This document shows positions 1 to 33,773 of a stretch of DNA of 33,773 bases, in pieces. The notes under the pieces were generated by a model that searched no databases, had not been told where the DNA came from, and saw only the letters and a program-made list of their open reading frames with translations. This DNA is from a virus. Within the stretch, counting starts at the first letter, position 1. Every line of letters starts with the position of its first letter. The position numbers and the translations under genes were made by a program. Location of the stretch: positions 1-33,773 of IMG/VR virus record IMGVR_UViG_3300048817_000051, one strand, 5' to 3'.

Positions 1-127
1 AAAATGCACTGGATGCGAAGAGCCTGACCTTTTCTATCTGGCAAAGCGTATGCAAGATGGGTACTACGGACCTCTTAAGCCGAGTGATCCTTACGAGTGG
101 TTCGACAAGCATAGGCATTGTGGCGGC
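1..127. repeat. Left copy of 127-bp exact terminal direct repeat
   Basis: Bases 1-127 are identical to 33647-33773. The length equals a common assembler k-mer (127), so this is most simply the overlap of a circular contig rather than a biological terminal repeat. A P22-type headful phage would give circularly permuted ends and exactly this kind of assembly. The non-redundant genome is 33,646 bp. Confidence 0.95.
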
Positions 128-241
128 ACTCACGATCATTTCCGTATCGCCTATGAATGCCCTGAAAACTATGACACTGACTTGCTGAGCCTTTTGGTGG
201 GTAAGGCTAATTCACTGCTGTTCAGGAAGGATCGCAAATGA
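50..241 (+). CDS. Small cysteine-containing phage protein, 3' part of a gene crossing the genome junction
   Basis: The open frame runs back past the ATG at 50 to base 2, and the upstream residues look coding: Lys-Cys-Thr-Gly-Cys, then an FYLAKRMQDGYYG stretch. Closing the circle puts a stop (TAA, 33645-33647) just before it. One base fewer in the A-run at 33646-33650 would join it to the ATG at 33623, which has a good GAGGCGG ribosome site. The joined product, starting MANNRMYLKCTGC, resembles a widespread family of small phage proteins with a CxxC, an aromatic LAKR-type stretch and a later His/Cys pair (here RHCGGTHDHF). I recall that family from memory and its function is unknown. The gene overlaps the next one by ATGA. 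The true product is probably about 89 residues; the ATG at 50 would give only 63. Confidence 0.7.
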   Translation: MQDGYYGPLKPSDPYEWFDKHRHCGGTHDHFRIAYECPENYDTDLLSLLVGKANSLLFRKDRK

Positions 242-732
242 GAGCCTGTAACTGTGAACAAGCCCGCGCACTGCGCGAGCGCATCACACATCTCGAGGCG
301 GCGCTGCGCAAGGTCCTGGACGAATATATGGGCACCGGATATTACGATTCAGATACGGTCGCGGAAGTCGAAAAACTGCTCGGCCTCACTGCGGAAACGC
401 CTTGCCAACACGAGCGGCTTCCGGTGAATCACTACGGCAAGCGGGGAATTATGGCCTGTGTTCGATCTTTACCAATCGCTAGGCTTAGATCGTACATCCG
501 CCGCGGAGCCGAAATGACATACGACGAAATCATTGAGCATTGCGAACGTGAGCATGCACGAATGGTCGAGGCGCAGCGGGAAAGTGTCAGACGGCAGGCG
601 GCGATGGATGCATTCAACGCCCAGTTTCAAGCGGCCTGGGCCGTTTACTGCGCAAATCTGCACGTGCTGATGGTGCGCGGCATGTTCGATCCGACGTTCT
701 GCGCACCTGCCAATCCAGGGGATGGTAAATGA
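238..732 (+). CDS. Hypothetical early-arm protein with N-terminal coiled coil
   Basis: 164 residues, not recognised. It starts at an ATGA overlap with the upstream gene, implying translational coupling. Residues 1-50 are helical and charged with heptad-like spacing (ALRERITHLEAALRKVLDEY), so an N-terminal coiled coil is likely, preceded by a Cys-x-Cys pair. The middle has scattered Cys and His, and residues 90-150 are again helical, rich in Glu, Arg and Ala. No signal peptide or membrane segment is visible. Its place in a chain of small, tightly overlapping rightward genes upstream of the integrase suggests an early accessory gene. Confidence 0.7.
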   Translation: MRACNCEQARALRERITHLEAALRKVLDEYMGTGYYDSDTVAEVEKLLGLTAETPCQHERLPVNHYGKRGIMACVRSLPIARLRSYIRRGAEMTYDEIIEHCEREHARMVEAQRESVRRQAAMDAFNAQFQAAWAVYCANLHVLMVRGMFDPTFCAPANPGDGK

Positions 733-791
733 GCGAATGGCTTCGGAGCCCATGCGCTTACCATAATGTGCTGGGACTTGACGGCCGGTAG
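729..791 (+). CDS. Possible 20-residue peptide coupled to the upstream gene
   Basis: ATG at 729 overlaps the upstream stop as ATGA, and a purine-rich AGGGGAT lies 4-10 bases before it. The frame encodes MSEWLRSPCAYHNVLGLDGR and stops at TAG 789-791. The overlap and ribosome site match those of the neighbouring genes, but the length is too short to judge coding by composition. It could equally be a chance frame. Bases 792-837 after it carry no gene. Confidence 0.3.
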   Translation: MSEWLRSPCAYHNVLGLDGR

Positions 792-837
792 GACTCTATG
801 GCCTAATACCAATATCGTGTTAACGGAATTTTAAGAG

Positions 838-1074
838 ATGAAACCAACGACCCCTGGTGAGCGACTTTTCGAGGCTAAGGACGCCCGCCCAATGAGCGCC
901 AAAGAATTGCGGGTTACCCTTGATAAGCTGGATGTTTCTCAGCGCGGAGCCGCCAAAGCGATGGGTATAAGTGAACGCAACATGCGTCGCTACATCGCTA
1001 ACGACCTGCCCGTCCCCTTGGTGGTTGCGCTTTTACTGCGAGTCCGCCTCGAGCAACTCATGGGTGCAAAATGA
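838..1074 (+). CDS. Small helix-turn-helix DNA-binding protein next to the integrase
   Basis: 78 residues. Residues about 24-66 read as a helix-turn-helix: an ELRVTLDKLDVSQRGAAKAM helix pair, then GISERNMRRYIAN, where the second helix carries the Arg residues expected for base contacts. The remainder is PVPLVVALLLRVRLEQL. This is the layout of a common small phage/prophage HTH protein (as I recall it, ...LSQRGAARLLGV..RTVRRW...PVP..VALLL..). AAGAG precedes the ATG. The gene overlaps the integrase by ATGA, so the two are likely co-translated. It could act as a recombination directionality factor or a repressor of the arm. It is the only small repressor-like HTH protein in the genome. Confidence 0.8.
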   Translation: MKPTTPGERLFEAKDARPMSAKELRVTLDKLDVSQRGAAKAMGISERNMRRYIANDLPVPLVVALLLRVRLEQLMGAK

Positions 1075-2747
1075 GAGCAGCACTTTACGCCCGGTTCAGC
1101 ACCGACAAACAACGCGACGCATCGATTGACGATCAATTCCGCGAGTGCGAGCGCATGGCGAAGGCCATTGGCTGCACCGTCTCGACCCGGTTTGAAGACC
1201 GCGGAATCTCTGGCGGCACCGCGCAGCGCCCCGGCTATCAAGCGATGGCATCCGCCGCGCGCACTCACCAGTTCGATGTGATCATCTCTGAAGACATCAG
1301 CCGCATGTGGCGCAACCGTAAAGAGTACGGCGACCGCAGCACAGAGTTTGAGGATTGCGGCGTGCATCTCGTTACCTGCGTCGGGGATGACACCCGCCGC
1401 GACGGCTGGATGATAGTTACAATAAAACTAGCTATGGCTGAGCAAGCCCGCAAGGAGGCTTCGTATCGCACGCGGCGCGGCCAAGAGGGTAACGCGCGCG
1501 CAGGCAAGTCAACCGGCGGCCGTGCCTACGGCTACGTACCAGTCAAAGACGGCACAAGCGGCCGAATCGAAATCAACGCCACCGAAGCGCCGATCGTGCG
1601 CCGAATTTTCGAGATGTATGCGAGTGGCGCGAGCGCGCGTGCAATCGCCGCGACGTTCAACGCGGAGGGTATCCCCTCCCCCGGCGCCGGTTGGAAGCGC
1701 ACCAAGCGGCGCACGGACGGCAAATGGCTCGCGTCCTCAATCCACGGCGACATCGAGCGCGGGACCGGCATCCTCAACAATCGCCGCTATGTCGGCGTCA
1801 CGCTGTGGGGCCGGTCGGAATGGAAGCGCTCCGCGGCCGACAGCAAAAAGCGCCGGCACATAATGCTTGAGGCCGGCGCGGCGCACGAATCTACGGACGA
1901 ACGGTTCCGCATTGTCCCCCAAGCGCTGTGGGACCGCGTGAAGGCGCGCCAGACGCATCAGAGCAAAGAGTTAGGGTCGAAAGTAAAGGGCGCGCTGCGC
2001 CAGCGGGCGCGGCCAGTGAAGTACCTATTGAGCGGCCTGCTACGCTGCCAGGCGTGCGAGTCGAGCTTTGCGCTATCGAACGCCACCCGGTACCAGTGCT
2101 CAAGTCACCACGAAGGGGGCACGCACGCTTGCGCCGTCACCCTGTCCGTTCCGCGGGATCGATTAGAACGGGTCATGCTCGACTGCGCGCACACGGAACT
2201 GCTTGACCCTGTGAAGCTAGCCGAAATTGAGGCGTGGCACGTCGCGCACCGGCCAGCTACGGTCGATTACCGGCCGCGAATTGCGGAGCTTGAGGCGCAA
2301 GTTGCCAACTTCGTCAAGGCGATCGGCAGTGGAACGGAGGGTATTGGGGATTTGGTTGCGGCGCTGAAGGCCGCGCGGGGCGAGTTGGACCGACTGAAGG
2401 CGTTGGGTAGTCTGCCGCGCGCTGCGCAGCAGAAGGCCGCTAGCGAGCCCGTAGGGAAGCGGGCGGCGCGGATGCGCGAGCGGTTAGAGGCCGGTGGCGA
2501 GCTGGCGCAGGCGGCCATGCGAGAATTGTTCCCAGGCTCGATTTGGCTCGAGGCGGATGATACGGGCCGTTTCCTATGGGCACACGCTCAGGGCGCTTGG
2601 CCGACAGTAGAGGTTATTCGACCCGGCCCGGCCCGCGCTGAAGAGTTTCCGATGATTTACGCGGTTCGGATGGGCCAGGTAGACGTAAGTGGTAGCGGGG
2701 GCGTGATTCAGTTAACGCCTACCTTCCGCCTTTCACTCGCAGCCTAG
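1071..2747 (+). CDS. int: Large serine recombinase (phage integrase)
   Basis: 558 residues, a normal length for large serine integrases, which join attP and attB. Residues 1-135 are the resolvase domain: YARFS puts the nucleophile at Ser10, followed by DKQ..ASIDDQ and the EDISRMWRN active-site arginine region (about 74-82). The recombinase DNA-binding domain spans about 148-250 (GGRAYGYVP, APIVRRIFEMYASG, then ILNNRRYVGVTLWGR). A zinc ribbon follows, with Cys328, Cys331, Cys345 and Cys356, and a coiled-coil segment at about 402-447, as expected for synapsis control. It overlaps the HTH gene by ATGA and ends the rightward arm at a strong terminator. The attP site should lie next to the gene but cannot be identified without the host sequence. 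Confidence 0.95.
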   Translation: MRAALYARFSTDKQRDASIDDQFRECERMAKAIGCTVSTRFEDRGISGGTAQRPGYQAMASAARTHQFDVIISEDISRMWRNRKEYGDRSTEFEDCGVHLVTCVGDDTRRDGWMIVTIKLAMAEQARKEASYRTRRGQEGNARAGKSTGGRAYGYVPVKDGTSGRIEINATEAPIVRRIFEMYASGASARAIAATFNAEGIPSPGAGWKRTKRRTDGKWLASSIHGDIERGTGILNNRRYVGVTLWGRSEWKRSAADSKKRRHIMLEAGAAHESTDERFRIVPQALWDRVKARQTHQSKELGSKVKGALRQRARPVKYLLSGLLRCQACESSFALSNATRYQCSSHHEGGTHACAVTLSVPRDRLERVMLDCAHTELLDPVKLAEIEAWHVAHRPATVDYRPRIAELEAQVANFVKAIGSGTEGIGDLVAALKAARGELDRLKALGSLPRAAQQKAASEPVGKRAARMRERLEAGGELAQAAMRELFPGSIWLEADDTGRFLWAHAQGAWPTVEVIRPGPARAEEFPMIYAVRMGQVDVSGSGGVIQLTPTFRLSLAA

Positions 2748-2848
2748 GGTTACGGCAGCCTAACGCGGACTACCTCGACGAGCTTAGGGCGCGGAAATAA
2801 AAAAGGCCGGCTATGCGCCGGCCTTTTACTATCTTCTGCCTTTCACTC
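2723..2848. repeat. Pair of 16-bp imperfect direct repeats flanking the terminator
   Basis: CTTCCGCCTTTCACTC at 2723-2738 and CTTCTGCCTTTCACTC at 2833-2848 differ at one base. One copy lies in the integrase 3' end and the other at the tailspike 3' end, with the hairpin between them. They may be a scar of recombination or part of an attachment or regulatory site. Confidence 0.6.
2801..2827. terminator. Bidirectional intrinsic terminator between integrase and tailspike
   Basis: Perfect 11-bp inverted repeat AAAAGGCCGGC / GCCGGCCTTTT with a 5-base TATGC loop. It gives a GC stem with a T-run on both strands. It lies between two convergent genes (stops at 2747 and 2848), so it can end transcription from both arms. 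Confidence 0.93.
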
Positions 2849-5130
2849 TAGGTCCAAAGGCCCGCCGCGCTGTCCCATACGGCGGGATACTTCGCTAGCC
2901 CGGCGATGACAAGAGCCGTGCCGAGAGACATAAGGCTTGTGCCGGACGCGGCGAAGGTGATGCTATCCGCGGACGCCGATTCATTGCACAACCAACACAC
3001 TTCACCGTCACGCTGACCGGCTTGCATTTTGACGCCGGTCACGGGGCCTGCCGGGGCTAAGCGAACCACCTTCAAACCTCCGGTAGTGATCGTGCCGTTG
3101 GTCGCGATGATCTGAGCGCTGGCGCTTTGGAAGTCGGTAGAGAAGAGGCCGCCGCCGCTCGTTGTTTGCGTGATGCGCTCGTTCTCGATTGAGTTCATGT
3201 TGTTGGCATTATCGTTCGCGCTGTTGTACGCAGCGGCGGCGGAGGCCGTCGTGGTGGAACAGCCGCGACACTTCACACCGTAGGATGTCGCCGCAAGGTT
3301 CACGCCGTTGGTTTGCGTCGCTTCTGCCGCCGTGTCGTTCGTGGTGTTGAAGCCTAACTGGCAGTTTTCGATAAGCCCTGACTGACAGGCTGCAACCGCG
3401 ATACCGACGCCCGTGCTTCCCGCCACTTTGCTCGTGCGGATGACGAAGTCCGGCATACGAGCCGGCGACCAGACGGCCGCAGGCTGACCGAACCGAATGC
3501 CGTTGGGGCCGCCGGAGTTGAGCACATCGACATCTTCGATGATGACTTTCATCGCCTCAGCGCCGATCTGCACTGTGCCGCCGTTCGTGACGCCGCTGCG
3601 CAACGTGATGAACGTTCCTGTAGCTTCAATCGCAGTGCCTGTTGCGGTGGGTACTACGATGGAGAACCCATCCATACTGTAGCCCTGCAAGTCGGTCTGC
3701 GCCTGGTACTTCACTGGCGCGGGCGTGAGCGCGTTGATGGTCGCCGCGAGATAGCCGCCCACTGCGCCTGCACCTGAGAGTGTGACACCCACGGTGCGAA
3801 GATTGAACACGTTGATGTTGCGCAGGGATGACTGCCGGTTTGGGGACTGCTGGTTGAGCGCCCACACGTTATAGTACATCGCTTCGCCGATACCTAAGTT
3901 GACGCCTTGATCCGCGCCGTTGACATAGATATTTTCGATTATGTTGCCGTATTGGCCGTTGAAACCGAAGCCCGTGCTCGTGGCGCCCATCGCGAGGTTG
4001 GTCACGTTGATGTTGCGGAACACCGAGTTCGTCATGTGGCTGGAGGTCCACAACGACATCGTGCCGGGGTTGCTGTTGGTACTCGACCAACCGTACTCCC
4101 CGTAGATGCCGTTGCCGACTACCGCGCTTTGGCCATCGATCCAGATGTTTTCCGTGATGCAGTTAAACAGGCCGCCGAAGTACACCAGGACTCCTGAGCA
4201 GTTGGCTGCGGGGTTGTTCGATTGAAGGCGCAAATTGCGCAGCACTATGCCGCCTTGCAGCGGTAGGCTGTTCGCCGCAAGATTGTCCTGGTCGAAGATG
4301 CCTGTCGTGTAGGTTCCGAAAGGGTATCCGCTGCGGCTGCCGACGCGGATCGTCATGCCGTTGTTTGTGCCGCCCGTGCCGTTATAGTTGACCTTAACGC
4401 TGCCGTTTTCCAGCGAGGCATCGAAGCACAGGTTAAAAAATCCCATCGCGTTCATTGCTGTATTGAACAACCCGGAGAAGCTTAGCGTGCAACCCTGCAA
4501 GTCAATATGAACGCCCGAACGGACTTGGAACGGCGTAGCCGTGCCGAAGTAGTACACGTCGGACGCGGCACCCGCGCCCGAATTTGGGAAGTACACGGGG
4601 CCCGTCGGGCCGTTCGCGATCGACGCGTTCACGAGTGCCGCAAAGAGTGTGGTATTGGTCGCGGCTGCACCGGTCGAATTCGGCACGATGCCATAGCGCA
4701 GCACATTACCCCAGGGGTAGGGTTGCAAGGCCGCTTGGGTGAATCCTGCCGCAGTTTCAGCGGCGGTGATCGGGAACAGAAGAGGGCCGATACTCGCAGC
4801 CGTACCCACCCCTGGCACCACAATAGGGTCACTGTCCTCAAGCTTGACTCCGGCCGCGCTATAGAGCTGCGCGCGGTAAATAACAGTCGGGTTGAGGTAG
4901 ATAGGTACGAATCGGCCGGCCGAATCGGCCACCGTGCCGGCTACCGGGTTTACGCTTCCCGCGGTTGGTTGGGATAGGGGAGTGCCCAGTAAACCATCGG
5001 CATAGACGTTCGATAAGGTCGTGGTACCGGACATAAAGAAGCAGTAGTAGCACCCACTCTGCGGCTGCCCAACGGTGGACAACGGCTTGGCTTGCGGATC
5101 TGAAAAAAGTATGCCGGTTGGTGTCGTCAT
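2848..5130 (-). CDS. Tailspike / tail fibre with right-handed beta-helix body
   Basis: 760 residues. Residues 1-130 form a head-binding-like domain (TPTGILFSDPQAKPLS, YADGLLGTPL, ADSAGRFVPIYLNP, YRAQLYSAAGV) of a type common at the start of podovirus tail fibres. Residues about 165-640 show parallel beta-helix character: short strands rich in Asn, Gly, Ile and Val in a recurring pattern (IVLRNLRLQSNN, NCITENIWIDGQ, SVFRNINVTNL, NIIENIYVNGAD, SSLRNINVFNL), as in pectate-lyase-fold polysaccharide depolymerases. The last 120 residues look like a trimerisation or capping domain. It is the last gene of the late arm, where P22 gp9-type spikes are expected. The role is host-surface recognition, possibly with glycan cleavage. 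The substrate cannot be read. Confidence 0.88.
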   Translation of the reverse strand: MTTPTGILFSDPQAKPLSTVGQPQSGCYYCFFMSGTTTLSNVYADGLLGTPLSQPTAGSVNPVAGTVADSAGRFVPIYLNPTVIYRAQLYSAAGVKLEDSDPIVVPGVGTAASIGPLLFPITAAETAAGFTQAALQPYPWGNVLRYGIVPNSTGAAATNTTLFAALVNASIANGPTGPVYFPNSGAGAASDVYYFGTATPFQVRSGVHIDLQGCTLSFSGLFNTAMNAMGFFNLCFDASLENGSVKVNYNGTGGTNNGMTIRVGSRSGYPFGTYTTGIFDQDNLAANSLPLQGGIVLRNLRLQSNNPAANCSGVLVYFGGLFNCITENIWIDGQSAVVGNGIYGEYGWSSTNSNPGTMSLWTSSHMTNSVFRNINVTNLAMGATSTGFGFNGQYGNIIENIYVNGADQGVNLGIGEAMYYNVWALNQQSPNRQSSLRNINVFNLRTVGVTLSGAGAVGGYLAATINALTPAPVKYQAQTDLQGYSMDGFSIVVPTATGTAIEATGTFITLRSGVTNGGTVQIGAEAMKVIIEDVDVLNSGGPNGIRFGQPAAVWSPARMPDFVIRTSKVAGSTGVGIAVAACQSGLIENCQLGFNTTNDTAAEATQTNGVNLAATSYGVKCRGCSTTTASAAAAYNSANDNANNMNSIENERITQTTSGGGLFSTDFQSASAQIIATNGTITTGGLKVVRLAPAGPVTGVKMQAGQRDGEVCWLCNESASADSITFAASGTSLMSLGTALVIAGLAKYPAVWDSAAGLWT

Positions 5131-5158
5131 CGGGGATTATCCCTCTTATTTTGTTAAA

Positions 5159-5186
5159 TTGCACCGCAAGCCGCTTGTGTGATAAG
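5159..5186 (+). promoter_or_regulatory. Possible sigma70-type promoter for the rightward island
   Basis: TTGCAC (5159-5164), a 16-base gap, then GATAAG (5181-5186), in the short divergent gap between the tailspike start and the first island gene. A start about 7 bases downstream would leave almost no leader before the ATG at 5196, so this is tentative. Confidence 0.3.
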
Positions 5187-5195
5187 CTGCACGGT

Positions 5196-5357
5196 ATGAG
5201 TTCTAAATCAGTTCGTGAATATCTGGCCGGTATCGGCGCCAAGGGTGGCGCTGCCGGCAAGGGTTCGAGCAAAAATCGCGGGACTACCGCGTATTACAAA
5301 CGCATTAGCCAACTGGCCGCGAAGGCTCGAAAGGCGAAGCAGAAGGAATCAAAGTGA
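5196..5357 (+). CDS. Small basic protein, first gene of rightward island
   Basis: 53 residues from the ATG at 5196. The frame is open further upstream, but that would run into the divergent tailspike gene. The sequence begins MSSKSVREYLAGIGAKGGAA and continues GKGSSKNRGTTAYYKRISQLAAKARKAKQKESK. It is strongly basic, with a Gly/Lys-rich start and a Lys/Ala helix, like the small KGG-type proteins found in many phages. No function is known; nucleic-acid binding is plausible from charge alone. It overlaps the next gene by ATGA and is surrounded on both sides by leftward late genes. Confidence 0.7.
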   Translation: MSSKSVREYLAGIGAKGGAAGKGSSKNRGTTAYYKRISQLAAKARKAKQKESK

Positions 5358-5809
5358 AACTGTTCTCTTTCTTGGTGCTGATATCGGTCGCGTTCTCAGC
5401 GCATGCGCAAACCACGACGTGCCAACGCAACTACAACACTGTGACTTGCAACACCTATCCGGGTGTGCAGCAGTCGGTCCCCTTCAATTCCAACTTGATG
5501 CCGCAGTACCAGTCGCCACAACAAATGCAGTTGCAAGCGGCGCAGGCCGAATTGGCAAGGCGGCAAGCAGAGCTAGCGGAGGCTCAGGCGGAGCAGTTGC
5601 GGCAGCAAACCGAAATGCTTCAACAGCAACAGGCCGACTTGCAGCGGCAGCGGGAAGAATTCGCCGCCAAGCAGGCGCAGCTCATGCGCGAACAGCAGCG
5701 GGCCGCTGAACAAGAGCGGCTAAGTAAAGCCCGCGACGAACCTACGGCTAGCGAACGGGCGCGTGCTAAAGCCGTCGAGGATCGCCTGAACAAGGACACC
5801 GCGAAATGA
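5354..5809 (+). CDS. Secreted Gln-rich coiled-coil protein
   Basis: 151 residues. Residues 1-18 are a classic signal peptide (MKLFSFLVLISVAFSAHA, then Gln-Thr). A short Cys-containing segment follows (TTTCQRNYNTVTCN, which could form a disulfide), then the motif NLMPQYQSPQQM. Residues about 62-140 are a long Gln/Ala/Glu/Arg helix with heptad character, a coiled coil. It should act in the periplasm or envelope. The MPQYQSPQQM motif recurs at the start of the ejection protein gene on the opposite strand at 9664, with close DNA identity, so part of this gene was probably copied from it or the reverse. A spanin-like or envelope-modifying role is possible but not shown. It is coupled by ATGA overlaps on both sides. 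Confidence 0.8.
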   Translation: MKLFSFLVLISVAFSAHAQTTTCQRNYNTVTCNTYPGVQQSVPFNSNLMPQYQSPQQMQLQAAQAELARRQAELAEAQAEQLRQQTEMLQQQQADLQRQREEFAAKQAQLMREQQRAAEQERLSKARDEPTASERARAKAVEDRLNKDTAK

Positions 5810-5877
5810 TCGACCATCTTGCCGCACTTCTCTTGCTCGCGATTTGGGTCTGGATTGAGGTAAAGCCCAAGCGCTAA
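5806..5877 (+). CDS. Possible 23-residue single-span membrane peptide
   Basis: ATG at 5806 overlaps the upstream stop as ATGA. The product MIDHLAALLLLAIWVWIEVK ends PKR; residues 4-18 form one hydrophobic span followed by a basic tail. It ends 4 bases into the convergent ejection-protein gene. The size and topology fit a small membrane peptide, perhaps the lysis partner of the secreted gene before it. It is too short to be certain. Confidence 0.45.
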   Translation: MIDHLAALLLLAIWVWIEVKPKR

Positions 5878-7895
5878 AGTTTTTGGAATCGCGCCAAGGC
5901 CGCTTTGCGTGACATCGAGCCTTCTAACGCTTTCGCGCCGAGTTTGCCGGCGGCGCTACCAAACAACGTGCCCACACCCGGAGCGCCTAGCGAGCTGCCA
6001 ATCGCTTCGCCGACTAAAGCGCCGCCGTGCTCCACTCCCTTAATCGCGCCGCGCTGTAGCAAGTTGTGACCCTGCACCGCGGAGCCAGGGTAGGCCCGGT
6101 CGATATCGAGAATGTTGCCCGCGTCATTCAGCGTCTTTAGCTGCTGCAATTCCGATGGGCTGAATACTTTGGCTAACTTGGCGGAGTTCGCATTCAAATA
6201 CTGCGTGACCCCCCGGTTGTTCCATTGGTTCCCTTTGAATGCTTGTCCCTTCTCTTGCATGCGCTGCATGAACTGTGACCGTATTTCACCGAGCGCCGCC
6301 TGTGCTTGCGGCTGCACTTCAGTAGGAACCTTGTTCAGTGTATCGACGACGTGCCCGAACTGATCCACCGGCATGCGTGCAACTGCGTCGGGAATCTTTT
6401 CGACGTTGACGGCGCGATTTATCCCGCCAGGGCCGGAACTGTCGAGCAAGGACGAGACCCCTTTGGGCTCGTCTAACAAAGTCGCACGAAGCCTTCTAGT
6501 TGCCCGCGCTTGGTCGTAAACATCTGTCCCGGCGGAGGACGTTACGTCATCGTCTATTGCATCTTTGATTTTGCCGATTAACCGCCCCGTGCGAGGGGAC
6601 CACTGATCGTTGAGGTACTGTTTAAGGCGTTCCGCTTGTTGGACGGTTGCGCTACCAATTGTTCCGGCGTCGTCAGCAATACCGGCCTGACGCAAGTATG
6701 CATTCACACCGCGCAATAGCTGCTGTCCATCCGTGGTGCCAATGAACGCAGCGCGATCCGCCAGAGCCTTGGATGTGGCGGGCAGTTCGGTTGGCATGCC
6801 GTTCGCCGCGTCGTCGGCTTGTCCGTATAGCGCCTTTATCCGGTTGTCCAAATTGTCGGACAAGTCTTGAAGTGGCTGTAAAATAACGCTGCCGCGATTA
6901 TGCAGCGAAGTTTCGTCCAACCCGGTAGAACCGCCAGATTTAGCAACCAAATCGTCGGTGTATCTGCCCAACGTTTCGCGCTCTTTACCCAAAGCGTCTG
7001 ACAGCACCTTGCCGCCATCGGTGTCGAGTTTCGATTGCTGGAAATCCGTTGCCGCGCTCTTTGCATCACCCACAATAGCGCTTGTTCGTGCTTCAGTGAG
7101 CCCCGCCGCTTTGAGCGTCGCCGCGCGTTGCGCTTGCACATCGGGCGGCAGTTCCGTCGCCAGTACAGGCGGCGGTGCAGGCGCCGCGGGAGCTGACTCG
7201 GCGGCCTTTGGAACGGGCGCGGTATCGAGCGCCGTGAACGGCGCGGCGCGCGGACTGCCTGACGCGCTGAGTGGCGGCGGAGCTTCGTCAAATTTAATCG
7301 GTGGCGATGCCCCCGGTACGTCCGGTACATTTGTTGGCGGCGCGGGTACGGGCTTCGCCGCTGCCGCAGCGTCGGCCGCGGTGCTTGCAGTCCGCAAACC
7401 GGTGAGCGCTTTCACCCCCTGACCCGCGACCACGAGATTGGCAACATCGCCGGCCACCACCCCGGTCTGGTTAATCACGTCGCCCACGGTGGCATTCTGT
7501 GGACCGAGCGCCTTGGCTCGTATTGCATCTATCTGGCTATCAATCGAATTCGAATCTTTCGGCGGATTCAACATGCTCGAAATATCACCGGCCAATTGCT
7601 GGCCGCCCGCACTTGGCAGGTATTGTGTCGGCTCCAACTTCTGAACCAAGGTAGGATCGGGCGCATTCGTATCGCCACCAGTCCAACGGCGATAAAGATC
7701 AACGGCCGCGTGAGCTGCTGCGTGCGGAATATTGGCGACCGTATTTGTAATCAATTCACCAGGGCCGGCTAGGTTCTCTTCCGCCCAACCGACGCGAGGC
7801 GGCGCAGGCGGCGCAGGCGCGTAATCGTTCCACGGGCCGGGATCGCCGCTCGCGGCCGGTGCCGCATAGTCTTCCCACGGGGCCGCGTCGCTCAC
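5874..7895 (-). CDS. Large internal virion / DNA-ejection protein (P22 gp16 position)
   Basis: 673 residues from a GTG that overlaps the upstream stop as GTGA. The first 30 residues repeat a PWEDYAAP / PWNDYAP motif followed by a Pro/Ala-rich stretch, a layout I recall from internal proteins of other podoviruses. Residues 180-250 are a second low-complexity Pro/Ala linker. The middle is alpha-helical, and the last 70 residues are Gly/Ala-rich and weakly hydrophobic (GGALVGEAIGSSLGAPGVG), suited to membrane insertion during DNA entry. It is the third of three consecutive ejection-type genes before the tailspike, matching the P22 order gp7-gp20-gp16. No lytic transglycosylase or lysozyme motif is visible. 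Family assignment rests on position and composition. Confidence 0.75.
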   Translation of the reverse strand: MSDAAPWEDYAAPAASGDPGPWNDYAPAPPAPPRVGWAEENLAGPGELITNTVANIPHAAAHAAVDLYRRWTGGDTNAPDPTLVQKLEPTQYLPSAGGQQLAGDISSMLNPPKDSNSIDSQIDAIRAKALGPQNATVGDVINQTGVVAGDVANLVVAGQGVKALTGLRTASTAADAAAAAKPVPAPPTNVPDVPGASPPIKFDEAPPPLSASGSPRAAPFTALDTAPVPKAAESAPAAPAPPPVLATELPPDVQAQRAATLKAAGLTEARTSAIVGDAKSAATDFQQSKLDTDGGKVLSDALGKERETLGRYTDDLVAKSGGSTGLDETSLHNRGSVILQPLQDLSDNLDNRIKALYGQADDAANGMPTELPATSKALADRAAFIGTTDGQQLLRGVNAYLRQAGIADDAGTIGSATVQQAERLKQYLNDQWSPRTGRLIGKIKDAIDDDVTSSAGTDVYDQARATRRLRATLLDEPKGVSSLLDSSGPGGINRAVNVEKIPDAVARMPVDQFGHVVDTLNKVPTEVQPQAQAALGEIRSQFMQRMQEKGQAFKGNQWNNRGVTQYLNANSAKLAKVFSPSELQQLKTLNDAGNILDIDRAYPGSAVQGHNLLQRGAIKGVEHGGALVGEAIGSSLGAPGVGTLFGSAAGKLGAKALEGSMSRKAALARFQKL

Positions 7896-9664
7896 TGCTT
7901 AACCCAATTGGTTTTATCCGCCGGATTGCCGCCCGTGAACTTGTACCCGCCGCGCACGGTTCCGGCCGCGGGCGCTTGAGATGGCCCGCTAGTCTGTTGC
8001 CCCGGTCGCGTCGGCGTCGGCGAAGGCCCGTTCACAGTCTTGCCCTGGTCAAAGTATTGCTGGTTCCACGTCTTGAAGTTCGTCGCATCGTTGCCCGCGG
8101 CAAGATAAGGCATTACGCGCCGGGCGGAATCGATCGTGTACTGGGAGGCTTTGAGGTTCGTGTTGAGCAGGTTGTTTACGGCCGTGTCGGTCATGTGCAC
8201 GGACGGGCTCAGCTCGTTTAACTGCAACTGCACCTCGCTCTGCGTCATACGGTTGCCGTAAATCCCCCGCGCGTTGGCCAACGCGGCGTTGCCGAGATAC
8301 TTCGCCACCTCTTGGTAGTTCGTCGCATCGACGCTCTGCCCCGGCATGAGTGCCGACGCTTTGGCGATCAAGCCGCCATAGGCGCCCAAATTGGCGCCTT
8401 TGCTGGCCATGATGGATTGTGCGGCCTGAAGATACGTCTGCGCCTGCGCAGCCGCTGCTGTGGCATCGCTCGAGTCGGTCTTAAGCGTATTGCGGGACGC
8501 GACGTTGGCTTTTGCCTGTTCCGTATTCGCTGCCAAACTTGGTTGATCTGTGGCCTTCGGCGGCGGCTGGTATCGATAAGTGTTGTCGTTAAGGGCTGTT
8601 TGGAGCACCGGGTCTGTGGACGCCGGAGAAGCCCCAGGAGCGGCGCTCTTAGGGGCCGCCACTGGCGCACTGGTAGAAGTGCTGTTTGGGGCGCCCGCTG
8701 TGCTTATTAGATTGCCACCCGGTCCCGCGCCATTGCTGCCAGGCGCGGGCTGCTGAGTCGGCGGGGTCGCGGCGGCACTGCTTCGCGCCGCTTTATCGGC
8801 CGCGATCACATAGGACTCAGCAGACGTATAAGCTCTGCCAGTAGATGGATCAATAGAGCCTTGCCATTTGCGTCCCGGTAGCCCGTCGCCAAGAGTAATA
8901 GGCGAATTAGCATCCTCAAATGCTTTCTGTTTGCCTGCCGCATCCAAGCCGGTCAATACCTGCTCTGATCCCAGGACGGGTTTGCCGTCCTTCTTATCGA
9001 CCAGCACACCGTTTTGAAAGTCGGTGTCGCGGCCGGTGTATTGATGTGTCGCTATCCCGATGTGTTGTGCGAAGGAGCGCACGTCGGCGTCGAGTTCATC
9101 CGGCGTGGCATCGGCATACTTTTGCTTAAGCCCCGCTGCCGCTTGTGGATTGATGCGGTTTAATGTTGCCCAAGCCGTTCCCGGATCAGAGGATGCGACG
9201 GTTTCGGCAGTCTGATAGGAGGCGTTCGCATCCAAAATCTTCTGCTGATTCACACTGTCCACTTGCGCCTTGTATGTTGCAACGGCGAGTTCGGGTGCCC
9301 CGATAGATTTTGCGTAGGCGTCCTGAGCCACGGCACTCGCGGGAGGCGCTGTCGGGAGCGGCGCGTATTTGCTAACAGCCTGGGCAGCGATATCATCCGC
9401 ACCCACTCCTGTTGAGCCGATCTGCGTGGGAGTGGCAGCAGGGGACGGTCCTTGTTGCGTACCTGGCTGGTTTTGCCCGTAGTAGTTTTGCAGCAGTCCG
9501 AGCTTGAGCGCCGCACCTTGATTCGCAATCTGCGCCCCCTGGTCTTGAGTGCCGGTCAATGCCGCATTCGCTTGTAGGTTCTGCGTCTGAGCAGCCATCT
9601 GCGCCATTTGCTGGGGCGACTGGTACTGAGGCAGGAGATTTGTCGGGAAGGGTATATCGCTCAT
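7892..9664 (-). CDS. Internal virion / DNA-ejection protein (P22 gp20 position)
   Basis: 590 residues, with the start overlapping the upstream stop as ATGA. It begins MSDIPFPTNLLPQYQSPQQM and continues as a Gln/Ala-rich helical region (residues about 20-60). There are long Pro/Ser/Ala/Gln-rich linkers (about 70-105, 300-350 and 545-585) and helical blocks between. This disordered-plus-helical pattern is usual for podovirus ejection proteins, which leave the capsid and form a conduit across the envelope. The N-terminal motif is shared with the secreted protein encoded on the other strand at 5354. It is coupled to both neighbouring ejection genes by 4-base overlaps. Confidence 0.75.
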   Translation of the reverse strand: MSDIPFPTNLLPQYQSPQQMAQMAAQTQNLQANAALTGTQDQGAQIANQGAALKLGLLQNYYGQNQPGTQQGPSPAATPTQIGSTGVGADDIAAQAVSKYAPLPTAPPASAVAQDAYAKSIGAPELAVATYKAQVDSVNQQKILDANASYQTAETVASSDPGTAWATLNRINPQAAAGLKQKYADATPDELDADVRSFAQHIGIATHQYTGRDTDFQNGVLVDKKDGKPVLGSEQVLTGLDAAGKQKAFEDANSPITLGDGLPGRKWQGSIDPSTGRAYTSAESYVIAADKAARSSAAATPPTQQPAPGSNGAGPGGNLISTAGAPNSTSTSAPVAAPKSAAPGASPASTDPVLQTALNDNTYRYQPPPKATDQPSLAANTEQAKANVASRNTLKTDSSDATAAAAQAQTYLQAAQSIMASKGANLGAYGGLIAKASALMPGQSVDATNYQEVAKYLGNAALANARGIYGNRMTQSEVQLQLNELSPSVHMTDTAVNNLLNTNLKASQYTIDSARRVMPYLAAGNDATNFKTWNQQYFDQGKTVNGPSPTPTRPGQQTSGPSQAPAAGTVRGGYKFTGGNPADKTNWVKQ

Positions 9665-10632
9665 TGCATTGACCCCAGTTCGTCTAATTCATCCCAGCCG
9701 GGGACCTTGCTGTAATCGACCATCAAGAAGCCCTTGGGCCCGACGCTAACGGCTTCCGGGTACTGCTCAAGCACTTCCTGTGCGATATAGCCACGATGTT
9801 TGTCTTCGGCGTCATCTTGAGTCTTGTAGTGGAAGTCATAGACTTGCAGATTGCTCATGCCGTTGAAGCGATACGGCTCGATGTTTTTCTTCAGGCCATA
9901 ATCGCAATAGGCGGTTACATCTCCAATGCTGGTAGCTTGCGTACCGCCGCCAGCGTCAAGTAAGCCGGCGGTGCCTTGACCGCCGTTGAATGTCACCGCG
10001 GTGGAGCCGCCGCTGCCATTCAGCGCGTTCATCAGGTTACTGTTATTGCTGATCGATCCGAGCGCATTGCTGAATGCATTCGATTGTCCCAATATTCCGC
10101 TCGCCTGCGCGTTGCCCGCATTCGTTAGTGAATTGCCAATTTGACTACCCGCGGCGATGCCCGCCGTTGCGCCTGTACCCGCAGCCCCGTTGCCAAGGCC
10201 GGCCATCTGTAGAAGCTGGCCGACATAGTTGTTGTATTGCGTCGAGGCCGCGTCTTGCGCGTAATTATTCTGCGCTGCGAGCGTACCGGTTGAGTACAGA
10301 TTGCCGCTTGCCGCAGCCTGCTTATTGATTGCTTGTTCACCCTCCTGCAATGTGAATTGATAGCCCGGCGAGTTGTCAAAAGCTGAATAGTCCGGCTTGC
10401 CCCCAATAAACCCGTTCAGATGGTCCAATGCCGTCGTGGCGTCTTGCCCCATCTCAATCTGCGGCGCAATGTTGGCTTGCGTCTTGTTGAACATGTTCTG
10501 TTGTACTTGCGCCGCGGACGTAGCAGCGTTCGCCGCAGTCTGAGCGGCGGACTTCGCGCCGTTGCTTGCTATAACAGCACCACCGACTGTGCCGACGACT
10601 GCGGCAACGGCAAGACCCCAAATTTCTGCCAT
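9661..10632 (-). CDS. Ejection-type protein with C-terminal S74 intramolecular chaperone-like domain
   Basis: 323 residues. Residues 1-24 are hydrophobic (VAAVVGTVGGAVIAS). Residues 25-230 are Ala/Asn/Gln/Gly-rich and helical, with SPGYQFTLQEGEQAINKQAA at about 107-126, which I recall from podovirus DNA-transfer proteins (P22 gp7 position). Residues 243-323 match an intramolecular chaperone/peptidase S74 domain: CDYGLKKNIEPY, then VYDFHYK, then GYIAQEVLEQYPEAV. Known S74 domains use a Ser-Lys pair (SDxxLK) to cut themselves off. Here the Ser position is Cys243 and the Lys is Lys248, so self-cleavage may be lost or use Cys. This domain is normal on fibres and unusual on an internal protein. 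Confidence 0.78.
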   Translation of the reverse strand: MAEIWGLAVAAVVGTVGGAVIASNGAKSAAQTAANAATSAAQVQQNMFNKTQANIAPQIEMGQDATTALDHLNGFIGGKPDYSAFDNSPGYQFTLQEGEQAINKQAAASGNLYSTGTLAAQNNYAQDAASTQYNNYVGQLLQMAGLGNGAAGTGATAGIAAGSQIGNSLTNAGNAQASGILGQSNAFSNALGSISNNSNLMNALNGSGGSTAVTFNGGQGTAGLLDAGGGTQATSIGDVTAYCDYGLKKNIEPYRFNGMSNLQVYDFHYKTQDDAEDKHRGYIAQEVLEQYPEAVSVGPKGFLMVDYSKVPGWDELDELGSMQ

Positions 10633-10637
10633 AAAAA

Positions 10638-11222
10638 CTAACTCCTAAAAAAATGACACGCCCAAACCATGCGGCTTGTGGCATCGTCTGTGCCGTACCC
10701 TTCCTTCGGTATGCGGCAATGGAATTTAGGCGCATCGAACACGACGCACCGATTGGGCTTAGCTTCTACAAAGTCGTACATTTCCCACTGCTCGTCGCTG
10801 GCGCCCAACATGTCGGCGTAGAGTTTTTCGAAGAACGGGCGATCTTTCATCAAATCCTCGAGCGCGGGCATATCGATCATGCCGGTTTCACGGTGTCGGT
10901 AAAATCCAGTACCCGACCCCTCATGCGACGGCGACAAATAGACTAGAGCCGTGAAATCCCCGCTCGCTCTATCGCTGTGAACCAATGCTTTGTCGGTCGT
11001 TGGATTCGTGACGCGAAAAAACATATCGTTGGGGAACACCGGACCTATCCGCTCCCAAAGAGCGCGTATGGGGAACGAATGATTTCCCCAGAAATTCATT
11101 CCGGCATATGCCGCTAGCCCAACGTCGCCTTTATTCGGCCGCCAGCTTCCGAAGCCAGAGCGCAGTGCTGATTGGCGGACCGCTTCGGGATCGGTGAGGA
11201 AATCATCGAATATTTGAATCAT
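10638..11222 (-). CDS. 2-oxoglutarate/Fe(II)-dependent oxygenase-like protein
   Basis: 194 residues from the ATG at 11222; the frame extends further upstream, but this start overlaps the upstream stop (TAATG). The metal-binding pattern of the double-stranded beta-helix oxygenases is present: His82-x-Asp84 (LVHSDRASGDFTALVYL), distal His168 (APKFHC) and Arg184 (ATSRMVWACHFF), which would bind the 2-oxoglutarate carboxylate. Phe-Tyr-Arg-His at 107-110 follows a Gly-rich turn. It may belong to the DUF6445-type group of such proteins. The substrate is unknown; a virion protein, a nucleobase or a cell-surface component are all possible. It lies between the needle-like and ejection genes in the late operon, so it is made with virion proteins. 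Confidence 0.72.
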   Translation of the reverse strand: MIQIFDDFLTDPEAVRQSALRSGFGSWRPNKGDVGLAAYAGMNFWGNHSFPIRALWERIGPVFPNDMFFRVTNPTTDKALVHSDRASGDFTALVYLSPSHEGSGTGFYRHRETGMIDMPALEDLMKDRPFFEKLYADMLGASDEQWEMYDFVEAKPNRCVVFDAPKFHCRIPKEGYGTDDATSRMVWACHFFRS

Positions 11223-12853
11223 TATCCGATCTTCGTAAGAATGATGTTTGACCCCGCTGCGAGTGTCGTCGGGTCTATTGCCAAAATGGATGCTTGCGCC
11301 CATCGAATGGCGACGGTGCCCGCTACCGTTACTTGAATAGTGCCCTTCACCCTCGCCCATGATGGAGTGGCGGAAGCCGTTCCGATTGTCGCGATGCTGG
11401 TCGCCGTCGAAATCGACGTGACAGCGGCATTAGTAAATGCTGCGGTCGAGAATCCATTGACGGCGAAAGACGGGTTGGCGATAGTGGCCCCGCCGCCGTT
11501 GAAATCGAACTGGAAGCCGCCAGCACCGGAGGTGGCTTCGAAGAACGCAAGATACGCATCAACATCGTACCAACCGGTCTCATTGCACGTCACCGTTAGA
11601 GCGGCATCCGCGGTCAGCGTGGCGTTGGCCGATGTCGATAGTGAGGACTTGAAGTTTGCAAGCCCTGTGAATATCTGAGTGGTTGCTGAAGTGAGCGGCG
11701 AGATCGGCAATTGCAGCGCACCGGTGCCTGAAAACTGGCCGCAATAGGTATTGTTCGTACCGAACACCAACGGAATAGCGCCCAGCGTTCGTAAGACCGC
11801 TTGCGGCGTCGTCGGGCCGTTGGTTATTAGCGCCGTTGCCCTGTTCTGGTTCGTACACTCAAGAACTATGTTCTCGCTGCCCGCGGAGATGGTTAAGCGC
11901 GCCTCTTGCGTAGCTACCGTGCTGGTGTTCGTTATCGCCGCGGATAGAACGCCCGCGAACGCTATGCCGCCTACAGTGAGCGGGGTGCCGGATGTTGCCG
12001 CGAAGGTATGCGCACCGGTCCATGTCGGCGCTATGGTCACGTCCAAGGCCGGGGCGCCGTCGGCGCGCATGAAGTTAGCCGAAGAGCCATTTACTACGTT
12101 CAGTCCAACGCTTGCCGAGGGGTTCGCGCTCGTCGGGTAAGCCGGCATAGAGAACGCGCCGGAGCCATTCAGGAACGTAGTTGATGTGCCGGATAGAACC
12201 GGGCATGCGCCGCTTACGCTCGTTGTAGCGACATTGACGAGTGCGGTTAACTGCGCCTGAGAGAGCGCGATCGGCGCAGCTAATCCGGCCGTCACATTGC
12301 CGAGTACCGTATCGGTCGCAATCTGCGCGATAGCGGCCAAAGGAAGCGCGGTAAAACTTAAAACGCCGCTCTGCCTAACCAGGGTAGTGTTATCTACCGT
12401 CGCGTCGATGTCGGCCACATCGGCTAATGTGTTTGTCGCATTGCCGATGACCGAAGCCGCAGCGCCTTGACGCAACTGCGTATTGCCGATGCCGTTCGTT
12501 GCAACCCCCAAGGTGAGGGATAATGTCGCACCCGCATCGGTGAGGGTTAAAACCCCCGCTTGGACCGCAATATCGCGATAGCCGGTAAGCGCCGATCCGA
12601 TCGGGGCGCCAACGAGTAGATAGGGCTGCCCAAACAGTGAGGTTACTGTGCTATCAATCGAAATAGTCGCGGCCGTTCCGATGTCCCCAGTGACCGCAAT
12701 TCCCGGTCCGCTTTGCGCGTTTCGAACGTCCGCATTCGCGGCCCAACGGCTTAAAAAGATGTTTTTAAACCAGCCGGTAAACGCTTGCGGATCATCGGGA
12801 ATTGACTCGGTTGGTAAGCCATCGATTCCTGGTGAAATCGTCAGCCTTACCAT
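11222..12853 (-). CDS. Tail needle/fibre-like protein with jelly-roll C-terminus
   Basis: 543 residues, rich in Thr, Ala, Ser and Gly, with beta-repeat character throughout. The N-terminal 60 residues (ISPGIDGLPTESIPDDPQAF, then WFKNIFLSRW) look like a virion-attachment segment. The middle carries repeated short motifs such as LRQGAAASVIGNATN and DTVLGNVTAGLAAPI, known in fibre shafts. The last 145 residues (LTVTCNETGWYDVDAYLAFF, FQFDFNGGG, then ASILAIDPTTLAAGSNIILTKIG) have the strand order of a C1q/TNF-like jelly roll, the knob fold known from some P22-like tail needles. It directly follows the gp10-like gene, the place of the gp26 needle in P22. It could alternatively be a side fibre. Confidence 0.7.
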   Translation of the reverse strand: MVRLTISPGIDGLPTESIPDDPQAFTGWFKNIFLSRWAANADVRNAQSGPGIAVTGDIGTAATISIDSTVTSLFGQPYLLVGAPIGSALTGYRDIAVQAGVLTLTDAGATLSLTLGVATNGIGNTQLRQGAAASVIGNATNTLADVADIDATVDNTTLVRQSGVLSFTALPLAAIAQIATDTVLGNVTAGLAAPIALSQAQLTALVNVATTSVSGACPVLSGTSTTFLNGSGAFSMPAYPTSANPSASVGLNVVNGSSANFMRADGAPALDVTIAPTWTGAHTFAATSGTPLTVGGIAFAGVLSAAITNTSTVATQEARLTISAGSENIVLECTNQNRATALITNGPTTPQAVLRTLGAIPLVFGTNNTYCGQFSGTGALQLPISPLTSATTQIFTGLANFKSSLSTSANATLTADAALTVTCNETGWYDVDAYLAFFEATSGAGGFQFDFNGGGATIANPSFAVNGFSTAAFTNAAVTSISTATSIATIGTASATPSWARVKGTIQVTVAGTVAIRWAQASILAIDPTTLAAGSNIILTKIG

Positions 12854-14298
12854 CGTCCCGCTTCCGCGGTCAGAACCAAATCAGTCACCCAGCTTTGCGC
12901 ATCGGCTGAGAGTTCGAATTGATATACCCGCTGCCTTGAAATCCCAAGGCCAAACCATACCACCCGGTTTTGGTACTGGCCGGTTGACCCGATGGTGCGC
13001 ATCGGCATCGCGCGCCAGGTCATACCGCCGTTATCCGATATACTCAGTGTGATCTGCGGGATAGTCGCATCGGTGGAACCCGTCAGAGGCGCAAATCCGC
13101 CACCCAGCACCAACTCCAAGCGCCGATGGCTTAGCCGGTTATTTTCCTGGTAAATCGCCTGGTGAATCCAGGTCGAAGTGCGAACCGTGCCCCATTCCGT
13201 GCGCGAGGTCACGTCTAAAAATCCGATCTGACCGGATTGAGAATCGCCGACCAAATACAACCCGAAAGCGTTGTGGCAGCATAGAGGGCGCCAGTACCCC
13301 AACCCAAAGGAAGCCATCTCCGACCATTCGCCCGTCGTCACGTCCAGTACCAACGTCCTCGAGCCGTTGGGGAACGTCCAAGCAACAAATGAATGCCCGC
13401 TTAAGCTGTAGGCAAAGCCATAGCAACCGGTGGCGTTGATATTTGAAAGAATGCTCTCTATACCGTGATTGGAAACTCGAACGGGACTCCCGCCGCTCAA
13501 GTTTCGAAACGTGCGATCCTGCGCAAGCCAATAAAACGAATTGTTCTGAACTACCCCGGAATACTGCGCACCGGGCAGCATGCCGATTTGCATAAAGCCG
13601 TTCGGCGCATCGACAAATGGCGTGCCTACCGAGGATGCGGACCCCGCATCGACATACACCTCACTGGTCCTCTGCCCCAGCATGTAGACGCTGCGGCTAC
13701 TGATCCCCATGCCCACAAAGGAGTCAGTACCAAACTCGCGCGGGAACTGATTGCCGTTCGCAAACGTGATAGGTCCCGTCCCTGAAACCGTCTGACCGTC
13801 ATCATTGAAAAACCCGCGACCGTTGGCTTGCAGGAACACAATGTAGGAATCTATGAACCAGCAGTCTGTTGCCGCGAAAGGCAGCATGACCGTCGAAAGT
13901 CCGTTGGCCGTCGTATAGCAATAGGCGGTCGGGAACCCAGGAATCAGAATAACCAAACACTGCGTATTGTCCGTGATGCGCACAAAGCCTGATCCAAGTA
14001 AGCCGCTCGCTATCTGCGTCAAACCCCCGGTACTTGACAGCGTATAAAGCGTTGACCCAATGACGGCATATTCAACGCCGCCCATCATCCACATGCCGCG
14101 CACGCCGTTTGAGGTGCCGTCATTCGCAAATGCGGTTATGCCAGGCGCGCGTCGCAGTATCGTAGGCGGCGTTTTCTGCTTTGAGTCATCGACATAATTG
14201 TCTTGTGGGCCGACTTCTGAAAAACAATTGACCAGCCGGCGAACACTCGCCCTAGGATCTGGTTGTGAATACGACCCTGTGGGGATAGGAATTTGAAT
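12847..14298 (-). CDS. Head-closure / packaged-DNA stabilisation protein (P22 gp10-like), apparent ATT start
   Basis: 483 residues if it starts at ATT 14298-14296. The first conventional start in frame is a GTG at 14103, which would cut off 65 residues that clearly belong to the protein: QIPIPTGSYSQPDPRASVRR, LVNCFSEVGPQ, then PGITAF. Family members begin MQIPL..GSY..., so ATT falls exactly where the Met should be. GGAG lies 9 bases before it, and the upstream gp4-like gene ends 15 bases before it in the same frame. No ATG, GTG or TTG is available there. The length is close to P22 gp10 (about 470). The role is to plug the portal below gp4. The C-terminus overlaps the next gene by 7 bases. Confidence 0.85.
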   Translation of the reverse strand: MQIPIPTGSYSQPDPRASVRRLVNCFSEVGPQDNYVDDSKQKTPPTILRRAPGITAFANDGTSNGVRGMWMMGGVEYAVIGSTLYTLSSTGGLTQIASGLLGSGFVRITDNTQCLVILIPGFPTAYCYTTANGLSTVMLPFAATDCWFIDSYIVFLQANGRGFFNDDGQTVSGTGPITFANGNQFPREFGTDSFVGMGISSRSVYMLGQRTSEVYVDAGSASSVGTPFVDAPNGFMQIGMLPGAQYSGVVQNNSFYWLAQDRTFRNLSGGSPVRVSNHGIESILSNINATGCYGFAYSLSGHSFVAWTFPNGSRTLVLDVTTGEWSEMASFGLGYWRPLCCHNAFGLYLVGDSQSGQIGFLDVTSRTEWGTVRTSTWIHQAIYQENNRLSHRRLELVLGGGFAPLTGSTDATIPQITLSISDNGGMTWRAMPMRTIGSTGQYQNRVVWFGLGISRQRVYQFELSADAQSWVTDLVLTAEAGRW

Positions 14299-14313
14299 GG
14301 TCGCTATCTCCGC

Positions 14314-14718
14314 TTAAAACAATCCGCCGCCGCTGCCGCCGTAGTTTCCTTGCGCGCGGGGCAGCTCTGACAGATCCGCTTCGCTGTAGCGCAGAGCGCG
14401 CTTCACAAGCCGTGTTCCCGCGCCTTCTATTTCGGCCAGGAGCAGCGGGCTTAACTCGATACCGTAGTGCGCGGCGAGTGCCGCAGTTAGTATGTACTTA
14501 ACCGGGCCGACATCTTTCGCCTGAAGTGGAGAGGTAGCCGCGAGATTCGTTTGGGGGTACCAGCCTACTTGTATGCCGTCAGCAGCGGCGCTCGCCATCG
14601 CGTCATTCAGCACGTTGAGCGCGGTTACGCCCTGTTCCGCGCTTGGCGCTTGGGTTTCGTCGATAACATTGCATTTCAAAAATGCATACTGAATCAACTC
14701 TAAATTAGTGGCGGACAT
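14314..14718 (-). CDS. Head-tail connector / tail accessory factor (P22 gp4-like)
   Basis: 134 residues; P22 gp4 is about 166. LELIQYAFLKCNVIDETQAP at 6-25, EQGVTALNVLNDAMASAAADG, then AALAAHYGIELSPLLL are the usual helices of this family, which binds under the portal and closes the packaged head. The tail GNYGGSGGGLF is flexible. The position immediately before the gp10-like gene is the conserved order gp4-gp10. The start is one base from the stop of the holin-like gene. Confidence 0.82.
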   Translation of the reverse strand: MSATNLELIQYAFLKCNVIDETQAPSAEQGVTALNVLNDAMASAAADGIQVGWYPQTNLAATSPLQAKDVGPVKYILTAALAAHYGIELSPLLLAEIEGAGTRLVKRALRYSEADLSELPRAQGNYGGSGGGLF

Positions 14719-14922
14719 TTATTCGTCCTTATCTGCTAGACGGCTGATCTTTTTGGCGTAGTAGATGAACGTCACCACGCCGACAGCAATACCAATGAGT
14801 AGCGAAATGACTTGCAGCTCCGGCAGCGAGTCGGAGACAAACCCCGCGACCGTAAAACCCCCGGTCAGGCTGGTTCCTATGACCCCCGGCGCGTTATCGT
14901 GAAGGTGGGCTTGAATGCTCAT
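14719..14922 (-). CDS. Small holin-like membrane protein
   Basis: 67 residues. There is a polar N-terminus, a weakly hydrophobic stretch at about 13-30 (GVIGTSLTGGFTVAGFV), a strong membrane span at about 37-54 (LQVISLLIGIAVGVVTFIYY) and a charged end AKKISRLADKDE. This resembles class II/III phage holins, which make membrane pores at lysis. It sits next to a second small membrane gene. No endolysin lies beside it. Confidence 0.65.
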   Translation of the reverse strand: MSIQAHLHDNAPGVIGTSLTGGFTVAGFVSDSLPELQVISLLIGIAVGVVTFIYYAKKISRLADKDE

Positions 14923-14959
14923 CTATATTGAAACTCCCGAAGTGTAGAAAGGTGCCCGT

Positions 14960-15139
14960 TTATGCGTCCGGTACCTTGCTGTCTTTGTAAATTGTCCAGT
15001 GATATGCGCTGATCAGCGTGCCGCACAGCGTTGCCCAAGTCGCGAAGTTGATTGCATCGGGGTGCACGAAAACGAACACCGTGCTCGTAACCTCGATCGC
15101 TGCCATTAACCCGATAACAACCCAATCGCGAACGTCCAT
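14960..15139 (-). CDS. Second small membrane protein, holin/antiholin-like
   Basis: 59 residues from ATG 15139, which shares a base with the upstream stop (TGATG); a GTG one codon earlier is possible. There are two predicted spans, WVVIGLMAAIEVTSTVFVFV (about 6-25) and FATWATLCGTLISAYHWTIY (about 32-51), with a short charged tail. The two-span topology and pairing with another small membrane gene suggest a holin/antiholin pair. The evidence is topology and position only. Confidence 0.6.
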   Translation of the reverse strand: MDVRDWVVIGLMAAIEVTSTVFVFVHPDAINFATWATLCGTLISAYHWTIYKDSKVPDA

Positions 15140-15516
15140 CACACCTTCGCCTGGGTTTGCTCTTCTACCGGACCCCTTAGATAAGCGATTGCGCGCTCTA
15201 ATCCCTCGATTGTGTCTCCTAACCCACCGAGGCTGGAATTACAGTTATGGCACAGCCATCCACGGAACAGCCCCGTCGCGTGATCGTGATCGAGAGCCAA
15301 GGCCCGCGGTTGTGTCTCTTGGCATATTTCGCAAGCAGTCGGTGCCGGACGCGTCGGAGGCGGCAGCCCGTTGCGTTTACGGTCTAATTCACGGCGGCGG
15401 TCTCGGTTGGCTTCTGCGTGTTTTCGCGTGCGTGTCTGATTAAGTTCAGGATTCGCAGCGCGCCATTTACGCATGTGTTCTCGCTTACGACGCAGAACCT
15501 GATCAACTGACAGCAT
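15139..15516 (-). CDS. Endonuclease VII-like (HNH/His-Me) nuclease
   Basis: 125 residues. The first 50 are very basic and helical (RRKREHMRKWRAANPEL, RDRRRELDRKR). The core at 60-113 fits recombination endonuclease VII (T4 gp49 family): Cys62-x2-Cys65, the catalytic ALDHDHATG at 74-82, RGWLCHNCNSSLG with Cys89 and Cys92, then GLERAIAYL. These enzymes resolve branched DNA before packaging. Here it sits among late genes, between a glycosyltransferase (14-base overlap) and the holin-like genes, where it could debranch DNA for the terminase or act as a homing-type nuclease. Confidence 0.88.
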   Translation of the reverse strand: MLSVDQVLRRKREHMRKWRAANPELNQTRTRKHAEANRDRRRELDRKRNGLPPPTRPAPTACEICQETQPRALALDHDHATGLFRGWLCHNCNSSLGGLGDTIEGLERAIAYLRGPVEEQTQAKV

Positions 15517-16297
15517 CGGCTACTACCGTGGTTTGACCAAGATCGAGCAGCGAGTGACTTGAGATGCGTTCTAGATAGCGCTTCAGGTTGCCCGGATAAT
15601 CTTTAGTAGCTGAGTGGTGGGTGATTTCTAAGTCAGGACGACACCACAGCTTTTCTCCCATGCGCACCCATCGGATGCACGCGGCCGTATCTTCGCCGCG
15701 CCATTCCTTGGATCGCGGATTGCCTACTTCACCCTCCATTATGCCGTGCGAAAACATATCGAAGTGTGGGTTTGATTCCTCACCGCAACACAGTTCTGGA
15801 TGCGCGCTGATCATTTTGTTGACAGCTTCACGTGTGACCTTCAAAAACCCGGCCGGCATCACGAGCGCCTCGAGGCACCCATCTTCGCGCACCGCGGCAA
15901 CGCCATCTTCGACTTCACGCAAGCCGCCCATGTAGTGTTCTTCGTCATGCTTATACCGATAGGTGCCGGCGACCACGCCGCCTTCGGTTTCAATCAGCTT
16001 GACGGCAGAGCCCGGCGTCCATGAGATGTCTTGATCGACGAACACAATCACCGTGGCGTCTTTCTTAAGCGCGGTGTGCAAGAGCAATGCTCGTGCCGCG
16101 GAGATGTATGGCAAGCCTTTCTGGTAGATGACTTCCGCAGCCCATCCGGCTTTTTTCAAGAAGGGGGTTTCAGCTTCGAAGGCCGCAACGGTTTGCTTGT
16201 ACGGTTCGGTCGGATAGACGGGGACCGCGAAGACAACTTTCTTCGGTAGCTTCATCTGTCCCATCCGCCACCCAACGTCTATGATATTTTCATCCAT
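15503..16297 (-). CDS. Glycosyltransferase-like protein, copy 1
   Basis: 264 residues from ATG 16297 (a GTG three codons upstream, inside the GAGGTGAG ribosome site, is less likely). GT-A-type features: KKVVFAVPVYPTEPYKQTV at the start, YISAARALLLHTALKKDA, then FVDQDISW with the metal-binding Asp88-x-Asp90, VKLIETEGGVVAGTYRY, MPAGFLKVTREAVNKM, and a late GEDTAACIRW, which could supply the catalytic base. It is a clear paralogue of the gene at 16470-17255. It would move a sugar from a nucleotide donor to an unknown acceptor (virion protein, DNA base or host glycan). It is separated from copy 2 by a 172-base structured gap. Confidence 0.8.
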   Translation of the reverse strand: MDENIIDVGWRMGQMKLPKKVVFAVPVYPTEPYKQTVAAFEAETPFLKKAGWAAEVIYQKGLPYISAARALLLHTALKKDATVIVFVDQDISWTPGSAVKLIETEGGVVAGTYRYKHDEEHYMGGLREVEDGVAAVREDGCLEALVMPAGFLKVTREAVNKMISAHPELCCGEESNPHFDMFSHGIMEGEVGNPRSKEWRGEDTAACIRWVRMGEKLWCRPDLEITHHSATKDYPGNLKRYLERISSHSLLDLGQTTVVADAVS

Positions 16298-16469
16298 TGC
16301 GCTCACCTCAAATTATTTGGTAGTGCGGCTTTACTCTGAAAGCCGCAAAGTCACGCGCGCCCTGCCGGGCTTAATTGCGATTGCGTTTACCGTTCCGCCG
16401 GGTGAGGCGACGGATACCTTTGCTGCTCTTGGGTGGCAGCTCTCTTTATCCCGCTAATAGCGGGTATCT
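16298..16469 (-). promoter_or_regulatory. Structured gap between the two glycosyltransferase genes
   Basis: 172 bases without a convincing gene. A 9-bp hairpin TGCGGCTTT/AAAGCCGCA (16324-16347) lies 26 bases upstream of the copy 1 start, and a CCCGC/GCGGG hairpin (16450-16464) lies just after the copy 2 stop. Neither is followed by a clean T-run on the minus strand, so they may be processing or partial-termination structures. Confidence 0.55.
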
Positions 16470-17255
16470 TTATGCGGGCGGCTTCAAGGCCGCGAGCTTC
16501 GCCAGCAATTGCGCTTTGCGCTCTTCCGGCGATACAGGGTTAGCGGAATCGCTTCCGCCTGGCTGTTTCAGTAAAAATTTATGGAAATTGCCGTGGTACG
16601 GCGTCTCGCCGAGCCAATGCGTAATATCGAGATCGGGCACAAGCCATATCTGGCCCCCGGCGTCAATCCAATTACGAGCGAACGCGTAATCCTCACCGAA
16701 CCACAAGCGGTTGTGCGCACCGTGGTTGAAAAGGTCCACGTGCGGGCTGCAATACTCGCCGTAGCACAGCTCTGGGTACGCTTCCATGAAGCGGTTTACC
16801 GCTGCGCGCGTGATCCTTAAGAACCCTGCGGGAATTGCGGTGGCGCTTAGCGCACCGTCGCTTTCGCGCACAAGTGGGCTGCCGCCGGGGCCGGTGTTGA
16901 CCGCGCCCATGTAAACTTCCTCGTCCTTCTTGAATCGATACGTGCCCGCGACAACGTCGCCTTCCGTCTCGATCAGTTTTAGCAAATCGCCCGGCTTCCA
17001 ACTCACGTCGTGATCCAGAAAAACGATGTGCGTGGCCTTCGCATCGAGCGCCTTGCGGAGCATGACGGCGCGAGCGGCGGATATGTAGGGGTTCCCTATC
17101 TCAGCCACTACGCCGTGTTCCCACCCCGCGGCCTCGATCAGAGGCACTTCATCGCGCAATGAATCGACGGTCTGCTGGTACGGTCGCAACGGATAGGGGG
17201 GTATTGCGAATACGACCTTACGTTTGCTCTTGTCTTCTTCGTAATTCCCGTTCAT
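16470..17255 (-). CDS. Glycosyltransferase-like protein, copy 2
   Basis: 261 residues from ATG 17255, which overlaps the methyltransferase stop (ATGA); the longer open frame upstream is inside the methyltransferase gene. It has the same order of motifs as copy 1: KVVFAIPPYPLRPYQQTVDS, GNPYISAARAVMLRKALDAK, FLDHDVSW (Asp81-x-Asp83), LIETEGDVVAGTYRFKK, IPAGFLRITRAAVNRFMEAY, FGEDYAFARNW, then DITHWLGETPYHGNF. The C-terminal 30 residues (SPEERKAQLLAKLAALKPPA) are absent from copy 1. The family occurs in phages and prophages, usually labelled glycosyltransferase without a proven substrate. The tandem copies suggest sequential addition of two sugars, or duplication followed by divergence. Confidence 0.82.
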   Translation of the reverse strand: MNGNYEEDKSKRKVVFAIPPYPLRPYQQTVDSLRDEVPLIEAAGWEHGVVAEIGNPYISAARAVMLRKALDAKATHIVFLDHDVSWKPGDLLKLIETEGDVVAGTYRFKKDEEVYMGAVNTGPGGSPLVRESDGALSATAIPAGFLRITRAAVNRFMEAYPELCYGEYCSPHVDLFNHGAHNRLWFGEDYAFARNWIDAGGQIWLVPDLDITHWLGETPYHGNFHKFLLKQPGGSDSANPVSPEERKAQLLAKLAALKPPA

Positions 17256-17791
17256 TTCGGCTTCGTCCCGGCGGCAAAGAGATTGTGGCACCCTTCGGCC
17301 TGGCCGCGGCCGACTCGCACGTTCTCGAATCCGGCATCTTCTAGTTGCTTCTTCAGCGTCGCGGCGGTAAAGCCGCTCAGGTGCTGCATGTGCGGCCACT
17401 TCTCGATCAGATCGGAGTGACCGTAAAATAAATCTCGTGCCTTAACGGCTAGGCCGCCGCGTGATATGTACATCACATCGTCGGTGGGCTCGACCCCTTC
17501 GCAATCCGGTACGAACTGGACTACGGCGCCCCCCGGCTTTAAAACTTTCAACCATCCCTTAAGACAAGGTTGGACCTTGTGGAACGGCAAATGCTCCAAG
17601 CAGTGTGAACCGTAAACACAGTCGAATGGGCCAATGCCATCCGGCAAATCAGACATGTCCGCTACGATGTCCGGGTTGCACTCAGGGTCAATGTCGAGCC
17701 GCGTCTCGCGACAATGCGACATCTCTCTGGGCATGGTGTCGTCGTAGCAGCCGACGTGTAAAACGTGCGGCGGTAGAACTTCATCCGTCAT
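17252..17791 (-). CDS. Class I SAM-dependent methyltransferase
   Basis: 179 residues from ATG 17791, preceded by a strong GGAGG (17804-17800); the frame is open further upstream through a terminator hairpin, so that part is not coding. Motif I VLHVGCYDD (about 10-18) replaces the usual VLDVGCGxG. LDIDPECNPDIVADMSDLPD gives the acidic SAM-ribose contact, FDCVYGSHCLEHLP is motif IV, and WLKVLKPGG is the post-IV strand. This layout is of the type-11 small-molecule or sugar methyltransferase kind, not a DNA methyltransferase (no DPPY/NPPY or PC motif). It heads a three-gene block with the two glycosyltransferases, so methylation of a transferred sugar is a reasonable inference. Confidence 0.83.
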   Translation of the reverse strand: MTDEVLPPHVLHVGCYDDTMPREMSHCRETRLDIDPECNPDIVADMSDLPDGIGPFDCVYGSHCLEHLPFHKVQPCLKGWLKVLKPGGAVVQFVPDCEGVEPTDDVMYISRGGLAVKARDLFYGHSDLIEKWPHMQHLSGFTAATLKKQLEDAGFENVRVGRGQAEGCHNLFAAGTKPK

Positions 17792-17803
17792 AAATCTCAC
17801 CTC

Positions 17804-17843
17804 CAAAAAGAAACCGCACCGGGGCTGCAAACCCCAGTGCGGT
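17804..17843 (-). terminator. Intrinsic terminator after the head-fibre-like gene
   Basis: Hairpin ACCGCAC (17813-17819) / GTGCGGT (17837-17843) with an inner GGGG/CCCC extension and a 7-base loop, followed on the minus strand by TTTCTTTTT. It separates the capsid genes from the methyltransferase/glycosyltransferase block. The T-run touches the methyltransferase ribosome site. Confidence 0.82.
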
Positions 17844-17855
17844 GTTAGTTCGCCT

Positions 17856-18089
17856 CTACGGCGAGGTCCAAATACCAAGACCGAGCAACGTGTTCGTCAC
17901 TTCCGTAATCCACGTTCCGATGAGCGCGGATGCTGAGGTGTTCGAATACGCAGCGACGTTCGAGGTGACGTGCTGTGAGTTGGTCGCACGGATCGCAACG
18001 GGCGCGGCCCCGTAAAATGCGGCCTTGCTTCCGGTGGGGGCAATTACAACACCGTCGGTGCTGCCGTCGCCTAGCTGATTGATAGCCAT
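17856..18089 (-). CDS. Small head-fibre / capsid decoration-like protein
   Basis: 77 residues: MAINQLGDGSTDGVVIAPTG, then SKAAFYGAAPVAIRA, and the ending NTLLGLGIWTSP. A short protein with a K.xFFGATPV-like motif and a C-terminal LGL(I/W) ending is commonly encoded right after the coat gene in many phages and is associated with head fibres or decoration. Here it follows the coat gene directly, with hairpins on both sides that would give it its own transcript level. Function is inferred from position and motif. Confidence 0.65.
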   Translation of the reverse strand: MAINQLGDGSTDGVVIAPTGSKAAFYGAAPVAIRATNSQHVTSNVAAYSNTSASALIGTWITEVTNTLLGLGIWTSP

Positions 18090-18126
18090 TGTGTTTTTCC
18101 TTCTATTATTTTGTTGGTAGAGATGG

Positions 18127-18146
18127 GCCGGCTATTTCTAGCCGGC
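18127..18146 (-). terminator. Hairpin between coat and decoration genes (possible attenuator)
   Basis: GCCGGCTA / TAGCCGGC, an 8-bp perfect stem with a 4-base loop, 15 bases after the coat stop. No T-run follows on the minus strand, so it is more likely an mRNA-stabilising or partially terminating hairpin than a full terminator. Confidence 0.5.
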
Positions 18147-18160
18147 TTCACTCAACTCGA

Positions 18161-19444
18161 TTAGGTGCCGACGATCCGAACGCCCAACTCAGGATAAGAG
18201 ACCACTTCGCCGGAAATCGTATCCAGGCGCAGAGGCATCAAATCGTTGTTAGTGTCGTAAGTCTGAATGACGCGAATCGCGAAGCCGTCGAACTGCGCTT
18301 GTGCGGAGTACTTCACTACGTCTTGCGCGTCAAGCAACGGTACGCAGGCGAACAGAATCGCATCCTTGTACATCGCCAGAGATTGCGCGTAAGCAATGTT
18401 GCCGCCCGCCGCACTCGATATGGCCGAGGTTCCGGTTGAAGTCGTGAGCCCAACGCCAGCCGCCGGAAGCACATCGACATTCTGATATGCACCGCCCGAA
18501 ATCGGGCAAGGCGAAACGACCATGGAGATGGCACCGGAGGTGTCCGAAATCTTCGCCGTTACGACGAACTGCTTTAAACGGTTTAAAGCGGTTTTCGTTT
18601 CCGGGTCCACTTCATGCACACCGACAACGCAAAATACGTCGCCTGCGTTCAGCGTAGTGCCGCCAGAAGCCCAGCCGGTCGTCGCCATTGTGGTCGTTGC
18701 AGTGTAGGTGTTGCCTACGCCGGTCGAACCGACAGTGGTACCGGACGAAATGACCGGGGTTGACGTGCCGTAAGTGCCAGTTGTGTAGGCGGGCATTTTC
18801 GGCTCGCGCACCGCTGCGAAACCGAGCACGCGAGAAGCAATCATGCCTTCGCGCCATTGGTCCGAGATGTCAATCTGCGGGTTGTACAACGCAGAGTTGT
18901 TACTGATCCAATCCGTTTCATGCACGGGGCTGGTGAGCAACGTTTGCCCTTCCGGACCATCCGGGGCCAATGCTTCAACCAAATACTGGTTGGCTTGCTG
19001 GATGTTAAGAAAGGACACAGTTGCCGCAGTCGTGCCCAAGTTGCCCACGTTCTTGGGAAATTGGTTGGTCAGAGCGGTAACGTTCGCATTGATGCCAGAG
19101 GCGATGCGAGCCGAAGCCGGGTTGATAATCTGCGCTTCAAAGTCGCCGATGTTGAACTGACGCTCGATTGACGTAAGGTTCACGTCAACGCCGTTCTGCT
19201 GGTTCAAAGTCAGCACCGAGGTGCGCTGTGTGAGATTCTGCGCGGCCATCGATGAGCCAGTACGCAGGGTGAAGTTGAAAGGCACACGCACCGTGTACGA
19301 AGTGCCGACCGGCACGCCGTCAATCTTGGCGCCGATTGCGCTCTCGTAATTGCGGTTGCAAGCCATCGCGGCCTGCGCCTTGCTGTGAAGCTTCGTGAGG
19401 CTCTTGCGAGCGACCCACGATGCGGTTGCGAAAGTATTCGCCAT
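18161..19444 (-). CDS. Major capsid protein (P22 gp5-like coat)
   Basis: 427 residues; P22 coat is 430. The N-terminus MANTFATASWVARKSLTKLH and the region up to about 110 (GTSYTVRVPFNFTLRTG, LTLNQQNGVDVNLTSIERQF) match the N-arm and spine pattern of P22-type coats. The centre (about 225-345) is Thr/Gly/Ser-rich and contains the expected telokin-like insertion domain (GDVFCVVGVHEVDPETKTAL, LKQFVVTAKI). The C-terminus (AMYKDAILFACVPL, FDGFAIRVIQTYDTNNDLMP, RLDTISGEVVSYPELGVRIV) is the typical end of the family. It forms the HK97-fold shell. It lies just downstream of the scaffold gene. Confidence 0.92.
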   Translation of the reverse strand: MANTFATASWVARKSLTKLHSKAQAAMACNRNYESAIGAKIDGVPVGTSYTVRVPFNFTLRTGSSMAAQNLTQRTSVLTLNQQNGVDVNLTSIERQFNIGDFEAQIINPASARIASGINANVTALTNQFPKNVGNLGTTAATVSFLNIQQANQYLVEALAPDGPEGQTLLTSPVHETDWISNNSALYNPQIDISDQWREGMIASRVLGFAAVREPKMPAYTTGTYGTSTPVISSGTTVGSTGVGNTYTATTTMATTGWASGGTTLNAGDVFCVVGVHEVDPETKTALNRLKQFVVTAKISDTSGAISMVVSPCPISGGAYQNVDVLPAAGVGLTTSTGTSAISSAAGGNIAYAQSLAMYKDAILFACVPLLDAQDVVKYSAQAQFDGFAIRVIQTYDTNNDLMPLRLDTISGEVVSYPELGVRIVGT

Positions 19445-19485
19445 TTGAAATTATCCTTATTGTTGTTTTATAAGCGCCGGCCCTT

Positions 19486-20487
19486 TTATCGGCCTATGCG
19501 TCGCTTCTCGGCCATCAGCTTCCGCTCGTGCGCCACAAAATCCGCAATTGGCGCTTTCGTCATGTCGGTATGTGAAGCACCGCCGCCTTTTGTCGGCGTC
19601 GGGGGCGCTGGGGCCTTGGTGATGTTAGTCGGAGTCTTCTGCGAGGACTTAACTACGGGCTTTGAAAGCTCTGCTTCTAGTCTGCCGATCGCTGCCGCTT
19701 GTTGAACCGGAGTTTTCCGCGCAATGCGCGCGGCTTCCTCTGGATTCTTGCCCAAGTGGTAGAGAATCTGCGGTCCGAGTTCAGAATCAACAACCAATGA
19801 CGCGGCGTCTTTGTGAAGCTGCGGCAGTGCAGGGTTACCTAAGATCACTTGAAAGTCAGGCGTGACGGCCGAAACGGCAGCCATGCGCGACTCGAAAGCG
19901 GCCCTTCGGGTAGCCTCGGTCTGATTCTGCTGTACGGTCTGTACTGCCTTAGATATGCCCTGCTCGATTCGTTTATTGGTCCAAGCGTTTACTGCCTTGG
20001 TCCATTTGTCGGTATCGAACCCGCAAGATTCCAGCGTTGGCGCATCCTCTGCCGCGAGAGCGGCGGGAGTCTGAGCGGTTGGCTGTTGTGCTTGTGGCTG
20101 TAGCTTTGTCAGTACTTCGGTTTGCAGGTATTCGAGCGACGTTTTCAGCGCCCTATTGCTCGCAATCAAATCCTCTATGCGTACCTGTGCTCGACTCGGC
20201 GGCTTCTTGTTAGGTTGCTGCGTGTCGGCCGTTTCGCTGGTCAGTTCAGCGGGGTCGGATTCGTCCGAGGCGGCCACTTCGTCGGGAGCGGCAGAAGATT
20301 CGACGGGTTCATCACCAATGGCAGTATCTTCGGGAGATGACTCCGAAGACTGTTCCGACTGCGCTGTCGGCTGCGATTCTGTTTCTATGGGCGCTGATTT
20401 CGCGCCCATAGGTGTTGCGGATAAGGTCGCTGCGGTGTTTCTATCAAATTCCGCGCGTGCGGATAGTACTGTGTCACTTGTAGGCAT
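19486..20487 (-). CDS. Scaffolding protein
   Basis: 333 residues, highly charged and low in aromatics. Residues 1-95 are disordered, rich in Ser, Glu, Thr, Asp and Pro. A helical core follows (RAQVRIEDLIASNRALKTSL, then ISKAVQTVQQNQTEATRRAA), and the end is basic (FVAHERKLMAEKRRIGR). P22 scaffold (303 residues) has the same plan, with a basic C-terminal helix-loop-helix that binds coat. The position between portal and coat is diagnostic. Confidence 0.85.
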   Translation of the reverse strand: MPTSDTVLSARAEFDRNTAATLSATPMGAKSAPIETESQPTAQSEQSSESSPEDTAIGDEPVESSAAPDEVAASDESDPAELTSETADTQQPNKKPPSRAQVRIEDLIASNRALKTSLEYLQTEVLTKLQPQAQQPTAQTPAALAAEDAPTLESCGFDTDKWTKAVNAWTNKRIEQGISKAVQTVQQNQTEATRRAAFESRMAAVSAVTPDFQVILGNPALPQLHKDAASLVVDSELGPQILYHLGKNPEEAARIARKTPVQQAAAIGRLEAELSKPVVKSSQKTPTNITKAPAPPTPTKGGGASHTDMTKAPIADFVAHERKLMAEKRRIGR

Positions 20488-20549
20488 GAGAGTTCCTTAA
20501 CCGTAGCTACGCGCTACGAGACGATGTCACCTAGAGGGGGAATCAAAAC

Positions 20550-22646
20550 TTAAACGGGTGCGCCTGGGCCTTGCGGGGCTTGAGCGGGTTGCGGCGGTTG
20601 CGCGCCGCTGGCTAAAAGCTGTGTCTGCAAATGCGCAGTGAACGCTTCCGGGTTAGCTACGTGAAATTTCTGCGCTGCCAATAAATTGGCGAGTTCCGTC
20701 TTAACCACATCAGCGATCAATCGGCGGTGTTCAATGTCGCCGCTCTGCGCTTTGTTCTGCGCGATGAAGCTCTCCGCGGTGTCACGGTGCGCGAGCGCCA
20801 TCGCTCGGAGCGCGTCCGCCTGCTTGATCGGATCGGGCGGCGGGGGCGGCCCCATTGCCGCTTTTTCTTCCGGCGTGGGCTCAACTATACCCTTGTGGAT
20901 AAGCATCATTCGCAGGCGCTTTGTCATTTCGTCGGCATCGGGGCTATCGATCGCCTTCGTGATCAAATCCGGTATAGCTTCCGCCAAACCGGGAACCGAC
21001 TGCGCTGCGTCAAGCAGAATCGCAAGCGATTCTTGCCGCGCGGTCTGGTAGCTCGGACCAAGAGTCACGGTGCAATCGTAACTGCCCGACTGCAAATCGT
21101 TAATGATATTGCCGCTGTCATCCTGGCCGTTGACGGTCACCTGTTTATCGGATCCGTCCCCCGCGATAATTCGCACAACGCGCGCCGTGTCGTAAACGGT
21201 CGGTATCATGTCCAAACCCATCTCGCACAGAAGTTGCAACGCCTTGCCGTAGTTGTCGATAAATTCGTGAGACCCTAAGTCACTGCGGCGCGTATGCGTT
21301 ACCAGCGCTTTGCCGCTTACGCGATTCATGTCATCCGCATTGCCTAGCGCGGGATCAAAAAAGCCGGTTGTCGCTTGAATGTCCTGCGCGGCTTTCTGCG
21401 CCATAGCAACAGATGCGGTTGGAACATCTATCGGGCTCATCCTGTACGGCGCGCCGCCGCCAGGTGTGGAGGCCGCGGTCGGGTCAACGTTAAACGGCAT
21501 ATAAACGCGAGCCGCCGCATTCGCACTATTCCAAATATCTTCAAACCCGATGATCATTTTCGGTGTGACTTGAAGCGGCGCTTTAACTCCAAGCGCTGAA
21601 CGCTCAATCGCATCACTCGATTGAAAATTGTAAGCGCGCTGAGAATCTTTCGAGTGGCGAATCAACGATTGATACTTTTTCTTACCCTCAATATTGACGT
21701 AGCGCCCCGGCATTTTCACAATCGGGATTCTTTTCCAATCGTAAACGCGAGGCCCTTCAAGAATCTGCGCGCCGTCGCATTTGACGTAGCGCACTTTGAA
21801 AGTTTTTATCTTGCGGGTCTTGACGACCTTCGCATACTGGCCGTCTGGGTTCGCCTTGCTTAAATGCTTCTCGACTGCCTTCTCTTTGCTGGTGTAATCG
21901 ATCACGCGCCCATCGGAAAGCATTGCAATTTCTTTCTCAACCGGGAAACGTTCGAAATACTCGACAACGCGGATTTGCCCGCCGCTGTACCAGCCCAAGG
22001 AATCGCGCGACATAGAGAAAGTCGAGGCTGTAAACCCAGGGTACTCAGCTTTGTATTTCTCTTCTGAGATCTTATCGCCGACCATGCACCATTGCGCATC
22101 CGCGCCGCATGGGTCGGTAAATTCCGGATCACGAACCACGGTTAACGGGTTCGGAATACCTTTTAAGCGCAATACTTGCTCAAAACCATTGTCGGAGGCG
22201 TGCTCAGGCAGCAAGCGAAGCTCGCCGAAGCCGCCGGCAACGGCGTGCTTGTAGCACTCATCGTAAATCGCTTCGGCGCGTGACTCTTGCTCAATCGAGC
22301 GCCACATGCCGCCGAAAACATCCGCGATGTCTTGCGTCGAGTTCTCACTCGAGGGGCGTACCTTGACCGCGGGCCGGGTCTGGCGCTGATCGCCAAGAAC
22401 CATATTTACTGGTTGTAAAACACGATTGAATGTGTATGACGGTCGGCCTTGACGCAGTGTCAACACTAGCGGATCCCACTGCGCACCCGATTCTGCGTCG
22501 TAGCAAAAGGCGAGATCCTCGGAATGTAAGCGCCGATTCTCTTCGTCCGCGGCGACGCCTAGCTCGTATCGGCTGTGTATCGTCGCCAATAGCTTGCGCT
22601 CGTCATCCTCTGACAAGGGTTCGTCGCCGTCCTCGTATTCGATCAA
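20550..22646 (-). CDS. Portal protein (P22 gp1-like)
   Basis: 698 residues; P22 portal is 725. It starts at TTG 22646 after an AAGGGGG ribosome site; there is no ATG or GTG between this and the terminase stop. FCYDAESGAQWDPLVLTLRQ, GRPSYTFNRVLQPVNMVLGD, QRQTRPAVKVRP and the segment YDWKRIPIVKMPGRYVNIEG are typical of the P22 portal family. A Pro/Ala/Gln-rich C-terminal tail replaces the long P22 barrel. Twelve copies form the DNA entry ring to which terminase and gp4 bind. It overlaps nothing, with short gaps on both sides. Confidence 0.93.
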   Translation of the reverse strand: MIEYEDGDEPLSEDDERKLLATIHSRYELGVAADEENRRLHSEDLAFCYDAESGAQWDPLVLTLRQGRPSYTFNRVLQPVNMVLGDQRQTRPAVKVRPSSENSTQDIADVFGGMWRSIEQESRAEAIYDECYKHAVAGGFGELRLLPEHASDNGFEQVLRLKGIPNPLTVVRDPEFTDPCGADAQWCMVGDKISEEKYKAEYPGFTASTFSMSRDSLGWYSGGQIRVVEYFERFPVEKEIAMLSDGRVIDYTSKEKAVEKHLSKANPDGQYAKVVKTRKIKTFKVRYVKCDGAQILEGPRVYDWKRIPIVKMPGRYVNIEGKKKYQSLIRHSKDSQRAYNFQSSDAIERSALGVKAPLQVTPKMIIGFEDIWNSANAAARVYMPFNVDPTAASTPGGGAPYRMSPIDVPTASVAMAQKAAQDIQATTGFFDPALGNADDMNRVSGKALVTHTRRSDLGSHEFIDNYGKALQLLCEMGLDMIPTVYDTARVVRIIAGDGSDKQVTVNGQDDSGNIINDLQSGSYDCTVTLGPSYQTARQESLAILLDAAQSVPGLAEAIPDLITKAIDSPDADEMTKRLRMMLIHKGIVEPTPEEKAAMGPPPPPDPIKQADALRAMALAHRDTAESFIAQNKAQSGDIEHRRLIADVVKTELANLLAAQKFHVANPEAFTAHLQTQLLASGAQPPQPAQAPQGPGAPV

Positions 22647-22673
22647 TGCAGCCCCCTTTCGAAGTATTATTTT

Positions 22674-23411
22674 TCAGCCGGCCCAAACGGACGACACGTT
22701 TACGTGATACCAAGGCTTGTCGCCGGGGCGTTTCTTCGGCTCAACACAGGCCCTATCCAACCCAGACATAATCAAATATCTCAAGGCGTCAAGCGCGTGG
22801 TCCGGTGACTCGACGATCTTTCCGTTTTGATCGCGTCTGTAAAGGCGATATTCGCCGAGTAGTTTTGTACAACTCGAAAAAATCTTGAGGCGCCCGGTCG
22901 AGAGTCTTTCCCAAACGCGGGTTAACCCTGTAACGACTGCATTGTCCGCGGGCTCCAAATCAAGTTTGAATCCGTCGCGGTACTCTTCAATCAATTTCTT
23001 GCCGTCTTTCTGCCCGCTGCCGGCGCTTGCCGGATCTATCACCCCAGGAATCCATGCGCCTTGCGATTTGATCGCTTCGGCAACAATGCTTGGCTCTTTC
23101 TTACCAAGGTAGACTTCGTGATAAATGTATACGGTGCCGGTCGCGTTATCTAAAGCCGCGAAAACTGCGGCGTTCACATTCCAACCAACGTCAAAACCGA
23201 ACGCGCGCGGCCAGTGATCAGGAATCGGAAACGGCGCCTTCGTGATTTCATCCTCCGGTATCGGGTAGATCGCGCCGGAACCGAATGACGGAATGCCCGT
23301 CGAACGCATCGCGCGCTGCCACGGCGGAATGCTTGCCAACATCGACTCGGTTTGCTCGGCCGACAAATGCGGGCAATCGCTCCAGTTGATCTGTACGAAT
23401 GCCTTAGCCAT
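22674..23411 (-). CDS. Large terminase, C-terminal nuclease part (separate frame)
   Basis: 245 residues. The RNase H-fold nuclease half of TerL: FGFDVGWN (Asp74), VIDPAS (Asp126) and DHALDALRYLIMSGLD (Asp204/Asp208) give the acidic cluster that cuts concatemeric DNA. AFVQINWSDCPHLSAEQTES and GSGAIYPIPEDEI are the linker segments that normally continue directly from the ATPase domain. The ATG at 23411 overlaps the ATPase frame by 8 bases (ATGGCTAA). It may be made by +1 frameshifting, by coupled re-initiation as a separate subunit, or the split may be a sequencing or assembly indel. The domain itself looks intact. Confidence 0.9.
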   Translation of the reverse strand: MAKAFVQINWSDCPHLSAEQTESMLASIPPWQRAMRSTGIPSFGSGAIYPIPEDEITKAPFPIPDHWPRAFGFDVGWNVNAAVFAALDNATGTVYIYHEVYLGKKEPSIVAEAIKSQGAWIPGVIDPASAGSGQKDGKKLIEEYRDGFKLDLEPADNAVVTGLTRVWERLSTGRLKIFSSCTKLLGEYRLYRRDQNGKIVESPDHALDALRYLIMSGLDRACVEPKKRPGDKPWYHVNVSSVWAG

Positions 23412-24180
23412 CGGGTGTCGGCCTCATGTGTGGTAGGAAGTCCAACATGAGAGGCGTGATCCCCTCGACTAGCGTTGCCGTCCAAATAAGACGGCCCTTT
23501 GTCGTCATCAAACGAAGCAAGCACTCGACGAATATCTCTTGCGAGCAATCTTCGTCAAGATGAATGTGATGCTGCTCAGTTCCTTGGAAACTCTCGCGGC
23601 CTTGGTCGTAGCTCTTGAACTGGAGAGACGACAACCCCCCTGAAGAATGGCGCACGTAAATTGATTCAATGGCGTCTGCCAGACCGTGCTTAGGCGTGGT
23701 GCGCACAATCAGGTCGCCGGGAATGAACCCGGTGCCCCAGGCGTCGGGGTTGCCGGGCGGTCCGACTAGAGTTCGCTGCAAAATATCGCGAACCGTCTTT
23801 GCCGTATCACCCGCACACCAGGCGTCTACCGGGTGATCGAAGCGGTAGCCGTCCCACCACTGTGGGTAGTCGCCGGTTATATGCAACGTGTCTTCGTAGC
23901 AGCCCGCAAGCGTCTTGCCGCTTCTGTTACCGCCGAATAGCGCCCGTTCGTTATACGTCGCGCCGAGTTTGAAAAATTCTGTGTGCTTGCCGTAAAGCTC
24001 GCGTCGAAACTCGCCCGTGTCAGGATAGAAGGTCGAAATCTTCTTCCGAGACTGCCGGCGCTGCTTCTCTTCCAGCAGTTTCAACAGTTCCGATTTGTCT
24101 TTGCGGTTCAACTTCAGTGAATCGAGCGTCAATGATGGCGCCTCCGGCAAAGCGCCGGATTCGTCTGTCGAGTTCTTCAT
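23404..24180 (-). CDS. Large terminase, N-terminal ATPase part (separate frame)
   Basis: About 258 residues from ATG 24180 (a GTG one codon earlier is possible). Positions are counted from that GTG: Walker A GGNRSGKT at 84-91, Walker B IHLDED at 207-212, motif III WTAT at 234-237. The preceding helix LLKLLEEKQRRQSRKKISTF and the Phe-Phe adenine region are normal for TerL. The frame stops at TAA 23406-23404 right after FLPHMRPTPDG, exactly where the linker to the nuclease should continue. A typical TerL of this group is about 480-500 residues in one frame; the two halves add up to about 503. The first 161 bases overlap the end of the small terminase gene. Confidence 0.92.
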   Translation of the reverse strand: MKNSTDESGALPEAPSLTLDSLKLNRKDKSELLKLLEEKQRRQSRKKISTFYPDTGEFRRELYGKHTEFFKLGATYNERALFGGNRSGKTLAGCYEDTLHITGDYPQWWDGYRFDHPVDAWCAGDTAKTVRDILQRTLVGPPGNPDAWGTGFIPGDLIVRTTPKHGLADAIESIYVRHSSGGLSSLQFKSYDQGRESFQGTEQHHIHLDEDCSQEIFVECLLRLMTTKGRLIWTATLVEGITPLMLDFLPHMRPTPDG

Positions 24181-24730
24181 CACTCAGCTTCACCACATGA
24201 GTTGTTTCAAGTTTCAAAGAGTCGCGATATTCCGGCAGACGTGCCTTGAGAACCGCAATCAATAATTTGTCGTTACCGCGAAGCGCCAACTGTATGGCGC
24301 GTTCTTCAAGATGCTTTTGCGCCTTGGGGTCAGCCTCTTTCACCAGTTGCGCAAAGGCTTCGTTTTGTTCTAACTCTCGCTGGTACACGCTCGGAGATAC
24401 CCCGATTGCGTCGCGTGCGGAAGCGATATCGCCAGTGTCAACATAGGCGTCAATCAACTTAACGCGGTTTTCTGCCGTCCATCCGGCAAAAACTACGGGC
24501 TCTGATGAAGCCGTTGTCTTGTGCCGCAGTAGCGGCGGCTCCGGCGGCCGCGGCTTCTCTAGTTGGGTGCTGCGGTAACTATTGGCGCTTCGTATTTTGG
24601 CACATTTGACGCACGCGCCGTTAGCCGTATAGCGATCGTTGATATGTTGCGCGCTGCACGGCTTACCGTCGAAGAATCTTGGTAACCCGCGCGCTTTTGC
24701 CTCTGAGCGCGCAATAAGCAAGCGCGTCAC
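24020..24730 (-). CDS. Small terminase with N-terminal Cys/His zinc-binding module
   Basis: 236 residues from a GTG that overlaps the upstream stop as GTGA. The C-terminal two thirds look like a TerS: a helix-turn-helix region (ENRVKLIDAYVDTGDIASAR, then GVSPSVYQRELEQNEAFAQL), an oligomerisation helix (AQKHLEERAIQLALRGNDKL) and the tail LSDEELDRRIRRFAGG. The first 50 residues differ: RGLPRFFDGKPCSAQH, then RYTANGACVKC, gives Cys25, His29, Cys40 and Cys43. I recall this pattern from short zinc modules attached to phage HNH nucleases. TerS chooses the packaging start site and stimulates TerL. The C-terminal 54 codons overlap the TerL gene in another frame. Confidence 0.82.
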   Translation of the reverse strand: MTRLLIARSEAKARGLPRFFDGKPCSAQHINDRYTANGACVKCAKIRSANSYRSTQLEKPRPPEPPLLRHKTTASSEPVVFAGWTAENRVKLIDAYVDTGDIASARDAIGVSPSVYQRELEQNEAFAQLVKEADPKAQKHLEERAIQLALRGNDKLLIAVLKARLPEYRDSLKLETTHVVKLSDEELDRRIRRFAGGAIIDARFTEVEPQRQIGTVETAGREAAPAVSEEDFDLLS

Positions 24731-25116
24731 ACAGGGACCGGCGCAGATCGCGACTCGAATATGGCTACGTGCTTGCTCTCGTCGGCCAACCCGTAAATCG
24801 ATTGTTCAGGAATCATCAATAGCTCTTCGCGGCCGAGTTCAAACGGAACGGTGCCGCGGAAACTGTATTCGACGACATCGCCGGCTTTCACCCTCATGGG
24901 TCGAATCTTGCCGGTTTCGGGCCCGTCCTCGAAATAAATCACCTTGTCGGAATTCTCTTCGTGATTCTTAAATGCGACCTTGCGGCGTATACGCCGACCG
25001 GGGCCGACAGCGACAATACGACCTTTGCGCAAGTCAATTCCCTTCACGTACAGGATGGGATGCTCAAAAACAAAAGGTCTTATGCAAACCCAATCACGCA
25101 AGGGGCGGATTTTCAT
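24727..25116 (-). CDS. GroES-like co-chaperonin family protein, copy A
   Basis: 129 residues from ATG 25116, which overlaps the preceding stop (ATGA). MKIRPLRDWVCIRPFVFEHP, then KGRIVAVGPGRR, MRVKAGDVVEYSFRGT and IPEQSIYGLAD follow the Cpn10 order: an N-terminal strand pair, a GxVxAVGxG turn, a VKxGDxV strand, and a final strand. The insert between the turn and the GD motif is longer than in GroES. It would cap a chaperonin ring. No GroEL is encoded here, so it would have to work with the host ring, replace the host cap for coat folding, or have another role. It lies directly upstream of the terminase. Confidence 0.75.
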   Translation of the reverse strand: MKIRPLRDWVCIRPFVFEHPILYVKGIDLRKGRIVAVGPGRRIRRKVAFKNHEENSDKVIYFEDGPETGKIRPMRVKAGDVVEYSFRGTVPFELGREELLMIPEQSIYGLADESKHVAIFESRSAPVPV

Positions 25117-25292
25117 GCTGCGCGCTCGCAGCGGGTGCAACGGCGCCAGGTATTAGGCCGCCTGCCGTTTAGCCAATAAGACCAACCCGGCGAAACTTGA
25201 ATGCCGCAAGCGGCCGGACCTTCCGACGTGTTGCCAAATTGTCGGTGCAACACGGCACCGCGCGGCGAGGCGACGTATAGAAAGCGCTTCAT
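25113..25292 (-). CDS. Small Cys-containing protein between the GroES-like genes
   Basis: 59 residues from ATG 25292, coupled on both sides by 4-base overlaps. MKRFLYVASPRGAVLHRQF, then PAACGIQVSPGWSYWLNGRR and CTRCERAA. One Cys near residue 29 and a C-terminal Cys-x2-Cys suggest a small metal-binding fold. Similar short phage proteins exist without a known role. Confidence 0.65.
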   Translation of the reverse strand: MKRFLYVASPRGAVLHRQFGNTSEGPAACGIQVSPGWSYWLNGRRPNTWRRCTRCERAA

Positions 25293-25579
25293 GCAGCGTC
25301 CTCTACGGCTAGCACGTCGGAATCGCACACAATCCAGATTCGTTTCTGGCCGAATACGCTTTCTATGGCGTTGCTGGGCTTCAGCCGCGCGATGTCACCG
25401 ACCTTGCATTCCATTGGGGCGCAAGTACCGTCGGGACGTGGCGCACCCGGCCCCGCAGCCAAAACCTTGCCACGCCACGAGGCGCGCGGATCACGCACCA
25501 CGGCGACGGTGGATTCAATTTGAAGCGGCTCGACGAACAACAAATCGCCTATGGGCGAAACAGAAAAAGAATTTTGCAT
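25289..25579 (-). CDS. GroES-like co-chaperonin family protein, copy B
   Basis: 96 residues from ATG 25579, after GGGAGG (11-base spacing); a GTG four codons upstream is within that ribosome site. IGDLLFVEPLQIESTVA, RGKVLAAGPGAPRPDGT, CKVGDIARLKPSNA, then IWIVCDSDVLAVED repeats the Cpn10 order in a size close to GroES (97). It differs strongly from copy A, so the pair is not a recent duplication. It may form mixed or alternative caps with copy A. Confidence 0.7.
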   Translation of the reverse strand: MQNSFSVSPIGDLLFVEPLQIESTVAVVRDPRASWRGKVLAAGPGAPRPDGTCAPMECKVGDIARLKPSNAIESVFGQKRIWIVCDSDVLAVEDAA

Positions 25580-25602
25580 TTGGTTTCTCACCTCCCAATG
25601 CT

Positions 25603-25983
25603 TTAGGTCGAAATATTAATAAGTTCAATCATCACGATTTGCTGCACCGTGATGCTGCCGCTTGTTGCGTTTGTATCAGCAATGACTGCCGTGATCAGAA
25701 CTTGCATGTTCTCGCGTCCGCGGCCTGCTTGGGTTAATTGCATGCTCGCAGCCGGGAGCTGCAATATTTGCGTCACGCCCGTAGGAACTAAAACCGTTGA
25801 CGGGATGACGTTACACGTACTGTCGAGCGAATCCATTTCATACGTGATCGAAGTCGGCTGCGTCGGCACGCTCGAGCTGTTTAAAAAAGTTAGTGACAGC
25901 AATACGTCGGCGCCCGCGTAACTCGTGTGCCGAACGTATGGCAGCTCTGGCAAACCCTGGTTGAATGCTGGCCCACGCGGCAT
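25603..25983 (-). CDS. Predicted virion protein, Ig-like beta-sandwich
   Basis: 126 residues from ATG 25983 (AGAGGTG upstream). Strand-rich: VLLSLTFLNSSSVPTQPTSI, TYEMDSLDSTCNVIPSTVLV, GVTQILQLPAASMQLTQ, MQVLITAVIADTNATSGSIT, VQQIVMIELINI. This order (FLN..S.P..PTSI.Y..D.L) is seen in unnamed structural proteins of other phages and fits a small Ig-like domain. It is placed with two other beta-rich proteins before the terminase. Function is not known. Confidence 0.65.
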   Translation of the reverse strand: MPRGPAFNQGLPELPYVRHTSYAGADVLLSLTFLNSSSVPTQPTSITYEMDSLDSTCNVIPSTVLVPTGVTQILQLPAASMQLTQAGRGRENMQVLITAVIADTNATSGSITVQQIVMIELINIST

Positions 25984-26005
25984 TAAATACACCTCTTAAC
26001 GTTGA

Positions 26006-27088
26006 TCAATGCAGCACGGTTGCGTTTATGCCGGCGCCGCTTTCGATGAGAGCCACATTGATGGCCGCACCGCGCAAGACGCTGACTTCTACTGTTTGCG
26101 GGCCGAATATCCAGCCGGGGAAAACGGGGGCGACTATGATGCCTCCGGAGGCAAGGAACGTGCCCTGCGTGAAACTGGCGAGCCGCCCAGTCATCGAAAT
26201 CTGAAGCGACGGGACCACCGACCCCGCGATGAAGCTCGCCGACACTCCGGCGATGCTTCGGGTATACAGCGGCGCCAGGGCGCCCGCAGTAAAACTCGCC
26301 GACGCCCCGATGAGGCCGAAGGACCTTGCGGCGAGGGCCAATGTGCCCGGGGTGAACGTCGCGGTGTCCGCGCTTATTGCCAGGCTCGAAGCCGGCGCCA
26401 CGGCCCCCGCGGTAAAACTCGCGCTGTTTGCGGTTATGGCGACCGTTACACCGGACGCGCCGGGTTTTAAGGCGATGATCCCCCACAGGTCATACACGGC
26501 GACACTCGCCGTCATATTCAGCGAGTTGGCTCCCGACCCCGATAGCACGTCATGAAAATAAAAGGATCCGGTCTGTCCGGCGTCAACGTAGTCCTGAGTC
26601 CAGCCATTGTTCTGGGTATAGGTCTCGGAACCGTTGTTCGTTGACACGACGGCATAGGCGGATTCGTTCGCCGCGGCGGTAGTCAAGCTCGCAACGAGGG
26701 CGGTCGAATTGGTGGTCGTTCCGGTAAAGACATTATCGAGGACTGTATTCGTGTCCTCGTAAATGGTGGCCGCAGTACGGAGTACCGTGCTTGTCGTATT
26801 GCCCGTCACGATCGTGATCGTCTGGGGGGCATTCGTCACACCCAGCGCGGTATAGATGGCGGTAGGGCTGCTGGTTGCCCGGGACAAACTCTGCTGCTGT
26901 GTATAGGTGTTGCCCAGATTGTCATTTACCGACGTAATCGTCGTACCCGGTGCGTTGCCGGTGTAGCAGAGCGCAACGATGACCGAATTACCCGCAGTTA
27001 CCGGGTTCGTGAACGCCACAGTGAGCGTCAGAGAGGTAACGCCGCTCTGATTAGTAACCCCCGAGTTTAGCTGAACCGGATTAGCCAT
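26006..27088 (-). CDS. Beta-rich surface-type protein with five C-terminal 20-21-residue repeats
   Basis: 360 residues. Residues 1-210 form a Thr/Asn/Ser-rich beta domain (GVTSLTLTVAFTNPVTAGNS, then DNLGNTYTQ and GSFYFHDVLSGSGANSLNMT). Residues 214-314 hold five repeats of about 20-21 residues, each built round (S/T)ASF(T/I)xG(A/T/S)(L/V): NSASFTAGAV, DTATFTPGTL, ASASFTAGAL, VSASFIAGSV, RLASFTQGTF. The last 45 residues are hydrophobic and beta (IIVAPVFPGWIFGPQTVEVS). The composition is that of a fibre or adhesin-like virion part. No signal peptide is seen. The repeat count could vary between related phages. Confidence 0.72.
   Translation of the reverse strand: MANPVQLNSGVTNQSGVTSLTLTVAFTNPVTAGNSVIVALCYTGNAPGTTITSVNDNLGNTYTQQQSLSRATSSPTAIYTALGVTNAPQTITIVTGNTTSTVLRTAATIYEDTNTVLDNVFTGTTTNSTALVASLTTAAANESAYAVVSTNNGSETYTQNNGWTQDYVDAGQTGSFYFHDVLSGSGANSLNMTASVAVYDLWGIIALKPGASGVTVAITANSASFTAGAVAPASSLAISADTATFTPGTLALAARSFGLIGASASFTAGALAPLYTRSIAGVSASFIAGSVVPSLQISMTGRLASFTQGTFLASGGIIVAPVFPGWIFGPQTVEVSVLRGAAINVALIESGAGINATVLH
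26147..26449 (-). repeat. Coding tandem repeats, five units of about 60-63 bp
   Basis: The region encodes residues 214-314 of the protein at 26006-27088. The unit core SASFTAGA(L/V)AP recurs at residues 222, 242, 263, 283 and 303. The DNA units have diverged, so this is an old expansion. Confidence 0.7.
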
Positions 27089-27112
27089 TAGCGATGCGCC
27101 GAAATGGCGCGC

Positions 27113-27583
27113 TCAGGCTAAATTGATCGCAGCAGTACCCGCCCCGTTGACTGGCATCGTAATCGTGAACGTGCCCGCCGTGATGGTCTGGCTGCCGAAG
27201 GTGTAAACCGCGATCGCGCGATTGGCCTGCGTCGAGTTGTAAAGCAGCACCGTGTCGAAAGCCGTTGTGAGAGTGACCGTCGTGTAGACGATTGAGGCAC
27301 TCGGAGTCCAGTAGCCAGTCGTGCCGCTGGTGGTCGGCGCGGTAGCGTTGGTGACGCTCACGCCTCCGGCGGAGTAGCCGGTGCCCGATACCTCGCTGCC
27401 GCTACCATACGCAGTCGTGGCCGCGCCCAGGGACCCGGACGCCAAGTACAACGCCGCTTTGATGGTATCGACGGTCGGCGCCGTAAGCGAGGTTCGACTC
27501 ACAATGGTCACGGCCCCCAACTGGTGCGCGCCGAGTAAAACTTCGGCCTTAAATGATGTGCACATTGCGGCGACGTTGGCCAT
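27113..27583 (-). CDS. Predicted virion structural protein
   Basis: 156 residues. MANVAAMCTSFKAEVLLGAHQ, VDTIKAALYLASGSLGAATT, AYGSGSEVSGTGYSAGGVSV and YNSTQANRAIAVYTFGSQTI match the pattern of a phage family I know only as a hypothetical structural protein (SFK.ELL..H, then KxALYxxSAxLxAxTTAY). It is beta-rich, lacks a signal peptide, and sits in the same transcription unit as other beta-rich proteins. The role in the virion is unassigned. Confidence 0.72.
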   Translation of the reverse strand: MANVAAMCTSFKAEVLLGAHQLGAVTIVSRTSLTAPTVDTIKAALYLASGSLGAATTAYGSGSEVSGTGYSAGGVSVTNATAPTTSGTTGYWTPSASIVYTTVTLTTAFDTVLLYNSTQANRAIAVYTFGSQTITAGTFTITMPVNGAGTAAINLA

Positions 27584-27784
27584 TTAAGCTACCTTTCCTA
27601 ATATTGATTCGATGCCAAGGGCCTGTTTGAGATGCATGTGGACTGACCTATGGACCACCACGCCGTCGAGCAACCACTCGGTCACTTCCGTCCGTTCGTT
27701 GTCGTTCTCGGTCACCGAATGGTTCGGCGTGAGCGTTGCCTCGTCCACTGTCGTGTGCACACCATCAATGAGGGCCGGGATCAT
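27584..27784 (-). CDS. Small hypothetical late protein
   Basis: 66 residues from ATG 27784, overlapping the preceding stop (ATGA). MIPALIDGVHTTVDEATLTP, ERTEVTEWLLDGVVVHRSVH, then MHLKQALGIESILGKVA. It is acidic in the middle with a helical end. Not recognised. It is one base from the stop-start junction with the structural gene that follows. Confidence 0.6.
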   Translation of the reverse strand: MIPALIDGVHTTVDEATLTPNHSVTENDNERTEVTEWLLDGVVVHRSVHMHLKQALGIESILGKVA

Positions 27785-28017
27785 ACGTGCCCCTTGACGA
27801 CTTTCTTGAGCCGGGTGTGCGACTGGTTCACCTTCTGCGTTGACACTTTGCCGGCAACCCAATCCTCGACAACGCCGCGATGCGCGCGATGCGCCGCATC
27901 GACCTTCATCTGCTGCGGGGTTGGTTCCTTGTACGGCTTGCCTTGGGGTACTTGCTCGACCGTTTTGGCCATCTTCGTTGGCACCGAGAGCACACCGAGC
28001 ATGGTGGGTGTTTTCAT
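27781..28017 (-). CDS. Small basic hypothetical late protein
   Basis: 78 residues: MKTPTMLGVLSVPTKMAKTV, YKEPTPQQMKVDAAHRAHRG, then VSTQKVNQSHTRLKKVVKGH. Basic, rich in Lys, Val and His, probably helical in the second half. Not recognised. The start shares a base with the upstream stop, and the stop overlaps the next gene. Confidence 0.6.
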   Translation of the reverse strand: MKTPTMLGVLSVPTKMAKTVEQVPQGKPYKEPTPQQMKVDAAHRAHRGVVEDWVAGKVSTQKVNQSHTRLKKVVKGHV

Positions 28018-28229
28018 TACGGAATTCGAGGGGCTAAGAGGCCGATCAGGAGGCCCGCTAAAAAAGAGACCCAGGGCTTCGCCAAGGCCGCCTTGACCTT
28101 CGATGCGAAGGTCTTGGCCTTTGCCACATCGGCGGCGACGGCGCCGCTCAGCGTGCTCGTGGCGGCAGTGGGGCTTAGTACCACAGGAGGGGTGCCGGTC
28201 GCGGGTTTGATGATTTGCGGGTCTGTCAT
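28017..28229 (-). CDS. First late-arm gene: small protein with C-terminal membrane segment
   Basis: 70 residues from ATG 28229 (AAGGGTGG upstream). A longer frame runs to 28421 but crosses strong hairpins and is unlikely to be coding. There is a Pro/Thr/Ala-rich N-terminus, a Lys/Ala helix (VAKAKTFASKVKAALAK), then a membrane span PWVSFLAGLLIGLLAPRIP at the extreme C-terminus. This is tail-anchored topology. The function is unknown; it could be an additional holin-type or envelope protein. Confidence 0.6.
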   Translation of the reverse strand: MTDPQIIKPATGTPPVVLSPTAATSTLSGAVAADVAKAKTFASKVKAALAKPWVSFLAGLLIGLLAPRIP

Positions 28230-28263
28230 AGGATCCACCCTTAAGGTTGAGAAAATTTTGGCG

Positions 28264-28304
28264 TCCCCCGGCGCGGGGGAATCTGATTTGTGCTCAGGCA
28301 CAAA
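28264..28304 (-). promoter_or_regulatory. Two hairpins in the late-arm leader
   Basis: TCCCCCG/CGGGGGA with a 3-base loop (28264-28280) and TTTGTGC/GCACAAA with a TCAG loop (28287-28304) lie 35-75 bases upstream of the first late gene. They could be an antitermination/attenuation structure or an operator. No clear sigma70 promoter is visible near them. Confidence 0.5.
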
Positions 28305-28582
28305 GTGTGAAGTTTTCGCCCCGCCCGGCTGTGAGCAGGAGGCGATTGACTGAGAGCTATTTTTTGTCCCGTGAGACGAATAAGGGCCCACCTTTACACC
28401 GGGACCCACCAGGGGTTTCAAGGTCTTAAGTCCTAATGGCGTGAGCCGGCCCGCTAGATCGCGGCGGCGCCTGCGAGTAGGGGTGAAGCGACTAAGCTAT
28501 TGATTCAATTGATAAACCAGGATGGGGTGTACAAATCGCGTCCCCGCTTCATTCGAGCTGGGCTACTGTATGGGTTGGGGAA
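28305..28582. other. Non-coding stretch, no clear feature
   Basis: Between the late-arm leader and the structured element at 28583. I see no credible gene, tRNA or long repeat here. The short frames on both strands have no ribosome site or recognisable sequence. Confidence 0.5.
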
Positions 28583-28652
28583 AGGGAGGACCCGGAAGGC
28601 AGCCCCCTAGTAGAAGCCCCCGCAACACAGGGGGCCGAATTCGAGTCTCCCT
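28583..28652 (+). other. Structured element with tRNA-like outline (not a functional tRNA)
   Basis: A 7-bp outer stem AGGGAGG (28583-28589) / TCTCCCT (28646-28652) encloses two GCCCCC runs (28602-28607, 28616-28621) and one GGGGGC (28630-28635). The GGGGGC run can pair with either copy, so two alternative hairpins compete. An AATTCGAGTC near the 3' end looks like a T-loop, but its stem does not pair and no anticodon arm is present. It may be a regulatory RNA or a remnant. Confidence 0.4.
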
Positions 28653-28696
28653 CACCTATAGGATGTCCTCGACATGGCACCCGCAGCCAAGTGTTT

Positions 28697-28789
28697 GATT
28701 CGTAAGGCGCTACTACCTACTATGAATCCGATTCATATTAAGTTTGGGGTAGTATGAAACGGATTCGTGTCAAATTTGACACGATTCGT
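28697..28789. promoter_or_regulatory. Operator-like palindromes with GATTCGT repeats
   Basis: A perfect 20-bp palindrome TCGTGTCAAATTTGACACGA (28765-28784) is flanked by GATTCGT at 28762 and 28783, with a third GATTCGT at 28697. A second inverted repeat, TATGAAT-ccg-ATTCATA, covers 28721-28737. The spacing and symmetry are those of repressor or initiator binding sites in the divergent control region. Confidence 0.65.
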
Positions 28790-28835
28790 CACCAAGCAGG
28801 AGCGGTTCGCGCATCGAGCTAGGGGTCGCTGGCTA

Positions 28836-29087
28836 GACCACTAGACCGCCTATGACCACTTGCCCACCCTTTCCCATAAAGTCCTATACGCGTATTATTG
28901 TTAAGTACGCGTATACCTATATAACAATAATCATTAATAGGTAACTCTATATAGAGAGGTGGTCTAGGTAGTCTAGGTAAGCTATATCAAGCGACTAGCC
29001 ATCCGCTTTTTCGATTTCGAAGCTAGACCACATAGCCTATAGGTGGTCCCCTCTTTGAGCGAGGTGGTCCGCCCTAAGCAGACCACC
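28836..29087. other. Candidate replication origin: seven GACCAC/GTGGTC iteron-like repeats
   Basis: Copies at 28836, 28854, 29026 and 29081 (GACCAC) and at 28959, 29043 and 29064 (GTGGTC), with extended consensus TAGACCACCTA, in both orientations. Seven copies of a 6-mer in about 250 bases is far above chance. They surround an AT-rich block with nested palindromes (28885-28956) and end next to a C-rich run. The primase-helicase gene lies just downstream. Iterons plus an AT-rich unwinding element are the usual parts of an origin. Confidence 0.6.
28885..28956. repeat. AT-rich nested inverted repeats
   Basis: TATACGCGTA (28885-28894) / TACGCGTATA (28906-28915), perfect 10-bp arms with an 11-base loop. 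ATTATTGTTA (28894-28903), mostly in that loop, pairs instead with TAACAATAAT (28922-28931). CTCTATATAGAG (28945-28956) is a 12-bp palindrome. The first two structures are mutually exclusive. Confidence 0.85.
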
Positions 29088-29120
29088 TATGCCGTGGCCC
29101 ACCTCCAGCACGACGTAAAT

Positions 29121-29155
29121 CCCTCCCTCCCTCCCCCCTCCCTCCCTCCCCTCCT
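29121..29155. repeat. (CCCT)n tract, potential G-quadruplex on the minus strand
   Basis: Seven C-tracts of three or more bases separated by single T in 35 bases. The minus strand has seven G-tracts with one-base loops, an ideal quadruplex pattern. The plus strand could form an i-motif, and the homopyrimidine mirror symmetry also allows triplex DNA. Confidence 0.85.
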
Positions 29156-29229
29156 AGTAGCCGCTCGCGACTCGCAATTAGTTTAGCAGTCATTGGTCGT
29201 GCCAACTCGGTCGTTCTTGAACATTAAGT

Positions 29230-29258
29230 TTGCATTCTGCTTTTGGCTGTGTTATACG
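29230..29258 (+). promoter_or_regulatory. Possible early-arm promoter
   Basis: TTGCAT (29230-29235), a 17-base spacer, then TATACG (29253-29258), about 70 bases upstream of the first early gene (GTG 29329). Spacing is ideal and the match to sigma70 boxes is moderate. Confidence 0.4.
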
Positions 29259-29328
29259 TATCTGGACCCAGGCGTATTGCCCGGTCCGGGCCACGCGAAA
29301 GTGGCGAGACTCTTTGAGGGAGAATCGA

Positions 29329-29844
29329 GTGTATCTACCAACTCCGTTTATTTTTCGCTCCGACTTGCTGCCGAGCGCACCCGCGCCGCTGATCGTCGTT
29401 GGATACCCAATGCCTTCCCCCGACAACCCCAAAGAAATGTGGGAACGGCGTGTTGTCCTAGGGCTAGGCCGACAACGTGACGCTCGAGTGGTCAGCGTCG
29501 CCGCTGCCCTTTTCTATATCGACCCTAGCAGCTTCTATGAAGTGACCGGGATGGCCAGTTTTTCGGGCAGGCTGCACGTGTTCCATGGTATCGAAGGTGC
29601 GAACTTCGCCGCGCGAATCGCAAAGCTCCGGGCCTCTGCCAAAACCGCAATGAGCCGAGGACTATTCGGTGATGTCTGGGACGTAGCGCTCTACGACGGC
29701 TACGTCCATGACTCTGAATCCGAAGCCCCGCCCGCGCCTCCCGCCGGCCTAACGGCGGCGATCGACGCGGCGCGGACCTTGTTCTGTGGCACTGAGCGCC
29801 CATGGCCTAAAGACGCCTGGACTGTGCTCGGCGGGACGCCGTGA
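29329..29844 (+). CDS. First early-arm gene, hypothetical protein
   Basis: 171 residues from GTG 29329, placed 6 bases after GGGAG, a better start than the ATG at 29230, which lies on the promoter-like boxes. FIFRSDLLPSAPAPLIVVGY, PDNPKEMWERRVVLGLGRQR, VVSVAAALFYIDPSSFYEVT, MASFSGRLHVFHGIEGANFA, AARIAKLRASAKTAMSRGLF; then a Pro-rich linker (APPAPPAGL) and CGTERPWPKDAW. It looks like a single soluble alpha/beta domain. Not recognised. It is coupled by a GTGA overlap to the primase-helicase, so a replication or early-takeover role is likely by position only. Confidence 0.7.
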   Translation: MYLPTPFIFRSDLLPSAPAPLIVVGYPMPSPDNPKEMWERRVVLGLGRQRDARVVSVAAALFYIDPSSFYEVTGMASFSGRLHVFHGIEGANFAARIAKLRASAKTAMSRGLFGDVWDVALYDGYVHDSESEAPPAPPAGLTAAIDAARTLFCGTERPWPKDAWTVLGGTP

Positions 29845-32090
29845 GCGCTGGTGAAACCGGGCGCCCCGACCAAAGCCCGCAAACTGTACAGACCCCCACC
29901 ACTGGCGCCACGCAAGCGGATTGGGACTACTTCGAACTCCTTTTAGGCGTAGGCGAAGACATGCTGCCCGCGGTTCAGGCAAGCGCCGTACCCTCCGAGC
30001 ATTCAAACGTCGCGCCAGGCGGCTTCGGGAAGATCCCAAGCCGCTACAAGTCTCCCACTTCTAACGAAGCGACCGGTATCGCCAAATGGCAAACCGTTGC
30101 CGTCACAAGTCCCAACATAGACCGCTGGCGCACTGATCCGCGCTACTCGATATGCCTTCGCACTTCTGCCGTGCGTGCCCTCGATTGCGATGTGACCGAC
30201 CCCGCACTAGCCGCGCGGATTGCTGAGTGTATTGACGCGCACCTGCCAGGAGCCGCGAAGCGCGTCCGGTCTAACAGCCCGAAGTTCCTGGTGCCGTTCT
30301 TCTACAAGAACGCGCTCAAGAAGCAAGTCATTAAGACGGCGGCCGGCAAGATCGAACTTCTGGCAGACGGCCAGCATTTCATCGCGGCGGGGCTGCACCC
30401 CTCTGGCGTGCGCCATGAGTGGAATCCTGTGCCCCGGGAGTTCCCGACGCTCAAAACACTTGACGCGCTTTGGACGGCGCTCGCGGAACAGTTCGCAGTT
30501 GAGCCGGCCAAGCCCCTGATGGCCGAAACCTCAAGCGCTGCGCCCCAGGGTAAGCGCGCGGCGCCCCTCGACATCGACAAGCTGCGCAAGGCGGCGTTTA
30601 GCCACGATCCGAATTGTAGCCACGATAATTGGATCAAAATTGGCCAACAATTGCATGACGGTTCTAACGGCTCTAACGACGGACTGGCGATCTGGGTTGA
30701 TTGGAGCAAAGCCGCGACGGGCAAGAACGAAGACGGCAGCCCGAAATACCCTGGCGAAGCCCACTTGCGGGGGCGCTGGAAAACCTTTTCAAGCGAAGGT
30801 AAGCGTGCTGTAACGGGTGAAGCACTGATCGGGGATCTGCCCGCGGAAGCCGAGGAATTCGAGGTATTACCGGATGCCGCACCCGCACCCGAACCGCTGG
30901 GCCGATTGGTCACGCGAGATGGCGGCAGCTTGATCCCGAACGTACAGAACGCCGAGATTTTCACGCGCTCCTACTTACGTGGTCGGCTGAACTATGACGA
31001 ATTCCTCGACCGTATTTTGATTCATTGGCCCGGCGAGCAGCGGCGACCGTGGGTGGACAGCGATGCAGTACGCCTGCAAATCGCGATGCAGTCGCGGGGC
31101 ATGACAACAATGTCGAAGCAGGCGGCGACGGACGCGGCGGAGCTGGTCGCCCATACGACCCCCGCGAATTGCGTGCAGGAATATCTATTAGGTCTCAAGT
31201 GGGATGGCGCGAAGCGGCTCACAACATGGCTGCACCATGCGTTCGGAACACCAACCGATAAGTACCACCTCAGAGCCGGGCGTAACTTCCTGGTTGCAAT
31301 GTGCGCCCGCGCGATGCAGCCAGGTTGCCAGGTAGATGAGGTATTGGTGCTCGAGGGTGAACAGGGCATGAAGAAGACCGCGGCGCTGCGCGCTATCGGC
31401 GCGGAGTACTTCAAAGAGTTGACCGCGCGGCCCGATTCGCACGACTTCGAGCAGCAGTTGAAAGGCGTTTGGCTTGGAGAGTTCTCGGAGCTTGCGACCA
31501 TCAAGCGGCCGGAAGATATCGAACGCATCAAGCAGTTCATTACGAATAACGTGGACCATTACAGGCGCAGCTACGGGCGCACCGTTGAGGACTTTCCGCG
31601 CCGCGTGGTGTTCGCAGCCACGACGAACGGGGAAACGTGGTTGAACGACCCGACGGGCGGCCGGCGCTTCAACCCCGTGGCCGTGGAGCGTGTGAACCTT
31701 GAATGGATTCGAGCTAACCGGGACCAACTTTTTGCCGAGGCGCTGCGCGATTTCACTGCGGGTAGAAAATGGTGGGTTATGCCGGCCATCGCTCGCGAGC
31801 ACCAGGCGGCGCGGGCCGTCGAAGACCCTTGGGAGCAGCGCATAGAAGACTACCTGCGCGGCCGTGAAGGGAGCATCTCGACTATCGACGTGCTGCAATG
31901 GGGGCTTAACGTTGAGCCAGCGCAACAGACTAAGAGCGACCTTACGCGGGTAGGAATAACGTTGACCAAACTCGGATGCAACCGCACGCGCGTATCGAAA
32001 GATGGCCGCCAGCAGTGGAGGCGCATTGTGCCCCCGCAATATGCCGCGCAGAAAAAGATAATTGGCTTTGAAGATGAGCTGATCACATGA
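29841..32090 (+). CDS. Bifunctional primase-polymerase / VapE-type superfamily 3-like helicase
   Basis: 749 residues from a GTG overlapping the preceding stop. Residues about 65-200 resemble an archaeo-eukaryotic primase (PrimPol): RALDCDV with Asp115 and Asp117 for metal, then DGQHFIAAGLHPSG with His179. Residues 243-320 fit the primase C-terminal linker domain (DNWIKIGQQLHDGS, WVDWSKAA, then LRGRWKTF). Residues 445-660 are a virulence-associated-E (VapE) ATPase: LLGLKWDGAKRL, LVLEGEQGMKKTAALRAIG (Walker A at 506-513), VWLGEFSEL (Walker B), FAATTNGETWLNDPTGGRRF (sensor region). It would unwind the origin and prime replication. The candidate origin lies about 750 bases upstream. Confidence 0.9.
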   Translation: MSAGETGRPDQSPQTVQTPTTGATQADWDYFELLLGVGEDMLPAVQASAVPSEHSNVAPGGFGKIPSRYKSPTSNEATGIAKWQTVAVTSPNIDRWRTDPRYSICLRTSAVRALDCDVTDPALAARIAECIDAHLPGAAKRVRSNSPKFLVPFFYKNALKKQVIKTAAGKIELLADGQHFIAAGLHPSGVRHEWNPVPREFPTLKTLDALWTALAEQFAVEPAKPLMAETSSAAPQGKRAAPLDIDKLRKAAFSHDPNCSHDNWIKIGQQLHDGSNGSNDGLAIWVDWSKAATGKNEDGSPKYPGEAHLRGRWKTFSSEGKRAVTGEALIGDLPAEAEEFEVLPDAAPAPEPLGRLVTRDGGSLIPNVQNAEIFTRSYLRGRLNYDEFLDRILIHWPGEQRRPWVDSDAVRLQIAMQSRGMTTMSKQAATDAAELVAHTTPANCVQEYLLGLKWDGAKRLTTWLHHAFGTPTDKYHLRAGRNFLVAMCARAMQPGCQVDEVLVLEGEQGMKKTAALRAIGAEYFKELTARPDSHDFEQQLKGVWLGEFSELATIKRPEDIERIKQFITNNVDHYRRSYGRTVEDFPRRVVFAATTNGETWLNDPTGGRRFNPVAVERVNLEWIRANRDQLFAEALRDFTAGRKWWVMPAIAREHQAARAVEDPWEQRIEDYLRGREGSISTIDVLQWGLNVEPAQQTKSDLTRVGITLTKLGCNRTRVSKDGRQQWRRIVPPQYAAQKKIIGFEDELIT

Positions 32091-32149
32091 ATAAAAAAGG
32101 CATTGCCTCACCCAACGATTGTTTAACCAACCGAAAGGGTGATTTATGA
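32087..32149 (+). CDS. Possible 20-residue coupling peptide
   Basis: ATG 32087 overlaps the helicase stop (ATGA), and its own stop (TGA 32147-32149) overlaps the next start (ATGA). It encodes MNKKGIASPNDCLTNRKGDL. Double overlap suggests a translational relay across the gap rather than a functional peptide. Uncertain. Confidence 0.3.
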   Translation: MNKKGIASPNDCLTNRKGDL

Positions 32150-32391
32150 AGAATCTAGGAGATGCGTTCGACATACCGAGTGGGCGCCCGCTGTACACCG
32201 CAGACGAAGCGTTCGGCGCGATTAACAAATTTTTCGCCGCTGACCCAGAGTTTTATCGGCTTCACTGTGAGCAGCATCGCGCACTTTTTGAAGGCACGAA
32301 TTTTTGCTCGGGGGACCTTCGCGCAAGGGTCTTTGCCTACCGGCTCGCACGGGATCACCTAGAAGCAACGACATTGCAGAGGGTCCAATGA
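32146..32391 (+). CDS. Small hypothetical early protein
   Basis: 81 residues with AAGGGTG before the ATG. MKNLGDAFDIPSGRPLYTAD, EAFGAINKFFAADPEFYRLH, CEQHRALFEGTNFCSGDLRA, then RVFAYRLARDHLEATTLQRV. Helical, with two Cys. Not recognised. It overlaps the next gene by ATGA. Confidence 0.65.
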   Translation: MKNLGDAFDIPSGRPLYTADEAFGAINKFFAADPEFYRLHCEQHRALFEGTNFCSGDLRARVFAYRLARDHLEATTLQRVQ

Positions 32392-33281
32392 ACCCCTTTT
32401 CCCATCAGCAAGAGTTGCGTTTTGCGCGCGTCGCGGCACGAGTGACGCGAAAGTTGCCGCCCGATGCGCAATCAGAAGTGTTCGCGACCGCGTATCTCAA
32501 AGCCAGGGAGTCTTACGGCGATTTCGACGCAATGCGCGGGGACGGAACAATCGAATCGCGACTTGATAGCTGGTTTTTCGGTTTGGCACTTAACGCCAAA
32601 AAGAAGATTCGGCGGGAGTATCGGCCACTAGGCGCAAGCGAAGCGTTGGAAACGTTGGTGGCCGCGGATAATCCAGAGGCCGAAGCGATTCGAAGCGAAG
32701 TATTTGAGAAATTGACCACAGAGGATTTAGCGATCATGGCAGCGTTAGAAGGCGGCGCGTCGGTGCGCCAGGCGGCGCGCAAGTGCAAGGCGAGCGTCAG
32801 TCACGTTAAGCAAGTTAAGCGGCGTACCCGAATCAAACTACTACAGATTGCCGAGCACGCGGCGCCCGCGGTTCGACGTGAGCCGACGGGGTCTTCGGAC
32901 GACGACATGCGCGAGGCTGCACCGATCGACCACGAAATTGAAAGGATGCTGCGCCGGCCGGCAACGTCAAAAGCAGATTGCCCGGTTTGCTGGCGCTGTT
33001 CGTGGTTTGATGGCTTGCTTCCGGTGAAATACGCCGCTAAGAAGCTAGCGGACGCGGAAATAACAGAGGCGATTTTGCGAACCGAACTGCGCAAGCAGGA
33101 CATTGCTAATAAAACTGCGCCGCGCGATGCGCCGGAGGATCGCCCCGAAATAGACGCCACGCGCAAGTATCGGAAGGCTGAACTATTAGTCTCCTACAGT
33201 TCGCGGAGAGCTTGGCAACATATCGTCCAGAGGTGGGCGCGGCCCTTAAATCTTTTTACATCAGGAGTGCATGCAGCATGA
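32388..33281 (+). CDS. Sigma-factor-like / HTH regulator with Cys-rich C-terminal region
   Basis: 297 residues from ATG 32388, which overlaps the upstream stop and has GAGGG before it. The first 155 residues have the plan of an ECF-type sigma factor: a region-2-like helical block (FARVAARVTRKLPPDAQSEV, YLKARESYGDF, then RLDSWFFGLALNAKKKIRRE) and a region-4-like helix-turn-helix (LTTEDLAIMAALEGGASVRQ, AARKCKASVSHVKQVKRRTR). The second half is unlike sigma factors: CPVCWRC at 198-204, a possible metal site, followed by a Lys/Glu-rich helical stretch. It could direct transcription of the late arm, which lacks an obvious sigma70 promoter. The similarity is weak enough that a plain HTH DNA-binding protein remains possible. 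Confidence 0.65.
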   Translation: MNPFSHQQELRFARVAARVTRKLPPDAQSEVFATAYLKARESYGDFDAMRGDGTIESRLDSWFFGLALNAKKKIRREYRPLGASEALETLVAADNPEAEAIRSEVFEKLTTEDLAIMAALEGGASVRQAARKCKASVSHVKQVKRRTRIKLLQIAEHAAPAVRREPTGSSDDDMREAAPIDHEIERMLRRPATSKADCPVCWRCSWFDGLLPVKYAAKKLADAEITEAILRTELRKQDIANKTAPRDAPEDRPEIDATRKYRKAELLVSYSSRRAWQHIVQRWARPLNLFTSGVHAA

Positions 33282-33610
33282 GCGATTCGCAGAAAGCAGC
33301 GGCGGAAGCCGTTGAAATATTATCGCGAGAAGTTTGGAGGTTGCCCGCGGGTGTCCAGAACGGCACGATAAAGACCCTTGTCGATGCCATCGTGCGCGCG
33401 GCCGTGGCGCGGGTAGCGGAGAGCCAAGCGCAAGTATCAGAACAACCGGCTGCCGGCTGGGCCAAAGCCAGCGAGGCGTTAAAGCCGACCGACGTTTTCA
33501 CCATCGGCGACGACCCCCGACTGCGCGGAGCAGCGCCAACAACGCAGCCGGCCGCGAGCTTTGATCAACAGCGGGTTAAGCTCGGCCTGCCGCGGAAGGA
33601 TCGTACATGA
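33278..33610 (+). CDS. Small hypothetical early protein
   Basis: 110 residues from ATG 33278 (ATGA overlap with the preceding stop, CAGGAG upstream); the frame is open further upstream inside the previous gene. MSDSQKAAAEAVEILSREVW, NGTIKTLVDAIVRAAVARVA, ESQAQVSEQPAAGWAKASEA, PTDVFTIGDDPRLRGAAP. The N-terminal half is helical and Ala-rich, and the rest is flexible. Not recognised. Confidence 0.65.
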   Translation: MSDSQKAAAEAVEILSREVWRLPAGVQNGTIKTLVDAIVRAAVARVAESQAQVSEQPAAGWAKASEALKPTDVFTIGDDPRLRGAAPTTQPAASFDQQRVKLGLPRKDRT

Positions 33611-33622
33611 GGCGGTATCAGA

Positions 33623-33773
33623 ATGGCCAATAACCGAATGTACCTAAAAATGCACTGGATGCGAAGAGCCTGACCTTTTCTATCTGGCAAAGCGTATGCA
33701 AGATGGGTACTACGGACCTCTTAAGCCGAGTGATCCTTACGAGTGGTTCGACAAGCATAGGCATTGTGGCGGC
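33623..33773 (+). CDS. 5' part of the junction gene (frame broken at an A-run)
   Basis: ATG 33623 follows GAGGCGG at a good distance. The frame reads MANNRMYLK, then Met-His-Trp and a stop at 33671-33673. Slipping forward one base in the five-A run 33646-33650 gives MANNRMYLKCTGCEEPDLFY and continues, across the circular junction, into the gene ending at base 241. The product resembles a common small phage protein, so one gene is very likely intended. Confidence 0.6.
33647..33773. repeat. Right copy of 127-bp exact terminal direct repeat
   Basis: Identical to bases 1-127. Removing one copy closes the genome to a 33,646-bp circle and restores continuity of the early arm across the ends. Confidence 0.95.

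Follow-up and report, generated by a model that had tools for sequence, protein, structure and literature searches.

Genes and features of the TerL locus

The window, by which we mean the whole stretch of DNA analysed here (33,773 nucleotides), is a complete virus record of 33.8 kb. It codes for an integrase, a primase–helicase, TerS, portal, scaffold and capsid proteins, and tail/ejection proteins. This gene set is that of a temperate podophage-like virus, and EBPR podovirus 1 is a relative. The large terminase (TerL) is encoded by two overlapping ORFs, named here TerL-A and TerL-B; their features are listed in table 1.

Table 1. Coordinates of the TerL-A and TerL-B genes and of neighbouring features in the window.
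Feature	Position	Strand	Characteristics
TerL-A, ATPase core subunit	23404..24183	-	GTG start, 259 aa; Terminase_6N (Pfam), E 1e-13, profile 3-128 of 215
TerL-A motifs	within 23404..24183	-	Walker A GGNRSGKT, Walker B HIHLDED, motif III TATLVEG
TerL-B, ATPase C-terminal segment and RNase H-fold nuclease subunit	22674..23411	-	ATG start, 245 aa; Terminase_6C (Pfam), E 1e-9
Stop/start overlap ATGGCTAA, 8 nt	23404..23411	-	TAA of TerL-A and ATG of TerL-B
N-terminal segment of TerL-B (~43 codons), with the lid region and last strand of the ATPase domain	23283..23411	-	predicted from structure alignments to intact L028
Nuclease domain of TerL-B	22677..23282	-	acidic D74, D126, D204 conserved
GAGG, Shine–Dalgarno-like	23422..23425	-	10 nt ahead of TerL-B ATG; duplex -5.6 kcal/mol
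Probable TerS	24020..24730	-	upstream of TerL-A; phrog_4044 small terminase, E 1e-7
Portal protein	20550..22646	-	downstream of TerL-B; phrog_156, E 1e-108

TerL-A has the motifs of the ASCE ATPase of large terminases, including the catalytic glutamate (LDED), and TerL-B has their RNase H-fold nuclease: the nuclease of P22 gp2 (4dkw) matches it from residue 43 (E 1e-20), and the predicted structure of TerL-B alone has a mean pLDDT of 86. The three acidic residues of the nuclease are invariant across 38 aligned split halves. No single polypeptide of the window carries both TerL domains; with the ATPase and nuclease parts on separate ORFs, this is a two-subunit TerL and not the standard one. The original prediction, made from the sequence alone, had described a TerL of normal length in two pieces with its motifs intact, which agrees with the Terminase_6N and Terminase_6C halves found here, all motifs being kept. 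The 8-base overlap that it gave for the two frames is exact: TerL-A ends in ...CCG ACA CCC GAT GGC TAA (at 23404) and TerL-B starts with ATG GCT AAG GCA (at 23411).

TerL-A matches phrog_31467 (261 aa), a family restricted to the ATPase half. Searches of NCBIfam gave no match to either half, and a phmmer search of TerL-A against the PDB found nothing relevant; a structure comparison of an intact relative was substituted.

Some other features of the locus were observed. The family phrog_31467, whose function is not annotated, corresponds to just the ATPase half of TerL and could be given a new name. Motif III of the window and of its relative L020 reads TATLVEG, with Leu replacing the usual Pro of T-x-T-P-L-x-G; this Pro is kept in 138 of the 140 representatives with a recognised motif, these two being the only ones without it. 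The ORFs of the probable TerS and TerL-A overlap by up to 164 nt (24020-24183) in different frames, less if a later TerL-A start is used; TerS and TerL also overlap in EBPR podovirus 1, by 56 nt.

Position of the break in the TerL fold

The break was mapped on a structure predicted for L028, a relative with an intact TerL (mean pLDDT 87.5). It corresponds to residue 272, where a low-confidence loop (251-273) that connects the motif III strand (232-237) to the following strand (274-279) comes to its end. Solved ATPase-only structures (P74-26: 4znl, 7ks4) align to L028 residues 50-315 and solved nuclease-only structures (P22 4dkw, SPP1, G20c) begin at residues 311-317, while Terminase_6N spans residues 83-324. 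In the split relative L023, this Pfam profile is shared across both ORFs (profile positions 2-150 and 165-214, the latter match being weak, E 0.026). Structure alignments and Pfam coverage thus place the lid region and the last strand of the core, together with the nuclease, on TerL-B, and on the model the break is about 43 residues ahead of the ATPase/nuclease boundary, inside the ATPase domain. The original prediction of a split into ATPase and nuclease frames was correct in recognizing two TerL frames, but the break does not fall at the domain boundary and the second piece is not just a nuclease, since the ATPase domain extends ~43 residues into it. When TerL-B of the window is modelled alone, the strand is unformed, residues 1-9 being coil (pLDDT 68); we infer that this N-terminal strand would dock on TerL-A.

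Distribution of the split among relatives

About 250 loci were gathered from viral contigs, phage records and bacterial genomes and compared by sequence, both TerL halves being located in each (relatives are labelled L followed by a number, and the window WIN). Clustering of the nuclease half at 95% identity gave 148 non-redundant groups: 57 are split, about 87 are intact and in four the first half was not found on the contig. L224, which the script called split through an artefact of BLAST frame choice, was counted as intact. The comparison with related phages proposed as a check in the original prediction reveals a recurrent arrangement, and all 57 split groups are broken at one point of TerL.

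The TerL-B ORF starts at the identical alignment column in 43 of the 57 splits and five codons earlier in nine others. Its usual N-terminus is M-S-K, M-A-K or M-S-R, nine residues ahead of the Trp in W-D-D-x-P-H. None of the 86 representatives scored as intact by the script has a start codon at the shared column. The number of splits at one place, together with the shared start column, rules out chance. Split TerL genes are also present in the isolate genomes of Phenylobacterium deserti, Sphingomonas melonis, Azospirillum sp. B506, Novosphingobium sp. and Sphingopyxis flava, so that metagenome assembly is excluded as a general cause. Two loci have an additional frame break, possibly due to error or decay: L008 (2480-2560), near residue 105 of the ATPase half, and L004 (1480-1540), after MAKHVVMAGW in TerL.

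The nearest relative of the window is L020, also split, with 68% identity in the nuclease half. Its TerL-A terminates at the equivalent codon (CCT GAT GTC TAA, compared with CCC GAT GGC TAA in the window), and the stop overlaps the next ORF by 8 nt (ATGTCTAA), an overlap of the same kind as in the window. This next ORF codes for a 169-aa protein of the endonuclease VII/HNH type, and its terminal TAG overlaps the TerL-B start GTG GCA AAA GCC, which is homologous to ATG GCT AAG GCA of the window (shared N-terminus M-A-K-A). Because these ends and starts are homologous, the window resembles the L020 arrangement minus the endonuclease. The closest annotated phage relatives of the window are EBPR podovirus 1 (JF412294), where TerL is intact, unlike in the window, and the Manatee Spring podovirus MW202785, which is split like the window but has a 46-aa ORF between the halves; its GenBank entry has two 'large terminase' CDS, without comment.

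Inserts between the halves and history of the split

In at least nine cases, the insert between the halves contains a gene for a homing-type nuclease, either HNH or endonuclease VII (L004, L020, L025, L065, L069, L087, L095 and L179) or T5orf172, of the GIY-YIG type (L207). Some relatives thus have the organization of homing-endonuclease 'genes in pieces', with the endonuclease ORF lying between the two halves. In L012, a 46-aa ORF resembles by eye the AP2 end (C-terminus) of the HNH-AP2 enzymes of the L025 type, without a Pfam match. The remaining inserts include tail-fibre-like, beta-helix and Dam genes, and genes of unknown family. One of the latter, in L040 (2533-4005), is a 490-aa ORF that shares 8 nt (ATGAGTAA) with the start of TerL-B. 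Three sister pairs differ by the insert alone (WIN/L020, L023/L040 and L024/L135), indicating that inserts were gained or lost between unchanged halves. The homing-type nuclease inserts suggest homing endonucleases as a cause of the split, with loss of the endonuclease as the likely history of the window. According to this scenario, an endonuclease gene would have inserted at the break point together with a stop and a new start codon, thereby creating the split state, and would later have been lost in the lineage of the window, L020 retaining one. Such a loss is likely on the basis of one close relative and parsimony, with which an endonuclease invading an already split gene fits equally well.

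The window belongs to a strongly supported clade of 17 members, with 12 other splits, three intact genes (L028, L037 and L130) and L101, in which the ORF upstream is the terminal part of an HNH-like gene. Since the three intact genes are nested among splits, re-fusion is likely there; they have long variable linkers at the junction and are candidate re-fusions (L028, 3185-4732; L037, 2766-4313; L130, 2533-4092). The tree of 145 rows, in which deep branches are poorly supported, requires at least 26 changes between the split and intact states, L101 and L240 being left unlabelled in these counts. A single common origin of the split was rejected in a 25-row tree whose rows were picked after the larger tree had been seen (AU p 2e-5 for grouping the intact rows). 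Homing with co-conversion could have spread the split state across lineages.

Expression of the two halves and selection

The spacing between the TerL-A stop and the TerL-B start in the 29 abutting splits is -4 (15 cases), -8 (seven), -1 (four), 0 (two) or +2 (one). The 8-nt overlap of the window is also found in L010, L111, L113, L105, L192 and L241; in the two cases of spacing 0 (L211 and L231), the two halves share a reading frame and are divided by a stop codon. In 28 further splits, the halves are separated by between about 40 nt and 3.3 kb of other sequence. The 29 abutting splits were scanned for frameshift signals, and none of them has a -1 heptamer or a stop-adjacent +1 motif. Neither of the hallmarks of a programmed frameshift gene, a conserved slippery site and a constant frame relation, is thus present, and the varying frame relation without a shared slippery site argues that the halves are initiated separately.

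Pairing with the anti-Shine–Dalgarno sequence is better at the TerL-B starts than at random sites of the same loci (p 4e-5). The GAGG of the window is close in strength to the sites of its capsid (-6.0 kcal/mol) and scaffold (-6.1 kcal/mol) genes, but is a moderate site that 16 per cent of random sites equal. From these sequence patterns, separate but coupled initiation of TerL-A and TerL-B is most likely. The two proteins would be translated separately from one common message, a ribosome that stops at the TAA of TerL-A re-initiating on the overlapping ATG with the aid of the GAGG. They would then join non-covalently into a working motor subunit, with the strand and lid of TerL-B docking onto TerL-A.

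Both halves are, by their substitution patterns, under strong purifying selection. Between the window and L020, pN is 0.21 and pS 0.74 for TerL-A, and pN is 0.23 and pS 0.85 for TerL-B; between L024 and L032, dN/dS is about 0.02. Among the split relatives compared, both halves have nearly saturated silent sites and few replacements, and the catalytic residues of TerL are invariant.

Comparison with known systems

Free-standing HNH endonucleases are known to break essential phage genes into two unspliced ORFs whose products reassemble, and overlapping stop and start codons occur around them (PMC2988022). The NrdA gene of Aeromonas phage Aeh1, split by mobE, and the T4 topoisomerase gp39/gp60, split by mobA, are examples (reviewed in PMC2988022). 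The TerL of the window is similar to these in being an essential phage gene in two unspliced, endonuclease-linked ORFs, and its products would presumably reassemble too. However, Aeh1 nrdA and T4 39/60 are single cases, whereas the TerL split reflects many independent gains or losses at one point, with the endonuclease mostly absent.

Interruption of terL by introns or inteins is also known (PMC7344957, PMC10448857, PMC11878797, PMC3670811, PMC12363816). In Pectobacterium CB7, ICP1, SIOphi, the Jug phages and Vibrio JA1, HNH or T5orf172 endonucleases are often nearby, as in the relatives of the window, but the interrupted terL is spliced to give one protein, while the window has no intron or intein and its halves each carry a start and a stop codon of their own. 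The open-access literature searched gave no account of an unspliced TerL of two polypeptides. Split essential phage genes are thus already known, and it is the unspliced, recurrent split of TerL that appears to be undescribed.

Alternative explanations

We estimate the probability at about 0.85 that TerL of the window is a natural two-piece enzyme, made by separate, probably coupled translation and non-covalent reassembly; the split would have arisen through insertion and subsequent loss of a homing endonuclease. The break point, its conservation, the intact motifs, the purifying selection and the lack of a shared frameshift signal are all read from the sequences compared. The T4 motor protein seems to argue against such an enzyme: according to PMC3012670, gp17 separated at the hinge retains its ATPase and nuclease but loses translocation, so that a covalent link might seem necessary. 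The artificially separated T4 parts are two proteins, as in the window, yet the natural break lies elsewhere, about 43 residues before the domain boundary, and keeps lid, hinge and nuclease together. The same two-piece enzyme might have the reverse history, a point mutation splitting the gene first and homing endonucleases invading the new junction later. Most abutting splits have no trace of an endonuclease, and the inserts include tail-fibre-like, Dam and other cargo, a variety implying that the junction behaves as a general insertion site; against this order of events, the identical start column in most lineages and the sister of the window that bears an endonuclease both fit a split brought by the endonuclease with co-conversion of the flanks, and we consider it possible but less likely.

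The original prediction had offered, besides the coupled re-initiation that the varying frame relation and the absence of a shared slippery site now favour, a +1 slip at CCC-G, giving one TerL of ~504 aa, perhaps in a fraction of translation events. The second frame is indeed +1 to the first, with the CCC three codons before the stop, but among the 29 abutting splits a CCC near the TerL-A stop occurs in the window only, and the 0-frame codon after it is GAT, not a stop. Relatives would require other shifts, or none where only an in-frame stop separates the halves (L211, L231), and in many relatives 0.1-3.3 kb of other genes do so. With no shared motif and the CCC confined to the window, frameshifting is not the common mechanism and is very unlikely in the window itself. 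An assembly or sequencing error adding one T to an intact gene could be suspected in a metagenomic virus record, where one base would join the frames; we judge it highly improbable, because in L020 TerL-A has its stop at the equivalent codon and TerL-B opens with the same AKA, the suspect T lies in a conserved Ala codon of the second ORF, the 17-member clade has 13 split members and L101, and isolate genomes are split too. The integrase means that the window could be a prophage, and thus its TerL a decaying pseudogene of a defective one, but all motifs are kept, both halves are under purifying selection relative to sister lineages with near-saturated silent sites, the start codon and Shine–Dalgarno-like site are present and the adjoining structural genes are intact. 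Decay is thus hardly credible, in line with the original view of the junction as functional. Splicing of the halves as exons, at the RNA level (intron) or in trans at the protein level (split intein), would be in keeping with the frequent terL introns and inteins of phages (CB7, ICP1, SIOphi, Jug phages) and with two relatives, L198 (2303-4741) and L199 (2195-4666), whose intact TerL proteins of 812 and 823 aa carry an in-frame, intein-like insert of ~330 aa with a LAGLIDADG-type domain. However, in the window neither a ribozyme nor an intein lies between the halves, the intervening sequence being of zero length; TerL-B has its own start codon and neither terminus bears extra intein sequence. 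Rfam introns were absent from the window and from 29 insert-bearing loci, which gave only two tRNAs, away from the junction, and the probability of splicing is next to negligible.

Implications of a two-gene motor

TerL serves as a single-copy hallmark gene, on the assumption that it is one chain. For T4, force generation has been modelled with a covalent chain linking the ATPase core, the lid and the nuclease. A motor encoded by two genes is surprising, given that T4 packaging is destroyed when the motor protein is cut in two in the laboratory. On balance, we lean towards the view that this podophage/prophage lineage has repeatedly evolved two-polypeptide motors broken inside the ATPase fold, with TerL-B completing the sheet and keeping lid, hinge and nuclease whole, and that the junction is a standing insertion site for homing endonucleases and cargo, where re-fused genes also arise. 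In this lineage, half of TerL can be overlooked by automatic annotation. Motors with a natural break between core and lid would reveal which covalent link is dispensable and would offer a clean two-part reconstitution. More generally, the insertion point of a homing endonuclease in an essential machine may turn into a lasting gene organization.
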